Assembly (NCBI GenBank): GCA_026390695.1
Contig: JAPLFL010000118.1
Location: 1 to 64,000 of the forward strand
DNA: 64,000 bases
Source of the DNA: Candidatus Kapaibacterium sp.
Lineage (GTDB): Bacteria; Bacteroidota; Ignavibacteria; Kapaibacteriales; UBA2268
Direction: 5' to 3'
Part shown: piece by piece, positions 1 through 64,000 of the stretch
Layout of the letters: each line of letters starts with the position of its first letter
Numbering within the stretch: position 1 is the stretch's first letter
Notes under the pieces: generated by a model
Seen by the model: only the letters and a program-made list of their open reading frames with translations
What the model was told of the DNA's origin: nothing
Databases searched by the model: none
Made by a program: the position numbers and the translations under genes

Positions 1-67
1 AATTTGTAATTTCAAAATGATCAAGCATCCCGTTTGGAAGCATATATTTTATTATTTCTTTACTCAT
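1..67 (-). CDS. Transposase N-terminal fragment, cut by window edge
   Basis: An ATG at 67-65 opens a frame of 22 codons reaching the window edge; the peptide begins MSKEIIKYMLPNGMLDHFEI. This resembles the N-terminus I recall for ISAon1-family (ISL3-like) DDE transposases of Bacteroidota, which begin with a short segment about a lytic-like 'LPxGxLxYF' pattern. No catalytic residue is within the window. The nearby insertion-sequence tip at 136 supports the reading. Confidence 0.5.
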   Translation of the reverse strand, partial: MSKEIIKYMLPNGMLDHFEITN

Positions 68-136
68 CTGTTCCCTTATTTGTTAATTTATACTTTACAA
101 AAATAACTCTTAATCCCCAAAAATTTGACATGACCC
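1..136 (-). mobile_element. Insertion sequence end (ISL3/ISAon1-like), partial
   Basis: The right end of an insertion sequence that continues beyond the left edge. Read on the minus strand, a terminus beginning GGGTCATGTCAAAT at 136 lies about 70 bases before the start of a transposase-like reading frame. Tips beginning GG-TC followed by TGTCAAAT are, from memory, typical of the ISL3 family, which makes 8-bp target duplications. The tip falls inside a DUF1648 reading frame, which fixes the junction at 136/137. The opposite end is outside the window, so the family assignment rests on the tip and about 22 residues. Confidence 0.6.
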
Positions 137-339
137 ATAATAACTACTGGTATTAAAATCATCATTTTGCTGCCATAACGGTCAGGATTACCATAGAAAT
201 CGAAATGAGTAGGAATTGTAGCCGGCAGTGTTATCAAACCATTTAATATGGCATATAGGCTGTACAATAAGGCAATAATACTTGCTGCTTCGATACTTTT
301 ATCTGTTCGTGTTGATTTTATTTTTATTTTTGGGCGCAT
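137..339 (-). pseudogene. DUF1648 membrane protein, interrupted by insertion sequence
   Basis: The frame starts at ATG 339. Residues 17-36 form a hydrophobic segment, followed by the DUF1648 signature (LPATIPTHFDFYGNPDRYGSK, about residues 38-58) and the start of a second membrane segment. Proteins with this domain are normally clearly longer. Here host sequence ends after about 67 codons at the insertion-sequence tip (136). The remaining 16 codons, ending with a stop at 88-90, are read from the element. DUF1648 proteins are small membrane proteins, related to SdpI-type immunity proteins in some cases; the function of this one is unknown. It is probably inactive. Confidence 0.7.
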
Positions 340-348
340 GGAGGGAAA

Positions 349-1125
349 TTATGATTTATTATATTTTGCAAAGTAATTGTCGATTTCTGGGCGTAATTCG
401 ATTCCAATTCTTTCAAAACAATCGAGTAAACAAAGAAATGTACCTTCGCCACCAAGGAAATCCCAAAATTCCTCAGCAACTTTTAATTCATTTGGTAAAT
501 CAAGCATTCCAGCCATAGTCCATCGACTATATGGTTTTGGTTCATAAGGATTATATGGGATTGCAACAAGAGTTTTAATATCTGCATCAGGATTAGCTGC
601 AAGTGTTACTCCGACCCATTCAAGCAAAGTTCTTTTAAATTCCTGAAAGCCACCTTTATTTGGTTTAGCAGTCTTTATATCAATAAGATATATTTCATCA
701 GAATTGCTTTGAAGAAAAATATCGACTTTGGTTGGTTTGACAGTTTTCATTTTTCCAGTTCTACAAACTTTTCTGATAATTTCAATTTCTGCTTCCTTAT
801 CTGGTCGGGAACTTGCCGCAGTCAAATTATCCATAATATTTTGGATTTCTCTTTGAGCTGATTCACTGATAGTGGCTCCAGCAGTAGCTTGAGCTTTTGC
901 CTCTTTAAAACTGGTTTTTGCAAGGGTAAGTGCAACAGGTTCAAAAATACTTGTACCAAAATTTGTATTTAATGAATGAATAAAAGAGAATAAAGCCATT
1001 CTATCTTTACCAAGCAGTCTTGTATGAAACGGCATAGAAGCAGGTTCGGGCTTGTATTTCTGAAATTTTGCCCTAAGGCTATTTCTTAGAACAGATTCAA
1101 TTTGCGTGATTTGTATATAATTCAT
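349..1125 (-). CDS. TdeIII-family type II restriction endonuclease
   Basis: A 258-residue protein resembling the TdeIII family of type II restriction endonucleases, which as I recall cleaves GGNCC. The core at about residues 130-165 contains KVDIFL, then YLIDIKTAKPNKGG and FKRTLLEW; this fits a PD-(D/E)xK nuclease with D of VDIF and D/K of the DIKT strand as metal-binding and catalytic residues. Its ATG overlaps the stop codon of the upstream AIPR gene as TAATG, so translation is probably coupled. With the DNA methyltransferase two genes upstream it would form a restriction-modification pair. The cleavage site is inferred from the family only. Confidence 0.72.
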   Translation of the reverse strand: MNYIQITQIESVLRNSLRAKFQKYKPEPASMPFHTRLLGKDRMALFSFIHSLNTNFGTSIFEPVALTLAKTSFKEAKAQATAGATISESAQREIQNIMDNLTAASSRPDKEAEIEIIRKVCRTGKMKTVKPTKVDIFLQSNSDEIYLIDIKTAKPNKGGFQEFKRTLLEWVGVTLAANPDADIKTLVAIPYNPYEPKPYSRWTMAGMLDLPNELKVAEEFWDFLGGEGTFLCLLDCFERIGIELRPEIDNYFAKYNKS

Positions 1126-2828
1126 TATCTTAATTCACTAATTAGCCGTTCAGTTTTTGGATTTGAGTAAAATCCTCGTTTTTCGAAAAGATAAGTTTTA
1201 GTATTTAAAAGAGTTATAGCGTCTTTAAAAAGTTCTGTTGCATTAGGCACATTTCCTAAATAATTTACTTTTAACTCAATCCCTTTATACCCTTTATTAT
1301 CTAAAAGTAAGTCACAAGTCATCAACAAATGCATATCAATAGTTTTGGAACTAATAACTATATTACTATTAATCAATAAATGATTAAACCAATACCATAA
1401 AACTCCACAGTAATAATATTGAGCAGGGGCATTGCTTGAACTATTTAAAACTTTTCCTTCTTTTTGAAATTTATCAATTACTGATATTGCATTACTTTTC
1501 ATTTCATGAGGTTTTTTTATAAATACTGAAATAAAAACTCTTGCTAATGTTTCGATATTAACCCGACTATATGGAGGATTAACACTTGAATGTTGCCCTC
1601 TTAGTCTTTCAAAATAAATGTGAAACCCTGATTCATCTTTTCCAGTGAAATAAGTTTCTATTTTTTCGTGAAATTCATTAAGCGCTTGTAAGTCTTTATC
1701 AATGGAATTTTGATTATTAGCAGCATAAATTATCATCTTTTTCAATTGATTATCGTTCGTTGAAATAATTTTTGCTATAACTTCAACATTATCAATACTA
1801 TTTTCGTCAAAAGATTCTCTGTACTTTTTATATAGTTCATTTGTTGTTTGACAACCATTAATTATCCTTGGAAAAGTTAATGTAAAATCCTTCTCTTTGA
1901 CAGGATGGCGCTCAATTTTATCACAAATAATAGCTAATCCATTATTAAGGAATGGGAAATACTTCCTCTCTGAATCATTATCAAGTGTCTTTTTTATATC
2001 TTGGTTAACAGGCGTAAGTCCTATATAATTTCTAACATTTTCAATAAATAATTTATCCTTTAAATTTTTATCAGTATTAAGTATCAATTTCTTTAATTCT
2101 GAAAACTTCAGAGTGACTAATAGACTTAACTCAACATTTTCTGTAGACGAAAGAGGAATATTATTTTCAAATTTTAACTGGATTGAATGAAATTTTGAAA
2201 TTCTTTCATATTCAGCTTTTATTTCATCTTTTTGTAAAATTAGTATTTTATCTAACAAACATTTATTCTCAATTTCAGGTCTTGAGGTAATCTTTGTCCT
2301 TTCAGATTTCATTTTTTCTTCATCAAAATGATGCGAAGTTCTGGCAGAAAGAAAGAACAAAGATACATGCGGAGTTTCTTCAATTCGGTCTAAGAAACCC
2401 CCTGACTCATCAAGTAGTTTCTTATAAATCATTGAATAAGGTTCAATCTCAAATGTTCCAGTTAGAAATTTCACAACACTATCTATAAAGGCACTAAACT
2501 TCTGCTCATCAAAACTTTTTTGAGTTGTAGATTGTATAAATCCAATTTTAATTTTTATTGATTCTGTTGGACCGAATTTTCCTAAATCCGATTCTTCATT
2601 TACCAACCTGTTATTAACAATAATGACTATTCCATCAATTCCTTGTGCTTTATTTGTTGAAACAGATTTGACATTATCAAGTTCCTCCTCCAATAAAATT
2701 GAAGATATAATAAAGTTGCCAAAATCCTCAAAAATATCTTCATCGTTTGCCTCAGTTCTTGTAATACAAAACTTTTTTGCAAAATCATTAATTTTGGCAT
2801 TTAGACCAATATCAAATTTTTGAGCCAT
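1125..2828 (-). CDS. AIPR-family protein (abortive infection phage resistance)
   Basis: A 567-residue protein with the AIPR domain signature around residues 285-330: FPFLNNGLAIICDKIE, then FPRIINGCQTTNELYKKY. AIPR proteins are linked to phage defence, often beside restriction-modification genes; their mechanism is poorly known. The N-terminal 130 residues have the layout of an Mrr-like nuclease fold (QGIDGIVIIV, then KIKIGFIQSTT), but the expected QxK lysine appears to be T, so nuclease activity is doubtful. It sits between methyltransferase (2-bp gap) and endonuclease (1-bp overlap), so the three genes are very probably one operon. A GGGGAAG site precedes its ATG. Confidence 0.82.
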   Translation of the reverse strand: MAQKFDIGLNAKINDFAKKFCITRTEANDEDIFEDFGNFIISSILLEEELDNVKSVSTNKAQGIDGIVIIVNNRLVNEESDLGKFGPTESIKIKIGFIQSTTQKSFDEQKFSAFIDSVVKFLTGTFEIEPYSMIYKKLLDESGGFLDRIEETPHVSLFFLSARTSHHFDEEKMKSERTKITSRPEIENKCLLDKILILQKDEIKAEYERISKFHSIQLKFENNIPLSSTENVELSLLVTLKFSELKKLILNTDKNLKDKLFIENVRNYIGLTPVNQDIKKTLDNDSERKYFPFLNNGLAIICDKIERHPVKEKDFTLTFPRIINGCQTTNELYKKYRESFDENSIDNVEVIAKIISTNDNQLKKMIIYAANNQNSIDKDLQALNEFHEKIETYFTGKDESGFHIYFERLRGQHSSVNPPYSRVNIETLARVFISVFIKKPHEMKSNAISVIDKFQKEGKVLNSSSNAPAQYYYCGVLWYWFNHLLINSNIVISSKTIDMHLLMTCDLLLDNKGYKGIELKVNYLGNVPNATELFKDAITLLNTKTYLFEKRGFYSNPKTERLISELR

Positions 2829-2830
2829 AC

Positions 2831-4417
2831 CTACTTCCCCTTCAAATGAAAAATAATCTCAGAATATGCACCTTTATCTTTTTCTGTGCGATTTAAAACT
2901 GGTCTTTTAAATTGGTTTACAATCTGCATTCCCGCATTCTCAGCTATTATAGGATACATATTGTACTTATCATTTGCAACTAAAAAAACATCATAATCAT
3001 CAACGAAATATTTTTTACAATTATTTAAAACTTCACTGATTCCTTGAATATAACTCTGTTTTGCTTCTTTGCCCTGTCCTTTGAAAAGCGGCCCGATTTC
3101 CAATTCATCTTTTCGCTCATATCCAAATAAATCATAAGCATACGAATGTTGTTCGTGGTAATCAATTAATCCAACATAAGGGGGTGACGAAAATATTCCT
3201 TTTATTTTCTGCTTTCTGGCAAGTTCCGAAAATTCAGGACTCTTTTTATCAAGTTCAGTAAAAATATCAATATTCCGACTGTCACCAGTCAAACATCCTT
3301 GAAAAGTTTTTGTTCTTAATTTATCAAAATGACCAAGACGAATAACTGTATCTTTAGAATATGTTTGCCACCACTTCAGCATAGAAAAGAGCGGTTTGCA
3401 CATTTTGCCATGTTTTGAACAATAATATGTTGTAGTTATTGGTTCGAGTAAAGTAGCAAGATCGGCATGTGTTGTGGCACGGCAGCTACGAATTGTACGG
3501 CTAAGGATTAATGCAATTATTTTTTTAATTTTTGTATCTTCAATTTTCTTGATTTCTTCAAAAATAAATTGAATTTCATGGCGAATATGATTCGAAAACC
3601 ATTTATCTAAAAAAGTATCGGATTTATCTTGACGGAGTTGGATATTATAGTCATTTACAAGTTTATTGAAAATTGGAAGGAATTCCTTTTCTTTTTCAGC
3701 ACCATATTTGTCTTCATCAATTTCACCTTGCCTGAGTCTATATTTATACTGAGGAACAGGAAAATATTCATTATTAAATTTATAAAGTTCCTGCAAAAGC
3801 TTTTCTTCAAACTCAATGGTTTTTGAATCTGTTAAAAAAAATTTTAAAGCTCTTGTGATTCTATCAATTTCTTTCTGTAGTTCAAATAAATTATATTTAC
3901 TTATTTTACAATTCCCGATTAAAGAATTGAACACAGAAACATCCACACCTATAGCGTGCATTCCGAGTTCACTTGCCTGAACCATTGTGGTTCCAGACCC
4001 AGAAAATGGATCAAGAATAATATCCCCCTTCTTAAAATAAATTTCTTTTTTAAATTTATCTGTATGACTATCAAGAAAATATTCAACAAGCTGTGGAATG
4101 AATTTTCCTTTGTAAGGATGTAAACGGTGAACATGCTTCGTGGTCTCAGCTTCCTTATATTGATCAAAAGATAATGCCCAGTTCAAATCATCACCAAGCT
4201 GATCTTTCCACGATAGCTCACGGTTTCCATTATATGATTTGTAGTAATCCAATAAATCTTGTTTGGAAATTTGAGAAGATCCATTATCACCGAGTTTACG
4301 AACTCTACCGTATTGAATCAGATAAGAAATATTAGAAGTAGTAACTGATTTGCCCAAATAACTTGTAGCCCAGTCGCTGGCTTCTTTAATACTCATTATG
4401 TCTTGGGATATAAACAT
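2831..4417 (-). CDS. SPPY-class DNA methyltransferase with N-terminal HTH
   Basis: A 528-residue DNA methyltransferase. Motif I, DPFSGSGTTMVQA (about residue 134), binds S-adenosylmethionine; motif IV is SSPPYVGLIDY (about residue 410). SPPY is characteristic of N4-cytosine methyltransferases. Motif I precedes motif IV with a long insert between them, partly helical and charged. Residues 1-60 look like a helix-turn-helix segment (IKEASDWATSYLGKSVTTSNISYLI), which may aid target recognition or autoregulation. The start at 4417 has AAGGA four bases upstream. First gene of the operon; expected to protect DNA against the TdeIII-like nuclease. Confidence 0.85.
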   Translation of the reverse strand: MFISQDIMSIKEASDWATSYLGKSVTTSNISYLIQYGRVRKLGDNGSSQISKQDLLDYYKSYNGNRELSWKDQLGDDLNWALSFDQYKEAETTKHVHRLHPYKGKFIPQLVEYFLDSHTDKFKKEIYFKKGDIILDPFSGSGTTMVQASELGMHAIGVDVSVFNSLIGNCKISKYNLFELQKEIDRITRALKFFLTDSKTIEFEEKLLQELYKFNNEYFPVPQYKYRLRQGEIDEDKYGAEKEKEFLPIFNKLVNDYNIQLRQDKSDTFLDKWFSNHIRHEIQFIFEEIKKIEDTKIKKIIALILSRTIRSCRATTHADLATLLEPITTTYYCSKHGKMCKPLFSMLKWWQTYSKDTVIRLGHFDKLRTKTFQGCLTGDSRNIDIFTELDKKSPEFSELARKQKIKGIFSSPPYVGLIDYHEQHSYAYDLFGYERKDELEIGPLFKGQGKEAKQSYIQGISEVLNNCKKYFVDDYDVFLVANDKYNMYPIIAENAGMQIVNQFKRPVLNRTEKDKGAYSEIIFHLKGK

Positions 4418-4441
4418 TTTTCCTTAGTCGATTAATCACAA

Positions 4442-4473
4442 CAAATATTGGCAAATTTAAACAATTTTGCAAA
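4442..4473 (-). promoter_or_regulatory. Candidate promoter of the methyltransferase-AIPR-nuclease operon
   Basis: On the minus strand a TTTG (4473-4470) is separated by 20 bases from AATATTTG (4449-4442). This is one mismatch from the Bacteroidetes pattern TTTG-N19-TAnnTTTG. The expected start of transcription lies about 15-20 bases before the ATG at 4417. Prediction from consensus only. Confidence 0.4.
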
Positions 4474-4537
4474 CTCTTTCTCTTTCAGAGAGGGTTGCAG
4501 GCTTTTAAAGTATTTAAAATAATATTAACCTCTAACT

Positions 4538-4831
4538 TCAATACTTCACCACCAGCTCGAAATCTTTGATATTCTCGGCTGAGGCTACTTCTTTTTCTAT
4601 GTACTCGCGGATTACCGGTTTGAGGTACATTTTCTCTATACTCTGTGTGGACAGGCAGCGTGCAAGTACGCTTGCCCTTAATTCTACAGTTGCATTGCGG
4701 TTGAAAAGGATCAGCTTCTGTTCATTTACAACACAGAATCCTGACTTAAAATTCCCATTTTCACGTCGAACTGTAATCCCGATTGTTTTTGCAATATCGG
4801 CTAATTCATCATATATATCGTTTATTTTCAT
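4538..4831 (-). CDS. Conserved hypothetical protein, 97 residues
   Basis: A small soluble protein without signal peptide or membrane segment. The middle (NFKSGFCVVNEQKLILFNRN, residues 27-46) is a compact beta-rich stretch I associate with conserved hypothetical proteins of this lineage; no function is known to me. The C-terminus is helical and charged. It is 15 bases upstream of nothing on its own strand except the membrane-protein gene ending at 4847, so it may be co-transcribed with that gene. Confidence 0.6.
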   Translation of the reverse strand: MKINDIYDELADIAKTIGITVRRENGNFKSGFCVVNEQKLILFNRNATVELRASVLARCLSTQSIEKMYLKPVIREYIEKEVASAENIKDFELVVKY

Positions 4832-4846
4832 TTAAAATATTAACAA

Positions 4847-5407
4847 TTAACTTTCACTTTGATCTCTTTTAACTTTCAACTCTTTCTGTAGCGGCATCCA
4901 GATAACAAAAAGTACTACAGTCAGGCCTGCAAGTGCTGATAATGCTGACATTGTTGCTACTGTTAGATTTTTTATACGTGAGACAAAAAACTGCTGGACT
5001 ATATAATCATCAAAGCGTACTTGTGGATCAAACAATAAACCGGTTCCAAGCTGAAAATCATAATACATCAGGTAAAATTCGATTACTCCGGTTAATAAAA
5101 AAAGGGTCAGAGCCATAAATAACCAGCCCTGCTGTTTTATTTCCTTTCTCAATGCAATTATTAGTACGATCGACAGCAAATAAGTTACTATATATCCTAT
5201 TCCTGTATAAATTGCCAGCGAAGCATAGACTCGGACTGTTTGCAATACATCTGAAACTGGTAGCCATTGCTTAATGTGCAAGGTTTGTCCATTTTCAAAA
5301 ACCTGATATGCAATAGCTCCGCGCAAAAGAGAGCCCACAAACCAGAATATGAATCCGACGGCCATTATTGAAACAATTATTTTAACGAAATTTGATTGAT
5401 TTTTCAT
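4847..5407 (-). CDS. Four-helix membrane protein of unknown function
   Basis: A 186-residue integral membrane protein with predicted segments near residues 10-30, 62-86, 93-113 and 148-172, and a charged C-terminus (KELKVKRDQSES). The pattern of four helices with a juxtamembrane HIKQWLPVSD stretch recalls DUF2975-type proteins, but I cannot assign it securely. It is followed after 15 bases by the small hypothetical gene ending at 4538, a likely two-gene unit. Functional inference is not possible from sequence alone. Confidence 0.6.
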   Translation of the reverse strand: MKNQSNFVKIIVSIMAVGFIFWFVGSLLRGAIAYQVFENGQTLHIKQWLPVSDVLQTVRVYASLAIYTGIGYIVTYLLSIVLIIALRKEIKQQGWLFMALTLFLLTGVIEFYLMYYDFQLGTGLLFDPQVRFDDYIVQQFFVSRIKNLTVATMSALSALAGLTVVLFVIWMPLQKELKVKRDQSES

Positions 5408-5434
5408 GGGTTTATATGATTTTCATTTATTAAA

Positions 5435-5462
5435 ATGTCCTACACCAAAAAGTATAGGACAT
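5435..5462. repeat. 8-bp inverted repeat, possible operator or weak terminator
   Basis: ATGTCCTA (5435-5442) and TAGGACAT (5455-5462) form a perfect 8-bp inverted repeat with a 12-base loop. It lies between the end of etfA (5545) and the start of the membrane-protein gene (5407), both on the minus strand. The tail after the stem on that strand is only TTTAAT, so as a terminator it would be weak; an operator for the downstream gene is the alternative. Confidence 0.35.
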
Positions 5463-5544
5463 CCAGTATTTAATTATAATTGTTGTTGCTAATTACATCC
5501 ATTTTATAATTTTTTGAGAATGATTTTAAGAATAGTTTAAAACT

Positions 5545-6513
5545 CTATCTACTCGCTGCAATTCTCTCGTTCAACTTCGGCAATACCTCGAAAATATCTC
5601 CGACGATTCCATAATCACAAACTTTGAAAATCGGTGCATCTTTGTCTTTGTTAATAGCTACAATATATTTCGAGCCGGACATTCCAGCTAAATGTTGAAC
5701 AGCTCCGGAAATTGCACAGGCTATATAAAGTGTCGGCGATACTGTTTTTCCGGTTTGACCGACCTGTTCTGCATGTGGACGCCAACCTGCATCAACTACG
5801 GCACGTGATGCTCCGACAGCACCATGCAGGGTAGTTGCAAGTCTCTCTATAAGATGATAGTTTTCGGGACCTTTGATTCCACGTCCACCTGATACAATTG
5901 CATCGGCTTCTAAAACGTCAAGTTTGCCTTCATTTTTAGCAACCGAGCTGACTTCACAAGAGAAATCTTTGCTTTCAAGGCTTGCATCATAAGATTTGAT
6001 TTCAAAACTTGAAGATTCGTTTTTCATAGCCGTGAAAACGTTAGGTCTCAATGAAAAGACTTTAACATCTGTGTTTATTTTTGTTTTAATTTGTGCTTTA
6101 CCGGCATAGATCGGTTTGCGAGCGATAATATCAGTGCCGGAGATTTCAAGTCCGATACAATCTGAAATAAATCCTGCAGAAAGTTTTGCAGCAACACGTG
6201 GAGCGATTTCAATACCGTGTGAATTTGCCGAAAACAAAAGCACATCAACTCCGAGTGATTTGGCTAACTGTGCAATTGCAGCCGAGTATGCTGTTGTTGA
6301 TACTTTATCACAATTTTCATATTTGATATTATAGACTTCAGAAATTCCATAATCTTTTGCAGATTGAATTTGATTATCATCAGCATTGATTGCGGCTCCG
6401 ATAATCTGTCCACCACCAGAGGCGACAAGTGTACCTGCTGCTGTAGCTGCTTCAAATGAAGTTCGTTTAAATGAATCTTTTCCGGATTCAAGGAATACTA
6501 ATATTTTACTCAT
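5545..6513 (-). CDS. etfA: Electron transfer flavoprotein alpha subunit
   Basis: EtfA, 322 residues, forms with EtfB the FAD-containing heterodimer that carries electrons from acyl-CoA dehydrogenases to the quinone pool. The N-terminal half has the ETF alpha/beta fold (KILVFLESGKDSFKRTSFEA). The C-terminal FAD-binding domain shows SGGRGIKGPENYHLIE (about residue 205), GASRAVVDAGW, EQVGQTGKTVSP and YIACAISGAVQHLAGM, then NKDKDAPIF and the DYGIVGD end. All FAD-contact motifs look intact. It follows etfB by 18 bases, a standard etfBA operon. No ETF-quinone oxidoreductase or acyl-CoA dehydrogenase gene is in the window. Confidence 0.95.
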   Translation of the reverse strand: MSKILVFLESGKDSFKRTSFEAATAAGTLVASGGGQIIGAAINADDNQIQSAKDYGISEVYNIKYENCDKVSTTAYSAAIAQLAKSLGVDVLLFSANSHGIEIAPRVAAKLSAGFISDCIGLEISGTDIIARKPIYAGKAQIKTKINTDVKVFSLRPNVFTAMKNESSSFEIKSYDASLESKDFSCEVSSVAKNEGKLDVLEADAIVSGGRGIKGPENYHLIERLATTLHGAVGASRAVVDAGWRPHAEQVGQTGKTVSPTLYIACAISGAVQHLAGMSGSKYIVAINKDKDAPIFKVCDYGIVGDIFEVLPKLNERIAASR

Positions 6514-6531
6514 TTTTTTCTCCTATTTGGG

Positions 6532-7278
6532 TTAAATTACTTTAGCTTCTTCGTGAAGAAGAGTGACTAATTTATCAAGACTTCCATCCGATCCGTCAAG
6601 AATAACGCCAGCACGTTTTTTGGATGGAATACTCATTTCAAGAATTGTGGTACGTGGTTGACAATCAATAGCTGCAACTTCTTCGATAGGCTTGGATTTT
6701 GCTTTCATAATATCTGGAAGTTTAGGATAACGAGGCTCATTGAGTCCCTTTTGAGCGGAAATTATACACGGCAGTTGCGCTGATACAATTTCTTTACCAC
6801 CTTCTATATCTCTTTCAGCCGAAACATTATTGCCTTCAATCTGAAGCTTTGAAACAACCCCAATTGATGGAATACCTAATAATTCGCCTAAATAAGCCGG
6901 TATTTGCAATGAGTCATAATCAATACTCTGCTTTCCAAGTAAAATAATATCAAAAGCACGATTACTGGCGAATTCAGCCAGATTTTGAGCAGTAAAGTAT
7001 GAATCAAATTCATTTTCTGTTTTGATTATAGCAACTTTATCGGCTCCCATTGCCAGAGATGTCCTGAGAATATCTTTTGCAACTTCTCCGGCGACAGTAA
7101 CTGCCGTGACAGAGCCGCCATTTTTTTCACGCAAGCGCAAACCTTCTTCAAGGGCAAATTCATCGAATGGATTCAACACAAATTTTACACCGGTTTTATC
7201 GGCAGTTTTTCCGTCTGGACCGACAAGAATACGAGTAGTAGTGTCGGGAACACGGGATACACAGACTAAAATGTTCAT
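6532..7278 (-). CDS. etfB: Electron transfer flavoprotein beta subunit
   Basis: EtfB, 248 residues, normal length. It begins MNILVCVSRVPDT, has NPFDEFALEEGLRLREK (about residue 36), and the EtfB signature LPCIISAQKGLNEPRYPKLP followed by IMKAKSKPIE at about residues 168-198. The subunit binds AMP and forms the partner-recognition surface with EtfA. First gene of the etfBA pair; a GGTGA ribosome site precedes the ATG. The classical motifs suggest a conventional, not electron-bifurcating, ETF, but this is inference. Confidence 0.95.
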   Translation of the reverse strand: MNILVCVSRVPDTTTRILVGPDGKTADKTGVKFVLNPFDEFALEEGLRLREKNGGSVTAVTVAGEVAKDILRTSLAMGADKVAIIKTENEFDSYFTAQNLAEFASNRAFDIILLGKQSIDYDSLQIPAYLGELLGIPSIGVVSKLQIEGNNVSAERDIEGGKEIVSAQLPCIISAQKGLNEPRYPKLPDIMKAKSKPIEEVAAIDCQPRTTILEMSIPSKKRAGVILDGSDGSLDKLVTLLHEEAKVI

Positions 7279-7397
7279 TAAATCACCAAAGTATATAACA
7301 TAATTAAAGACTTCAAAAATAAGAATTTTTAATGAGCTAAAAAAGAAATATTGAAATAGAATTGGGATTTAAGTTATATCGTTTCCTATTTGAAGGC

Positions 7398-7559
7398 TGT
7401 CATTTGTGCGTATGAGACTGTGCGAAAACTTCAATTTCTGTCATTCCTGCGAATACAGGAATCCCCTGATTGGTACTGGATGAGGATTCCCACATTCGCG
7501 GGAATTACATTTCATTGGAATTTCATCATTTTCACACAGTCTCATTCGCAGGAATGACA
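7398..7559. repeat. MITE-like palindromic repeat element (162 bp)
   Basis: The 399-base gap between etfB and rsmD contains a compact element with 31-bp terminal inverted repeats, 7398-7428 and 7529-7559, identical at 27 of 31 positions (shared core ATGAGACTGTG). Two internal hairpins lie between them: ATTCCTG/CAGGAAT near 7440-7460 and ATTCCC/GGGAAT near 7488-7506. The size, the lack of coding and the nested inverted repeats suit a miniature inverted-repeat element or a multi-hairpin REP-like unit. No clear target duplication is seen. The rest of the gap shows nothing else. Confidence 0.7.
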
Positions 7560-7677
7560 ATAATTCCTAATTAATTAAGTAAATGATATTATTTACTATT
7601 TTTTGTTTTATTCTCTATGATGAAATGACAAAAATATAAACAAAATTCAATAAAAATCAGCCGATAACTTTAGAAAT

Positions 7678-8238
7678 TTATTTGATATACAAAAAGAAAT
7701 CAATCAGAGTTTGTCCGGCTTTCTTTTCTTTTATTTTTTTCAGGAAAGGGTAGATAATAGTTTTTGTGGAATCATGTTCAACTACGACAATTGAGCCTTC
7801 TTTAAGGAAATGTTCAGAATGAAGTTGTTCTATTATTTTGAAATAAACTATTGATGCATACGGTGGATCAATGAAGACTATATCAAAAGCTGACTCTGGA
7901 TCATTCTGACGGAATTTGGAAATTGTTTTAGAAGCATCACCAGCAATTAAATTTATATTGTCAGATATATTCAAACATTCTGCAAAGAGCTCAATAGCAG
8001 TGCAGTTTTTTTTATCCGATTCAAAAAAATAGCAATGTCCGGCACCGCGGCTTAATGCTTCAAAGCCGACCAAACCACTGCCTGCACATACATCAGCAAA
8101 AATAATATTCTCAAAATCAATAAGATTTTCTAAAACATTAAAAATAACTTCACGTGAATAATCGCTTGTTGGACGAACTTTTTCAGAAATTATCATTTTA
8201 TAATTTCGACCTTTGAAAATTCCGCCGATTATTCTCAT
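7678..8238 (-). CDS. rsmD: 16S rRNA (guanine-966 N2)-methyltransferase
   Basis: RsmD methylates G966 of 16S rRNA. From the ATG at 8238 it has 186 residues beginning MRIIGGIFKGRN, the usual RsmD start, then RPTSDYSREVIFNVLEN. The SAM-binding motif is DVCAGSGLVGFEALSRGA and the catalytic motif is DIVFIDPPY. A longer in-frame start at 8289 is possible but would overlap the upstream gene by 50 bases. The ATG at 8238 overlaps that gene's stop as TAATG, which favours the short form and suggests translational coupling. Confidence 0.93.
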   Translation of the reverse strand: MRIIGGIFKGRNYKMIISEKVRPTSDYSREVIFNVLENLIDFENIIFADVCAGSGLVGFEALSRGAGHCYFFESDKKNCTAIELFAECLNISDNINLIAGDASKTISKFRQNDPESAFDIVFIDPPYASIVYFKIIEQLHSEHFLKEGSIVVVEHDSTKTIIYPFLKKIKEKKAGQTLIDFFLYIK

Positions 8239-9167
8239 TAAACAAGTTTGATTGTAGGATGATAATCCGGAATACAACTTCCAATACATGGTGCATAGAT
8301 ATGTGCTGTTCGGTCACAATATTGGCGCACTCTTTCATCCAAATTGGTTGAAAACATTCTGAACGGATTTAAACGCCCAGAAAATAATCCAAGATTAACA
8401 AGGGCTTCATTTCCATAATTCAAAATGTTTTTATTTAATCCCGAGCCAAAGAAATAGACAAAATCAATCCATGAAACATGCCCCATTAATAATTTATTAA
8501 ATTCTATCTCGCATATTTCACCGATTTGTTTTTCATTATTATATGCTACAAGATTATAGTAAATCAGCTCGCCTTTTGAGATCAAACTTACATCAATAAA
8601 TTGTTTTTGAACTGCGAGAAATGCGACAATTTGCTCTGCAGATTCGGGGTAATTATATAAAAAAGCTTTATGAGCTGATAATTGACTCACTTCGATACGA
8701 TTAATTGGTAAATGAAGGTTCTCAAGTAATTTTTTAGCGATTGATATATCATTTTTTGGAATTATAGTCGCTAAAATTTTTTCCGGTTCATTTGCTAAGG
8801 GTTTAAAAGGAGTTACATAGGCACTGAATTCATCAAAATTAATATTCGGGTACTCTTGTTTAATTTCAAGTTTCACCAATTTAATAATTTCATTATTTGA
8901 TAAACCTTGTTGGCTTGGCAGTTGCCTTAGCATAGCTTGATCGGTCGGAAAGACAATATTAATTTCTTCAATTTCGCGCTGTGTTTCACCCAGAATGGCT
9001 TCAATTTCAGCCGCTGCAACAAAAACCTCGGAATCATCTGCAAGCTGGAAGTTGACTGACTGATTTGTTGCAAAAATATCAACTAATTTCAAGCCTTTAC
9101 GTGTAGGTTCAACAATAGATAAATATGTTCTGTCTGAATTAAAAAAAATTGATAATATTTGTTTCAT
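8238..9167 (-). CDS. PilM-like actin-fold protein
   Basis: A 309-residue protein. Residues 70-125 (INIVFPTDQAMLRQLPS, then IIKLVKLEIKQEYPNINFDEF) match the layout of PilM/type IV pilus actin-fold proteins, where a conserved LP is followed by an amphipathic helix and a 'YP(I/F)' motif. ATP-binding residues cannot be placed confidently. No other pilus gene is nearby; upstream is the ion channel (4-base gap) and downstream rsmD (overlap), so it may be a lineage-specific gene of that operon. The cytosolic role is unknown. Confidence 0.5.
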   Translation of the reverse strand: MKQILSIFFNSDRTYLSIVEPTRKGLKLVDIFATNQSVNFQLADDSEVFVAAAEIEAILGETQREIEEINIVFPTDQAMLRQLPSQQGLSNNEIIKLVKLEIKQEYPNINFDEFSAYVTPFKPLANEPEKILATIIPKNDISIAKKLLENLHLPINRIEVSQLSAHKAFLYNYPESAEQIVAFLAVQKQFIDVSLISKGELIYYNLVAYNNEKQIGEICEIEFNKLLMGHVSWIDFVYFFGSGLNKNILNYGNEALVNLGLFSGRLNPFRMFSTNLDERVRQYCDRTAHIYAPCIGSCIPDYHPTIKLV

Positions 9168-9171
9168 TTTA

Positions 9172-11145
9172 TTATTGATTAAAATTTATTTGTTCTTCAT
9201 CTGAAATTACAATTATCTTATCGCCCTCTGAGAAGAAAACTTGATTAGATTTTTTCGGATTTACTTTAACTCCGTGTGCTAAAATATTTTCGCCTTCGAA
9301 ACGTGGCTTTGAATGCTTCATTTTGTATCCGATTGCAATTTGATTTTGTTGACGAGCCGATTCAATGACGGTATAGAAATTAACCGGTCGGCCAAGTTCT
9401 ACGTAATATTCGGCTGGTTTAATATAAATTGCAGGTCCTCCTGCACTGAATAAAAGTTCAAATACTGTTTTGAGTTCCTTATTTTCGGATATTTGAGAAA
9501 GCAATAAGCTATCTAATTTTACACTAACAATGAAGTCATCTGTATGAGTAATTTCAGCAAGTTCACGGTTTCTGTCATCCAACATTTCCGAGACTATAGA
9601 TAATTTATGATTGAGCAGATCACCAATATCACGCAGATGCAGTAATGTACTCAATGTTTTGGCATCGGTAGATTGTACGTCCGTCAATTCGGTTTGAGAT
9701 AAAACAATAATATGATCGTAACTTTCAACATTCAATTCATTAAGAATGCCACGGTTAGTAGTATCACCAAACCAGAAAGAAACGCTCTGGTGACTTAAAT
9801 CAGCACAATGATGCAGCAACTCTTTTTCTGCTGTCGGATGCTCGGCTACAACAGTTACCTTTGAGCCTGGCCATACATATTTATCCAATTCATTAATGAT
9901 AAGTGGGGCACGGCGATTCCATCCTAAAACGAGTGTAGATTCAGGATATGGTTGAACATATTTTGGAGATTTTCTAATAGCACCCGGATCAATACCATAT
10001 TCAGATAATCCTGATACTATCACGGTGTCATCGTCCTCAGAGATAGCAATGACTCTATCTCCATCTTCAATTATTATACTCATCTGGGGTTTTAGTAAAA
10101 TTTGTCCGTTTTTCCTTCTGATTCCAATGATAGCAGAGTTTTCATATGAGAACATTGCTTCTACAAAGGTTTTGCCAATTATCTTTGGTTCATACTGGAA
10201 ATATATTTCATCACCATCGAAATCAAGAAGTTCTGTAAAAACAACAGAAAGCCCAGGCTGGCGACAGGTTTGAGCTGTAATTCTTGATATAACATAATCA
10301 AAAATAACTAATTGTACTTCATCTCTACCAGCAATTTGTGCTATTGCAACGTTTCGAGGATCACGGATTTCGGCAACAATATGATATTTATGTGGATGTG
10401 GCTTCCTGTGCGGATTATTTGTTATTGCGAGAATAGTTTTTATTACACTTGAATCAGGATCTTTAATATCAGGAGCAATAATAATAATTGAACGTGCTGA
10501 ATGAACATTAATAATTTCAAGATCACGAAGATCTATTGGATTTCCAGTCCTGCAGACAACTCTCGTTGTTTTTGTATCTCCTATTTTAACCCTGATTTCG
10601 TCTTCCATAAAAACTTTATCGTCTTCGGCTAATATTGCAATACACTGATTTTTTTGATTTTCATTAGCTATAACAAGTTCGGATATAATCGGAAATACCT
10701 GAAATGACCAACCTAATACAACAGTATGATTCTTCTCAATAACTAAGGATTTCCCTTTTCTTAGCTCTGACAGCTTCGATACAACGCTGTTATTGACAAT
10801 ACCTATCAAGGTGCTCATTACAAATATTCCACCGAAAGTAGCTGCCGTCATGAAAACAAGGAATTTCCAATTATTTGCCGGATCCTGTGAAAGGACACCT
10901 CCGTCAAGAGCACGAAGCAATGTTAACCACAAAGCATCGAAAAAATTTATTGAATTTTTATCACGGAGTCCGTTCAAACCGTCTAATTGAGGAACTGATC
11001 CTGTTATCCACATAAAAAAGGCAATAAATACGATTCCAAGGGCTGTGGCTGCAATTAATAAAATAATCGGGGCAGACATACCTCTTGACATCAAATTGTC
11101 GAACATGTATCGTATTCTTTGGAATAAAGTAATTTTCTTCATCAT
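9172..11145 (-). CDS. CASTOR/POLLUX-like ion channel with twin RCK domains
   Basis: A 657-residue membrane protein. Two membrane helices (about residues 23-48 and 95-117) flank a pore region, NFFDALWLTLLRALDGG; the ALDGG stretch recalls the atypical filter of plant CASTOR/POLLUX channels, not the TVGYG of potassium channels. Two Rossmann-type RCK/TrkA-N domains follow, HTVVLGWSFQVFPIISEL (about 140) and STLVLGWNRRAPLIINEL (about 400). Bacterial homologues are little studied; the plant proteins pass calcium or other cations. RCK domains suggest gating by a ligand in the cytosol. Confidence 0.8.
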   Translation of the reverse strand: MMKKITLFQRIRYMFDNLMSRGMSAPIILLIAATALGIVFIAFFMWITGSVPQLDGLNGLRDKNSINFFDALWLTLLRALDGGVLSQDPANNWKFLVFMTAATFGGIFVMSTLIGIVNNSVVSKLSELRKGKSLVIEKNHTVVLGWSFQVFPIISELVIANENQKNQCIAILAEDDKVFMEDEIRVKIGDTKTTRVVCRTGNPIDLRDLEIINVHSARSIIIIAPDIKDPDSSVIKTILAITNNPHRKPHPHKYHIVAEIRDPRNVAIAQIAGRDEVQLVIFDYVISRITAQTCRQPGLSVVFTELLDFDGDEIYFQYEPKIIGKTFVEAMFSYENSAIIGIRRKNGQILLKPQMSIIIEDGDRVIAISEDDDTVIVSGLSEYGIDPGAIRKSPKYVQPYPESTLVLGWNRRAPLIINELDKYVWPGSKVTVVAEHPTAEKELLHHCADLSHQSVSFWFGDTTNRGILNELNVESYDHIIVLSQTELTDVQSTDAKTLSTLLHLRDIGDLLNHKLSIVSEMLDDRNRELAEITHTDDFIVSVKLDSLLLSQISENKELKTVFELLFSAGGPAIYIKPAEYYVELGRPVNFYTVIESARQQNQIAIGYKMKHSKPRFEGENILAHGVKVNPKKSNQVFFSEGDKIIVISDEEQINFNQ

Positions 11146-11230
11146 AATTACTTGCTTACATTATATATTAAAGATTAAAAACATTCTACAAAAATATTCA
11201 AATATTTTCACTTAAAACATTAATTGTTTT

Positions 11231-11932
11231 TTAACTTATACATTTTTTTACTTCAGCTATGTAAATATATGCTAATCCTCCCGTCATTTTTTTAAAACGG
11301 CAATTTTCCAGAACAGAGCTTTCGTACATTTTTTCAATAAATTTAAAACCTGCATAATAAGCAGCAGTGCTGCGAGGTAGGTATTCATAAGCAGCTTTAT
11401 CACCAGTTACTAATTTCCCGATAAAAGGGATATAGTAACTACTGTACAGCGAATAAATTTTCTCAAACAGACCAGTAGGTTGACCAAATTCCAATACAAT
11501 TATTTTCCCACCCGGCCTTATAACTCTTGCCATTTCCCTCAGACACTCAACTGTATTATCTACATTGCGGATTCCAAAAGCTATGCAAGAATTATCGAAT
11601 GAATCATCCGGATATGTTAATGCAAGAATATCTTGTTGCTCAAATTTTATATTAAAATTTAATCGATTTGCTTTAGCAGAGCCTATAACAAGCATATCTT
11701 CACAAAAATCACATGCTAATATTTCACTGGATTCACCTAATTGATGTTTAAATTCAAAGGCAAAATCTCCTGTACCACATGCACAGTCGAGAATTGATTC
11801 GCCTTTTCTTATACCGGAATATTTAACAGCTTTGCGCCTCCACAGCCGGTGCATTCCTAATGAAAGAATGTCATTTATCAAATCATATTTCTGAGATATT
11901 CGTGAAAACATATTTTTTATTTGTTCGCTCAT
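11231..11932 (-). CDS. ubiE: Demethylmenaquinone methyltransferase (UbiE/MenG)
   Basis: A 233-residue SAM-dependent C-methyltransferase for the last step of menaquinone synthesis (or the ubiquinone equivalent). Family signatures are YDLINDILSLGMHRLWRRKAV (residues 16-36), the SAM motif ILDCACGTGDFAF, SFDNSCIAFGIRNVDN and the GGKIIVLEFGQPTG/FEKIYSLYSSYYIPFIGKLV block. In a Bacteroidota-like organism menaquinone is the likely substrate, so MenG would be the more fitting name. It stands alone between the channel gene and the patatin gene. Confidence 0.93.
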   Translation of the reverse strand: MSEQIKNMFSRISQKYDLINDILSLGMHRLWRRKAVKYSGIRKGESILDCACGTGDFAFEFKHQLGESSEILACDFCEDMLVIGSAKANRLNFNIKFEQQDILALTYPDDSFDNSCIAFGIRNVDNTVECLREMARVIRPGGKIIVLEFGQPTGLFEKIYSLYSSYYIPFIGKLVTGDKAAYEYLPRSTAAYYAGFKFIEKMYESSVLENCRFKKMTGGLAYIYIAEVKKCIS

Positions 11933-11982
11933 TTCATTCTATTCAAACATTTATAAAAACTCTTTTTAAAATCAGTTGAAAA

Positions 11983-14618
11983 TTATATTTTTGTCCCTAA
12001 TGAGAAATAAAACATAAGTGGTCCAAAAATCAGGTTACTGTATCCTTTATTAGCATAGAAGCAATTTCCGAATGAGAATTTGGCAGGCCCGATTGGTGTA
12101 GCCAAACCCAAAGACAGCCCTAATCCTTGCTTAAGTGCGGTTAATTTCATATCTTCCGGGGATGACCAAATACCACCGATATTATAATGAAGATAAAAAT
12201 AAGTATCAAAAAATATACTGATCGGTGACCTGAAGCGATATTCCAATAATTCAGATACTATTTGTCTTCCACGGTAATCATCTTCATGCAGACCATAAAA
12301 ATTTCCTATTCCTCCTATGCTAAATAATTCGGGATCAGGCGTACTTGCATCTGCAAATCCAAACATGAACGAGGTAGAAATTGTGTGCCTTCCCATGCTG
12401 AAATTCTGTCTATGGAAATAGTTAATTTTTGAAAAACCTACACCATCTTTTGGCTCCAGAAAAGATGTTTCAAGCGACATGTCTATATATCGCCCAATTC
12501 TTGGAAATTGAATATCGTCTTCTGAATCGAAGATTGTTGCAAATTTTAATGAGGAAATAGAATAGTAAGGTGTTGGATTTGCAGCTAAATCGTATGTCCT
12601 TTGCTGTTCAAAGCGATATTCGGCAAATAAACTTCCCTTTTTTTCTATTTGTGAGCCAAAAGATAATTTAGTGCCCATGCGACTTTCTTGTAATTCACCA
12701 GCTATATTTCTTAAAAATCTGTTTGATGGCTGATTCTCATTGTTCGCATAATAATAGTAGTCTCTAAGTTCCGTATATATATTCAAATTCAGAGTAATCA
12801 TAGAGAAAAGTAATCTTGGTACATTGATAGAAAAAGATGAAAAGCCATTACGATTACCACCTGCAATTCTGAAAATAGCTCTGGCTCCAGTATTATGTAT
12901 ATTATTCTGAATTAAATCCAGTCCTGCTTGTGTATTCCTTTCATTGTCAATTTTTGCGCCAAATTTAACCAATTGGTCTTCAGCCTCCTGAACTCTAATA
13001 ATTAGATCCAGACCGCTTGTATCCTTCGGATATTTGGTTATAAGATCAACATCTTTAATTAATTCCGAACTAAGGAGGTTTTCAGAACTTGTAAAAAAAT
13101 TGTCAATTTTCGGTAATTCAGAAGCATGAAAAGTAAGTTCACGAGTTAATAAATAGTTGCTTAATGATTCAGAGCCACTTATTGAAATATTCCGAATTTT
13201 AGCTTCATCAATTTCTATAATTAGATAATTGTTTTTGTAATCAAATTCATACTTTAATATCCTGATAAAATCATATCCTTTTGAATGAAGTAGATTTAAA
13301 ATCTTTACAAATAATTCTTTAGAGTTTTTTGAGTAATAAAATTTATTTTTCATATAGTATAAAGTACTATCAGCTTCCATTGCGATATTTGAACCCTTTA
13401 TTAAAATCCCCTTTATTTCAGGAAAGGGAAATGCAGTAATTTTAAAGAAATTATCAATACCTTCAAATTGAATTTTCTGATATGGATATGAAAGACCGAT
13501 TCCAGAAATAATATTTTCAATGGTAACAGATCCATTCACCAGACTTAATGAATCTTCAAAAGAAAAGCCTCTGTACTGATTTCGGTAGTGGTTCGCATTA
13601 ATCAATTCAGAATTTATATTTAAACTTTTTAGTGAATCTAAAATTGTTTTAAAGGTCTTATGCTTAATTTCTTGAATTTTTAAACGAGCTTTTTGTGACC
13701 CAATAAAAATGAGTGAATCCAGATTAGTGAAATCACTGTTTAAATGCGAGGTTTCGGGGCTTATTACAATATCAGCTTTTTTAAGAGCAGAATCAGTGAA
13801 ATATTTCATAGAAATTGAGATAACTTGATCCGCAAGATTCCATGGTGAATTCAATTCATTTGTTTTAAGTATTGGTGAACTTGTGTTGACAGCTATGGTG
13901 ATTTTATTTTTCATCGGATCAAAAGCATTTATAGGAATATTTTGCATGATCCCACCGTCAACTAAAATCATTGAGTCCTTTCTTACGGTTGAAAGTCGCA
14001 GTGGAACAGTAGCACTTGCTCTGATAGCAGTAGCAAGGTTCCCGTTTTTTAAATAAACCGTTGTTCCTGTTACTAAATCAGTCGCAACAGCACGAAAGGG
14101 TATAAGTAAATCATCAAAGCTTTGATAATCTTGAATAGGAGCGTTCCAAACAATTCTTTGAATAAAAGAAGTGAAGTTCGAACCGTAAGAAACGGCTTCA
14201 GGTACTATTAATTTAAAATTTTTGAAATGTAATGTAAAAAGCGAACGATCATCAATAATTTTTTGACTATAAAACAGTCTCTCTCTATCAGATTCTTCGT
14301 GTAGGGTTAGAATCTCATCCCAATTTGCCTTACAAATAATTTTATCAAGTTCTGTGATAGTAACTCCTGAACAGTATAACCCTCCTATTATAGCTCCTAT
14401 ACTTGTTCCTGCAATAATATCAATATTTATCCCTTCTTTTTCAAATTCCTTTAAAACGCCAATTTGAGCAACTCCACGGGCACCACCTCCACTAAGAGCT
14501 AATGCGATTTTTGGTCGAATAGAATCTGGAAAAATAGTGATTGGAGAGGAATAAAGTGGATAAATTTCAATTATTATGAAAAAAAAAAACAGAGAATATG
14601 GTATTTCTTTAAAAGCAT
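11983..14618 (-). CDS. Patatin-POTRA-barrel phospholipase (type Vd-like), frameshifted at T11 tract
   Basis: The intact frame covers 11983-14625 without stop but has no ATG, GTG or TTG near its start. An ATG at 14618 in another frame opens MLLKKYHILC, an evident signal peptide, then runs into eleven T (A11 on the plus strand, 14579-14589) and soon stops. Nine or twelve T would join it to the long frame, giving about 878 residues. The patatin domain is complete: GGGARG oxyanion loop, GTSIG nucleophile serine, and DGG aspartate (DGGIMQNIP). A POTRA-like part and a C-terminal BamA-like barrel follow, ending in FSLGTKI. This is the PlpD/FplA type Vd layout, with lipase exposed outside or in the periplasm. 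The shift may be phase variation, decay or a sequencing error. Confidence 0.82.
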
Positions 14619-14625
14619 AATAAAT

Positions 14626-14895
14626 TCAATAAATTTCAAATCTGGTAAATTCACCGGAAAAACTTTGTTCCACACGTTTAAATGACCTAACTTGGCTTCT
14701 TGAGGGACCTAACTTAATTAATGATTCGAACTTTTCAACAATTTCCACTGCTCCTTCTATTGTCGCAGAAACTGAGCCATCATAGTTATTTTTTGCAAAT
14801 CCTTTTAATCCTAATTGGACTGCATTTTGATAAATAAAATAGCGGAATCCTACTCCTTGAACCAAGCCGTCGATATGATATTTTACTTTAATCAT
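14626..14895 (-). CDS. acyP: Acylphosphatase
   Basis: A small enzyme hydrolysing the carboxyl-phosphate bond of acyl phosphates. The active-site motif DGLVQGVGFRYF gives the catalytic arginine, and the partner asparagine is in GFAKNNYDGSV, in the usual acylphosphatase positions. From ATG 14895 it has 89 residues, normal for the family; a TTG at 14904 would add three. It lies 10 bases after the GH2-like gene and just before the patatin gene, all on the minus strand. Confidence 0.92.
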   Translation of the reverse strand: MIKVKYHIDGLVQGVGFRYFIYQNAVQLGLKGFAKNNYDGSVSATIEGAVEIVEKFESLIKLGPSRSQVRSFKRVEQSFSGEFTRFEIY

Positions 14896-14905
14896 TAGTT
14901 CCAAT

Positions 14906-17512
14906 TTAAGTTCCTGAAAAAACCGAAATGAAATATTGCATATATGAGAAAACAGAATAATACATGTCTGCTACTATTAATATCGTAAATAAAAATATGC
15001 CAAATAGTGACCAGCCCACAATATAAACTCTTCTCATATGCACATCAAAAACAACACCAGTGGATCTTAATATCCTAAGCCATACCCATACTCCACTTAT
15101 GAAAGTTGATAAAATAATAAACCAAATTGCTGAAGGAGCAAATACTAACAAACGATACAGAACTATTGCAAGAGGTAATAGCAATAAAAATGGTACTGCA
15201 GACCAGATGATAATCGTCAGAGTGTCGTAAAAAATTATTCTTGATTTGACAAGAAATGAAAATACTCTCAGAGCTGACGCAAGAAGAAATGCCAGTGAGA
15301 AGAAGAAAAGTGATAGGACCAGAATTAAAACTTCTGGCATATAAACAATCTTAAATAGAATTTCCTGTATGAATGTTGAAGGAAATATTATCATGTATAG
15401 ATCCTGAGAAACTATACTATATTTATAATAAGTAAAAATTGACGAAAAATAAACTCCTAATGTAATCGAAAAAACAGCTCCCAATATAGTTGTCTGAAAA
15501 GTTGACATTATTCGTTGATCTCGAATATCAGCATAAAAATTATAAGGTCTGAGAATTGATCTGAACAAATACTCCCGAAAACGGCGGAACCTGTTTATCA
15601 TAAATACCATGACAATAGCTATAAAAAATCCAATCAGAATAAAAGATAGTGGTGTTCCAGTATTCTGGCTGCCAGGGTTAAGAATTGGCTCTTTCTCCTG
15701 ATTTAAAAAAGTTTGTAAAACATTATATGCTAAACGAGGTTGTCTAAATCGATCAACTAAACCACTTGTACAGATATATTGATCAAAATATCCAGTGATT
15801 AAAAATGGATTTTCAAGCTGATAATCATTAAAGGTGGAATAGAAGCTTGAGCATTGAAAATCTCGGATTATATAATTATAATTTCTAACGTAATCTGCTT
15901 GTGATTCAATAGAAAGAGGTTCCAAATAGCCATTGTGGTTATTCGGATCGATTGGAATACCATAAGTGATAAAGAACGGTTTACTTTGAATTTGTTGAGA
16001 CAATCTTTGTAAGTTGGCTCTTATTGCAATGTAATTATTACTTAGATGTTGGTCATGAATACCAATTAAATCAAAATTATCAGTTTGACAAGTTTTGGAA
16101 TTGATAAAGATTATCTTGTAAATTAGATTGGCAGAAGATTTTCTGAAAATAGCAATAATCGAATTTATAAATTCATCGGTTAAATGGGAATTTTCTTGTA
16201 AACCGGAGGCTATCCCATATCCAAAAGCTGATGGATGTAGATCGTAGGACTGAAGTATCTGTTTGGCGGAATTATTTACCTTAACTCTGATTTCATCAAG
16301 ATTGACAACAGATTTGGGAAGACAATAAACAGGTAAATCTATTAACATCACAAGTCCGTATTTATCACAAAGCTCGGCAAAGTATGGATGTGGTGGAGAA
16401 AACTTGAAATTAATGGCATTGATCCCCAAGGTTTTCATAATTTGAATATCTTGTTCCATTCTTTCGGCGGACAGCGACTGTCCTGTATAATAGTAATCTT
16501 CAATATATTCAGTACCTTTTAGTTCAAAAGGATGATTATTCAGAAAAATTGTAGGTTTGTTGTTGTAATTCTTTACTTTAATATCTCGGAATCCGATAGA
16601 TTCGGTAAATTCATCTATAAGGGCACCATTTCGAGATATTTTAACAGTATATAAATATAAATTCGGGCTTTCAGGTGACCATAATTGTAATGAGTTTACA
16701 GTCATATTAATATTATGGATAATTGTTCTTTCGGATTCAATTTCAAATTGACGGATACCGCTCTGAGCAACAGTTTCACCAGTTTTCTTTTTAATAATAG
16801 CTTCAATTGATAAGTTAACTTTTAGATTATTTGTCCCCTTCACAGAATCAACATATTTAGAAAATATTTTTGAAATTTCAGTTGCAGATATATTAATGGA
16901 TGCTTTGATGTCAGCGTCGCTAAGGCTTTGATTAAACGAATATTTAAATTGAATCGAACTTGTTCGTACATGTGGTGTGCCGACTAAATATACTTCCCTG
17001 ATAATTCCAGTATTGGTTTTTCTTTGAAATGGGAAATGTGAACGAGCTATCCTTAGGTTAGGACTCAATTGTGAAAATGATAATTTAATTTCTACAGTTT
17101 GGTGTAGGATCGTTTTTTCTGGAATTTTAATGTTCAAAGGAGTCATTCCTGAAAAAAATATTCCAAGAAACCTGTCATTCACAAAAACCTTGACTTCGTC
17201 CTCTATTCCGAGGAAATAAAGATTCCATGAGAAATTATTTAAATTATTCTTATCAATAGTAAAAGATTTTTTGTAACTAACATTAGATTGAAAATTTTCG
17301 GAGCATGGCACACTAACCTGCTCCCAATCGGACTCATTATACGAACGCTCCCAGTTCCCGCTGAGATTAACCAAAACTCGTGTCGGGGAATTAATAATCG
17401 TATGTATCTGATTGTCAGTCAGAGGAACAAAATTATTATAATCGGAATAAGCCCGGTTTGTAATTAGAAAAGTAAATATTATAAAAATCAGTTTATTCGA
17501 TAATTTAAGCAT
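14906..17512 (-). CDS. GH2-like glycosidase fold fused to multi-span membrane domain; nucleophile apparently lost
   Basis: About 868 residues. The ATG at 17512 has AGGAG five bases upstream and opens a clear signal peptide (LIFIIFTFLITNRAYS), so it is preferred over 17539. Domains in order: jelly-roll sugar-binding domain (about 40-180), Ig-like domain (190-320), TIM barrel (325-600, GINAINFKFSPPHPYFAELCDKYGL), then about 230 residues with five or six membrane helices resembling Yip1-type regions. The acid/base region reads GIASGLQENS, perhaps retaining E. The nucleophile position, usually E in 'kPxxxsEyG', reads KPFFITYGI, so E appears to be T. It may be a non-catalytic glycan-binding membrane protein. 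Confidence 0.75.
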   Translation of the reverse strand: MLKLSNKLIFIIFTFLITNRAYSDYNNFVPLTDNQIHTIINSPTRVLVNLSGNWERSYNESDWEQVSVPCSENFQSNVSYKKSFTIDKNNLNNFSWNLYFLGIEDEVKVFVNDRFLGIFFSGMTPLNIKIPEKTILHQTVEIKLSFSQLSPNLRIARSHFPFQRKTNTGIIREVYLVGTPHVRTSSIQFKYSFNQSLSDADIKASINISATEISKIFSKYVDSVKGTNNLKVNLSIEAIIKKKTGETVAQSGIRQFEIESERTIIHNINMTVNSLQLWSPESPNLYLYTVKISRNGALIDEFTESIGFRDIKVKNYNNKPTIFLNNHPFELKGTEYIEDYYYTGQSLSAERMEQDIQIMKTLGINAINFKFSPPHPYFAELCDKYGLVMLIDLPVYCLPKSVVNLDEIRVKVNNSAKQILQSYDLHPSAFGYGIASGLQENSHLTDEFINSIIAIFRKSSANLIYKIIFINSKTCQTDNFDLIGIHDQHLSNNYIAIRANLQRLSQQIQSKPFFITYGIPIDPNNHNGYLEPLSIESQADYVRNYNYIIRDFQCSSFYSTFNDYQLENPFLITGYFDQYICTSGLVDRFRQPRLAYNVLQTFLNQEKEPILNPGSQNTGTPLSFILIGFFIAIVMVFMINRFRRFREYLFRSILRPYNFYADIRDQRIMSTFQTTILGAVFSITLGVYFSSIFTYYKYSIVSQDLYMIIFPSTFIQEILFKIVYMPEVLILVLSLFFFSLAFLLASALRVFSFLVKSRIIFYDTLTIIIWSAVPFLLLLPLAIVLYRLLVFAPSAIWFIILSTFISGVWVWLRILRSTGVVFDVHMRRVYIVGWSLFGIFLFTILIVADMYYSVFSYMQYFISVFSGT

Positions 17513-17572
17513 ATTCTCCTCAATGGGGGACAATTTCAAAATTCTGCAAACTACAAAAATAAGAAAAAAGTT

Positions 17573-18505
17573 TTAATGATCTGACTTTTGTTCTATAAGT
17601 AGATTTATTGTTTCGAGTAATTCGCCAATCTGTGGTTTGGTCAATTGTGCATCCACACCAACGGAACGGCCTTTGTGTAGCATTTCTCCGGAAATAATCG
17701 ATGAAAAAATCACAACCGGTAATTTACAAAGCTTAGGATGTGATTTAATATTTTTAGTTAAAGTATATCCATCCATTCGCGGCATTTCAATGTCAGTAAT
17801 GACAATATTCACTTTGTCAAAAATATCATCAGATTTTTCAGCAAGCGCGACTAAAGCCTCCCATGCTTCTAAACCATCTTTAAATGGAATCAATTCAAAC
17901 CCCGCTTTGGTTAACCTCTCAGTTACCATTTTACGGACAGTAAAGGAATCCTCAGCCGTAAGAGCGACTGGTTTGCCTTTTACTTCAATGTTGACATCCT
18001 GAATTTTATTCAATCCGCTTGGATCAATATCAAATAATATCTTTTCAATATCCAGCATCAAAATATTTTTATCTTCTACTTTTATAATCCCGACCACTGT
18101 AGAGTTTTCACTCTCCATTTCATTAACAGATTCAGGAGAAATTATTTGCGACCAGGAGATTCGGTGAATTTTTGATACATCAGAAACAATAAGTCCTACT
18201 CTGATTTTATTAAATTCAGCGATGATCATTTTGTAATTTTTATTATAAGAATTAACTGAATAAAGATATTTTGTTAGATCAATAGCAGGAATTAAAACAT
18301 CTCTAAGTCTAAATATACCGCATACAGTGTCTGATAAACCCGGAAGCCGCGTCAGTTCAGGCATTCTGATGATTTCTCTTACCTTTGCAACATTAATTCC
18401 GAATGATTGTGATTTTTGCTTTTTTGATTCATCTATATAAGCAAGTACAAATTCAACTACTTCAAGCTCATTTGTTCCGGTTTCAAGTAAAATATTTGTT
18501 TTCAA
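17573..18505 (-). CDS. cheV: CheV-type chemotaxis coupling protein (CheW + receiver)
   Basis: A 310-residue protein with an N-terminal CheW domain (about residues 15-160; VAKVREIIRMPELTRLPGL, GIFRLRDVLIPAIDLTKYL) and a C-terminal receiver domain (175-305). The receiver has the phosphoacceptor aspartate in ITDIEMPRMDGYTL, an acidic ED pocket in ALTAEDSFTVRKMV, S in IFSSII and K in LTKPQI, so phosphorylation is expected. CheV couples chemoreceptors to the CheA kinase and helps adaptation. No other che gene is in the window, so partners are elsewhere. Its start is 12 bases after rsmB. Confidence 0.92.
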   Translation of the reverse strand: MKTNILLETGTNELEVVEFVLAYIDESKKQKSQSFGINVAKVREIIRMPELTRLPGLSDTVCGIFRLRDVLIPAIDLTKYLYSVNSYNKNYKMIIAEFNKIRVGLIVSDVSKIHRISWSQIISPESVNEMESENSTVVGIIKVEDKNILMLDIEKILFDIDPSGLNKIQDVNIEVKGKPVALTAEDSFTVRKMVTERLTKAGFELIPFKDGLEAWEALVALAEKSDDIFDKVNIVITDIEMPRMDGYTLTKNIKSHPKLCKLPVVIFSSIISGEMLHKGRSVGVDAQLTKPQIGELLETINLLIEQKSDH

Positions 18506-18517
18506 TTTTTTAATTTC

Positions 18518-19909
18518 CTATGTAATAATCTTTTTTACTAATCTGGCTGCAAATGCGCCGTCTATATTATGTTCATTTGAAAATGTCTGAAGGAAACCAT
18601 CTTTGCAAACATCTTTATGTAAGTAATTTTCAGCAGGATCAATTTCAAATTCAGGGTAATTCTTTAAAACCCATTCTATATTATCTTGATTCTCTTCTTT
18701 CTCAATAGTACAGGTAGAATAAACGAGCCTTCCGCCTGGTTTAACTAATGTGACTGCATTTGCCAGAATACTCCTCTGAAGATTTTGGAGGCCGATAATA
18801 TCTTCGATTTCCCTTTTCCATTTTATGTCAGGTTTTTTTGATAATGTTCCGAAACCTGAGCAAGGTGCATCAAGAAAAACAAGATCGGCTTGTCTGTCTA
18901 ACTTCACTTCTGAAGCATCATTATTTAAAAGACTGATAGATTTTATGCCTAATCGTTTTGCACCATCTTCAATAAATCTAATTTTTGAAGAGTATTTTTC
19001 AATAGCTAATACTTCTCCTTTATCATGCATCAATTCTGCTAAGAAAAAGGACTTCCCACCCGGGGCAGCACATAAATCAATTACATATTCGCCCTCCATA
19101 GGAGCAGCAAGTTCGACTGCCAGTGATGCACTAATATCCTGAACGGTGATCAACCCATTTTTAAATATTGCAAGTTCAGCAAAATTTGTATTCGGAGATT
19201 TTAAAAGAATTGAATTATCTAAGTATGGCAACTTGTAGTGAGTAAGATTAAGTTCATGTAAAAATGCTTCAACATCTTCAATACTGGCTTTCAGTGTGTT
19301 TACACGCAATGACACATAAGGTCTGCGATTATTTGCAAAAAGCAATTTTTCAGTGAAATCTTCCCCAAAACGCTCTACCCATCTTTTAACGATCCACTTT
19401 GGATGGGAATATAGCACAGACAAATAATAAATTAGATCACTGTCACGCTCAGGATAGCGGACATTATTAATATTTCTGACTATGTTTCTTAACACACCAT
19501 TAACAACTCCGGCTATTTTTTCACCTTGAATCCTCTTAATAATTTCTACAGATTCGTCTATAGCTGCTGGAATCGGGATCCTATCGAGAAAAAATATCTG
19601 ATAAACGGCTATTCTTAGTGCGTTTTTCACAATATTTAAACATTTCTGATAATCTCCGCGATAGAAGCCGGTTAGGATCCAGTCAAGTTTATTCCGCCAT
19701 CTTATTGTTCCATTTACAAGTTCTACAATCAGAGCCTTATCTTGAGGAATAAACTTATTCATCCTAAGTTCAAATTCAATGAGTTTATCAATGTATGAAT
19801 CACTTCTTTCAAATCTACTTAGTAGTTTAACAGCCGTATAACGAGCATTGACAAAATCTGAATCATAATTTTTTTCACTAAATTTTAAATTTTCACCAAC
19901 ATTTTCCAT
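18518..19909 (-). CDS. rsmB: 16S rRNA (cytosine-967 C5)-methyltransferase
   Basis: RsmB, 463 residues. An N-terminal NusB-like RNA-binding domain (about 20-160; LNIVKNALRIAVYQIFFLDRIP, AAIDESVEIIKRIQGEK, VVNGVLRNI) precedes the methyltransferase domain. SAM motif: VIDLCAAPGGKSFFLAE. The two catalytic cysteines lie in FLDAPCSGFGTLSKKPDIKW and VYSTCTIEKEEN. Length and motif order are normal. It is the first gene before cheV on this strand; the upstream gap (19910-20005) is shared with the divergent outer-membrane gene and probably holds promoters for both. Confidence 0.95.
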   Translation of the reverse strand: MENVGENLKFSEKNYDSDFVNARYTAVKLLSRFERSDSYIDKLIEFELRMNKFIPQDKALIVELVNGTIRWRNKLDWILTGFYRGDYQKCLNIVKNALRIAVYQIFFLDRIPIPAAIDESVEIIKRIQGEKIAGVVNGVLRNIVRNINNVRYPERDSDLIYYLSVLYSHPKWIVKRWVERFGEDFTEKLLFANNRRPYVSLRVNTLKASIEDVEAFLHELNLTHYKLPYLDNSILLKSPNTNFAELAIFKNGLITVQDISASLAVELAAPMEGEYVIDLCAAPGGKSFFLAELMHDKGEVLAIEKYSSKIRFIEDGAKRLGIKSISLLNNDASEVKLDRQADLVFLDAPCSGFGTLSKKPDIKWKREIEDIIGLQNLQRSILANAVTLVKPGGRLVYSTCTIEKEENQDNIEWVLKNYPEFEIDPAENYLHKDVCKDGFLQTFSNEHNIDGAFAARLVKKIIT

Positions 19910-20005
19910 CTTTGTGTTTTATTTCTTTTTTGATGTTGTAGATAATCGAAATTATTATTAATTTATACAAATATAACTAACCATTTTGTAGATACGGTGA
20001 AGCAA

Positions 20006-20878
20006 ATGAATTTATTGTTAAAAAAATTTATTTTATATGTGTCATTATTTTTAATTGTATGCAATTCTCAATTATTAAGTGATCAAAAAATTTCAAATCC
20101 ACTCGTACCCGGTGACGAACCTCTAAAGCGAGAAATTGGTGTATATTTCGGATTAGGATATAACTACAGTGGCGGAGCGTTTTTTGTTGATTGCAAAACT
20201 TGCTCATTTAAAAAACCATGGGATTATGGCTTTTCGTTAGGTGGTGTTTTTCTTATGGAATTAATGGAAAACCTAACTATAGGAGCCAAACTTGGCTATG
20301 ATTACAGAACCTTGACATCTAAATTCATTGAAATAGACCCGGTTATTTTAAATAAAGTTGATGTAAATAATAAGCAAGTAATTAATAAAATTTACACAAA
20401 CCTTAGTTTTAACTATTTGGGATCAGCCAGTTTTAATTATTTTGAATTTATACCTTTTGTTCAATCCAACGTAAAACCGTTCCTATTCAGGCTTGGAGTA
20501 TATTCAGGTATAGTTGCCAAAGGTCACATTATTCATACCATAGAACCGATTGACAGAGTTAAACTTTTATCTGATGGAACTCTTGCATCAATCAGCTTTA
20601 TTGATGATACCACAAAAAATATTGGATATTTACGCTCTGATGGTGTGTGGGTGAGACAGGACAGTGATTTCCCAAAAATAAAAACACTCCAATTTGCCTT
20701 AATGCCTGCAATGGGACTAAATTTATCTATTGGTAAAGGATTTTATTTCTCCCCAACTTTTGAATATTTCTTCCCATTGAATACACTTTCGGATAATGGG
20801 AACAATTTTTCAGTACAAGCTTGGAGAATTAATCTTGAACTTAGGTATGATTTAACTTACAAAAAACCAAAGAAATAA
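20006..20878 (+). CDS. Outer-membrane beta-barrel protein
   Basis: About 290 residues. The ATG at 20006 has GGTGA five bases upstream and is preferred over GTG at 19997. A signal peptide (FILYVSLFLIVCNSQLLS) is followed by alternating hydrophobic strands with many aromatic and glycine residues (GVYFGLGYNYSGG, NLTIGAKLGYDYRT, LNLSIGKGFYFSPTFEY). The end, RINLELRYDLTYKKPKK, is strand-like but extends into a charged tail, not a canonical terminal F. It resembles small PorT/OMP_b-brl-type barrels. It precedes a PD40-OmpA gene, a pairing frequent in this group. Confidence 0.7.
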   Translation: MNLLLKKFILYVSLFLIVCNSQLLSDQKISNPLVPGDEPLKREIGVYFGLGYNYSGGAFFVDCKTCSFKKPWDYGFSLGGVFLMELMENLTIGAKLGYDYRTLTSKFIEIDPVILNKVDVNNKQVINKIYTNLSFNYLGSASFNYFEFIPFVQSNVKPFLFRLGVYSGIVAKGHIIHTIEPIDRVKLLSDGTLASISFIDDTTKNIGYLRSDGVWVRQDSDFPKIKTLQFALMPAMGLNLSIGKGFYFSPTFEYFFPLNTLSDNGNNFSVQAWRINLELRYDLTYKKPKK

Positions 20879-21080
20879 AACAGTAAAGTCTTGCAATGTA
20901 ACTCAATTAAATAATTTTAATATAAAATTAATCAAAAAAACCTATGTATTTATTATTATTTAGTTTAAATTATAAATTCGTAATTGGCATTTTTTTAGTA
21001 TGTGTCAGATTTTTTACACACTCTGAAAAAATGCTCTGAAAAATTGATAGAGAGTTTATTTTTTTTTATTTAAAGGAACT

Positions 21081-23738
21081 ATGTATATGCAAAAAAAAGC
21101 TACTTCTTTGTCCTACTTAACACTGATGGCTATATTTTTAATATTAAGCCTGAAGCTTGGAGCAGCCGCTGATCAAAGCGGAGATGGATCAGCCAAATCT
21201 ATTGCCAACACTAAATATCTTATGAGTGCTATTATTACAACAGCCACTGGTCAAGATTCAAAAGGTGGTGGTGGAATTTTATCAAGCAAAGCCATAAGGA
21301 TTATTAATCTGGGGCCAATTGTAAACTGGAAAGGTCTTGACTACGCTCCTACGGTAGCCGTTGATGGTAAAACCTTATACTTTGTTTCTAATCGGCCAGG
21401 TAGTATGTTAGGAAAGGATGGAGAACCATCGCATGATTTCTGGCTTGCTAAGAAAAAAGATCGTTTAGATACAATTTTTGAAAAACCTCATAATTTAGAT
21501 ACCTCAACTGTTTATGGTGAGTTGGGTGTAAATACTCCGAATAATGAAGGAGCCTCATCTATTGCTGCTGATCTCCAGACATTATATTTTACCGGATGCG
21601 AACGTCCCGGTGGATTTGGTGATTGCGACATTTATCGTACAACAATCGAAGGAGATAAATGGAGTAAACCAATCAACCTCGGGAAAAATGTTAATTCTGA
21701 ATTTTGGGATTCGCAGCCATCAATCTCACCTCTTGGTGATAATAGATTGTATTTTGCATCTAACAGACCACTTCCTGGTACAGGTAATAAAAAGGGAGAT
21801 CAAAATATTTGGTTCTGTGATTATGACGCAGTAGGAGATGATTTCCTTCCTGCTCAACCCCTTACTGAAGTAAATACAAAAGGAAATGACAGAGCTCCAT
21901 TCATTGGAGCTGACGGTGTTACTTTGTTTTTCTCATCTAATGGTTATGAAGATAAAATCGGAGGGTACGACTTTTATCAAATTCGCTATGACCCTGACAC
22001 AAAGAAGTGGTCTAAACCAGTTAATTTGGGTGCACCTTTAAATACTGAAGGTGATGAAGTTTTCTTAACAATGCCTGCAAGCGGTGATATAGTTTATTTT
22101 TCATCCACACGTAAAGATAAATTCGGTTATCAGGGCGATCAGGATATCTTCATGGCTTTTGTTCCTTCATTTTTTAAAACTACAATCGTCAAAGGAACAA
22201 TTATTGACGAGTGTAGCGGCGACTTTATTCCCGGAACAATTTCCATTTTAAATAAGCAAACGAAAAAAATTATTCGAGATACATTGTCAAATGATCACAA
22301 AGAATTCCAGATTATTGTTACCGAAAGGGATTTTGGAAATCCAAGAGATTCTGTCAAAGAAATTATTCTTGAAGTTACTGGCTCAAATCCGAAATACAAA
22401 GCCAAAATCAAACAACAGGTAGTTAGAAAACCTGCCAAAACAGAAGATACCGATGAACTAAAAAAATTCGATGCAGAGCTGTTTGTTCAAATTCCTCTTG
22501 GAACAAAACCAGAACTAACAACTACTATCGAAGAAGCAAGCTACGTTAGCCGCTATAAAGAACATAAACCTGAGTTGTCCGGTTACAGTGGTCTTGTAAT
22601 GGAAAAAGTCGTTAAATGGGATCTTTATCCTCTTTTAAACTATATTTTCTTTCCTATAGGCAGTTCGAAATATTTCGATAGATATAATATTTTAACTCCA
22701 GAAGATTTGTCAAGCTTCTCCGATACAACTATTGCAGGTGGTACTCTCGACAAATATTATCATGTCATGAATATCTATGCGTTCAGACTTTTAAGAAATC
22801 CTACATCCAAACTTGAGATTGTTGGCTGCAATGATGGTGTTTCAACTGAAGAAAAGAAACCAAAACTATCTGAAGATCGCGCTCAGAATGTTTTTGCTTA
22901 TTTCAAAAACGTTTGGAAAATTCCTGAATCACAAATGAAGCTTACATATCGTAACCAACCTGAAATTAAATCCAATTTAAAAGATTCATTTGGTATTCAG
23001 GAAAACTGGCGTGTTGAGCTTAAATGTCAGGATTGGGAAGTCATGAAACCGATATTTGATAAAAAAGCCCAGATTCAGCCTGAACCAGTCACAATGGTAT
23101 TCCATCCGAAAAACGGTGTTGAGGATGTTCTTGTAGCTAAAAGAAGAATCGAAATCACTCGTGATGGTAAACCATGGAAAGTTCTAAACAATGTAGGTAA
23201 ATCAGATGATAAATTTGAATGGGATTGGAAGAGCGAAGAAGGTAAATATCCAACTGATGAAGTTGCTTTTACATGCCAGCTCATTATTACTACAAATTCA
23301 GGCAAAGAATGTCTTGCCGATCCTATAACAATACCCGTAATGCAGGTTTCTCAGGAAAAGAAAACAGAAACTTTCTTGAATGATACTCTTTATGAAACAT
23401 ATAACCTGATTCTTTTCCCATTCGATAAATTCGAAGCAGGCCCAATTAATGACAGAATCATGCGCGAATATGTTTATGAAAGATGCAAACCAAATTCATT
23501 TATTGAAGTTGATGGACACACAGACGTAGTGGGACTTTATGACCATAATCAAAAACTTTCCGAAAGAAGAGCCGGAACGGTTCATGCTGGAATTGATAAA
23601 CAGACAAAAGGTAAATATGCTAAACTCACAAAACGTGGTGTAGGTGAAGACGAAGCACTTTATACTAATGATTTACCTGAAGGTAGATTCTATAATCGTA
23701 CAGTGCAGGTGCGCATAAAAACACCTATGACAAAATAA
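21081..23738 (+). CDS. PD40-repeat OmpA-family envelope protein
   Basis: A 885-residue secreted protein with signal peptide (residues 1-29). Residues 60-340 contain several WD40-like PD40 repeats (APTVAVDGKTLYFVSNRPGS, QPSISPLGDNRLYFASNRP, APFIGADGVTLFFSSNGY). A beta-sandwich region follows. Two OmpA-like regions come next: a divergent one near 520-640 (YIFFPIGSSKYFD) and a better-conserved one at the C-terminus (ILFPFDKFEAG, EVDGHTDVVGLYDHNQKLSERRA), which should bind peptidoglycan. AAAGGA lies three bases before ATG 21081 and nine before ATG 21087; either may be used. It probably tethers the outer envelope to the wall. Confidence 0.88.
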   Translation: MYMQKKATSLSYLTLMAIFLILSLKLGAAADQSGDGSAKSIANTKYLMSAIITTATGQDSKGGGGILSSKAIRIINLGPIVNWKGLDYAPTVAVDGKTLYFVSNRPGSMLGKDGEPSHDFWLAKKKDRLDTIFEKPHNLDTSTVYGELGVNTPNNEGASSIAADLQTLYFTGCERPGGFGDCDIYRTTIEGDKWSKPINLGKNVNSEFWDSQPSISPLGDNRLYFASNRPLPGTGNKKGDQNIWFCDYDAVGDDFLPAQPLTEVNTKGNDRAPFIGADGVTLFFSSNGYEDKIGGYDFYQIRYDPDTKKWSKPVNLGAPLNTEGDEVFLTMPASGDIVYFSSTRKDKFGYQGDQDIFMAFVPSFFKTTIVKGTIIDECSGDFIPGTISILNKQTKKIIRDTLSNDHKEFQIIVTERDFGNPRDSVKEIILEVTGSNPKYKAKIKQQVVRKPAKTEDTDELKKFDAELFVQIPLGTKPELTTTIEEASYVSRYKEHKPELSGYSGLVMEKVVKWDLYPLLNYIFFPIGSSKYFDRYNILTPEDLSSFSDTTIAGGTLDKYYHVMNIYAFRLLRNPTSKLEIVGCNDGVSTEEKKPKLSEDRAQNVFAYFKNVWKIPESQMKLTYRNQPEIKSNLKDSFGIQENWRVELKCQDWEVMKPIFDKKAQIQPEPVTMVFHPKNGVEDVLVAKRRIEITRDGKPWKVLNNVGKSDDKFEWDWKSEEGKYPTDEVAFTCQLIITTNSGKECLADPITIPVMQVSQEKKTETFLNDTLYETYNLILFPFDKFEAGPINDRIMREYVYERCKPNSFIEVDGHTDVVGLYDHNQKLSERRAGTVHAGIDKQTKGKYAKLTKRGVGEDEALYTNDLPEGRFYNRTVQVRIKTPMTK

Positions 23739-23804
23739 ACTGAATTTTCCTACTGTCCTGAAGAAATATCTGACGATAGGGAAACATAAGTTGAATCTAT
23801 ATTA

Positions 23805-23843
23805 TTCATCCGATGACTGAGAGTCGTCGGATGAATTTTTTTC
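23805..23843 (+). terminator. Rho-independent terminator after the PD40-OmpA gene
   Basis: A 14-bp stem (23805-23818 with 23824-23837, one G-T pair) with a five-base TGAGA loop is followed by seven T (23837-23843). It lies 66 bases after the stop of the PD40-OmpA gene. Confidence 0.9.
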
Positions 23844-23887
23844 GAAGGAAAGTCATCCAATTTTTTTGAACGTTATCATTAAATATA

Positions 23888-23919
23888 TTGTTCCAAGCAT
23901 CCGAATATTCGTAATTTTG
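23888..23919 (+). promoter_or_regulatory. Candidate recN promoter (Bacteroidetes type)
   Basis: TTG at 23888-23890 is followed after 21 bases by TAATTTTG (23912-23919), an exact match to TAnnTTTG. The recN ATG is 62 bases downstream of the box, and a terminator lies just upstream, so a promoter is needed here. Prediction from consensus. Confidence 0.45.
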
Positions 23920-23981
23920 TAAAGAAATAAATATGTACCAATAACTTTACAACTTTCAACTTTATAATTTTTAACAGATCT

Positions 23982-25703
23982 ATGCTTGAAACTCTAAAAA
24001 TAGTAAATTTTGCACTGATTGATGAGCTTGAAATAACTTTTTCTTCAGGTTTGAATATTATTAGTGGTGAAACCGGAGCAGGGAAATCTATTATATGTGA
24101 TGCTCTGTTGCTTACTTTGGGAGAACGCGCCAATTCTGAGTATATTCGAAGCGGTACAAGCAAAGCTACAGTGGAAGCCTATTTTTCCACTAATTTGAAC
24201 CCACAGATTAGTAAAATCCTAACTGAGAATGAAATTGAAATTAATCCTCACAACCTCATCCTTCGTCGCGAAATAAAAGATAAAGGTAATTCTCGCTGTT
24301 TTGTGAACGATTCCCCTGTTACAGCATCAATCCTAAAGAAAATTGGTGATTATTTAGTGGATTTTCACGGTCAGCATGACCATCAGTCCTTATTATCCGC
24401 TGAAAAACATATCGAAATTTTAGATTCAATCGGGGATTATGGAGATTTATTTGACTTATATCAAAATGAATTTTCCGATCAAAACAAGCTTTTGGATGAA
24501 TTGAATAATCTTAGACAAAGAGCCAAGAATCTAACTCAGCGAATGGATTATGTGAATTTTGAACTTAATGAATTTAATAAAATATCACCTAAACCAGATG
24601 AAGATGAAGAAATCAATATTGAACTGAATATTATTGAAAATTCAGAGCTTCTATTTAATAAATCAACAGAACTATTCGAATTGCTTTATGATGGTGAAAA
24701 AGCCGTTACAAACGCAATGGCACGCGCAGAAAAGATTATAAATTCTCTGGCTGTGATTGATAAATCCTTTGCTGAATATGAAAATGAACTCAGAAGTGCA
24801 AGATATGTTGTTTCAGAAACAGCTAATTTTGCTGCGAACTATAAGAACTCGCTGTCATTTGACCCTATGAGAAGTGAAGAACTCAGACTCAGACTCTCTC
24901 AATTAAGCGGCTTAAAGAAAAAATACGGATCAATTAAATTTGCATGCGAAAAAGCTGAAGAATACCGTCAGGAGATAGAAACAGCTTTTAATATCGACTC
25001 AGTAATAAGTTCCATAACTTCTAATATTTCAGAAAGCCGTAAATCACTTGGGAAAATAGCAAGTGAGATTACAACTTTAAGAAAAAAGTCAGCCAAAATC
25101 ATCGAAAAAGCTGTGCAGGAGGCACTTGTCAATCTTGGAATAAAGCACTCAATCTTTATGGTGAACTTTAAAGAAAAAGATGTTCTAACGCTTAAAAGCG
25201 AAGAAACCTATCAAATTGCTGCATATTACGAAGGTAAGAAATATACTGCTTATCAAAATGGAATTGATAAATTGGAATTTTATATATCAACAAATTTGGG
25301 TGAAAAGCCAAAATTATTGACAGAAGTTGCCTCCGGTGGCGAAGTATCACGAGTAATGCTTGCTATAAAAAGCATCATTGCAGAACGTGATAATGTTCCG
25401 GTGATGGTTTTTGATGAAATTGATACTGGTATCAGCGGTAGAATTGCACGGAAAGCCGGAATTGCTATGAAAGAACTGAGCCATGGACGTCAGATCATAA
25501 CTATAACACATCTTCCACAGATTGCATCACTTAGCGACACACATTTATATGTTGCTAAATCAGAAAAATCAGGCAAAACATATATTTCAGTTCAACCTTT
25601 AAATCATAATGAAAAAATTATAGAAATTGCCAGACTTCTGAGTGGTGAGCAAATCAGCGATTCATCGCTTCAAAGCGCGTCATTTTTAATTCAGAATTAT
25701 TAA
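23982..25703 (+). CDS. recN: DNA repair protein RecN
   Basis: RecN, 573 residues, an SMC-like ATPase that acts at DNA double-strand breaks in recombination repair. Walker A is GETGAGKS (residues 31-38), the ABC-type signature is VASGGEVSRVMLAIK (about 446) and Walker B is VMVFDEIDTGISGR, followed by the ITHLPQIASL switch histidine. Between them are the coiled-coil arms (residues about 150-380). Start, length and motif order are as in the family. It is a single-gene unit between a terminator and a 265-base gap. Confidence 0.95.
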   Translation: MLETLKIVNFALIDELEITFSSGLNIISGETGAGKSIICDALLLTLGERANSEYIRSGTSKATVEAYFSTNLNPQISKILTENEIEINPHNLILRREIKDKGNSRCFVNDSPVTASILKKIGDYLVDFHGQHDHQSLLSAEKHIEILDSIGDYGDLFDLYQNEFSDQNKLLDELNNLRQRAKNLTQRMDYVNFELNEFNKISPKPDEDEEINIELNIIENSELLFNKSTELFELLYDGEKAVTNAMARAEKIINSLAVIDKSFAEYENELRSARYVVSETANFAANYKNSLSFDPMRSEELRLRLSQLSGLKKKYGSIKFACEKAEEYRQEIETAFNIDSVISSITSNISESRKSLGKIASEITTLRKKSAKIIEKAVQEALVNLGIKHSIFMVNFKEKDVLTLKSEETYQIAAYYEGKKYTAYQNGIDKLEFYISTNLGEKPKLLTEVASGGEVSRVMLAIKSIIAERDNVPVMVFDEIDTGISGRIARKAGIAMKELSHGRQIITITHLPQIASLSDTHLYVAKSEKSGKTYISVQPLNHNEKIIEIARLLSGEQISDSSLQSASFLIQNY

Positions 25704-25968
25704 TTAAAATAACTAATGATTTAAAGTCTAAAATTTTAAATTTGAATAAACTTTCTTTGCGCAAAATTACTACTTATATTGACACTCCGCTGTAGATCGA
25801 CAGATCCATAACTAATAATTTATTACAAATAATTGATCTTGTAACTTTTCCCTTAAAAAAAGAGACTATAAATTAATTAAAGTTGGATGAAGTACAAATT
25901 CAGCTTTTACATCCAGATAAGTTTTAATATTTTTGTATTTTATAAATAGTTTAACCGGAGAAAAGAAA

Positions 25969-27504
25969 ATGAAAAAAATATTTTATTCAGCACTCTATCT
26001 GATAATCGGTGCACTTTTAGCTCAAAGTTTCCAATGTGCGAGTTATGAAATGACAAATGGTAATCTAAGTTATAAGAACAAGGATTGGTCTAAGGCTCGT
26101 GATTATTATTTAAAAGAAATTAAAAATAATCCTAAGAGTGAAGAAGCTTGGATTTTATTGGGTGAAGTTTATACTCAATTGAATGAATTTGAAGAAGCTG
26201 CTAAATCTTTCTCACAAGCAGAAAAAATTGTTGTTAATCCGATTTCAAAACAAAAATTGGATATTGATATAAGTAATCTTTGGCGTAAATCATATAATGC
26301 TTCAATTGATACTTGGGAAAATTATCTGAATTTCAAACAGTCCGCTTCACTTGATTCAACTTTGAAACTGATAAACATAGCTCTGATTTTACGTCCGAAT
26401 AACAGCTCGTTCTATAATATCAAAGCAATGGCTCTGGAGGCAAAAGGCGATACAGCCGGAAGTATAGAAAATTATTTAAAATTTATTGATATTGAACAAC
26501 CAAATATTTCGATTGCCAGAGAAAAGGGCTTTTATGTGGATATGCCACTTCTTGAAGCACAATCAAAATTAGGCAAACCCTCAGAACCAATTGCCGTATT
26601 CCCTCAGGATGACAAATCACCAGATTCATTGCATACTTGTAAATATTCGATAAAAGGTAAAGAACTGTATATATTTGCTTTCTCAAAAGGACAATCTTCT
26701 GCTTTAATAAAAGGATGGCGCTTTGATCCACCTGAGGCAATGCCTTTGATCGAACGCAGCCAGTTTAGTCAAATTTCTGCTGGGCCTTATGCCTCTTTAA
26801 TCTCGTACTATACTGGAAAAAATACTAATGACGGAAATGAAACTGCATTAATGTATTTAAAATCATTATTAACTATTCAGCCTTCAAATGTTGAGGCAAA
26901 TAGTTTATTAATTAGTCTCTATCAGCGTTCTGGTAAAAATGATGTTGCTATGAAAACAATTAAAGAAATGGCTGAAAAAAATCCAACAAATAAATGGTTT
27001 ACAGCCCAGTACGGTGATATTTTAATGATGAATAAGAATTATGATGAAGCTATTCAGCAATATGAAAAAGCTCTCAAGATTGATGCGAATTTTGCAGAAG
27101 CAATGAAAAATATGGCAATCGGTTTTAAAAATAAAGCTGGAGCTATTCAGGAAAAACAACGCAAAGAAATGGATCAGGACCCAAATCTCAAGATGGATCC
27201 AAAGCAGTATTTCCCTTTTATAGAAAAATCACGAGATATAAATGTAAAATATTTGGCTACTGAAAAAGGGAAGTTAGATATAGAGGCTATGGAAGAATTG
27301 ATCAATTGCTATGAAGTTTTAGATGATAAAGATAATTTGCAAAAAGCCGTTCAAAAAATTGTATCTTTGGAAAACTCTGTTGCTGATAAAAATATTTATT
27401 ATGAAACTCTTTATAAAATGTTCGATCGGATAGCAAAATTGGATCCTCAGTATAAGGAAAAACTTAATTATTATCGTCAGAAATACGATGAAAACAGACG
27501 TTAA
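25969..27504 (+). CDS. TPR-repeat envelope protein
   Basis: From ATG 25969, with GGAGA seven bases upstream, it has 511 residues. The N-terminus (KKIFYSALYLIIGALLAQSFQC) is a signal peptide whose FQC resembles a lipoprotein site, although Q before C is unusual. Tetratricopeptide repeats lie near residues 28-100 (WSKARDYYLKEIKNNPKSEEAWILLGEVYTQL), 140-180 and 310-390 (YDEAIQQYEKALKIDANFAEAM). These repeats bind other proteins. A 29-base gap separates it from the DUF3467 gene, suggesting co-transcription. The specific partner is unknown. The longer frame from 25933 is less likely. Confidence 0.8.
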   Translation: MKKIFYSALYLIIGALLAQSFQCASYEMTNGNLSYKNKDWSKARDYYLKEIKNNPKSEEAWILLGEVYTQLNEFEEAAKSFSQAEKIVVNPISKQKLDIDISNLWRKSYNASIDTWENYLNFKQSASLDSTLKLINIALILRPNNSSFYNIKAMALEAKGDTAGSIENYLKFIDIEQPNISIAREKGFYVDMPLLEAQSKLGKPSEPIAVFPQDDKSPDSLHTCKYSIKGKELYIFAFSKGQSSALIKGWRFDPPEAMPLIERSQFSQISAGPYASLISYYTGKNTNDGNETALMYLKSLLTIQPSNVEANSLLISLYQRSGKNDVAMKTIKEMAEKNPTNKWFTAQYGDILMMNKNYDEAIQQYEKALKIDANFAEAMKNMAIGFKNKAGAIQEKQRKEMDQDPNLKMDPKQYFPFIEKSRDINVKYLATEKGKLDIEAMEELINCYEVLDDKDNLQKAVQKIVSLENSVADKNIYYETLYKMFDRIAKLDPQYKEKLNYYRQKYDENRR

Positions 27505-27532
27505 CAGTTTTAATTATTAATAAAGCAAAATA

Positions 27533-27862
27533 ATGAAAGAAAATGAAAATCAAAACCCTGTCCAGCAGCAAATTAACATTGAATTAGATGAATCTGTTGC
27601 TGAAGGGATATATTCAAATTTAGCGATCATTTCACATTCTCCTGCCGAGTTTGTAATTGATTTTACAAGAATTTTACCCGGTGTCCCAAAAGCGAAAGTT
27701 CATGCAAGAATAGTCATGACTCCGCAACATGCAAAATTACTTTTACATGCTTTGGGTGATAATATTCAGCGTTATGAACAGGAATATGGGTTAATTCATG
27801 TTGATCAAAGAATGCCCAATGATTTCCCAGGATTTCCAGGTGGATCTCCAAGAGTGAACTGA
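27533..27862 (+). CDS. DUF3467 protein
   Basis: A 109-residue protein matching DUF3467: INIELDESVAEGIYSNLAIISHSPAEFVIDF, then ILPGVPKAKVHARIVMTPQHAKLLLHAL and NIQRYEQEYG. The family is widespread in bacteria and archaea and has no established function. It has no signal peptide, so it is cytosolic. It follows the TPR gene closely and is probably the last gene of that unit. Confidence 0.88.
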   Translation: MKENENQNPVQQQINIELDESVAEGIYSNLAIISHSPAEFVIDFTRILPGVPKAKVHARIVMTPQHAKLLLHALGDNIQRYEQEYGLIHVDQRMPNDFPGFPGGSPRVN

Positions 27863-28178
27863 TTATAGAATATTTTATATAAACTTACTGAGAATTTTAT
27901 TGATACTATATCAAAAGTAGATTTTGTATTTCAAAGGTCATTCCAGCCAATGAGAATGTTTGAAAATAGAATAAAACCTTTGAATCTGTTAGTTCTGAGT
28001 ATGCAGGAATCTACTTCTATTGAAATATACATGATTCCTTCATTCGCATAAATGATAAGAAAACAACGAATTTTAGTTGTCTTAATCACTTATTTTCTGA
28101 GGAATGATAAAATTCATTTGTTTGTGTGAAATTTTCTTTATGAACTTTAAAAACTTTAAAAACTTTACGAACTAATTT
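27863..28178. other. Non-coding gap with decayed repeat traces
   Basis: No convincing gene in this 316-base gap. Fragments such as TCATTCC near 27941, TATGCAGGAATC near 28000 and TCATTCGCATAAATGATA near 28042 loosely echo the MITE-like element at 7398-7559, in the same general order, but without arms that can be aligned end to end. Confidence 0.25.
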
Positions 28179-29159
28179 ATGTCCAACATTGAGATTCATC
28201 CTTACGAGCCTTGCTATCGCAAAGAGTGGGAACAATTTGTAAGAAATTCCGATAACGGCACAATGTTTCAACTTCAGGCTTTTCTTGATTATCATAATCA
28301 AGGAAAATTCAATTTCCATCATTTTATGTTTCGAAAAGATAATCAACTTGTCGCATTGCTGCCCGGTGGTTTTTCAAAACAGAACTCAAAACAATTTTGG
28401 TCCCCTGTCGGTGCAAGTTATGGCTCGTTTGTAGCTGACGATATACCTTTCGAATTATCATTGGAAATTGTAGATTCATTCATGGAATATTGTCCAAAAA
28501 ATAACATAGATGAAGTTTTCCTGATTCCTCCACCAATCATATATAGCAGGAATATAGCCCAGCATTTTGAATACGCGATGCTTTATCGGAAGTTTGATTT
28601 TGAATACCATTATATTTCTCATGCTATTGAACTCCGCCATGGGGCTGATTTTTTAAAGCATTTTGACAAAACATCCCGTAAATCATTGCATAAAATTCTT
28701 CGCGAAGGTAAACTTGAAATCCGTGAAAGTAAGGACTATGCTACGTTTAATGAAATATTAATAGAAAATAAAGCTCGTCATAACGTAAAACCGACTCATT
28801 CGCTTGAAGATATGATTCGTATAGCCGAACTTTTACCTGAAAACGTTCGTTTAAATTTAGTCTATTATGAAGGAAAAGCAATTGCTGGTTCATGGCTGTT
28901 TTTCTGTAATAATCAAGTTGTACTGTGCTTTTATAATATGATGAAATTTGAATACGAACATCTTCGTCCAATATATTTAATTATGTACGAAACTGTTCGC
29001 CGCGGAATTGAAGAAGGCTATCGTTGGGTCGATATTGGAGTTTCACAGGATACTTCAGCCGACGATCCAATGACACCATCAATCAATTTGATAAATTTCA
29101 AGGAAAGATTTGATTCACGTGGTATTTTACGATCTACTTATCACTTCAAATTCAGATAA
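28179..29159 (+). CDS. FemAB/GNAT-fold acyltransferase
   Basis: A 326-residue protein with the twin-GNAT layout of FemAB-like transferases: EWEQFVRNSDNGTMFQ at the start, LPGGFSKQNSKQFWSPVGASYGSFV, then TSRKSLHKILREGKLEIRES and a C-terminal half with GKAIAGSWLFFCNNQVVLCFYNMM and YEHLRPIYLIMYETVRRGIEEGYRWVDIG. Members transfer amino acids or acyl groups to peptidoglycan precursors or surface polysaccharides. The glycosyltransferase gene 9 bases downstream suggests a role in cell-surface glycan synthesis. The substrate cannot be told. Confidence 0.75.
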   Translation: MSNIEIHPYEPCYRKEWEQFVRNSDNGTMFQLQAFLDYHNQGKFNFHHFMFRKDNQLVALLPGGFSKQNSKQFWSPVGASYGSFVADDIPFELSLEIVDSFMEYCPKNNIDEVFLIPPPIIYSRNIAQHFEYAMLYRKFDFEYHYISHAIELRHGADFLKHFDKTSRKSLHKILREGKLEIRESKDYATFNEILIENKARHNVKPTHSLEDMIRIAELLPENVRLNLVYYEGKAIAGSWLFFCNNQVVLCFYNMMKFEYEHLRPIYLIMYETVRRGIEEGYRWVDIGVSQDTSADDPMTPSINLINFKERFDSRGILRSTYHFKFR

Positions 29160-29168
29160 ATTAAGAAA

Positions 29169-30299
29169 ATGAAAATAGTTTATGACGTTTGTCTGATTTC
29201 TTTTTCTGACATTTCATGCGATGCCCGAAGCCTTAATATTATCAGAACCCTGGAAAATGCCGGAAAATCTGTTGCAATTATCAGTTTCGGTAATAAAGTA
29301 AATCTTTCTGAAAATGCTTTTGATAAGAATAATTTTTATGTTATTCCATTTTTTAATATGCCCAGAAATTATCAAAACTGGCTTGCATTCAACAAATACA
29401 TAAAAAATCATTATCCGTTTATCGAAGCAAAAACATATTGGGCAGCCGATTTGTATTCACTTGCTCCTGCAGTTAATTTTAAAAAGACTTATGGTGGTCA
29501 TATAGTATATGATTCAAGGGAAATATTCTCTGCACTTGGCCCGTTATCAGGAAAACCTTTGAAACAGGCAGCTGTTACTTATATTGAGAAAAGATTAGTT
29601 GCTTATGTGGATAGCTTCGTGACATCTGGGAAAGATGATTCAGATTTCCTCAAAGAACATTTTAAAACAAATAAAATCTTTACCGAGATTTATAATTTTC
29701 CGCCTTACCAAGAATTCAACAAAACTAATATTCTCAGGAAAAAATTCAATATAGATGAAGAAAAAAAAATACTCATCTATCAAGGTAAAATACTCCGTGG
29801 TCGTGGACTTGTTCCAGCATTGAATGCTTTGGAATTTGCTGAAGATTTCGTTCTCTGTGTTATTGGTGATGGAGAATACGAAGAAAAATTCAGGGAAATT
29901 GTTAAAAATAATGCAAATTCTTCAAGAGTGTTTTTTTATGGGGTAACTCAATATCAGAATCTACATTCGATCACCTGTTCTGCTGATTGTGGACTTGCTT
30001 TTATTGAGCCGATTACTTTTTCATACTCACTTGCTTTACCCAATAAGTTATTTGAATACTGTATGGCACGTATCCCATCTATTGTGAGTGATCTTCCTGC
30101 AATGAGACCTTATATAGAGAAATATGGGATAGGAGAAATTCTCTCTCCCATCGCCAGTGCTGAGGAATTTGCTAAAGCACTGAATAAAATTTGTAATGTT
30201 GAAAATAAAGAAGAATTTATTAATAAATGCGATAGTGCAGCAAGAGTTCTGAACTATGACACTCAATCTATGAAAATACTGGTTGATGTTATTAATTAA
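29169..30299 (+). CDS. Glycosyltransferase family 4 (GT-B fold)
   Basis: A 376-residue cytosolic or membrane-associated glycosyltransferase. The C-terminal nucleotide-sugar domain has KKILIYQGKILRGRGLVPAL (about residue 200), FVLCVIGDGEYEEKFREIV and RVFFYGVTQYQNLHSITCSADCGLAFIEP, ending with SLALPNKLFEYCMARIPSIVSDLPAMR; the E of the EX7E-like motif is in that region. It follows the FemAB-like gene by 9 bases and probably acts in the same surface-glycan pathway. Donor and acceptor are unknown. Confidence 0.85.
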   Translation: MKIVYDVCLISFSDISCDARSLNIIRTLENAGKSVAIISFGNKVNLSENAFDKNNFYVIPFFNMPRNYQNWLAFNKYIKNHYPFIEAKTYWAADLYSLAPAVNFKKTYGGHIVYDSREIFSALGPLSGKPLKQAAVTYIEKRLVAYVDSFVTSGKDDSDFLKEHFKTNKIFTEIYNFPPYQEFNKTNILRKKFNIDEEKKILIYQGKILRGRGLVPALNALEFAEDFVLCVIGDGEYEEKFREIVKNNANSSRVFFYGVTQYQNLHSITCSADCGLAFIEPITFSYSLALPNKLFEYCMARIPSIVSDLPAMRPYIEKYGIGEILSPIASAEEFAKALNKICNVENKEEFINKCDSAARVLNYDTQSMKILVDVIN

Positions 30300-30365
30300 A
30301 AATTATTATACGATTAATATTATCTCATATAAAGGTTTAGAAGGACTAATCTAAATTTTTTTTCT

Positions 30366-30373
30366 TAATTTTG
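30366..30373 (+). promoter_or_regulatory. Candidate promoter -7 box of the CHASE histidine kinase
   Basis: TAATTTTG matches TAnnTTTG exactly and lies about 30 bases before the kinase start. No clear TTTG is present 19 bases upstream, so only the downstream box is supported. Confidence 0.3.
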
Positions 30374-30401
30374 TTATTCGGATTGTTGTTGTATTAAAGG
30401 G

Positions 30402-31973
30402 TTGGTTATTAAATTAATTAAGTTTATAAAGAATCTATTTTTTCCTATTTCTATTTTTTTAATTGTTTTAACAACGGCAATAATTTTTTCCTATTTAGCA
30501 ATTGATAGATCAGTTTTATCTAAGAAACAAGCTGCAACTTTATTATCTTCTAATGTAGCTTATTCAATTCAAAGAAATCTATCTACTTCACTTTCTGCAA
30601 CCAAGGCTTTAGGAGCACTCATTGTGCAATATGGCGAAATAAAGGAATTTGATTCGATTGCTTCACACATGCTTGGTATCTACGATGGGATAAGTTCATT
30701 GCAATTAGCACCTGATGGCATTGTCACTAAAATTTATCCTATGAAAGGTAACGAAAACGCAAAGGGAAATTTATTAGACGATCCCAAACGCCGCACAGAA
30801 TGCTTAATGGCAATTAAAAACAAGAAACTAACTCTTGCTGGTCCTTATAAATTAAAACAGGGTGGAATAGGAACAATAGGAAGATTTCCGGTATTCGTTC
30901 ATAATCAATCAGATTCAGTTAAATTTTGGGGCTTTACTATTGTACTAATTAAATTGGATGAACTTTTAAATAATTCAGGATTAAATATTTTAGATAGTTC
31001 CGGATATTTTTATAAACTGTGGAGAATTCATCCTGATTCTGCAAAACCATATTCTTTTTCGACTAATATTAATCGTGAAGTATGGGATTCATCCGTTCAA
31101 TTTTCATTTCAAGTACCAAATGGAGAATGGACATTAAGCATTGTTCCTAAAAATGGGTGGAACAACTCGAATTTATCAGTTTTAGTATTCGTATTCTCAG
31201 TATTAATTTCATCATTAATTTCTTATCTTGTTACATTAACATTCAAACAATATAACAGAATTAAAGAAAATGAGTCGAAATTATTAGATATAAATGCAAC
31301 TAAAGATAAATTTTTTTCATTAATAGCTCACGACCTTAAAAATCCACTCGGAAATTTTAAACAAATTTCTACTATGCTGGCTGATTCTTATGATGATTTT
31401 TCGGAAGAAGAAAGAATAGAATTTATTAATACTTTGAAATTATCCTCTGAAAATATTTATTCTCTTTTAGAAAATCTTCTGATTTGGTCTAATTCACCGC
31501 GTGGATTAATTAAAATAAAAATTACGGAAATAAACATAAAAGCATTGTCCGATAAAATATTGGATTTATTTACAGTGTCTGCTAAAAATAAATCAATTGA
31601 ATTGCATAACTATATCACACAAGACAGTACAGTCCTCTCTGATATTAATCTGCTTTCTACAATTTTCAGAAATTTAATCTCAAATTCTATTAAATTTACA
31701 AATGAAAATGGCAGAATTTCTTTAAGTTTAAAAATTGATGTTAATTACTTAATTATCAGTGTTTGTGACAATGGCATTGGAATGAGTAAGGAAACAAGTT
31801 CTAAACTTTTCCAAATTAAAAGAAATATTAGCACACCCGGTACAATGAATGAATCTGGAACCGGACTGGGTCTAATCCTTTGCAAAGAATTTATCGAAAA
31901 ACTTGGTGGAAGTATCTGGGTAGAAAGCCAGTTAGGTCAAGGTTCAACATTTATTTTTTCAATACCGAGATGA
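30402..31973 (+). CDS. CHASE-domain sensor histidine kinase
   Basis: About 523 residues. A membrane helix (10-32) leads to an extracytoplasmic CHASE-like domain (about 60-235; LQLAPDGIVTKIYPMKGNENA, GPYKLKQGGIGTIGRFPVF), then a second helix (260-282). The HisKA motif FFSLIAHDLKNPLGNF puts the phosphoacceptor histidine near 310. ATP-binding boxes are NSIKFTNENG, CDNGIGMS and GTGLGLILCKEFIEKLGG. No ATG is available at the start: TTG 30402 directly abuts an AAAGGG, while ATT 30408 has it at a more usual distance, so the start is uncertain. No response regulator adjoins it; it is an orphan kinase. Confidence 0.88.
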   Translation: MVIKLIKFIKNLFFPISIFLIVLTTAIIFSYLAIDRSVLSKKQAATLLSSNVAYSIQRNLSTSLSATKALGALIVQYGEIKEFDSIASHMLGIYDGISSLQLAPDGIVTKIYPMKGNENAKGNLLDDPKRRTECLMAIKNKKLTLAGPYKLKQGGIGTIGRFPVFVHNQSDSVKFWGFTIVLIKLDELLNNSGLNILDSSGYFYKLWRIHPDSAKPYSFSTNINREVWDSSVQFSFQVPNGEWTLSIVPKNGWNNSNLSVLVFVFSVLISSLISYLVTLTFKQYNRIKENESKLLDINATKDKFFSLIAHDLKNPLGNFKQISTMLADSYDDFSEEERIEFINTLKLSSENIYSLLENLLIWSNSPRGLIKIKITEINIKALSDKILDLFTVSAKNKSIELHNYITQDSTVLSDINLLSTIFRNLISNSIKFTNENGRISLSLKIDVNYLIISVCDNGIGMSKETSSKLFQIKRNISTPGTMNESGTGLGLILCKEFIEKLGGSIWVESQLGQGSTFIFSIPR

Positions 31974-31978
31974 GAAGA

Positions 31979-32914
31979 TTACTTTGAATTTCTTAACAAA
32001 GTCTTAATTGTTTCATGTATCCCCTCTTCGTAAGTGATTGGTTGATAACTGAAAGTCCTATTGAATTTTGTAGAATCAAAATAATAATCATTCTCGGTCT
32101 GATAGAGCATTTCATTTATTTCAGAAACTGTTTTATCAAAAATTCCAACAAGTTGAAGCATCCATTTTTTTAAAATCATGTATTTTGGGGCTTTTTTTAA
32201 TTCCTTGGCAACCAATTCAACAAAAGTTTTTCCGGTTATACCCGGATTATATGTAGGAATATGCCATACCTGATTGAATGAATCCTCACTTTTTGCTAAT
32301 ATTTTCATAGCTTTGGCACAATCAATCGTATAAGTGAAAGAATGAGTCTTTTCAGCATCAAGCATCCACTGAGCATTCTTACCTTTCATCAATTTATCGA
32401 TTACAAGAATATATGGTCCTGAATTAGTGGTAATATTGGGGCCATATAGATCGGCTGAACGCGCTATATTAGCTATTAAATTCTTTTTTTTAATCTCGTT
32501 TTCTAACGTAGTGGCAATTCGTGCTCTAAGCTCTCCTTTACGGCTACAAGGATTATACGGAGTATCTTCAGTCATTTTTCCCTGAACAGCTCCATACATG
32601 TACACATTATCAAAAAAAATAAGTTTAGCGTTTACACTTTTACAGGCATCAATTGTATTAAGCATAATTTTTGGCCACAATTCCTCCCACACCTTTATAT
32701 CATATTTTAGACCTACACATAAATAAACAATATCAGATCCCTGAACACTTTTAAGTGTTTCTTCATACTTTGAAATATCAGCTTTAAAAGATTCAGCTCC
32801 TTTTATTGCATAATTTGAACGTGATACCAGAAGTACAGGTTCATTATCTTTTAATAATTCATAAGCTAATGAGTTTCCTATTGAGCCTCCTGCTCCAAGA
32901 ATTGTATGATTCAT
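31979..32914 (-). CDS. NAD-dependent epimerase/dehydratase-like SDR
   Basis: A 311-residue extended SDR protein. The NAD(P)-binding motif is TILGAGGSIGNSLAYELL at the N-terminus; VYLCVG and KLIFFDNVYMYG follow, and ARSADLYGPN is the usual substrate-side block. The catalytic YxxxK is not clear: the place reads CSRKGELRA, so the chemistry may differ from classical sugar epimerases. It ends 5 bases from the convergent kinase gene. A role in sugar-nucleotide or lipid metabolism is possible but unproven. Confidence 0.75.
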   Translation of the reverse strand: MNHTILGAGGSIGNSLAYELLKDNEPVLLVSRSNYAIKGAESFKADISKYEETLKSVQGSDIVYLCVGLKYDIKVWEELWPKIMLNTIDACKSVNAKLIFFDNVYMYGAVQGKMTEDTPYNPCSRKGELRARIATTLENEIKKKNLIANIARSADLYGPNITTNSGPYILVIDKLMKGKNAQWMLDAEKTHSFTYTIDCAKAMKILAKSEDSFNQVWHIPTYNPGITGKTFVELVAKELKKAPKYMILKKWMLQLVGIFDKTVSEINEMLYQTENDYYFDSTKFNRTFSYQPITYEEGIHETIKTLLRNSK

Positions 32915-32996
32915 ATTGAACTTTCAAATTTAAATTGTAATAAAGATCATTACGAAATTTTAATAATTGTGTTTCAAGCTAATTTAATATTTAACG

Positions 32997-33947
32997 TTAA
33001 TCATTAGTTAGCATTTTTTCAGTAATATCACGCATATCGAGCTCTATTTCAGTTCCATCATCTAAAATAATAATACCGGAATATTTTTCATCTTTGGGCT
33101 CAGTAAGCACTTGAATCGGTAATTCATCACCAGATTCTATAAATTTATCAGATTCGTCAATTTCTTCAATTAACGAAGAACCGATTCTTTCAACAAAAGC
33201 ACCAGGCAAGATACCCTCTTTATTAATAACATCTTCATCAGAAAGAGTTATAGTAAAATCATTTGCCGGATTTAATTCTTCAAGATCAGTAACTAATTCC
33301 TCTAACTCACGTTGTTTGGGCAAATCTCCAAGTTGAGTCAAACCGAATAATTTTAAAAATTCTGACGTGGTGCTGTATAGTAGCGGCTTACCCAAGACTT
33401 CTTTTCTTCCAGATATTTTTATTATATTCTTTTCAAGAAGTGAATTTACAATTTCATTAGAATTAGTTCCTCTAATCTGTTCTATTTCAGGTTTTGTCAC
33501 AGGTTGTTTATATGCAATAATAGCAAGGGTTTCAAGTGCTGCTTGCGAAAGACGGCGTTTAGTGCGCGATTTTATTAATTTCCTAATGATATTTCCAAAC
33601 TCGGAACGCGTTGCAAATTGCCAGCCACCGCCATAATTTACGATTCTATATGGTCGATCACATTCGAGCAGTTCAATATTAATTTCATCAACTAATTCGT
33701 GAAAGAGCTGCTCGCTCAAAACCGGGATGTTAGTATCTTTTTTTTCAACTATTTCATCATTTTCTTCTGTTTCACTCGTAATTAAATTAAACAGTTCTTT
33801 TGTTCCGGGCTGCTCAATTTTTGTTAACAGAGTAAATAAAGTTTTTGAATTAATAATTTCTTCGGATGAAAAGATCAGAGCTTCGACAATTTTGCGCTGT
33901 TCATCACGTGAAAGATTCATAAATAAAACTTGTTGCGTACTTTCCAT
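32997..33947 (-). CDS. scpB: Segregation and condensation protein ScpB, with C-terminal extension
   Basis: ScpB joins SMC and ScpA in the condensin complex that organises and segregates the chromosome. The winged-helix core is clear: EQRKIVEALIFSSEE, RPYRIVNYGGGWQFATR, RLSQAALETLAIIAYKQPVTKPEIEQIRG and GRKEVLGKPLLYSTTSEFLKLFGL. At 316 residues it exceeds the usual 180-250; there is an insert near residues 45-75 and an acidic tail of about 100 residues after LGDLPK. The gene is 89 bases after scpA on the same strand. Confidence 0.93.
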   Translation of the reverse strand: MESTQQVLFMNLSRDEQRKIVEALIFSSEEIINSKTLFTLLTKIEQPGTKELFNLITSETEENDEIVEKKDTNIPVLSEQLFHELVDEINIELLECDRPYRIVNYGGGWQFATRSEFGNIIRKLIKSRTKRRLSQAALETLAIIAYKQPVTKPEIEQIRGTNSNEIVNSLLEKNIIKISGRKEVLGKPLLYSTTSEFLKLFGLTQLGDLPKQRELEELVTDLEELNPANDFTITLSDEDVINKEGILPGAFVERIGSSLIEEIDESDKFIESGDELPIQVLTEPKDEKYSGIIILDDGTEIELDMRDITEKMLTND

Positions 33948-34036
33948 GGTTTTTTTGTTTTATTTAATGGAACGAATTAGTAAAATTTAAAATTAATGAT
34001 TTAAAATGTTCCAACTTATAAATTTTTAGTAATAAT

Positions 34037-34789
34037 TTATTCAATTTCTCCGACTGGCTCTTTGCTTTCAGGCATTATTGCAATGATTATCTCATCAAAA
34101 GAATCACTTTGTTTTATAAAAATCATCCTTTTTTTAAGTAAATCAAGAATTGAAAGAAAACTAACTACAATTTGACGCACGGTGGCTCCATCACATAATT
34201 CCATGAATGACAGACGTTTCTTCATTTTTAAAATCTTGAATATTTTTTCGTTAAAATCATCAACACTGTCATTAACAAGTTGAATCAGATAATTACTTTT
34301 CACATTTTGATTAGCTCTTGAAAGTAACTTATTAAAAGCTGTCAACAAATCAAAAATTGTTGCATTTTTATAAATTTCACCATGTTGTTTTTCGGCTTGA
34401 TAATGTTCTGCTTCAAATAATTTCCTATAGTATGTATATCGCTGACCTTCGGCTAAGGCGGCTAATTCAGAGGCAGAATGTTTGATTTTTTTATATTCAA
34501 GAAGCCGATTTGTTAACTCGGTAACCGGATCTTCAGGATTATCTAAATTTGATGTTGTTTCGTCTTTTGGAAGTAATAATTTAATCTTAATATACATAAG
34601 AGTTGAAGCCATAACAAGAAATTCTCCTGCAAGATCAAGATCGAAAATCCGCATCAGTCTTACGTAATTAAGGAATTCACGAGTAATCTTTGCAATCGGA
34701 ATATCATATATATTCACTTCCTCCTTTTTTATTAAATAAAGTAGAAGGTCGAAGGGGCCGGAAAAATTTGGTAAAACTATCTTATACAT
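34037..34789 (-). CDS. scpA: Segregation and condensation protein ScpA
   Basis: ScpA, the kleisin of the SMC complex, 250 residues. The N-terminal signature is FSGPFDLLLYLIKKEEVNIYDIPIAKITREFLNYV, followed by LDLAGEFLVMASTLMYIKIKLLLPKD. The C-terminal winged helix (about 180-245) contacts the SMC head. The start is 5 bases after the alr stop, so alr-scpA-scpB is probably one transcript. Confidence 0.94.
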   Translation of the reverse strand: MYKIVLPNFSGPFDLLLYLIKKEEVNIYDIPIAKITREFLNYVRLMRIFDLDLAGEFLVMASTLMYIKIKLLLPKDETTSNLDNPEDPVTELTNRLLEYKKIKHSASELAALAEGQRYTYYRKLFEAEHYQAEKQHGEIYKNATIFDLLTAFNKLLSRANQNVKSNYLIQLVNDSVDDFNEKIFKILKMKKRLSFMELCDGATVRQIVVSFLSILDLLKKRMIFIKQSDSFDEIIIAIMPESKEPVGEIE

Positions 34790-34794
34790 ACAAA

Positions 34795-35889
34795 CTAATC
34801 CTCCACCAAGCGTTGGACTCGTGCAGAAATATTTGTCAGCACTTCATAAGGAATAGTTCCGATTCTTTCGGCTATATCTTTTGCTGAAATTTTTTGATCA
34901 GACTGTTGACCGATTATTACTACCTCGTCATTTATTTCAGTTTCAGTTTCTGTTATATCCACAAAACATTGGTCCATACATATCGCTCCGACAATCGGTA
35001 ATTTATTGCCTCTAATCAGGCATTCGGCTCGTCCATTTTGACTATAGAAAAAGCCGTCACCATATCCGATTGGAACAACTGCGATTTTTGAGTCTCTGTT
35101 TGTTTTGAACTTTTTGGAATATCCAATAAATGAGCCTTCAGGAACTTGATAAATAGTTCTGACATGTGATTTAAGGGATAGAACTGGCTTTAAGTCAATT
35201 GTAGAATATGGGCTATAACCATACAATGCAAGACCGGGTCGAATCAAATTAAATTGCGACTGCTTGAATCTAACAGCAGCGGCACTATTAGCAGCATGAA
35301 TATATTTAAAATTAAAACCGTTTTTGGAAAGATCAATAATTGTTTCATTAAAAAGATGTATCTGTTCTTGAGTTATGGATTCATCAGGATCGTCGGAAGT
35401 TGAAAAATGAGTGCAAATTCCATTAATATTCAATGAAGTAAATTGTGAAGCATGATTCATTAGTGCAGTGGCTTGATTTGGGAGAATGCCATCACGATAC
35501 ATTGCTGTATCTAAAAAAAGATGTGCTTGAATGGTCTTTCCAGCTTTTTTAGCAATTATTTCAAGTGTAGAACATATTTCAAAATCACCAATTGATGGCT
35601 GAAGGGCATAATCAATAAATAATTGTGCCGAAGATAACTCAGCAGGAACTAATACAATAATCGGACATTGTATTCCTGCATTTCTTAGTTCAACTCCTTC
35701 TTCCGGATAAGCAACAGCTAAAAATTCAATACCGGAATCCTGAAGAATCCGAGCACATTCATTCATTCCATGACCATACGCATTTGCTTTAACAATCCCA
35801 ATAACACCGGCAGCCGGAGCCATTTTACGTAATATTTCAAGATTATGATTCAGATTGGATTTATTGATTATAGCCACTGTTGATCGCAT
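34795..35889 (-). CDS. alr: Alanine racemase
   Basis: Converts L- to D-alanine for peptidoglycan. 364 residues, normal length. PLP is bound by K34 in GIVKANAYGHG. The second catalytic residue is expected to be the tyrosine in FIGYSKKFKT (about residue 262), and VVPIGYGDGF, RPGLALYGYSP and GAICMDQCFVDIT are typical family blocks. First gene of the alr-scpA-scpB cluster, with the divergent PD40-OmpA lipoprotein gene 168 bases away. Confidence 0.95.
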   Translation of the reverse strand: MRSTVAIINKSNLNHNLEILRKMAPAAGVIGIVKANAYGHGMNECARILQDSGIEFLAVAYPEEGVELRNAGIQCPIIVLVPAELSSAQLFIDYALQPSIGDFEICSTLEIIAKKAGKTIQAHLFLDTAMYRDGILPNQATALMNHASQFTSLNINGICTHFSTSDDPDESITQEQIHLFNETIIDLSKNGFNFKYIHAANSAAAVRFKQSQFNLIRPGLALYGYSPYSTIDLKPVLSLKSHVRTIYQVPEGSFIGYSKKFKTNRDSKIAVVPIGYGDGFFYSQNGRAECLIRGNKLPIVGAICMDQCFVDITETETEINDEVVIIGQQSDQKISAKDIAERIGTIPYEVLTNISARVQRLVED

Positions 35890-36057
35890 TAAGAAATTGC
35901 CCTTTTTGCCGATAAATTAAAAATGTATAACAAAACGATGTTTGAAATTGTCCCATGATTAAGTTTGCAAACAAATTCGTAAATTTACACTTGCAAAAAT
36001 ACTTAACGAAAAACAATTTTAACCATCATTATTTGATTTTTTAATAGAGGTCTCAAC

Positions 36058-37809
36058 TTGAATAAAAATTTTCTTTACAATCAATTGAAATTGGTTCTAC
36101 TGATTTTTACTTTTATTGTTTCAGCATGTACCACAACCAAGACCGAATGCCCACCCAATCCCGATAATGGCAATCTCGGCTCTTTTATTAACTCAAGTGA
36201 TGATGAGTTTTTTCCTGTCATTTACGGGAACAAATTCTATTTCCAGTCCAATCGTCTTGAAGATCCAAAACAGCAATATTATAAATCTTTAATATTTGAC
36301 GATAAATATACTCCTGTAAAAGTTGATACAATAATTCCACCTTCAAAATATGAATATTCAGGCTCAATGTGCTTTTATAAGCATTCCTTCACAAAGGGAA
36401 GTGAGCTTTACTTTGCAGCTCCTCTTATTAAGAATAAAAAAGAAAATAAGGATATTTATTATTCTCGGTTTCAGGGTGATATGTATAGTCAACCTTTTCC
36501 ACTCGGATCTGAAGTAAATACCGAACATTATGAATCGAATCCAAATATATCCTCTGATGGCAAATTGCTGGTTTTTGTCTCAGATCGCCCCGGTGGCAGC
36601 GGAGAAACTGATATATATGTATGTAAACGTCTTCCTACCGGATCTTGGACTAAAGCCCAATGTTTGAGTAATGAAATTAATACTCCAGCTCAGGAAATGT
36701 CACCATTTATTGCTGATGATGGATCGCTGTATTATGCTTCAAAGGGATTCAGAAAAGATAAAGGTTTTGATTTGATCAAAGCCGAAAAAACCGGAGAAGC
36801 AAGCTGGGGGCGTCCTAAAGTTATAGCAGAGCCATTTAATAGTGAAGCCGATGATATGGACCCATTTATTTATGAGGGCAATATTTATTTTTCATCGAAT
36901 CGTGAAGGAGGTTGTGGTGGCTTTGATATATATGCAATACCGCTGTGTGGCCCAGTTGTGTTAGAAGGATCCGTTGTTTCACTTGATGACAAAACTCCTC
37001 TAAATGGAACTTTGGAAATTAAGTCAGACCTTGAAAAAGAAGTAAAATCATTTCAGGTTGCTGAAAACGGTCAGTTTAAATTATCAATTTCTGCTGGGAA
37101 AGATTATTTAATTAAATATAAAAATGAATGCCGTGGAGATTTGAATTTTGAACAAAGATTTACTGCTCCTTGTTCAGATACAAGTGCTGTAAAAATAATT
37201 CCGAAGTTCCGTATCCCAGAGTCAGCCGAGCTTTTCACTTTTGAACAATATAAAATCCCTTTCTTTGTTACCGGTTATTATTTTCCTAATACAAAAGAAA
37301 ATTTAAATGCCTTACGACTTAAATTCCTTTATAATTTACTAGGAAACGCCGATTCAACGCGATACATCGAAAAACCCGGAGAAAATTATGACCAATTAGC
37401 CGAAAAAGTTGATCAAGCTCTCAAAAGTGCCGAGGATTTTATAATGAGTAAAATTAATACTCTTGAATATACTTGTGGAAAAGAGCTTGGAAAAATTAGG
37501 ATCACTGTAATTGGGTTTTCAGATCCACGGCCTATTTCAGAACAATCTAAATATGAGGGGCCACCTGTAAATAGTAGTGAATTTAATATAAATATCAATC
37601 CTGGTAATCCGATTGATAATGAAATGATTTCTAAATTAAGAGCTTATTTTACTGTTTATCAGTTCCGTAAGGATTTGGAAAAATCAGAAAATTATAATAA
37701 ATATAAAGATAAAATTATTTGGAAAGTGGTCGGTCGCGGTATTGATCCTAATAATTCAATTGAAAATGATCTAAAAAGAAGAGTCAATATAAAAGTTGTC
37801 AGGGAATGA
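36058..37809 (+). CDS. PD40/OmpA-like lipoprotein
   Basis: 583 residues starting at TTG 36058, with AGAGG seven bases upstream. The lipoprotein signal peptide ends LLIFTFIVSAC, so C is lipidated. PD40 repeats follow (NPNISSDGKLLVFVSDRPGG, SPFIADDGSLYYASKGF, DPFIYEGNIYFSSNREGG), then a beta-sandwich region (VVLEGSVVSLDDKTPLNG) and an OmpA-like C-terminus (residues about 400-580; RITVIGFSDPRP, GRGIDPNNSIENDLKRRVNIKVV). The last part is divergent from standard OmpA, so peptidoglycan binding is uncertain. It is related in layout to the protein at 21081-23738. Confidence 0.83.
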   Translation: MNKNFLYNQLKLVLLIFTFIVSACTTTKTECPPNPDNGNLGSFINSSDDEFFPVIYGNKFYFQSNRLEDPKQQYYKSLIFDDKYTPVKVDTIIPPSKYEYSGSMCFYKHSFTKGSELYFAAPLIKNKKENKDIYYSRFQGDMYSQPFPLGSEVNTEHYESNPNISSDGKLLVFVSDRPGGSGETDIYVCKRLPTGSWTKAQCLSNEINTPAQEMSPFIADDGSLYYASKGFRKDKGFDLIKAEKTGEASWGRPKVIAEPFNSEADDMDPFIYEGNIYFSSNREGGCGGFDIYAIPLCGPVVLEGSVVSLDDKTPLNGTLEIKSDLEKEVKSFQVAENGQFKLSISAGKDYLIKYKNECRGDLNFEQRFTAPCSDTSAVKIIPKFRIPESAELFTFEQYKIPFFVTGYYFPNTKENLNALRLKFLYNLLGNADSTRYIEKPGENYDQLAEKVDQALKSAEDFIMSKINTLEYTCGKELGKIRITVIGFSDPRPISEQSKYEGPPVNSSEFNININPGNPIDNEMISKLRAYFTVYQFRKDLEKSENYNKYKDKIIWKVVGRGIDPNNSIENDLKRRVNIKVVRE

Positions 37810-38153
37810 GCTTATTAAGTTCGTAAAATTCATAATATTTGTAAAGTTGGTGTTTAATCTAATAAACATTCTTAGATACTGAAAACCAGCCTTGATTGCT
37901 ATAAAACAATGCAATGACTTTATTATTTTAGTTCTTTGAACGAAGTCGAAAAGAAGAAGATATCATTAATACACTTTTATAAACAATTCGTTTTTTTAGG
38001 ACAGAAGTTTAATATTCGACTAAGGAGTTTTGTCAACTAATATTTATTAACCGACTGGACATTAATTTTCATGAGTGTTGTGGTAATAAATACACTTTTT
38101 TGGATTCTTAATCGTTAAAAACTCTTTATGTGTATTATTCGTTTTAAATAATT
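37810..38153. other. Non-coding gap, nothing recognised
   Basis: 344 bases between the PD40 lipoprotein and batA. AT-rich, with no convincing reading frame, hairpin with T-run, or exact TAnnTTTG box. The batA promoter presumably lies here. Confidence 0.3.
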
Positions 38154-39152
38154 ATGAAATTCGCTAATCCTGAATATTTTTTTGCATTAATAATTATACC
38201 TGCTCTGATATTATGGTATGTTTTAAGGAATAAAAAGCAAAATCCAGCTATTAGTTTATCGTCTTTTTCAGGGTTTATGGGTATTGCACCCAGTCTGAAA
38301 GTACAATTCCGTCACTCGATATTTGTTCTCCGATTAGTCGGAATAGTATTGCTGATTGTTGCAATAGCACGCCCACAGTCGAGTTCGAGCAGAAAATCTG
38401 TTTCAACCGAAGGGATTGATATTGTAATGACTATTGATGTTTCAACATCTATGCTCGCTGAAGATTTCAAACCTAACAGAATAGAAGCTGCAAAAAAAAC
38501 AGCAATGAAATTTATTGAAAATCGTGAAAATGATAGAATAGGTCTTGTTATTTTCAGTGGTGAATCTTTTACTCAATGCCCAATAACAATAGATCATGCT
38601 GTTATTAAAAATTTATTTTTCAACATCAAATCAGGCATGATCGAAGATGGAACTGCTATAGGTAATGGACTTTCGACTGCAGTAGCGCGTGTGAAAGATT
38701 CCAAAGCTAAAAGTAAAGTAATAATTCTTCTGACTGATGGTGTTAATAATATGGGTTCGGTTTCACCTATTACTGCTGCTGAAATAGCTAAAACATTTGG
38801 TATTAGAGTTTATACAATTGGAGTAGGAGCTCATGGTAAGGCTCCTTATCCGGTAAAAATGCGTGATTTCACGGGTAATATTATTACTCAGTATCAAAAT
38901 ATTGATGTTGATTTGGACGAAAATTTACTTAAACAGATAGCCTCATTAACTGGTGGTAAATACTATCGTGCTACAGGTAACAAAGCATTAGAAGAAATTT
39001 ATTCAGAAATAGACAAACTTGAAAAAACAAGAATAGATGTGGCTTATTTCAGTCGATATTCCGAATTATTTTTCCCTTATGCTCTTGTAGCATTTATATT
39101 ATTGGCTGTTGAATTGCTTTTCAGATATACAATTTTTAAAACCCTCCCTTAA
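38154..39152 (+). CDS. batA: VWA-domain membrane protein BatA
   Basis: 332 residues, with membrane helices near 8-25 and 55-75 and a C-terminal one near 305-325. The periplasm-facing von Willebrand A domain has the metal site DVSTSM (about residue 95), GLVIFSGESFTQCP, and LLTDGVNNMG, so metal binding is likely. The start MKFANPEYFF is typical of Bacteroidota BatA, a component of the MoxR-Bat operon implicated in aerotolerance and envelope stress. Here no moxR or batB adjoins it; a BatD-like gene lies at 58.4 kb. Confidence 0.88.
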   Translation: MKFANPEYFFALIIIPALILWYVLRNKKQNPAISLSSFSGFMGIAPSLKVQFRHSIFVLRLVGIVLLIVAIARPQSSSSRKSVSTEGIDIVMTIDVSTSMLAEDFKPNRIEAAKKTAMKFIENRENDRIGLVIFSGESFTQCPITIDHAVIKNLFFNIKSGMIEDGTAIGNGLSTAVARVKDSKAKSKVIILLTDGVNNMGSVSPITAAEIAKTFGIRVYTIGVGAHGKAPYPVKMRDFTGNIITQYQNIDVDLDENLLKQIASLTGGKYYRATGNKALEEIYSEIDKLEKTRIDVAYFSRYSELFFPYALVAFILLAVELLFRYTIFKTLP

Positions 39153-39167
39153 TTCCTCAAAAAAAAT

Positions 39168-40547
39168 ATGCAGGCAAATAAAGAGCTTTCAATTAAACAC
39201 GCTACAATTTATTCAACATTGATAAGCTCGTTTATGAGTGCATTTATGGGATCTGCTACTAATGTAGCTATACCGACAATATCCAAAGAATTTGCCATGA
39301 ATGCGGTGCTTACAAGCTGGATAGCTGCCTCATTCTCACTGTCTTCTGCTATGGTTCTTCTTCCGGTAGGTAAAATCGCAGATATTTACGGTAGGAGGAA
39401 AATATTCTTATTAGGATTAGTACTGTTTGTTGTTTCTTCTTTATTAAGTGCAATTGCCTTTGATGGATATTGGCTGATAGCAGCAAGAATATTACAAGGA
39501 ATTAGTGGTGCCATGATATTTGCAACCGGAATGGCTTTAATAGCCTCAGTAGTGCCATCAAATGAACGTGGGAAAATATTGGGTTATCTAATAGCTACTG
39601 TTTATGTTGGGCTTTCAGCAGGGCCTTTTGTAAGCGGAATTTTAACTCAATTTATAGGTTGGCGTTCTATTTTCTGGTTAGGAGTTATATTCGGACTATT
39701 GTGTGTTTATTTTGTATTCTTCAAATTGAAAGGAGAATGGACAGCAGGGGTTCACGATAAATTTGATTATAAAAGCTCGGTTATATATGCACTTTCATTA
39801 GCAGCAGTGATGTATGGTTTTTCTCATATTCCTCATAGTAGCGGTTATATTTTTCTAAGTACTGGAATTGTTGGTCTGATAGTTTTTATTTATGTTCAAA
39901 CACGTGTTAAATTTCCACTCTTAAATATAAATTTATTTAGAAATAATTTGGTATTCTCACTATCAAATTTATCGGCATTGATCAACTACAGTGCCACCTC
40001 CGCAGTGACTTTTTTAATGAGTTTATTTTTGCAATATATTAAAGGATTTAGTCCTCTTAAAGCAGGTTTATTAATAATTACTCAAACTATTGTGATGGCT
40101 GTTTGTTCTCCAATTGCCGGAAGGATGTCGGATAAAATAGAATCTCGAATAATTGCAAGCGTTGGTATGAGTCTATCTGCAACCGGACTTTTCATGCTTT
40201 CGTTTTTAAATGAACAATCTGGGAATACATATATTATGTTTTGTCTTGCAGTATTAGGTCTTGGGTTCGGGCTATTCTCTTCACCGAATACCAATGCAAT
40301 TATGGGCTCAGTTGAGAAAAAATATCTTGGGGTTGCGTCTGCAACAACATCTACAATGCGAAATATAGGACAGATGATGAGTATGGGAATTGCTACATTA
40401 CTAATTTCAATTTTTGTCGGAAATGTTCAACTTAGTCCTGTTTATCATGCTCAATTAATGTCAAGTTTCCACCTGAATATGATAATTTTCGGAGGTCTCT
40501 GTATTCTTGGAATTTTCGCTTCGCTTGCACGTGGTAAGCATTTATAA
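39168..40547 (+). CDS. MFS drug/multi-substrate exporter (DHA2-like)
   Basis: 459 residues, almost wholly membrane helices, resembling the EmrB/QacA type. The MFS loop motif is GKIADIYGRRKIFLLG (about 66-81); motif C-like GYLIATVYVGLSAGPFVSG follows. The C-terminal half includes GRMSDKIESR and LGLGFGLFSSPNTNAIMGSV. It exports small molecules by proton antiport; the substrate is not deducible. It starts 15 bases after batA. No TetR-type regulator is nearby. Confidence 0.87.
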   Translation: MQANKELSIKHATIYSTLISSFMSAFMGSATNVAIPTISKEFAMNAVLTSWIAASFSLSSAMVLLPVGKIADIYGRRKIFLLGLVLFVVSSLLSAIAFDGYWLIAARILQGISGAMIFATGMALIASVVPSNERGKILGYLIATVYVGLSAGPFVSGILTQFIGWRSIFWLGVIFGLLCVYFVFFKLKGEWTAGVHDKFDYKSSVIYALSLAAVMYGFSHIPHSSGYIFLSTGIVGLIVFIYVQTRVKFPLLNINLFRNNLVFSLSNLSALINYSATSAVTFLMSLFLQYIKGFSPLKAGLLIITQTIVMAVCSPIAGRMSDKIESRIIASVGMSLSATGLFMLSFLNEQSGNTYIMFCLAVLGLGFGLFSSPNTNAIMGSVEKKYLGVASATTSTMRNIGQMMSMGIATLLISIFVGNVQLSPVYHAQLMSSFHLNMIIFGGLCILGIFASLARGKHL

Positions 40548-40576
40548 GAAATATTTTTTTATAAAGTTGTTATAGT

Positions 40577-40584
40577 TATATTTG
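40577..40584 (+). promoter_or_regulatory. Candidate promoter -7 box of the HPr-enzyme I operon
   Basis: TATATTTG matches TAnnTTTG exactly, 37 bases before the HPr start. No well-placed TTTG about 19 bases upstream was found, only a T-rich stretch. Confidence 0.35.
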
Positions 40585-40621
40585 TATTTTATAAAGAATT
40601 ATTCCTTCTTAATTAGAATAG

Positions 40622-40891
40622 ATGAGCGAAAAAGAAGCAACAGTAGTAAACAGAGCAGGTATGCACACCAGACCCGCTGCAATGGTAGTGCAAATGGCTG
40701 CAAAATATAAATCAGAAATTTATTTAATTCGTGACGGTTTTTTGATTAATGCTAAGAGTATAATCGGTGTAATGACCTTAACCGCAGAACGTGGTTGCAG
40801 ACTCATTGTCCGCGCAGAAGGTCCTGATGAAGACAATGCCGTGAAATCAATAGCAGAACTTATTGATTCAGGTTTTGGTGAAGCTATTTAA
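40622..40891 (+). CDS. ptsH: Phosphocarrier protein HPr
   Basis: HPr, 89 residues. The phosphorylated histidine is H15 in NRAGMHTRPAAM, and the regulatory serine S46 is in NAKSIIGVMTL. It receives phosphate from enzyme I, encoded 15 bases downstream. With no sugar-specific PTS permease in the window, the pair may serve a regulatory or partial PTS; S46 suggests that HPr kinase could also act on it. Confidence 0.94.
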   Translation: MSEKEATVVNRAGMHTRPAAMVVQMAAKYKSEIYLIRDGFLINAKSIIGVMTLTAERGCRLIVRAEGPDEDNAVKSIAELIDSGFGEAI

Positions 40892-40906
40892 TTTGAATAT
40901 TCATCC

Positions 40907-42646
40907 ATGATAAGAAAAACAATTCAATATTCAAAGAAAATACCGGAACAAGCACTTGATGGTATTCCATCATCTCCCGGACTTGCCTTTGGCAGGGCTT
41001 TTATTATCAGCCCCGACAATATTATCATTCCTGATGAGAAAATTGATGAAAGCAGAATTCAAGAGGAGTTAAACCGGTTTCACGGTGCTTTGCATGATCT
41101 TGAAGCCGAACTGAATTTCATTCTATCCCGTGTCAGTTTTGAATCTTATAATGTTCAGACAATAATACAAGCAGATCTTCTCATTGTAAAAGACGATATT
41201 TTTAATAATACCGTAAAAAATACTATTCTCTCCGGTTATAGCTCTGAGAGCGCAATTATTAAAGAATTTGATAAACAAAAATCTTTTTTCAATTTAACCG
41301 ATGATCGTACCTTGCGAGAACGTGCCGCGGAAATCGATCATATTAAAGAAAGGCTTCTGTCATTTCTTCGTAAGCGAAACATATATTATCCGGTTGATGA
41401 ACAATCCGTTGTTGTGGCTCAGTCTCTAACACCGGCTGATTTGGTACATTTTCGGGAAGCCGGAATAAAAGGGATTATAACTGAAGTTGGTGGTATAACT
41501 TCACATGCTTCTATTCTTGCACGTTCTTTTGAGATCCCTGCTGTCATTGGTGTAACTAATGCTACCGAGATGATTGAACATGATTCACCTTTAATAATAG
41601 ATGGATATTACGGTAAAATTTTCTGTAATCCTAAGCAAAAAACAATTATAGAATACCAACTTAGAAAATCAAAAGAAGATTTACACCGGACTGAACTGCG
41701 AGACCTTGTCAAATTAGCGTCAAAAACCATTGATGGGAGGGAGATAAAGCTATATGCCAACATTGACTTCATGGAGGACATTGAAACCAGTATTCAGGTA
41801 GCCAGCGAAGGAATCGGATTGGTAAGAACAGAGAATATGATAATAAACCTGAAGCATTATCCGAATGAGGAAGAACAATACAACTGGTATTGTGAACTTG
41901 CTGACAGGATTTATCCTGCTTCAGTAACTATAAGAGTTTTTGATATTGGTAGTGATAAATACTCAGAAGGTATTCTTCATCACGAAAATAATCCAGCACT
42001 TGGGCTTCGTGGAATAAGATTTTTACTATCAAGGCCGGATATTTTTGAAACACAGATCAGGGCTATTTTGAGAGCTTCACGAAATAAAAATATCAAAATG
42101 ATGATCCCTATGATTACTCATAAAAGCGAGGCTGACCGCGCTATACAGTTAATCGAGAAGAATAAAAAAGAATTAAAAGCAAAACATATTTCTTTTGATG
42201 AGGATATTTCTGTTGGTTTAATGATTGAAACACCTGCTGCAGCTTTGATTGCGGATAAATTAGCAAATATAGCTTCTTTTTTCAGTATCGGTACTAACGA
42301 TTTGGCTCAATACACACTGGCAGCAGATAGAACTAATGAAATGGTCTCCGATATTTATAATCCTTTGCATCCGTCAGTTCTTCAACTTATTAAACTAAGT
42401 GTGGAAGCAGCTCAAAAATATCATTTACCTGTTTCTATTTGTGGGGAGTTAGCTGGTCATGCAGGTGCAACTGCACTTCTTGTTGGTCTTGGTGTTGATG
42501 AACTATCTGTTTCACCTTCCATTCTTCTGGAATTAAAGCACAGAATCAGAAGTATTAACTATAAGGACTCGGTAAGAATTGCACAAGCTGCACTTCAATG
42601 TACAAGTTATGATGAAGTACGAGAATTGCTGAATATAAAGAATTAA
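40907..42646 (+). CDS. ptsI: Phosphoenolpyruvate-protein phosphotransferase (enzyme I)
   Basis: Enzyme I, 579 residues, transfers phosphate from PEP to HPr. Phospho-histidine is H200 in GGITSHASILARSFEIPAVIG. The PEP-binding barrel has EGIGLVRTENMI, NPALGLRGIRF, MIPMITHKSEAD, VGLMIETPAAALIA, FFSIGTNDLAQYTLAADR and the catalytic cysteine in SICGELAGH. All motifs are intact. Co-transcribed with HPr. Confidence 0.95.
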   Translation: MIRKTIQYSKKIPEQALDGIPSSPGLAFGRAFIISPDNIIIPDEKIDESRIQEELNRFHGALHDLEAELNFILSRVSFESYNVQTIIQADLLIVKDDIFNNTVKNTILSGYSSESAIIKEFDKQKSFFNLTDDRTLRERAAEIDHIKERLLSFLRKRNIYYPVDEQSVVVAQSLTPADLVHFREAGIKGIITEVGGITSHASILARSFEIPAVIGVTNATEMIEHDSPLIIDGYYGKIFCNPKQKTIIEYQLRKSKEDLHRTELRDLVKLASKTIDGREIKLYANIDFMEDIETSIQVASEGIGLVRTENMIINLKHYPNEEEQYNWYCELADRIYPASVTIRVFDIGSDKYSEGILHHENNPALGLRGIRFLLSRPDIFETQIRAILRASRNKNIKMMIPMITHKSEADRAIQLIEKNKKELKAKHISFDEDISVGLMIETPAAALIADKLANIASFFSIGTNDLAQYTLAADRTNEMVSDIYNPLHPSVLQLIKLSVEAAQKYHLPVSICGELAGHAGATALLVGLGVDELSVSPSILLELKHRIRSINYKDSVRIAQAALQCTSYDEVRELLNIKN

Positions 42647-42688
42647 TCTAATGATTTTTTGTCAATTTAATAAACTGATCGAAAATTT

Positions 42689-43597
42689 CTATTCTTTCCT
42701 AACAATTCTTAATCCAAAACTAACATAACAAAGTCCATTCCCACAACCTGATGATAATTGTCTGTTTGAAGATCTGCAAACATCGGCATTGCCGTCCCAG
42801 CATCCTCCACGTGGTGTTCTTGGTGCATTTATATTTGTAAGAGTTGTGGGATTATCGTAAATATCACCGAATTTATAAGGCATATATTCATCCCAGACCC
42901 ATTCTAATACATTTCCAATCATATCATATAGACCAAATTGATTTGCTTGCTTCAGCCCAACAGGTCGAGTTCCTTCATAATAATTACCGGTATCAAGACC
43001 ATAAGCAGCATTTCCAGAATACCAAGCAATTTTATCTAAATTCTCATCCAATGGGCTAAATGAAGGGTGTGTAAGTATCCCGTTATAAAAATCAGTATTT
43101 GAACCAGCTTTACAAGCATACTCCCACTCTGCTTCACTGGGAATCCGCCAACCATTTGCACCCCAGTCACAATATACAATCGAATCGGAAATTTTATAAC
43201 AATTCTGAAGACCATTAATTACTGAGAGTTTATTGCAAAAATTGATAGCATCTCGAAAACTAACATTTTCGACTGGTAGCGAATCTCCAATAAATCTACT
43301 TGGATTGCTACCCATAATTTCCTTCCATTGGGTTTGAGTTATTTCAAAAATTCCAAAATTTAAAGTACGCATAAAATTAACTTTATGAATTGGCTTTTCG
43401 TCATCAAATCCGCTGTAAGAACCAGTATTACCCATATTAAATGAACCGGATGGAATAGTAACAGTAATAACAGGATTTTTTGTTGCTTTCAAATCTAATT
43501 TATTTTGCTGAGGATTAGTTGAAGTATGGCTACAGGAGTAAAGAAATAATATAAAAAATATTAATAATAAAGAGTATTTGAAAAAGTAGTTTACCAT
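42689..43597 (-). CDS. Formylglycine-generating-enzyme-like lipoprotein (SUMF1 family)
   Basis: 302 residues. A lipoprotein signal peptide ends LFLYSC. The SUMF1/FGE-sulfatase fold follows: IPSGSFNMGNTG, ITQTQWKEIMGSNPSRF, LPVENVSFRDAINFCNKLS, WRIPSEAEWEYACKAG, YDMIGNVLEWVWDEYMP and RGGCWDGNADVCRSSNRQ, ending SFGLRIVRKE. True FGE uses a pair of cysteines near the C-terminus; several cysteines are there, but their register is uncertain, so catalysis should not be assumed. Many such lipoproteins in Bacteroidota have structural roles, for example GldJ/GldK-like ones. Confidence 0.82.
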   Translation of the reverse strand: MVNYFFKYSLLLIFFILFLYSCSHTSTNPQQNKLDLKATKNPVITVTIPSGSFNMGNTGSYSGFDDEKPIHKVNFMRTLNFGIFEITQTQWKEIMGSNPSRFIGDSLPVENVSFRDAINFCNKLSVINGLQNCYKISDSIVYCDWGANGWRIPSEAEWEYACKAGSNTDFYNGILTHPSFSPLDENLDKIAWYSGNAAYGLDTGNYYEGTRPVGLKQANQFGLYDMIGNVLEWVWDEYMPYKFGDIYDNPTTLTNINAPRTPRGGCWDGNADVCRSSNRQLSSGCGNGLCYVSFGLRIVRKE

Positions 43598-43699
43598 GAT
43601 AAAATTATAAAAGTAAAATATTAGCCCACACTAATTAGATAAATAATTAATGCTAATTGCATCTTAGAACGTTAATTTTATTTTATTATTTTATTTTTA

Positions 43700-43735
43700 G
43701 AAATAAAAAAGCCCTGATTTATAATCATCAAGGCT
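43700..43735 (-). terminator. Original tRNA(fMet) terminator, displaced by integration
   Basis: Read on the minus strand, a 9-bp stem (43735-43727 with 43718-43710, one G-T pair) is followed by six T. It lies directly beyond the left attachment repeat, where the chromosomal terminator of the tRNA is expected to be after integration of the element. Confidence 0.65.
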
Positions 43736-43742
43736 AATTTAA

Positions 43743-43759
43743 TTTTGTAGCGGGGACAG
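43743..43759. repeat. attL: left attachment repeat
   Basis: TTTTGTAGCGGGGACAG, identical to 48149-48165. It holds the complement of the last 13 bases of the tRNA plus four downstream T. The intact tRNA gene is at the other end of the element. Confidence 0.8.
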
Positions 43760-43869
43760 CTATTTTTGAGGTCAAACATGAGAAAACAATGAATAACTAT
43801 ATATAGATTCTATCTGACTTATCAGAGATTCGACCTTGCTTTGTTTTCCCTTATTTTCCCTTAGTATGG

Positions 43870-43896
43870 AAATTTTTGTCCGCTATGTGTCCAGTA
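43870..43896 (+). repeat. 27-bp direct repeat, left copy (candidate integrase arm site)
   Basis: Identical over 27 bases to 48081-48107; core AAATTTTTGTCCGC then TATGTGTCCAGTA. A third, shorter copy (12 bases, AAATTTTTGTCC) lies at 43948-43959. All have the same orientation and would flank the attachment site in the circular form. Confidence 0.8.
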
Positions 43897-43982
43897 AAAA
43901 AATTATGTTTATATTGTAGCGGAGCCAAGTTCCAATTTTGATATAAGAAATTTTTGTCCAAGATTAAAAAAGGAAAGCCGCT

Positions 43983-45101
43983 ATGAGTGTGAAGGTACGA
44001 ACATTAGACCTTGCAGAAGGAAAAAAAATGCTGTTTATTGATATTTACCATGAAGGAAAAAGGAAAAAAGAGTACCTCAAATTGTATCTATATCCTGATA
44101 AGTCTGCATTGACTACACAGAAGAATAAAGAAACTCTTGCAGAAGCTAAAGAAATTGCACATAAACGGGCTTTGGAACTATCTGCCATTGATTACAATGT
44201 AGAAGTTAAACACAAGAAAAATGTTGATTTTGTCGAATATTTTACACAATTCGCGGATAAATACCCAAACAAGGATAAAAGACTTGTCACCAATACTTTA
44301 AAAAAGTTTATTGAATTCCTTGCAGTGAAGAATATTTCTTCTTTAACTGCTAAACAGCTTTCAGAGCAAATATGCAAAGAATTTAAAAAATTCTTAGATA
44401 ATCATTTAAATGGAGAAACTCCATACAACTATTTTTCCAAGTTTAAGAGAGTAGTCAATCAAGCAATAACGGATAAAATCATTAATGACAATCCTAATGC
44501 CAATGTAAGGAATACAAAAGCACTTGGATTGAAAAAGGAAATTTTGAACATAGATGAAATCCGTAAGTTATCCGCTGTGGACGTGATTAATGGTGAAGTC
44601 AGACGGGCTTTTTTCTTTTGTCTCAATACCGGTCTTAGATATTGTGATGTGAAAGTTCTGCAATGGAAAAATATTGATAATGATAGACTGATTCTATCTC
44701 AATCAAAGGTACAACATTCCTCACAATATTCCCAAATTATAAACGATTTGAATAATACTGCACTAAGTGTATTGGGTACAAGAGGCAGACCGGATGCGCT
44801 TGTTTTCAATTTACCAACTTTAGAATCATGTTTAATATCACTTAAAAAGTGGGCTGCTGCTGCGGGGATTGATAAAAATATCACCTGGCATAGTGCCCGT
44901 CATTCTTTTGCTGTCAATTTATTAACCGGTGACGTTGGTGGTGCGAATATTAAGACTGTGTCCGCTTTACTTGGTCATAGCTCCCTGAAGCATACTGAGA
45001 AATATACGCGTGTTATAGACGAACAAAAGAGTAAAGCAATTCATAATTTGCCTGATATGGTGCTAGTTTCGGGAAATTATATGAAGGGGAAGAAGAAATA
45101 A
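43983..45101 (+). CDS. Tyrosine recombinase (integrase)
   Basis: 372 residues. An Arm-binding/SAM-like N-terminal part (residues 1-180, with DFVEYFTQFADKYPNK and a helical core-binding region) precedes the catalytic domain. Catalytic residues: R in NTGLRYCDVKVLQW (about 218), HxxR in WHSARHSFAVNLLTG, H in LLGHSSLKHTEKYTRV and the nucleophile Y (about 341) in EKYTRV. It resembles the phage/Bacteroidetes transposon integrase group. AAGGA lies eight bases before the ATG. Placed next to attL, it should catalyse insertion in the tRNA(fMet) 3' end. Confidence 0.93.
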   Translation: MSVKVRTLDLAEGKKMLFIDIYHEGKRKKEYLKLYLYPDKSALTTQKNKETLAEAKEIAHKRALELSAIDYNVEVKHKKNVDFVEYFTQFADKYPNKDKRLVTNTLKKFIEFLAVKNISSLTAKQLSEQICKEFKKFLDNHLNGETPYNYFSKFKRVVNQAITDKIINDNPNANVRNTKALGLKKEILNIDEIRKLSAVDVINGEVRRAFFFCLNTGLRYCDVKVLQWKNIDNDRLILSQSKVQHSSQYSQIINDLNNTALSVLGTRGRPDALVFNLPTLESCLISLKKWAAAAGIDKNITWHSARHSFAVNLLTGDVGGANIKTVSALLGHSSLKHTEKYTRVIDEQKSKAIHNLPDMVLVSGNYMKGKKK

Positions 45102-45125
45102 ACATACATGGCACATTATAAAGTA

Positions 45126-45159
45126 TGGCTAAAACAGCTTTTAAAGCCGATTTTAGCCA
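45126..45159 (+). terminator. Stem-loop after integrase, probable terminator
   Basis: TGGCTAAAA (45126-45134) and TTTTAGCCA (45151-45159) form a perfect 9-bp stem followed by CTTTTATTTAT. It lies 25 bases after the integrase stop. The rest of the 304-base gap to the next gene holds a candidate promoter. Confidence 0.6.
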
Positions 45160-45335
45160 CTTTTATTTATAGAGGCAAGTAGTATGCTTATGAATCATTT
45201 AACCGAAATCATATTTTATAAAGAAAAAAAAATACATTCCAATAAACCTAAAAGAATCAAGGAATAAGAGAAAGTAAAAACTATAAAAGTAACCCTAAGT
45301 AAATAGAACAGTCGCTCAAAACATACTCATACGAT

Positions 45336-45364
45336 TTGACAAGCCCTTTAAAGTATAGTAATTT
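45336..45364 (+). promoter_or_regulatory. Candidate promoter of the element's HTH-rep genes
   Basis: TTGACA (45336-45341), 17 bases, then TAATTT (45359-45364) resembles a classical sigma-70 promoter. The same stretch also approximates TTTG-N19-(GTAA)TTTG. It lies 42 bases before the HTH gene start. Confidence 0.45.
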
Positions 45365-45405
45365 GCTTTTATACAAATTACAATTATAAACAAAAAAGGT
45401 GCAAA

Positions 45406-45660
45406 ATGAACAATCTAAATCTAAACATCAACGAAAAGGAAGTATTAAACTTCTCTGAATTCCTCTCCTACACTGGTTTTTCCAAAGGGTATGCCTATAA
45501 ATTAACTTCTCTTTGTAAAATTCCTCACTCCAAACCGTCCGGAAAACTTATCTTTTTTAAAAAATCAGATGTTGACTCGTGGCTAATGAGAAATCCTGTT
45601 AAGACCACAAAACAGATACAAGCCGATGCAGATACTTATTGCACTTTGAATAAAATCTAA
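45406..45660 (+). CDS. AlpA/excisionase-like helix-turn-helix protein
   Basis: 84 residues with a single winged helix-turn-helix of the HTH_17/MerR-like class: NFSEFLSYTGFSKGYAYKLTSLCKIPHSKPSGKLIFFKKSDVDSWL. Such proteins act as excisionases or as AlpA-type activators of integrase in small elements. AAGGTG lies upstream of the ATG. A gap of 79 bases containing a direct repeat separates it from rep, so it is probably in one operon with rep. Confidence 0.75.
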   Translation: MNNLNLNINEKEVLNFSEFLSYTGFSKGYAYKLTSLCKIPHSKPSGKLIFFKKSDVDSWLMRNPVKTTKQIQADADTYCTLNKI

Positions 45661-45711
45661 TGCTGAAAATAATTAAAAATATTCCCGAAACTCTGAATTC
45701 TTATAATAAGA

Positions 45712-45736
45712 TGTTTTTCATTACAGATTCTGCAAT
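45712..45736 (+). repeat. Direct repeat before rep (copy 1)
   Basis: TGTTTTTCA followed by TTACAGATTCTGCAAT. The near-identical copy at 46682-46705 lies just after rep. The repeat ends three bases before the rep ATG. Confidence 0.75.
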
Positions 45737-45739
45737 AAT

Positions 45740-46675
45740 ATGTACGACAACATAAATTGGATTTTAGATAAAAACCATACTCCTGACAATGACTTTTTAA
45801 GTGAGGTCACTCCATTACTTGAAAGGATGCGAAAAATTATTTCTTCTGAAGATGAAGTTTATTATACGGGATATATTGAAAATTTAAAGATTTTTGTTTC
45901 AAAAAATTGTGTGAAATTTTATGGGAATAGTTTGCCAAAATATTTTTTTGGGAATAATTTTGACACAATGACTCGAATTAATGTTAAAGATGCTTTTGAG
46001 AGAATCAGTGATACAATTTCCTTGCCATTAGATAAGGCAAGGATTACCCGTATTGATGTTGCACATAATATGGCAATGAAATATATCCCGACCATTTATT
46101 TGCCAAATTTAGGGACTTGTCGTCATTATGAGCGACTTCCTAATGAATCAAGTTTGTATTATCGGAATAAAAAGAGGCAGTTGATATTTTACGATAAGAA
46201 TCAGGAAGCTAAGGATAAAAAATTCCCAATTCCTATTTTATATCAAAATTCTAACTATTTACGATATGAGATACGATTTGAACATAGGATAAATAAACAG
46301 TTGGGAAAAAATGAAATTACAGTTGGGAATCTTTATGAAGAAAATTTCTATAATAAACTCAATCATGTATGGTTTGATAATTATGAAAATATTTATAAAA
46401 TAAAAAAAATTAACTTGGATTACACTATGGTAAAAACCACAAAACAAAGGCTGGCACATGCACTGCTAAAGGACATCCAAAGCGGTGGCGGTTTAGTTGA
46501 AGAACTAAATCGAATAACCCAAGCACAGAAACAAGGCATACTTAAACCGTATGAAGCATGTAGATTGAGAAAACTTGCTTCTGATGCCTGTAAGAACACA
46601 TTATTTACTACTGAGAACGAACTGATAACGGAATTAGATTCCCAAATAAAACAGGCTTGGAAGTATAATCAATGA
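45740..46675 (+). CDS. Phage/plasmid replication protein, pII/CRI-like
   Basis: 311 residues. The middle resembles rolling-circle initiators of the gene II/X (Phage_CRI) group: ITRIDVAHNMAMKYIP (about 95), RHYERLPNESSLYYRNKKRQLIFYDKNQEAKDK, then YLRYEIRFEHRINKQLG. The catalytic tyrosine cannot be placed with certainty. The C-terminal part (QRLAHALLKDIQSGGG) is helical. It is bracketed by a 24/25-bp direct repeat (45712-45736 and 46682-46705), a possible binding or nick region. It should let the element replicate after excision. Confidence 0.68.
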   Translation: MYDNINWILDKNHTPDNDFLSEVTPLLERMRKIISSEDEVYYTGYIENLKIFVSKNCVKFYGNSLPKYFFGNNFDTMTRINVKDAFERISDTISLPLDKARITRIDVAHNMAMKYIPTIYLPNLGTCRHYERLPNESSLYYRNKKRQLIFYDKNQEAKDKKFPIPILYQNSNYLRYEIRFEHRINKQLGKNEITVGNLYEENFYNKLNHVWFDNYENIYKIKKINLDYTMVKTTKQRLAHALLKDIQSGGGLVEELNRITQAQKQGILKPYEACRLRKLASDACKNTLFTTENELITELDSQIKQAWKYNQ

Positions 46676-46681
46676 AAAAGT

Positions 46682-46705
46682 TGTTTTTATTACAGATTCT
46701 GCAAT
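46682..46705 (+). repeat. Direct repeat after rep (copy 2)
   Basis: TGTTTTTA followed by TTACAGATTCTGCAAT, equal to 45712-45736 except for one missing C. It lies seven bases after the rep stop codon and 38 bases before the next gene. Confidence 0.75.
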
Positions 46706-46743
46706 CATTCCAATAATGGAATTTTAAAATATAAAATATAATC

Positions 46744-47109
46744 ATGAGTGAAACGAAAGAGATTCTTCTCAGGGAGATTGAAAAAAATTATGGAATTGTG
46801 TCAGACGCATGTAAGGCTGCAAATATAAGCCGGTCAACATTCTATAATTTAAAAAATTCTGACAAAGATTTTGCTAATGAAGTTGACACCATTACAGATA
46901 TTGCAATTGATTTTGTGGAATCAAAATTGTACAAGGCTATTGATGAAGGGAATATAACAGCCATAATTTTCTTCTTAAAAACAAAAGGAAAAAAGAGAGG
47001 TTACACAGAGAAACAAGAAATTGAAGTAACCAATGGCACTAATGCAATTGAATATACAAAAGAACAAATTTCAGCTATGGCAAAAGCATATTTACTTGAA
47101 AATGAGTAA
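46744..47109 (+). CDS. Terminase-small-subunit-like HTH protein (phBC6A51-like)
   Basis: 121 residues. The N-terminal helix-turn-helix is GIVSDACKAANISRSTFYNLKNSDKDFANEV (about 16-46), followed by AIDFVESKLYKAIDEGNITAIIFFLKTKGKKRGYTEKQ. This is the usual layout of phage terminase small subunits and phBC6A51-type proteins. In phage satellites a small terminase redirects packaging of helper phage; here it could do that, or act as a transcription factor. No large terminase is in the element. Confidence 0.68.
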   Translation: MSETKEILLREIEKNYGIVSDACKAANISRSTFYNLKNSDKDFANEVDTITDIAIDFVESKLYKAIDEGNITAIIFFLKTKGKKRGYTEKQEIEVTNGTNAIEYTKEQISAMAKAYLLENE

Positions 47110-47410
47110 ATATCTAAGTTAATTATACAAATTAGACACTATAAAAAAGGGAATTGATGTTAATACTTCCCTTCCTTCAATAATCACACTGGCAGCACAA
47201 AATTTGCAAATATTCGACCTTCATAAATCGTTTTAATCGGCTTTAAATTTACTGAGCCATACTAAACTACACCCTTTTAAACGTATTTGGAAGCGGTTAA
47301 ACATGAAATTTATTAAACTTTAAAATAATTATTTATAAAACGGATAACGAATTAAAAATAATTGTAAATTGCAATTCGAATAAACAAATTTTAATTATTT
47401 TAGGTGACTT
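47110..47410. other. Gap in the element, holds a stem-loop
   Basis: 301 bases. AAGGGAA (47147-47153) and TTCCCTT (47167-47173) form a 7-bp stem just after the HTH gene, a possible terminator although no T run follows. An AT-rich imperfect inverted repeat (AAAATAATT near 47354, AATTATTTT near 47392) lies shortly before the lipoprotein gene. Nothing else is recognised. Confidence 0.35.
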
Positions 47411-47902
47411 ATGAAAAAGATAATATTTTTAGTTTTAATAATTGTTTTTGGAGGATGTCATATTAAATTTTTCCCACCTGTGCAAAAACGTTCCATAAAT
47501 GAAACCACTTATAAACTGTCTAAAACAATTATTTTTGATAAATGTGTTAAATTTATGATAGAACGTAAGGTATTTCCTCAAGTAATAGACAAACAAAATG
47601 GAGTAGTCCATTATAAAGGTGATTTCCTTCAGATTTTAAAAATTTATCTTGATGAAAACGGCAATGACACTACGAATAGTGAGGTAATTGATTGCGGATA
47701 TTTTTCGTTTCAACAAAATATTAGACATGACTTAATAATAACCGGTGAAATAATAATTTATGTTTATGAAATTGATAATAGTTCATGCAAAGTAAATATT
47801 CAATGTAAAAAGGAACCGAATTTTACTAATTATGCTTATGACCAACAATGTATATCAACCGGACTTTTTGAAAGTAGCTTATATGATTATTTACAGAAAT
47901 AA
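47411..47902 (+). CDS. Lipoprotein, cargo gene of the integrative element
   Basis: 163 residues. The signal peptide KKIIFLVLIIVFGGC gives a lipidated cysteine at about residue 16. The rest is not a family I recognise. Its C-terminal half, DCGYFSF ... CISTGLFESSLYDYL, resembles the lipoprotein at 57773-58300 (DCGISKN ... CLSTGLLETEIFTYI), with similar length and spacing, so the two are likely homologous. As a surface protein on a phage-like element it could alter host interaction, for example superinfection exclusion, but nothing in the sequence proves that. Confidence 0.7.
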   Translation: MKKIIFLVLIIVFGGCHIKFFPPVQKRSINETTYKLSKTIIFDKCVKFMIERKVFPQVIDKQNGVVHYKGDFLQILKIYLDENGNDTTNSEVIDCGYFSFQQNIRHDLIITGEIIIYVYEIDNSSCKVNIQCKKEPNFTNYAYDQQCISTGLFESSLYDYLQK

Positions 47903-48080
47903 CAATGTCCGCCCGCTTCTATTCAATGATTAAATGTGTCACTACAAACCGAATCTCCTGGAATCAATTAGAAAATAATTTCATACTCCTAATCCTGATG
48001 CAGATGTTGAATATGGTCAAGAGATTCATCTCATTCTTAGAAATCAAGTAAAGATTATATCCGTAATTTGGCAGCACTGA

Positions 48081-48107
48081 AAATTTTTGTCCGCTATGTG
48101 TCCAGTA
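48081..48107 (+). repeat. 27-bp direct repeat, right copy (candidate integrase arm site)
   Basis: Identical to 43870-43896. It sits 42 bases inside the right attachment repeat, between the lipoprotein gene and the tRNA terminator. Confidence 0.8.
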
Positions 48108-48139
48108 TAAAATGAGAAAGCCCACTGGCAGCGGGCTTT
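48108..48139 (-). terminator. tRNA(fMet) terminator supplied by the element
   Basis: On the minus strand AAAGCCC (48139-48133) and GGGCTTT (48123-48117) form a 7-bp stem followed by CTCATTTTAT. It lies 15 bases after the tRNA 3' end. Because it lies inside the attachment repeat, it came with the element and replaces the one now at 43700-43735. Confidence 0.65.
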
Positions 48140-48148
48140 GACTATGTT

Positions 48149-48165
48149 TTTTGTAGCGGGGACAG
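48149..48165. repeat. attR: right attachment repeat, overlapping tRNA 3' end
   Basis: TTTTGTAGCGGGGACAG, identical to 43743-43759. Bases 48154-48165 are the end of the tRNA gene, so integration restored an intact tRNA. Confidence 0.8.
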
Positions 48166-48226
48166 GACTTGAACCTATAACCTTCGGGTTATGAGCCCGA
48201 CGAGCTCCCAATTGCTCCACCCCGCG
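48154..48226 (-). tRNA. Initiator tRNA(fMet), anticodon CAU
   Basis: Folds as a 73-base tRNA without encoded CCA. The 5' part starts CGCGGGGTGGAGCA, as in known initiator tRNAs. The anticodon stem-loop is CGGGCTCATAACCCG, with the three G-C pairs that mark initiators. The T arm is ATAGG-TTCAAGT-CCTGT. Position 1 (C) faces U72, so the first acceptor pair is unformed; initiators characteristically lack that pair (C-A in E. coli). The discriminator is A. The 3' end is the integration site of the 4.4 kb element. Confidence 0.93.
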
Positions 48227-48280
48227 ATATTTAGATTTCAAAATTACGGAATTAATTTCAATAATGCAAGTTATATTTAT

Positions 48281-51238
48281 TTATTTTTTGAAATTAAGTT
48301 CTAAGTCTTTATAATTTGAAATTTTATTTTGAATAATCATATTATATATTTTCATATAATGCTCTACAAAATCTTGAAAATTATAAGGTACTGTACAATT
48401 CTTCTTCATTTCTAATATCTTATCAGGGTTTGCAATCAATTCATTAATTACGGCTGCTAATGAGAATGCTGATCCTTTCTCAAAAAATCTTCCGTTATAA
48501 TTATCTGTTATAAAATCGCTAAATCCTCCTATGTTTGGACAAATAACTGGCAATTTCATTGCAAGACACTCGATAATAGCAATAGGGGCACAATCTTCCC
48601 AAATACTCGGTAATATTGCAATATCAATATCCTTAGAAATTCTTGATAAATCTTCCTTTGTGAAATTTCCCATAAAGCTGACTGGGTTGGTGTGATCAAT
48701 ATTTATCATTTGTACTTTATAGCTCTCATTAATAAACCCGTAAATTCGAAATTCCGCATGAATACTTGGAATCTGCTGTGCTGCTTGAACGATAAGATGT
48801 ACACCCTTATTTGGCAGAACAGCGCCTATATAGCCAAATCTAATAGGTCTGTGAATTTGGTTTACTAAATTTGATTCATTTATAAGAGTATTTAGTGATT
48901 CATGAATTTGATTAACAACAGCAATTTTATTAGGCTCAGTGCCAAAATCCACCAAAATATCCTTAACTCTTGAAGAGACTGCTAATGTGTAATCTACTTG
49001 ACTATTTACCAACTCTCTTGCTTTCTCAAATCTCCTTTTAAATGAATCAATCAAGTCAGGGCGTTTGGCTGCAAGTTCAGAATATTTAAAAAAGTCAGGA
49101 CTGCCCCAGCTTTCCAGATGATTTATCATATAAAGTTGTGGATCTGCCAAATGATAATTATGTGTTGTATAAAAGCTATGAATATTTCTATTCTTTGTTT
49201 TTTCAGCAAGACTAAAGGATAAACCTAAAAAACTGTGAAAATGAACAATATGAGGCTGATAAATATCTAATATTTTCTCATAGATAGAACAAATGCGAGG
49301 TTCAAGAACCTCACGGTCGGGATTTTCCGGATCAAGAAAAATTGTAGGTCTGTTAAAAATTCCGATCAGTTTTACTCCATCTTCAATCCTCTGTTCTATA
49401 TAATACGGCTCCTTGCTTTCCTGACTGTTAGCTGCAGCATAGAATACGACAACATTGGATCCTAATTCTACCAGCTTTTTTGAAATAGCCCTCGGTAATG
49501 TAGTACCACCTCCAGACTCGCCCCAACCGTACATAGTCATCAATATCTTTAATTTTCCATCCTGATTACTCTCTAATTCTTGGAAAATTTGATTCTGAAT
49601 AATTATTTCAGTAGATTCGATATTGTAATCATTTAAAATTTGCTCTGATATACTAATGCATGATTCATCAATTGAAAGAAGATTGGATTTTTGTGGATCA
49701 ATGAACTGTGGCTCTACTCCAAATAAGGCCATTGACATTTTTGAAGCAGTATTATAAGATCCTTCTTTAAGGATAAAGAAAATGTCTTTTATCAACTTTT
49801 CAATTTTTAAAATATATTTTGTTAATCGTGTTTTATCAGAAACAAATTGTATTAGACCGTCAGCAATATAGTAATCATCTGCATCTTCAATGATTATATC
49901 TTTCCATTTAGATTTAAAATAATTATCATTTTTAGTATCTTGATTATTGGGATCATCAATATTCCTATGAAAGTGATCAATTCCTTTAAGTTTTTTCGTT
50001 ATTGACTCAAAATGGTATGCAGCAATTGAAGGATTGAATAGAACTTTATAACCAGCATTACGAGCCTTCATACATAGATCAAGATCCTCATGACCAAAAA
50101 TAAAGTTTTCATCAAATCCTTCAATAATTTCAAAAAGTGCTTTTCTTATACAGAGGAAGGCTCCGGTTAGCATCTGAAATTCACGCTTTTTTGACACACA
50201 AAGTAAATATGGATTAGACTCTAAATATATGTGGTAGTGCAATGTCCGACCACTTGGAATTTTGCCATATACTATTCCAGCATGCTGGATTGTATTATTA
50301 GGATATAAGAGTTTTGCACCTTGAATTCCTACCAGTTCGTCCTGTTCAAACTCATGGATCATGGCTTGAATGGAATCTTCAAAAACTAAAATGTCATTAT
50401 TCAAAAATACTAGATATTCACCAATAGCTAATTTGGCTCCTTGATTATTAGATTCTGAGAAATTTCTGCCTGTTTCATTTTGAATAACAATTATTTCTTT
50501 GTTGTGAACAAGTTGCTCCTGAAGCCACTCGAAAGTTCCATCATCAGAATTATTATCAATAATAATAATCTGATAAGAAAGTTTTTTACATGTATTCCGA
50601 ATAGATTCAATGCATTGTTTAGTAAAATTTAAATTATTTAATACTGGAATAACAAATGAAACTATAATAGGATTGCTTTTATTCTCAGAAATTATTGTAG
50701 CAACCTTATTTTGATAATTGGCTTCTGAATTGCTTCTTCCATTAATAATATGATTTTGAGATTTAATATTTTGTTCTGAAATACAATACAGTTCAATATT
50801 TTTACACGATCCTCCATTGAGTAAAATATATCTGAATATATCAGAAGCATCGCGCCAGTTCTGATAAATAAAAGATTCTGAATTAAGCGAAAACATATTA
50901 AATTTGTATTGAAGTTTATGGAAAATATCAAGAACTTGTTTGATTATCAATAAGGATTCTCCATTAATGCAAACAGAAATCATATTTGCTGTTAATTCTA
51001 TATAAACAAGAGCTTCCAATGCGGATGAAAGGCTGTTAAATCTTAAATAATCTGCTTGTTGTATTAAATTTAATGTCTTATCAAGGATAATTTCATGAGA
51101 ATCTATTCTATCGAAAAAAAAGTGAGAAGCTTTATTATTCATTCCAATACTTGGGTAAATATCGCTTTCAGAGCCAATAGAAACTATATAATTCGTTCCA
51201 GAAATTATTTCATTTATTTCATTTATTATATTCTTCAT
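48281..51238 (-). CDS. Two-domain glycosyltransferase (GT2 + GT4)
   Basis: 985 residues. Residues 1-185 are unassigned. The GT2 domain (about 190-430) has VSFVIPVLNNLNFTKQCIESI, IIIDNNSDDGTFEWL, GEYLVFLNNDILV with the DxD-like NND, and FDENFIFGHEDLDLCMKARNAGY. The GT4 domain (about 570-960) has MTMYGWGESGGGTTLPRAI, PIRFGYIGAVLPNKGVHLIVQAA and DIAILPSIWEDCAPIAIIECLAMKLPVI. Both catalytic cores look intact, so one chain may add two different sugars in rhamnan- or O-antigen-like polymer synthesis. AAGG precedes the ATG. It is not followed by other polysaccharide genes here. Confidence 0.88.
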   Translation of the reverse strand: MKNIINEINEIISGTNYIVSIGSESDIYPSIGMNNKASHFFFDRIDSHEIILDKTLNLIQQADYLRFNSLSSALEALVYIELTANMISVCINGESLLIIKQVLDIFHKLQYKFNMFSLNSESFIYQNWRDASDIFRYILLNGGSCKNIELYCISEQNIKSQNHIINGRSNSEANYQNKVATIISENKSNPIIVSFVIPVLNNLNFTKQCIESIRNTCKKLSYQIIIIDNNSDDGTFEWLQEQLVHNKEIIVIQNETGRNFSESNNQGAKLAIGEYLVFLNNDILVFEDSIQAMIHEFEQDELVGIQGAKLLYPNNTIQHAGIVYGKIPSGRTLHYHIYLESNPYLLCVSKKREFQMLTGAFLCIRKALFEIIEGFDENFIFGHEDLDLCMKARNAGYKVLFNPSIAAYHFESITKKLKGIDHFHRNIDDPNNQDTKNDNYFKSKWKDIIIEDADDYYIADGLIQFVSDKTRLTKYILKIEKLIKDIFFILKEGSYNTASKMSMALFGVEPQFIDPQKSNLLSIDESCISISEQILNDYNIESTEIIIQNQIFQELESNQDGKLKILMTMYGWGESGGGTTLPRAISKKLVELGSNVVVFYAAANSQESKEPYYIEQRIEDGVKLIGIFNRPTIFLDPENPDREVLEPRICSIYEKILDIYQPHIVHFHSFLGLSFSLAEKTKNRNIHSFYTTHNYHLADPQLYMINHLESWGSPDFFKYSELAAKRPDLIDSFKRRFEKARELVNSQVDYTLAVSSRVKDILVDFGTEPNKIAVVNQIHESLNTLINESNLVNQIHRPIRFGYIGAVLPNKGVHLIVQAAQQIPSIHAEFRIYGFINESYKVQMINIDHTNPVSFMGNFTKEDLSRISKDIDIAILPSIWEDCAPIAIIECLAMKLPVICPNIGGFSDFITDNYNGRFFEKGSAFSLAAVINELIANPDKILEMKKNCTVPYNFQDFVEHYMKIYNMIIQNKISNYKDLELNFKK

Positions 51239-51338
51239 AATCTTACCTTATTTATGAAATGTATATAAATCAATAATCATGCCTTGCTTAGTCAATTAAA
51301 GTTTTTAGATTTGTTTTTTGGATTTTTGAAAGTTGTAA

Positions 51339-51944
51339 ATGGAAATTTTACTTGCAAGTAATAATCAACATAAATTACATGAAATTAATCAGATCTTTGA
51401 GCTCTGGCAGCCAGAGAAGATTATACTATTAACCCCAAATAAAGTATTGATAAACCCAATTTCAGTTGAAGAAAACGGAAAAACCCTCGAAGAGAATGCT
51501 CTCTTAAAAGCAATAGCATTCCATGAACAATCAAAAATGCCTTGTATAGCTGACGACACGGCACTTGAAGTGAAGATTCTCCATGGTGAACCCGGTGTCT
51601 ATTCAGCTCGCTATGCCGGTGAACCAGCAAATGATAAAAATAATCGTGAGAAATTACTTTCAAAACTTCAAGGAATTAGTGTTGATCGCCGTATTGCAAG
51701 ATTCCGCACTGTATTTTGCTATAAAGATAAAGAAAGAGTTATATTTGCCGAGGGAATCTGTGATGGAGTAATCATAGAGCAGGAGTGTGGAAGCAATGGT
51801 TTTGGATATGATTCAATATTTATACCTGATGGATATAACGAAACATTTGCGCAGATGGACGATAATTTAAAGAATAAAATCAGTCATCGTTATAGAGCAG
51901 CAATGGATCTAATTAAAGTACTTTCTGAGACAATTTTAGAATAA
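51339..51944 (+). CDS. rdgB: Non-canonical purine NTP pyrophosphatase (HAM1/RdgB)
   Basis: 201 residues, removes dITP, XTP and similar bases from the nucleotide pool. Family signatures: LASNNQHKLHEI (residues 4-15), PCIADDTALEVKILHGEPGVYSARYAG (about 67-93), CGSNGFGYDSIFIPDGYNETFAQM and KNKISHRYRA. The usual D in 'aDDSGL' is kept as ADDTAL. Normal length. Its stop overlaps the terminator of the convergent gene. Confidence 0.94.
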   Translation: MEILLASNNQHKLHEINQIFELWQPEKIILLTPNKVLINPISVEENGKTLEENALLKAIAFHEQSKMPCIADDTALEVKILHGEPGVYSARYAGEPANDKNNREKLLSKLQGISVDRRIARFRTVFCYKDKERVIFAEGICDGVIIEQECGSNGFGYDSIFIPDGYNETFAQMDDNLKNKISHRYRAAMDLIKVLSETILE

Positions 51945-51979
51945 AAAAAAGGAGGTCATTTACATGAACCCCCCTTTAA
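51943..51979 (-). terminator. Terminator of the T9SS-cargo gene
   Basis: On the minus strand, AAAGG-GGGTTCAT pairs imperfectly with ATGA-CC-CCTTT and is followed by eight T (51950-51943). It lies about 30 bases after the stop of the minus-strand gene at 52010 and abuts the stop of rdgB. Confidence 0.75.
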
Positions 51980-52009
51980 TCTTGTGAAAGATATTCTAAA
52001 GCAAAAAAT

Positions 52010-54016
52010 TTATTTTACTATATTCATCAATTTGGTAACAGTCTGTCCATTAGCTGTCATTTTCACATAATATGCTCCGGCAGAAAGGTTTCCTGTATTG
52101 ATTCCCATTGAGTGGAAGCCTGTGTTCTGAAAATGATTGTCAAGAATATTTGTGATTTTCTGACCCATTGAATTGAAAAGTTCAAGACTGACATTTGCAT
52201 CAATATTTTGTGTAAATGAAATGACAGCATGATCTTCAACTGGATTAGGAGTAATTGATTTAATTTCAAAATTAAAGTTTTGTAAGGGTTGATCAACACC
52301 CTTACCAGTTAAACTAACTTTTGTGAGGCATAAATCCTGAGGATAGCCTGAGGCTTGAATCATTTGTTTGATTAAGCTTGGATAAGTTGACCAAACCTGT
52401 GCTTCAGCTTGTGCTGATATTGAAGCAACTTTTGTCTGAAGACTAACCATAGGTAAAAAGTCAAGATTTGGAACAATTTCCGGAATCCAAGTGTTTTTAT
52501 TCCAAGTGTCATCATCGGTAACATTGATTGGAGTATGCCATTGAGATTCGTTAATTCTTCTATAAGACATATAAACATCAGAAGCAGGCAAGGAATCTAT
52601 AGCTTGTCCACCAGAAAGTTTAAAATTCGCAGGAAATTTAATTTGACGATTTGGATTAAAGTCAACCCATTTTGCAACCAAATACTGACCATCGGCGGTT
52701 ATTGAAAGCTGAACTTCGTCTGCAAGTGGTTGTTCTAACAATGAGTCCACTAATACGGTTTCACCTTGTGGTGTTAAATTATATAATGCAAATGGAGCAG
52801 TATAATCCACATCGCCTACTTTTCTGATTGACCAAGAAGTGCCGTCAAAGTCCATTTCTCCAATTACAGCATTTGCAAAAGTAGCACCGTCAGAATAATA
52901 AAATCTTGCAAGCATGCTATATTTATTATCACCATAAGCTCTGAAACCATAAGATTCATAAGGGAACATACCAATATGCTGATTATCAGCTCCGCCCAAA
53001 TCTATAAGAAATTGCTGTATGTCAGCATCACCCATACTATTAAGATTGTCAAATGACATATAATCAGCGGATGATTTTGTAACAAAAGGTTGTCTCATGT
53101 TTGAAACTGAAAGGTCTTTAAAGTTAGCACAACCAAGATAAGCAATACCTTTTGCGTCCATACTGGTGTATATGGGATTGAAATAGGATTTTGTAGGATC
53201 GCTAACGTAAAAATTGTCATTGTCGATCTGAGCTGGAACCCATGAAAAAATATCAGTAGTACCATTATTATCTGGACTTGAATAAAAGCATGTTGCATAA
53301 GCCTGTATAGCTTTGGTATTATCAGGTTGAAACATATTTGAGGCTACAATGATATTTGAGGCTTTGTCAGTACTGCTATAAAAAGAGCTCAATCGACCGC
53401 TATACCATTTGTAACCTGGTTTGGTAATTGAAGGAACTTTTGTACTGTCAATTTTATTGTTATTCCATCTCCAGATATAAGCTTCACCAGCTTTTAATTC
53501 ATACATTGTTTGATCTGCATTAAGTCTGAACATTGGCGAATAAACATAAATGCCAAGGTCATTGAGAACTTTGGTGCCTTTGGGATTGGTCATTGTAATT
53601 GATGGCCAAATAGGCATTGAATAATTCGAACTGGTAAAAAGTGCTTTCTTAACAGCAGAGTTTTTAGAAATATCAGAACTTGTCCAGACATTGATATATG
53701 CTGATCCTTGAGTTCTACCTGCTTCAACAATGGCTGTAAAACCGGAGATAGGTTCATAATAAATCGGAATTATATCGTTTGCAAATGACCATCTGGCATC
53801 GGCAAATCCACTTCCGATTTTTGTATAAGTTGCTTGAAGATTATTTGAATTATCTTTTTCAATATTTGAATTGATAAAAATATTTGGTACTCGATCAGGA
53901 GTTATCCTCGAATCCCACTGGTAAATTGGCTTGGATGGCTGAGAAATTATTCCCTTCGAAAAAGTATTCATCGTTAAGATCAAGCTCAAAACTATTAGTA
54001 AGCTTAATTTTTTCAT
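52010..54016 (-). CDS. Secreted protein with type IX C-terminal sorting domain
   Basis: 668 residues. A signal peptide (KKLSLLIVLSLILTMNTFS) leads to a large region of beta-rich repeats without a domain I recognise (residues 25-580). The C-terminal 80 residues are a type IX sorting domain: ITPNPVEDHAVISFTQNID, VSLELFNSMGQKI, and NTGNLSAGAYYVKMTANGQTVTKLMNIVK. The protein should cross the outer membrane by the PorSS machinery and be attached or released. The passenger has no obvious catalytic motif. GAGGT precedes the ATG; a terminator follows. Confidence 0.88.
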   Translation of the reverse strand: MKKLSLLIVLSLILTMNTFSKGIISQPSKPIYQWDSRITPDRVPNIFINSNIEKDNSNNLQATYTKIGSGFADARWSFANDIIPIYYEPISGFTAIVEAGRTQGSAYINVWTSSDISKNSAVKKALFTSSNYSMPIWPSITMTNPKGTKVLNDLGIYVYSPMFRLNADQTMYELKAGEAYIWRWNNNKIDSTKVPSITKPGYKWYSGRLSSFYSSTDKASNIIVASNMFQPDNTKAIQAYATCFYSSPDNNGTTDIFSWVPAQIDNDNFYVSDPTKSYFNPIYTSMDAKGIAYLGCANFKDLSVSNMRQPFVTKSSADYMSFDNLNSMGDADIQQFLIDLGGADNQHIGMFPYESYGFRAYGDNKYSMLARFYYSDGATFANAVIGEMDFDGTSWSIRKVGDVDYTAPFALYNLTPQGETVLVDSLLEQPLADEVQLSITADGQYLVAKWVDFNPNRQIKFPANFKLSGGQAIDSLPASDVYMSYRRINESQWHTPINVTDDDTWNKNTWIPEIVPNLDFLPMVSLQTKVASISAQAEAQVWSTYPSLIKQMIQASGYPQDLCLTKVSLTGKGVDQPLQNFNFEIKSITPNPVEDHAVISFTQNIDANVSLELFNSMGQKITNILDNHFQNTGFHSMGINTGNLSAGAYYVKMTANGQTVTKLMNIVK

Positions 54017-54040
54017 TTTATAACCTCATTATTTAAAGAA

Positions 54041-54072
54041 CAAAAATTATTTACATTTTTACAGACTACAAA
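54041..54072 (-). promoter_or_regulatory. Candidate promoter of the T9SS-cargo gene
   Basis: On the minus strand TTTG (54072-54069) is followed after 19 bases by TAATTTTTG (54049-54041), which differs from TAnnTTTG by one extra base. It ends 25 bases before the ATG. Confidence 0.4.
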
Positions 54073-54229
54073 TTTACATCTGTTTTTTCACTATTCAAAA
54101 TTATTTTCCAATAATGAAAAATAACCTTTTTTATAGACGTTTTGAATCTAAAAAAAGTTACAGTTCTTGATTGTAATCATTTTTTAATCATTTTTCATTA
54201 TTTTTATTTTTTTTTAAACTCAAGAAGTG

Positions 54230-56314
54230 ATGAACCAAATTTTTAATCTTGAAAAAAATGCTCAACAAATTGAACTAATCAATCTATGTGCAAATAATTT
54301 GAACTTAGAGATTGGCACCATTATATGCGTATCGGGAGAACAGGGATTTGGAAAATCGCATTTATTAAATATTTTAGAAAAAGAATTAGGCTCAAAAGTT
54401 CCGCATGCACTTATAGCTCAGTCACAGTGTTTAGCGCCAATAGGCAACTTCAAACTTGCTCAGATTCAGCCATTACTCCCGATTATTCAGGTTATTGAGC
54501 AACTTGCTACAAATAAGGAATCTTCTCCTGAAAAAAAATTCGCAATCAGTACAGGTATGACTGTTCTTGCGTCGCTCCCTATAGCAGGTGAACTTTTTTA
54601 TGCTTTTAAAGAAATATCCAAAGATTATAAACAATTAAAAAGTGAAAAACAGGCAAAGAAGGAAAATACATCTACTGATGTTGTTAAGGATTATTTTAAT
54701 GTAATTTCTTTGATTGCTGAAAAAACCCCACTGCTAATTCTGATTGATGACATTCACTGGAGCGATATCCAGACGATACAACTTATTAATCTGTTTGCTC
54801 AAAATATTAATAAAAGTAAAGTCACACTCGTATTAACGTTCAGACAAAGTGTTTTGCAGAGCAGTGCTTCTCCCATGCTTACATTTATTGATGAGTATTC
54901 AAAAAATAATAATGAAATAATCTTTGTTCAGTTAGAACCATTCTCACTCAAACAGATTCATTCGGTATGTTCAAGACAATTTGTTGATTATAAACCTAAT
55001 AAAGAATTTGAAGAATGGCTGTTAAGCCGTACTCATGGCATCCCAGCAGTTGTTCTTGAATATTGCAATTTTTTTCGGAACCATAATCCTTTCAATGAAA
55101 ACGGTAGTCTTTCAGAAAATTTTTATAATAGTGATTTCGTCCCTGCAAGTCTCCATGCCGCTTTTGCTCAGAATCTTGAAATTCTGACCGAAGAAGAACG
55201 TAATACATTATCTGTGTGCTCATCCGAAGGGGTTGAGTTTACTGTTTCTATTGTTTCAAATCTTTTAAATTCGGATTTTTTAACAACAATAAAGAAACTT
55301 CGAGCACTTCAGAATAAAACCGGAGTTATTCTTAGCATTGGGACCAAAATTCGATATGGAATCAAAACTACTGTTTATCGCTTTACTCAAGGATTTTATC
55401 ATTCTTATTTTCAAAAATCTTTGGAATATGAAGAACATATTGCTCTTCAAACACAAATTACAGCTTTATTAAAACAAAAATACGAAGAAGCTGAAAATGA
55501 GGAAGTCAAACAGCATATAGCTCCTTTCCTTGCAGCACACAGTGCTGAATCAGGAGATAATGAAACTGCAAAACAAGCACTTTTAGCATGTGCAGAAGCT
55601 GCCGAAAAATATGGGGACACTGACTCAGTATTAGCAGCATATAAAGATTATCAGGAAATTATACAAAATTCCCAAACTCCTAACGATAAGGAAGACACTG
55701 AAAATCTTGCTTTTCAGGAATTAATTCGTAAATCATTAGCTCAAAATCCTAATTTGTTAGATTCAGTATCAAAGCTGGAAGAGGATGATTTCAGTAAAAT
55801 TATTTCAAAAGCAGTTAATTTTAACGATGTAAGAAAAGTTTTAGTTTCAGAATATTTAAAAGATAAATTTACTGTGGTAGCCGATTTAGCACAATCTTAT
55901 CTTGAAAAGAAAGATGCAGACCTCGATGATTCACAAAAATCCCAATTATATTCCATTGCTTCCAAAGCTCGGTTTGATAGTGGCAATATCCTTGATGCCG
56001 CTAACTTATGCTCGACAGCATTGGATCTGGCTTATAATTGTAAAGATTCGGCAGCTCTTTGCTTTGCTCTCAATACAAAGGCTCTTATTGAATTTAAAAA
56101 AGGAGGTTATCATTCCGCTCATCAATTTATTGTAAAATCAGCCAAGGAAGCAGTTAAAATGCCAATCGAACTCCGATTACTTACAATTGCTAACATTGCA
56201 ATTATTATGAAAGAAAACAAAGATAAAGATAACAGAAGGTATGCTGAAACAGCCAGAAGACTTTGCTATGAGCTGAATTTCAGAGAGTTTGCAGATGTTT
56301 TAACAGATTTTTAA
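54230..56314 (+). CDS. AAA/STAND-type ATPase with TPR-like repeats
   Basis: 694 residues from ATG 54230 (a GTG at 54227 is just before it). The P-loop is SGEQGFGKSHLL (about 35-46) and Walker B is LLILIDDIHWSD (about 178-189), then TLVLTFRQSV. This is the MalT/ORC-like AAA_16 group. Residues 420-690 are helical repeats of the TPR type (DLAQSYLEKKDADLDD, ALCFALNTKALIEFKKGGYHSAHQFI). No DNA-binding or nuclease effector domain is evident at either end. It might be a signal-responsive scaffold; the role is unknown. It precedes murI by 15 bases. Confidence 0.75.
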   Translation: MNQIFNLEKNAQQIELINLCANNLNLEIGTIICVSGEQGFGKSHLLNILEKELGSKVPHALIAQSQCLAPIGNFKLAQIQPLLPIIQVIEQLATNKESSPEKKFAISTGMTVLASLPIAGELFYAFKEISKDYKQLKSEKQAKKENTSTDVVKDYFNVISLIAEKTPLLILIDDIHWSDIQTIQLINLFAQNINKSKVTLVLTFRQSVLQSSASPMLTFIDEYSKNNNEIIFVQLEPFSLKQIHSVCSRQFVDYKPNKEFEEWLLSRTHGIPAVVLEYCNFFRNHNPFNENGSLSENFYNSDFVPASLHAAFAQNLEILTEEERNTLSVCSSEGVEFTVSIVSNLLNSDFLTTIKKLRALQNKTGVILSIGTKIRYGIKTTVYRFTQGFYHSYFQKSLEYEEHIALQTQITALLKQKYEEAENEEVKQHIAPFLAAHSAESGDNETAKQALLACAEAAEKYGDTDSVLAAYKDYQEIIQNSQTPNDKEDTENLAFQELIRKSLAQNPNLLDSVSKLEEDDFSKIISKAVNFNDVRKVLVSEYLKDKFTVVADLAQSYLEKKDADLDDSQKSQLYSIASKARFDSGNILDAANLCSTALDLAYNCKDSAALCFALNTKALIEFKKGGYHSAHQFIVKSAKEAVKMPIELRLLTIANIAIIMKENKDKDNRRYAETARRLCYELNFREFADVLTDF

Positions 56315-56329
56315 TTTTAGGAAATTTAA

Positions 56330-57154
56330 GTGAATAAAGTAAGCCCAATAGGTGTTTTCGACTCCGGAATCGGTGGATTAAGTGTACTAAAGCAATTAAT
56401 GAGATTTCTACCAAATGAAAAATTTATATATCTAGGTGATACTGCTCGTGTGCCTTACGGTAATAGAACGCCGGAAATAATCAGACAATACTCAAAGGAA
56501 TGCACAAAATTTCTAATTGAAAAAGGTGTGAAATTAATAGTCGTAGCATGCAATACAGCATCATCTGTCGCGTTAGATGCAATTAGAAGCATCTCAGATG
56601 TACCTGTAATTGGAATGATACAACCTGCAGCAATTGCAGCCATTCGTGCAACTAATAACGGAAAAATTGGGATTATTGGCACAAGAGCCACTATTGCGAG
56701 TAAATCTTATTCAAATGGTATCTTGGGTTTGCCCGACTCAAATAAAGTTGAATTAATTTCAGTTGCTTGTCCTTTATTTGTGCCATTGGTAGAGGAAGGA
56801 TGGCTCCGTCATGCAGTAACTCGTCAGGTAGCTGTTGAATATCTGTCTCCTCTAATTGAAAATAAAACTGATACTATTATATTGGGATGCACACATTATC
56901 CACTGCTATTGCCTTTATTGAACGAACTAATGCTGGGAGTGACTTTCATTGATTCCGGTGAGCATGCCTCCGTAGCGTCATTGCGTCAACTTGCTGAGTT
57001 AGACCTTTTGTCTGGAGAAAGTACTGAACTTCTAAAAAAACCTGAAATAAAATTTTATGTAACGGATGTTCCAACCCAGTTTATAGATACTGCACTCCGT
57101 TTTCTTGGCTTTGCGACCGAACATCCGGAAATTGTAGATATTAGTTCAATTTAA
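56330..57154 (+). CDS. murI: Glutamate racemase
   Basis: 274 residues, makes D-glutamate for peptidoglycan. Catalytic cysteines are in VVACNTASS (about 72) and LGCTHYPLL (about 185). D7-like and S residues of FDSGIGGLSVLKQL and LGDTARVPYGNR, plus GMIQPAA, are typical. GTG start with AGGAA a few bases upstream. It closely follows the AAA-TPR gene. Confidence 0.95.
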   Translation: MNKVSPIGVFDSGIGGLSVLKQLMRFLPNEKFIYLGDTARVPYGNRTPEIIRQYSKECTKFLIEKGVKLIVVACNTASSVALDAIRSISDVPVIGMIQPAAIAAIRATNNGKIGIIGTRATIASKSYSNGILGLPDSNKVELISVACPLFVPLVEEGWLRHAVTRQVAVEYLSPLIENKTDTIILGCTHYPLLLPLLNELMLGVTFIDSGEHASVASLRQLAELDLLSGESTELLKKPEIKFYVTDVPTQFIDTALRFLGFATEHPEIVDISSI

Positions 57155-57173
57155 AATATCGGGATATGAAAAT

Positions 57174-57785
57174 CTAAAGATATAGTCTGTTTCTGATAAT
57201 ATAATCTTCAACCACATCAGGAACTAATTCACTAAAAGGTTCTCCCATACTGATTCTCCTGCGTATTTCAGAAGCAGATATATCCATTAACTCATTTTCT
57301 AAAATAATTGGAGGTTTACTCTTTAAAAATAAATCATCCAAATATTTATTATATTGGTTTCCCAGAAATTCGCCAGGGCGGCTGGCTATACATAAGTCAA
57401 CCAAGTCAAGAATTTTATTATAATCCTTCCATTTCTGAAAATCATAGAACTGGTCTGAACCAATTAGTAAAAAAAGTTGCGAATCCGGAAATTTGTTATG
57501 AAAATAATTTATTGTATCAATTGTGTATGAAATACATGATCTATTGGTTTCATAGTCTTCAATAAAAAGCTGCTTATTAGTGCCAATAGCCGCTTTTAAC
57601 ATAGCAAGCCGGTGTTTAGCCGTCATTATAGTTTTGTTGTCAGAATTTGCCTTAAAAGGGGAAATAAATGCAGGTACAAAAAAGCAAAAATTTAAATTAA
57701 GTTGTTCAGTAAAAATTTCTGCAATTTTAAGATGTGCTTTATGAACAGGGTTAAATGTTCCACCAAAAATCCCTATTTTTTCCAA
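57174..57785 (-). CDS. nadD: Nicotinate-nucleotide adenylyltransferase
   Basis: NadD, 203 residues, makes deamido-NAD from nicotinate mononucleotide and ATP. Nucleotidyltransferase motif GIFGGTFNPVHKAHL is at the N-terminus; FLLIGSDQFYDFQKWKDY is the usual central block and MDISASEIRRRI is the C-terminal ISxxxxR motif. Its ATG overlaps the end of the upstream lipoprotein gene by 13 bases. Confidence 0.95.
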   Translation of the reverse strand: MEKIGIFGGTFNPVHKAHLKIAEIFTEQLNLNFCFFVPAFISPFKANSDNKTIMTAKHRLAMLKAAIGTNKQLFIEDYETNRSCISYTIDTINYFHNKFPDSQLFLLIGSDQFYDFQKWKDYNKILDLVDLCIASRPGEFLGNQYNKYLDDLFLKSKPPIILENELMDISASEIRRRISMGEPFSELVPDVVEDYIIRNRLYL

Positions 57786-58300
57786 AACTTTTTGCTTCCA
57801 ATATAAGTGAAAATCTCTGTTTCAAGTAGTCCTGTTGATAGGCAATACACTTCCCCTTCAATGTCCGGAAATGGATTTTTAAAAATAAGCATAATTTCTA
57901 ATTTGCAAGTTTTATCATTACCTTTTAATAGGAGGCTAAGCTGCAAATTGCGTGCAACCTGTTCAATATTTTTCGAAATACCGCAGTCAAAGTACCTTTT
58001 ACTAACCTTATATCCATGTAATACGGCAAATTTAACTCCAGATAGAATTGTAATATCTTCATTGCAGGTGATATACAATTCTCTACCAGATTTATTTGAA
58101 TCATTAGTAGAAATTTTATTTGTAAAATTATTGATTGATAACCACTCTGAGAGCCGTTTACTAACTGAATCAAAACTCTGGTCAAAAACTCGGTCACTTG
58201 AAAATAAATATTCTTTAGGTTTAATATATTTTCTTGTAGAAGTGCATGAAATCAATAAAATGCTAACAATAACAAAAAAAATATATGTTGTTTTACTCAT
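57773..58300 (-). CDS. Lipoprotein resembling the integrative-element cargo lipoprotein
   Basis: 175 residues. The signal peptide TTYIFFVIVSILLISC gives a lipidated cysteine at about residue 19. The family is unknown to me. The C-terminal half shares DCGI, a run of charged residues, and CLSTGLLETEIFTYI with the protein at 47411-47902 (DCGY, CISTGLFESSLYDYL). A CxSTG motif followed by an acidic E-x-x-x-x-x-Y pattern is the best shared mark. It is co-transcribed with nadD, with which it overlaps. Confidence 0.72.
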   Translation of the reverse strand: MSKTTYIFFVIVSILLISCTSTRKYIKPKEYLFSSDRVFDQSFDSVSKRLSEWLSINNFTNKISTNDSNKSGRELYITCNEDITILSGVKFAVLHGYKVSKRYFDCGISKNIEQVARNLQLSLLLKGNDKTCKLEIMLIFKNPFPDIEGEVYCLSTGLLETEIFTYIGSKKFWKK

Positions 58301-58401
58301 ATTATAAACATTTCATTAAGAAATGATATAAATAAAAATTCAATCAATAATATCAACATTCAGCTTTATTATTTTATAAAATTTACAACTTTCAACTTAA
58401 A

Positions 58402-59340
58402 TTACTCCTGCATTGGATTATCAGTTTTTGTCAAATCAATAAATTCAATACAAATTTTCATTGCCATGGAGTTCTCATCTGGTAAGGGTTGCAATTTGGC
58501 AAATTTGACCAGATCAGCAGATCTAAGCATACTACTGAATTTATTAATTAATTTCATCTCAACTTGAGTTTTACTTAGATTTTGTTCGATATCTTCAGTT
58601 ACCATCTCAAGAGCAGGGAAGCCCATTTGTCGCTCAATATAAAGCCTAATAATATCTGTGAGTCGAATATAGTAATGTTTAACGTGACCTTTTTGCCAAA
58701 GCTTTTCTGAATCTAATTGGTGCAGTGCTTCAAGAGCCATGATATGTGCTGGAATTGAAGGATCATATTTCAAATCCAGTTTCTGTTCTTTCTTTCTGAA
58801 ATGTTTAATCAGATAAAATATAATAATTACAAGAGCAGCTATGCCTAATAGAATTCCAAAATATGGGAGCAAATCGCTCCATATAAGTGATTCCTTCAAA
58901 GGCGGCTTAATATCTTTATATGCTTTGGAGGTATCAACCTGAATTCCGAAAAATTTAATATACAAAGACTCAGTTTGGAGAGGAAATGGTTCCTGAAAGC
59001 CTTTTTTCTCATACATGAATGTGAATGGAGGAATCACAACCTGACCGCTGTCAAAGCTCGAGATAATAAGGGTTTGTCGCATTGATCCGACTTTTCCTGA
59101 ATCAAGTGTATCAATTTTAGATTTGTTGAGAAATTCAATTTTTCCGATTGAGTCAGGAATTTGAGGCCATATTACATGTAAATTTTTATCATATTTGAGT
59201 TCTATATGCAATTTTATATGATCACCTATTAAGCCCTGATTAGTATCTGCACGAAGATGAACTTCAATATTATCAGCCTGTAATTTGGCATTCAGAGCTG
59301 CATATAATAAGATCAGCATAAATATTGTGAATTTTTTCAT
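58402..59340 (-). CDS. BatD-like periplasmic/membrane protein
   Basis: 312 residues from ATG 59340; an in-frame ATG at 59364 would add eight residues before the signal peptide. After the signal peptide (KKFTIFMLILLYAALNAKLQA) comes a beta-sandwich domain (NIEVHLRADTNQGLIGDHIKLHIELKYD; about 25-140), one membrane helix (about 160-182; YFGILLGIAALVIIIFYLI) and a cytosolic helical tail. This is the layout of BatD/DUF4381-type proteins of the MoxR-Bat group. BatA is at 38.1 kb, so they are not adjacent. Confidence 0.65.
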   Translation of the reverse strand: MKKFTIFMLILLYAALNAKLQADNIEVHLRADTNQGLIGDHIKLHIELKYDKNLHVIWPQIPDSIGKIEFLNKSKIDTLDSGKVGSMRQTLIISSFDSGQVVIPPFTFMYEKKGFQEPFPLQTESLYIKFFGIQVDTSKAYKDIKPPLKESLIWSDLLPYFGILLGIAALVIIIFYLIKHFRKKEQKLDLKYDPSIPAHIMALEALHQLDSEKLWQKGHVKHYYIRLTDIIRLYIERQMGFPALEMVTEDIEQNLSKTQVEMKLINKFSSMLRSADLVKFAKLQPLPDENSMAMKICIEFIDLTKTDNPMQE

Positions 59341-59502
59341 AATATTTTCAAGAAATTTGAACATAAAATATATATTGACGAAAATTTTTCATCAGTTATT
59401 GGATTTAACTTTTTTAATGTCATAAATTAATTATTGTGGATTGGTTTTGATTTATTTGAAACTATTTTTTATTTATAATTAATGACAAAACTAAAGAAAT
59501 CT

Positions 59503-59799
59503 ATGGAAAAAGTTTTTTTATTGCTATCAGTTATAATACTATTGTCTTGCGACAATCAATCTGCTAATGATAGGCCGGTTTCTGCAACAATTACTGGATT
59601 TGATTATACTTATTGCGGATGTTGTTTAGGTTGGATTATAATGGTTGATGATATTAAATATAAAGTACGACAAATACCACAAGATGGAAATTATAAAATC
59701 GACACAGCTTCGTTGCCGCTGGAAGTATTGATTTCATTTAATAAGAATACAAGCAACTGTTCAAATATTATCGAAATTACAAAAATCCGTAAGAAGTAG
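59503..59799 (+). CDS. Small lipoprotein with CxCC motif, unknown function
   Basis: 98 residues from ATG 59503; an earlier ATG at 59482 adds MTKLKKS. The signal peptide EKVFLLLSVIILLSC is a good lipoprotein signal. The mature part contains FDYTYCGCCLGWIIMVDDIKYKVRQIP and a lone cysteine near the end (NTSNCSNIIEI). The CGCC could bind metal or form disulfides. No family recognised. It stands alone between two minus-strand genes. Confidence 0.6.
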   Translation: MEKVFLLLSVIILLSCDNQSANDRPVSATITGFDYTYCGCCLGWIIMVDDIKYKVRQIPQDGNYKIDTASLPLEVLISFNKNTSNCSNIIEITKIRKK

Positions 59800-59862
59800 T
59801 GCAACAGTACATCATTCTAAGAAACAGATTTTCATATCTTATATCTTGGAACTAAATCATTC

Positions 59863-60837
59863 CTACTTCTCTACCGGCGGTGGCTCTCGTAGCAGCAGTT
59901 CGCCAGGATTTTCAGACCAAGTGCGCAATGTACGTCTAAATTGTTTATTTGATAATTTCAATTGTTCCAGTACATCATTGAAATTCAAAATTGTGCTCTC
60001 AAAGCTGTACGACATGAGCTGAAGTGAGTTTCTGGCATCTGTTAAAGTGGAATCGTACTTCATAAAAGCACTTTTCAAATAGCTGTTTAATTTAAAATCA
60101 TCCATATTCCTATTGAGAATAGAAGTGAATTTCTTCAGATCCTCAGTAGCTTCCAAAAGTTCAGTACTCGCTTTTGACACATTTCCGAGTATATGAGTTG
60201 TATCTGCACGAGCCATGATAGCCGTCAAATGTTCGCTCGACTGACGTATATTTGCCAGTGCATTAATCATATCTTGATTTTTGAAAAAATCACTCGTGCT
60301 CTGTAAAAAGTTGATAGTTTCACCGGTAAGTGCTTCAAGATCAAATTTTGTAAGCTTTGTCATAACTTGTCTGGCAGCAGTTTCAAATTCATCGATACCG
60401 GATGGGGATGAATGAATCAATGGAAAAGGAGCTTTGAAATTTAAATAAGGATGTTGTTCTAAAAGGAAAGTTTTATTCGGATAGAATAATTGCAGGAATT
60501 TACCTCCGGTAATACCAGCTATTTCAGCTTTTACTCTGAGTGAATCGCTTATATTTAATATTCTGTCAATTTGCATAATAACTTCAATCAACTTACCATC
60601 AGTTGCAACGCGAATTTTACTTACTGTTCCTACTGGTACTCCCAGATATTTAACCGAAGATCCGGTCTCCAAGCCCTCAACGGATCCTTCAAAATATGTG
60701 ACGAAATAAATCCGTTCCTTTAAAAATTGGGATGCACCGAGCCAGAATATAGCTAAAACAAGTACAAATGTTCCGATGGTAACGAAAAGTCCGATTAAAA
60801 ACGGGCTGTTAATGCGTCGTGAGGCTATTTTTGTCAT
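59863..60837 (-). CDS. MCE/MlaD-family lipid-transport protein
   Basis: 324 residues. One N-terminal membrane helix (about 13-33) anchors a single MCE domain (about 38-120; VTYFEGSVEGLETGSSVKYLGVPVGTVSKI), followed by a long helical region (150-300), as in MlaD-type substrate-binding proteins that carry phospholipids between membranes. No MlaE/MlaF permease or ATPase gene adjoins it in this window. The end, ENPGELLLREPPPVEK, is a common MCE-protein C-terminus in Bacteroidota. Confidence 0.88.
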   Translation of the reverse strand: MTKIASRRINSPFLIGLFVTIGTFVLVLAIFWLGASQFLKERIYFVTYFEGSVEGLETGSSVKYLGVPVGTVSKIRVATDGKLIEVIMQIDRILNISDSLRVKAEIAGITGGKFLQLFYPNKTFLLEQHPYLNFKAPFPLIHSSPSGIDEFETAARQVMTKLTKFDLEALTGETINFLQSTSDFFKNQDMINALANIRQSSEHLTAIMARADTTHILGNVSKASTELLEATEDLKKFTSILNRNMDDFKLNSYLKSAFMKYDSTLTDARNSLQLMSYSFESTILNFNDVLEQLKLSNKQFRRTLRTWSENPGELLLREPPPVEK

Positions 60838-60875
60838 AAAAGTAAAATTATTTATTAACAGAAATCAAATATAAT

Positions 60876-60911
60876 AAAAAAAATCAACCCTATGGTTAAG
60901 CATAGGGTTGA
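60876..60911 (-). terminator. Terminator after the OPT transporter gene
   Basis: On the minus strand a perfect 11-bp stem (60911-60901 with 60894-60884) with a six-base loop is followed by eight T (60883-60876). It lies about 45 bases after the stop of the transporter gene. Confidence 0.92.
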
Positions 60912-60956
60912 GAAATAATTACCGTTAAAGATATACTATCTTTCCAATGGAAATAA

Positions 60957-63020
60957 TTACATATTCATCGGTGTAGCTGGTTCATCCGGGCTACCGGCTT
61001 TTTTCAAAGGTATGAAAATCATAACCAAGGCAATGATTGTTAAAATTACAAGACTGATGGCAAACGGAGGATTAGCAAAAATCTCCAAAAATTTAATTTC
61101 TGCAATTTTGAAAGGAGCAATACCAAGTCCGGTCAGTGCCTCTCCTGCAATAAATCCCGCTGCAAGCAGTACTCCAATATTTTCGATTCTTGCACGCTGG
61201 GATTCATTATAACCACGTTTAGCACAGATCATATCGACAACTCCTTTAACCAGACCGCCTAAGAAAATTGCGAAAGTTGTGCCAAGTGGTAAATACATAC
61301 CCACACTAACAAGCATAGGGCTGCGAACTTGCATCAAAATAAAGCCCAAGCCCATCAGCATCCCGACTATAATTAGCGGCCATGCCATTTGCCCATCAAC
61401 AATACCGATGGATAGCATTGACATCAATCCGGCTTGAGGAGCGGATAATTTTTCGCTTCCGAATCCACCGACATAACCTTTTTGGATACCTTCTGCAATG
61501 TCGGCTTGATTTAGGAAATTTAAAACTAAAAACATAACAGCGCCCGATAGCACTACTCCAATTAAATCACCAACTTGCATTTTCCATGGAGTTCCACCTA
61601 AAATGTGTCCGGCTTTTAAATCCTGAAGCATTTCTCCTGCAACTGCTGCTGCTACGCATACGATAGCTGCTACACCAAGTACAGCCGCAACTCCGCCATG
61701 AAGTTTATCAACACCTAATAAGACCATTATTAAGGCTGTTACTACCAATGTTGTCAATGTGAGTCCACTGATTGGATTATTACTTGATCCCATAATACCA
61801 ACTAAATAACCGGAAATTGCTGCAAAGAAAAATGCTAACACAATCAAGGCGGTTGCCGCTGCTAATGCAGGAACAAAATCGGTATGAAACATAAATTTTG
61901 TAATACAGAATGTAGCAATAGCTGCACCGGCTATTCCAATCATTATCCAAGAGAATTTAATATCTTTGTCTGTCCGGTCAGTAACTACTGCAGATCCTGA
62001 GGCTGCTTTTTTAACATCACCTACTGAACGGCCAATACCGGCAATCAAACTTTTACGCATTTTAAACAAAGTAAAACCTGCACCCATCAACATACCGCCA
62101 ATAGCGATTGGTTTTACGATGTACTTCCATATCGAAACGGCAGTACTAATCCAGGCTTTGTTATATGCGTCTTGCATAGACAAACCGGGATTTGATTGCA
62201 TAAAACCATTTGCCATTCCTGAAATATCAAGATTCGGTCCTAAAAAATAGAGGATAATCGGTACGAGTAATCCCCATGCAATAAGCCCACCACTGAAGTT
62301 TAATGCACCGAGTTTTGGACCGATAATATAGCCAACACCCATATAAGCTGGACTAATTTCAGGTGAACTGAGTAATAATCCGCCCTGGCCGCTGAATTTA
62401 GTAGCCGTAATTGTTTGTTTTGAGAAATAAAGAAAATCTCTCCAGCTTTCAGCAAAAAATTTAAATTCTGCTAATAATTTTATAAATGCACCTGCAGCCA
62501 TGGCACTGAATAAATAAACAGAACCGGTTCCACCGGTACGACCAGTTTTATGAATTTCTGCTGCTGCAACTGATTCCGGAAAAGGAAGCTCTGCATCTTC
62601 AACCATTACACGGCGCAATAGAGCGACAAACATAATTCCCAAAATACCACCGACTATTAAAATCAATGATGCTGTGATATAATGACCAGATGAACTGAAA
62701 TCATCTTTCCACAAACCTGAAATAAAAAATGCAGGTAATGTAAATATAGCTCCTGCAGCTACAGATTCGCCTATCGAACCTACTGTACGTGCAAAATTTT
62801 CCTCTAATATAGAGCCTTTCAATACTTTCAATAATGCCATACCTATAACGGCTGCCGGATAAGTGGCTGCAATTGTCATTCCTGCGCGTAATCCCAAATA
62901 GGCATTAGCCGCACCAAGAATAACCGACATGACAAGACCGATTAGTAAAGCTCTTAAAGTGAATTCAGCCATAGTCGATTCATTAGAGACAAATGGTACA
63001 AATTTCTTTGCTTCTGACAT
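60957..63020 (-). CDS. OPT-family oligopeptide/metal-chelate transporter
   Basis: 687 residues with about 14-16 membrane helices. Family marks: ALLIGLVMSVILGAANAYLGLRAGMTIAATYPAAVIGMALLK, LPFPESVAAAEIHKTGRTGG, AAISGYLVGIMGSSNNPISGLT, and AGEMLQDLKAGHILGGTPWKMQ, which together are typical of OPT oligopeptide transporters. Substrates may be peptides or metal-siderophore complexes. The ATG at 63020 has GGGAG five bases upstream; the ATG at 63032 lies inside that ribosome site, so the shorter start is preferred. Confidence 0.9.
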   Translation of the reverse strand: MSEAKKFVPFVSNESTMAEFTLRALLIGLVMSVILGAANAYLGLRAGMTIAATYPAAVIGMALLKVLKGSILEENFARTVGSIGESVAAGAIFTLPAFFISGLWKDDFSSSGHYITASLILIVGGILGIMFVALLRRVMVEDAELPFPESVAAAEIHKTGRTGGTGSVYLFSAMAAGAFIKLLAEFKFFAESWRDFLYFSKQTITATKFSGQGGLLLSSPEISPAYMGVGYIIGPKLGALNFSGGLIAWGLLVPIILYFLGPNLDISGMANGFMQSNPGLSMQDAYNKAWISTAVSIWKYIVKPIAIGGMLMGAGFTLFKMRKSLIAGIGRSVGDVKKAASGSAVVTDRTDKDIKFSWIMIGIAGAAIATFCITKFMFHTDFVPALAAATALIVLAFFFAAISGYLVGIMGSSNNPISGLTLTTLVVTALIMVLLGVDKLHGGVAAVLGVAAIVCVAAAVAGEMLQDLKAGHILGGTPWKMQVGDLIGVVLSGAVMFLVLNFLNQADIAEGIQKGYVGGFGSEKLSAPQAGLMSMLSIGIVDGQMAWPLIIVGMLMGLGFILMQVRSPMLVSVGMYLPLGTTFAIFLGGLVKGVVDMICAKRGYNESQRARIENIGVLLAAGFIAGEALTGLGIAPFKIAEIKFLEIFANPPFAISLVILTIIALVMIFIPLKKAGSPDEPATPMNM

Positions 63021-63109
63021 ATATTCTCCCATTATAAAAAAATGATTTATTAATTATACAAATGAACTATATTTTCAATAAAATTTAACCCTCAACTTTA
63101 TAAACTTAT

Positions 63110-64000
63110 TTAAAGTCCGGCTAACATTTTCCTGTATTTATCTGCTTCTGAAATATTCCCTGCTAATTGTTGAGCATTTATCATAATCCCGATAGCATTT
63201 TTATTCTTAGGATTTAGTGCCAATGAACGAGATAATGCGTTTATTGCTTCTTTGAACTGATGACGGTTCAGATAAATCAATCCAAGATTGCTGAACAAAT
63301 CCGGATTACTATAATTAGGATTATATTTCAAAGCCTGCTGATAGTGAACAAAAGCCGAATCCTGCTGATTGAGCTGATGATAAATAACGCCAAATCTATA
63401 CTCAAATTCAGGATCATTAAACATAGCACTTTTTAAAGAATCCATTAATTTGATAATATCCTGAAAATGGTTCGACGCAGCAAATTCGTTTGTTTTATTT
63501 TGAATGACTACACTCAAATGTTGCTGTGCCTGTGGCCAGACTGAGTTTATTGTTGAACCGCTGTCCATCTTGATAGCCTGACGATATTCCGGAATTGCAG
63601 AATCCCATTTGGCAGAGTTTAAGTAATAAAAGCCGAGAAGAAAATGAACCCTTGCGTGAGAGGGAAAGTCTTTTGCTAAAACACGTAACTTGTCTCCGCC
63701 TTCTTCTAATAAGCTGGCTTTGAGGGCAGGATCTGTAACTTTTCGAGATGAGTCAACCAATAGAGCTGCTGCATACCAGGGATCAACGACTTTTACTCCC
63801 CAGTCAACAAGCAGTAATGAATAAATAATGACTGCTAATGCTAATATTGAAATCCAGATGATTTTCTTTGGATTAACTGCCGCTTTAACAGACTTTGAAT
63901 TTTGTATTGTACTTATATTAATGTCTGATTCAGAGCCAACTTTAGAGCTTGATTTTTGAATTATTTTTTTTGAATTTTCCTGACTTGATTTCTTGTAATG
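63110..64000 (-). CDS. Membrane-anchored TPR protein, start beyond window
   Basis: The frame is open from 64000 to the stop at 63110, so the gene begins outside the window. The visible part has a polar N-terminal stretch, one membrane helix near 63865-63800 (IIWISILALAVIIYSLLLV) and then three to five TPR repeats (ARVHFLLGFYYLNSAKWDSAIPEYRQAIKMD, SAFVHYQQALKYNPNY, FKEAINALSRSLALNPKNKNA). A shorter frame from a TTG at 63760 would lose the anchor and is unlikely. It precedes the OPT gene with a gap of 89 bases. Function is unknown; TPRs suggest a protein-binding role. Confidence 0.8.
   Translation of the reverse strand, partial: HYKKSSQENSKKIIQKSSSKVGSESDINISTIQNSKSVKAAVNPKKIIWISILALAVIIYSLLLVDWGVKVVDPWYAAALLVDSSRKVTDPALKASLLEEGGDKLRVLAKDFPSHARVHFLLGFYYLNSAKWDSAIPEYRQAIKMDSGSTINSVWPQAQQHLSVVIQNKTNEFAASNHFQDIIKLMDSLKSAMFNDPEFEYRFGVIYHQLNQQDSAFVHYQQALKYNPNYSNPDLFSNLGLIYLNRHQFKEAINALSRSLALNPKNKNAIGIMINAQQLAGNISEADKYRKMLAGL

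Follow-up and report, generated by a model that had tools for sequence, protein, structure and literature searches.

What kind of mobile element is bounded by short direct repeats at an initiator tRNA gene, encodes an integrase, a replication initiator and a gene resembling a small terminase subunit, and how could it move? This question was raised by a locus in the window, the stretch of 64,000 nucleotides of Candidatus Kapaibacterium sp. analysed here (contig JAPLFL010000118.1). In our reading the element is likely a minimal satellite of tailed phages (probability about 0.75), which would replicate by the rolling-circle mode and use its own small terminase subunit (TerS) to redirect the packaging of a helper. 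The features, in window positions, are:

43743-48165, no strand: whole element, based on 17-bp repeats and an architecture common to 26 other att-bounded elements
43743-43759, plus: attL core, copy of the tRNA 3' end (exact repeat)
43870-43896, plus: left subterminal 27-bp repeat, putative integrase arm site (exact pair)
43983-45101, plus: tyrosine integrase, 372 aa (Pfam Arm-DNA-bind_5, Phage_int_SAM_5, Phage_integrase)
45406-45660, plus: excisionase/AlpA-like small HTH protein, 84 aa (phrog_25262, phrog_66, HTH_17)
45699-45740, plus: putative rolling-circle origin, nick-like TATAATAAG followed by a palindrome at 45720-45736 (model R1)
45740-46675, plus: Rep, 311 aa, Phage_CRI family with a RepDE-like fold (Pfam PF05144; Foldseek 4cwc)
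46678-46709, plus: partial second origin-like copy, with a palindrome at 46689-46705 identical to the first
46744-47109, plus: small terminase subunit homologue, 121 aa (phrog_309, 3.2e-13; tblastn)
47411-47902, plus: small lipoprotein, 163 aa, probable cargo (lipobox; no family match)
48081-48107, plus: right subterminal 27-bp repeat (exact pair)
48149-48165, plus: attR core within the 3' end of the initiator tRNA (exact repeat, ARAGORN tRNA)
48153-48226, minus: initiator tRNA-Met(CAT), integration site (ARAGORN)

From att to att, both repeats counted, the element measures 4,423 bp, and it is delimited by exact 17-bp direct repeats (TTTTGTAGCGGGGACAG). ARAGORN predicts a tRNA-Met(CAT) at 48153-48226 (minus strand), so that the right repeat forms the 3' end of this tRNA, which is initiator-like as read from its sequence (position 1 unpaired with 72; GGG/CCC in the anticodon stem). 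This att structure is shown, and the same claim in a first-pass annotation, made from the sequence alone, was confirmed. That annotation overlooked the exact 27-bp pair just inside both ends, a kind of subterminal repeat common to many other elements of the family, and also the origin-like motif before rep and its partial copy after rep. It had further proposed a search for the same gene order at tRNA(fMet) in other genomes; independent elements of the same family with a near-identical core were found at a tRNA-Met in L058 (TTTGTAGCGGGGACA), L077 and L048.

The gene families of the element are likewise shown. Five genes were found, none of them structural according to family searches, and proteins for capsids, tails, lysis or a large terminase subunit are not encoded. 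The integrase matched Phage_int_SAM_5 (3e-16) and Phage_integrase (6.5e-15) in Pfam, and the HTH protein matched phrog_25262 (2.8e-21) and phrog_66 (excisionase/regulator, 1.2e-5). Its match to HTH_17 (1.7e-5) lay under the family cut-off and that to AlpA proper reached merely 0.05. A lipobox was seen in the lipoprotein, but family searches gave no match. The gene list annotated earlier (integrase, AlpA-like HTH, pII/CRI-like Rep, TerS-like protein and lipoprotein) was thus upheld, with weak HTH_17 and AlpA scores.

The element belongs to a family that spans Bacteroidota, with relatives in about 5% of the sampled genomes when remote ones are counted; no description of it was found in the literature searched. 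Its architecture is shown across the family: integrase, HTH protein, usually a protein of about 150 aa, Rep, and then a single variable gene. Including the window element, 27 att-bounded elements were delimited, mostly in tRNA genes, with a median size of 5.2 kb. Cultured carriers of compact members include Mediterranea massiliensis Marseille-P2645T (L067), Bacteroides sp. 51 (L070) and Gracilimonas mengyeensis DSM 21985 (L040). Two proteins common in most relatives, of about 150 aa and about 265-450 aa, are missing from the window element. The conserved ~150-aa protein was modelled confidently (pLDDT 90.9), yet no significant Foldseek match was obtained, and its top VIA-align rows (Z 5.4, profilin/longin-like) were within noise.

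Because of the two missing genes, the window element may be a decayed copy. It could accordingly be argued that the lineage consists of satellites but that this member is stranded, as the proteins of ~150 aa and ~265 aa are lost and the second origin copy is partial. We regard such an immobile copy as unlikely, since the 17-bp att and 27-bp subterminal repeats are exact, the conserved Rep residues are retained, and the frames of the integrase, HTH protein, Rep and TerS are intact. That the element is what remains of a decayed prophage, with terS left over, is more doubtful still. The small size and the isolated terL at another place in the genome would fit this, but the frames are open and intact, the att repeats are intact, and 26 other att-bounded elements have the same compact core.

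The Rep protein scored 50.6 bits with Pfam PF05144 (Phage_CRI), above the curated cut-off of 21.7. Its fold matched the pT181-family initiator RepDE (Foldseek 4cwc, E 3.9e-7, probability 1.00) at a sequence similarity of only 14%, and no primase domain was detected by Pfam and fold searches. Y151, R175 and E177 are conserved in 66/66 sequences and D106 in 61/66. A pII-type initiator had been called unusual in such a gene set; this part of the first-pass annotation needs correction, as the Phage_CRI Rep is the conserved core of the whole family. The HMM searches of Rep and the HTH protein that it proposed were run, with the matches given above. Its suggestion that the reading would be refuted if HMMs placed these two proteins outside phage families proved a poor test, because Rep has a plasmid-like fold (RepDE) and the packaging gene nevertheless clearly comes from tailed phages.

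A conserved origin-like motif was found immediately before rep in the relatives, frequently with another copy after rep. With model R1, built without the window, the motif directly 5' of the window rep scored 32.6 bits (E 5.7e-5; runner-up in the window 12.8 bits) and was the top match in the whole genome. Its palindrome covaries across the family. The copy after rep scored 11.4 bits and ranked third in the window, with a palindrome identical to the first in 17/17 positions. The motif is thus shown, while its function as an origin is putative and nicking is inferred. Scores of about 30 bits may by themselves be due to chance, because in a phylum-wide origin search 2/5 genomes matched without a Rep (L220, L221). 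None of 2.9 million IMG/VR contigs contained the exact origin pattern, and Rep was absent from the phage records searched. Both absences are tempered by the selection of IMG/VR-type phage collections for phage hallmark genes.

The nature of the gene after rep was resolved by homology. In tblastn searches the TerS-like protein matched the gene directly before terL in phage PJN03 (2e-19) and the annotated TerS of Flavobacterium phage 1/32 (2e-14). As its nearest phage relative directly precedes terL, it is a true small-terminase homologue, which upholds the earlier description as terminase-small-subunit-like; binding of DNA and of a large terminase is inferred. Single-protein scans of IMG/VR with Rep and TerS gave almost no matches, and alignments were needed for these searches. 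Two 4-kb scaffolds from human viromes that encode TerS-like proteins (MT839454, MT840062) were considered as packaged satellites and dropped as ordinary phage pieces, since terL or further phage genes are present on them and Rep is not.

Across the family, the slot after rep holds either a small terminase or a phage protein of the terminase-adjacent kind in 35/63 loci, compared with 0/1,846 of the other ORFs; in the remaining 28/63 loci no terminase was recognised there. The slot genes represent at least four unrelated classes of terminase, such as phrog_2538/7344 (L008, L090, L075, L098), phrog_6299 (L043, L046) and Terminase_4/phrog_83 (L058, 44.3 bits with a cut-off of 24.7). DUF5681 proteins also fill the slot; in 50/79 IMG/VR contigs their homologues are encoded no more than 250 nt from terL. 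A phrog_2412 protein, which directly precedes terL in phages EJ-1 and MismyG, occurs in the slot as well. In six loci (L008, L074, L081, L090, L094, L100) the terminase-class gene is the sole gene 3' of rep. The slot and the exchange of types within it are shown: L068 and L075 have Reps that are 84% identical and terminases of different classes, and L057 and L058 (74% identical) are a second case of exchange between close relatives.

The slot bears on two further explanations. The first is a mobilisable integrative element, in which Rep would be a MOB-T-like relaxase acting on the origin-like site, a conjugative element would move the DNA, and the TerS-like gene would be a DNA-binding regulator. 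Rep_trans relaxases are homologous to pT181-type Reps; the window Rep has a weak Rep_trans match (0.0096) besides its RepDE fold, and the set of integrase, HTH protein and Rep is akin to small integrative elements. However, coupling, conjugation and other mobilisation genes are absent from the element, and a regulator role leaves the recurrence of unrelated terminase families in one slot unexplained. This explanation is judged unlikely. The second, a satellite of filamentous (single-stranded DNA) phages, would have the pII-type Rep make single strands for extrusion by a filamentous helper. It is supported by the membership of Rep in Phage_CRI, and filamentous phage origins likewise consist of a nick-like site followed by a palindrome. 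Against it, no coat gene, Zot/pI ATPase or other filamentous phage gene was found in the element by family searches, the recurrent slot gene derives from terminases of tailed phages, which filamentous phages lack, and the Rep fold resembles a plasmid initiator. We consider it very unlikely.

A satellite of tailed phages remains the best-supported reading, and to this extent the hedged suggestion that an FCB-group host carries a very reduced satellite held. Under this reading, the integrase and the HTH/excisionase protein would cut the element out of the initiator tRNA, and Rep would nick the origin-like site just 5' of its own gene and start rolling-circle replication. In a cell with an active tailed phage, the element TerS would bind element DNA and recruit the large terminase of the helper, and the DNA, most likely multimeric, would enter helper capsids, reach a new cell and integrate anew. 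Excision, nicking at the motif, helper induction, packaging and transfer are all inferred, as there are no data on excision, induction or packaging. The only terL seen in the host genome stands isolated, surrounded by non-phage genes, and a complete helper prophage was not evident. Since unit-length single strands are the usual product of initiators of this type, the formation of a packageable double-stranded multimer is unexplained.

A bolder reading, to which we lean only slightly, is that these elements form an undescribed Bacteroidota-wide satellite family, among the smallest known, with a rolling-circle Rep bracketed by two origins of its own and one slot that exchanges unrelated small terminases to follow different helpers. 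It is conceivable that two origins around rep give rise to rep-less or rep-only circles, possibly a built-in switch between copying and packaging. If the satellite reading is true, a tailed-phage satellite requires little beyond the ability to integrate, an initiator of the rolling-circle type and a single terminase subunit, and Bacteroidota carry a widespread satellite group overlooked by hallmark-gene searches. Terminase exchange in a fixed slot would then be a natural record of the helper of each element, so that the helper range could be predicted from the terminase type and tested. For DUF5681 and phrog_2412 proteins, the slot data also provide indirect evidence of a small-terminase identity.

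Four known systems come closest to the element. Rolling-circle plasmids of the pT181 family share the Rep fold and the initiator type with the element, but they are not integrative and lack integrase and terminase. Filamentous phages share the sequence family of Rep (gene II/Phage_CRI) and the origin layout, but the element has no virion genes and carries a tailed-phage terminase gene. The phage-inducible chromosomal minimalist islands (PICMIs) are similar in their very small size (PICMI115 is 6,110 bp), 17-bp flanking repeats, integrase and alpA-type regulator and lack of capsid genes, and they replicate by the rolling-circle mode and are packaged as multimers (PMC10803314). However, the core proteins of PICMIs are int, alpA and prim; PICMIs have no identified terS, integrate next to fis and are hosted by Vibrionaceae (PMC10803314). 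The window element, in contrast, lies at an initiator tRNA, lacks a primase and has terS. Its family is hosted by Bacteroidota, occupies mainly tRNA sites and is equipped with a terminase slot and a Phage_CRI Rep that has an origin motif of its own. PICIs, including SaPIs, likewise combine an integrase, an AlpA-type regulator (in Gram-negative forms), a replication gene and terS without structural or lysis genes (PMC6092414), and the element meets their requirement that phage structural and lytic genes be absent. The PICI comparison drawn in the first-pass annotation nevertheless does not hold as a label, because a primase-type Rep is absent and the element is far too small: PICIs are ~15 kb, with a primase-type Pri-Rep and extra genes for interference and capsid control (PMC6092414), and the element has 4,423 bp, no Pri-Rep and a single HTH gene in place of the conserved regulatory pair. 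The element is thus neither a PICI nor a PICMI, and its family combines, in about 4-9 kb, a rolling-circle Rep with a single packaging gene.

The element ends in exact direct repeats, one of which lies in a tRNA gene. Its boundary features are as follows:

43743-43759 and 48149-48165: 17-bp exact direct repeat, the two ends of the element
43870-43896 and 48081-48107: 27-bp exact repeat pair, just inside each end
48153-48226, minus strand: tRNA-Met(CAT), its 3' end being the right copy of the 17-bp repeat

Judged from sequence alone, this tRNA is likely of the initiator type (1:72 unpaired, anticodon stem GGG/CCC). Five genes, all on one strand, lie between the 17-bp repeats and encode an integrase, a small HTH protein, Rep, a TerS-like (small terminase subunit) protein and a lipoprotein. 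In family searches the integrase matched Phage_int_SAM_5 and Phage_integrase, Rep matched Phage_CRI (50.6 bits, cut-off 21.7), the TerS-like protein matched the small terminase phrog_309 (3.2e-13), the HTH protein gave an HTH_17 match slightly under the cut-off, and the lipoprotein had no match. The first-pass annotation had proposed these gene labels, as well as 17-bp repeats at both ends with one forming the 3' end of an initiator tRNA, and both claims held.

A profile search detected Rep relatives in 20 genomes out of 395 sampled evenly from the phylum, the matches ranging in strength down to remote. Relatives also occur at 55 loci among 84,980 species scanned, and within the taxonomic family to which the window genome belongs. 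Rep recurs across a family of elements, and the earlier claim that a pII-type initiator is unusual in such a gene set failed. The usual gene order is integrase, sometimes a 260-450-aa protein, HTH protein, a ~150-180-aa protein, Rep and a variable gene. Neither the ~150-aa nor the ~265-aa gene of its relatives is present in the window element, which makes it a reduced family member. Direct repeats bound 27 elements (4,065-8,997 bp, median 5,234) and overlap a tRNA or tmRNA gene end in nearly all of them; one, L011, is delimited by the repeat only. Integration is commonest in tRNA-Leu, followed by Met, Glu, Arg and Phe, plus tmRNA, and closely similar cores in tRNA-Met are shared by the window element, L058, L077 and L048. 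Many family elements, including that of the window, carry a further repeat pair in subterminal position, ~70-140 nt inward of the att sites (integration-site repeats), and these pairs are inferred, again only from sequence, to be integrase arm sites.

Some individual observations were also made. At L082:3349-9411, a 27-bp bounding repeat overlaps the start of a tmRNA gene. The ~150-aa protein (L012:2682-3143 and relatives) is conserved between HTH protein and Rep in most members, and its confident predicted fold has no clear known relative. On a 78-kb viral contig (L013, IMGVR_UViG_2921119228_000004), a related element adjoins tail- or lysis-like phage genes; element and prophage may be neighbours.

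The gene position directly after rep (the slot) carries the main evidence. The window slot protein has a relative in vB_RanS_PJN03, encoded directly before terL (large-terminase gene) of that phage (2e-19, with 47% identity across 90 residues), and another in Flavobacterium phage 1/32, where the protein is annotated as TerS (2e-14). This supports the earlier description of the slot protein as terminase-small-subunit-like. Small terminases unrelated to the window type occupy the slots of relatives. Public models identified phrog_2538/7344 in L008, L090 and L075 (and as a second ORF in L098), phrog_6299 in L043 and L046, and Terminase_4, over cut-off, in L058. The L094 slot encodes a phrog_2412 protein, homologues of which directly precede terL in Streptococcus phages EJ-1 and MismyG. 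DUF5681-type proteins, of unannotated function, are also frequent in the slot; terL lies within 250 nt downstream of their homologues, mostly overlapping, in 50 of 79 IMG/VR contigs. This position directly before terL in most contigs (among L130-L209) suggests that DUF5681 is a small terminase family. A terminase-class gene was found in 35 of 63 slots versus 0 of 1,846 other similar-sized ORFs of the same loci. This count is partly circular, since seeds were drawn from slot genes; no such circularity affects the eight slots that public models identified, or the terL-neighbour test. The slot content differs even between close relatives: L068 and L075 have Reps 84% identical, yet DUF5681 versus a phrog_2538 terminase, and L057 and L058 have Reps 74% identical, with DUF5681 versus Terminase_4. 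In several compact elements (L008, L074, L081, L090, L094, L100) the slot gene is the sole gene after rep. A constant position in which small terminases are exchanged points to packaging by different helper phages, and is hard to account for otherwise.

Other slot contents were seen. In L039, L040, L079 and L095 a different ~200-240-aa protein without family match follows rep, and could be another packaging gene or cargo. L011 and L045 are att-bounded without a recognisable gene after rep and might depend on the helper terminase alone. The DUF5681 genes nearest the satellite versions are on IMG/VR contigs L130-L135, L141 and L142, with no terL or Rep nearby; these contigs may represent other kinds of mobile element. 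At L140:4001-8276 and L148:3920-8275, a DUF5681-like gene is followed by an ORF resembling, by eye, a microvirus pilot protein.

The replication module appears plasmid-like. The AlphaFold model of the window Rep is confident (pLDDT 94.4), and its sole significant solved-structure matches are to the staphylococcal rolling-circle initiator RepDE (4cwc, E 3.9e-7, probability 1.00). Y151, R175 and E177 are invariant among 66 Reps, and Y151 is inferred to be the candidate nicking tyrosine, without nicking data. Directly before rep, most members carry a motif with the consensus CTATAnTAAGnTGT followed by the palindrome nTTAC-N7-GTAAn. The palindrome shows compensatory changes (12 cells altered on both sides, a count reached in none of 500 shuffles). 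With the window copy left out, a model of 22 copies scored the 42-nt stretch immediately preceding the window rep (45699-45740) at 32.6 bits (E 5.7e-5), against next-best scores of 12.8 bits in the 64-kb window and 19.1 in the whole 4.6-Mb genome. Of the 69 family loci, 43 are matched by this model at E <= 0.01; some of these supplied training copies, and full copies flank rep in 12 of the 43. In many members (L063, L064, L068, L075, L083, others and the window) the copies bracket rep as direct repeats. In the window the following copy is shortened:

46678-46709: shortened second motif copy, directly after rep, palindrome identical to the first

The putative origin has a layout that resembles a rolling-circle origin core, with nicking inferred. 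The main alternative is that the motif is an operator or promoter common to rep and terS, which remains possible; the second copy might be a second origin, a terminator, or an operator shared by both genes.

The element is likely satellite-like, with a plasmid-type replicon; only its anatomy has been shown, and there are no packaging data. In the proposed cycle, the integrase and HTH protein would excise the element, Rep would copy it from the origin before rep, its TerS would recruit the helper large terminase, multimers would fill helper capsids, and, in the next cell, the integrase would integrate the element at the initiator tRNA. Multimer packaging in helper capsids has been shown for PICMI115 (PMC10803314). 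The exact origin pattern had no matches in IMG/VR. No complete helper prophage is evident in the host genome, which has just an isolated terL surrounded by non-phage genes (G000:C15:133261-134772; L215:11262-12773), regarded as a prophage remnant; the helper would therefore need to be a phage that infects the cell.

The satellites listed in a 2024 review (P4-like, PICI, cfPICI, PLE, PICMI, VEIMEs, tycheposons and soil satellites) are 6-18 kb (PMC11389934), and the Bacteroides passages found there concern mobilisable units. The literature searched, from which most subscription journals and almost all bioRxiv preprints were missing, yielded no comparable satellite family from Bacteroidota. The window element does not meet the defining size and Pri-Rep of PICI, nor the PICMI features (fis site, primase, no terS), and was therefore assigned to neither. 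Of the comparison with phage-inducible chromosomal islands first made for this element, PICI membership failed on size and Pri-Rep, and the satellite-like reading is kept.
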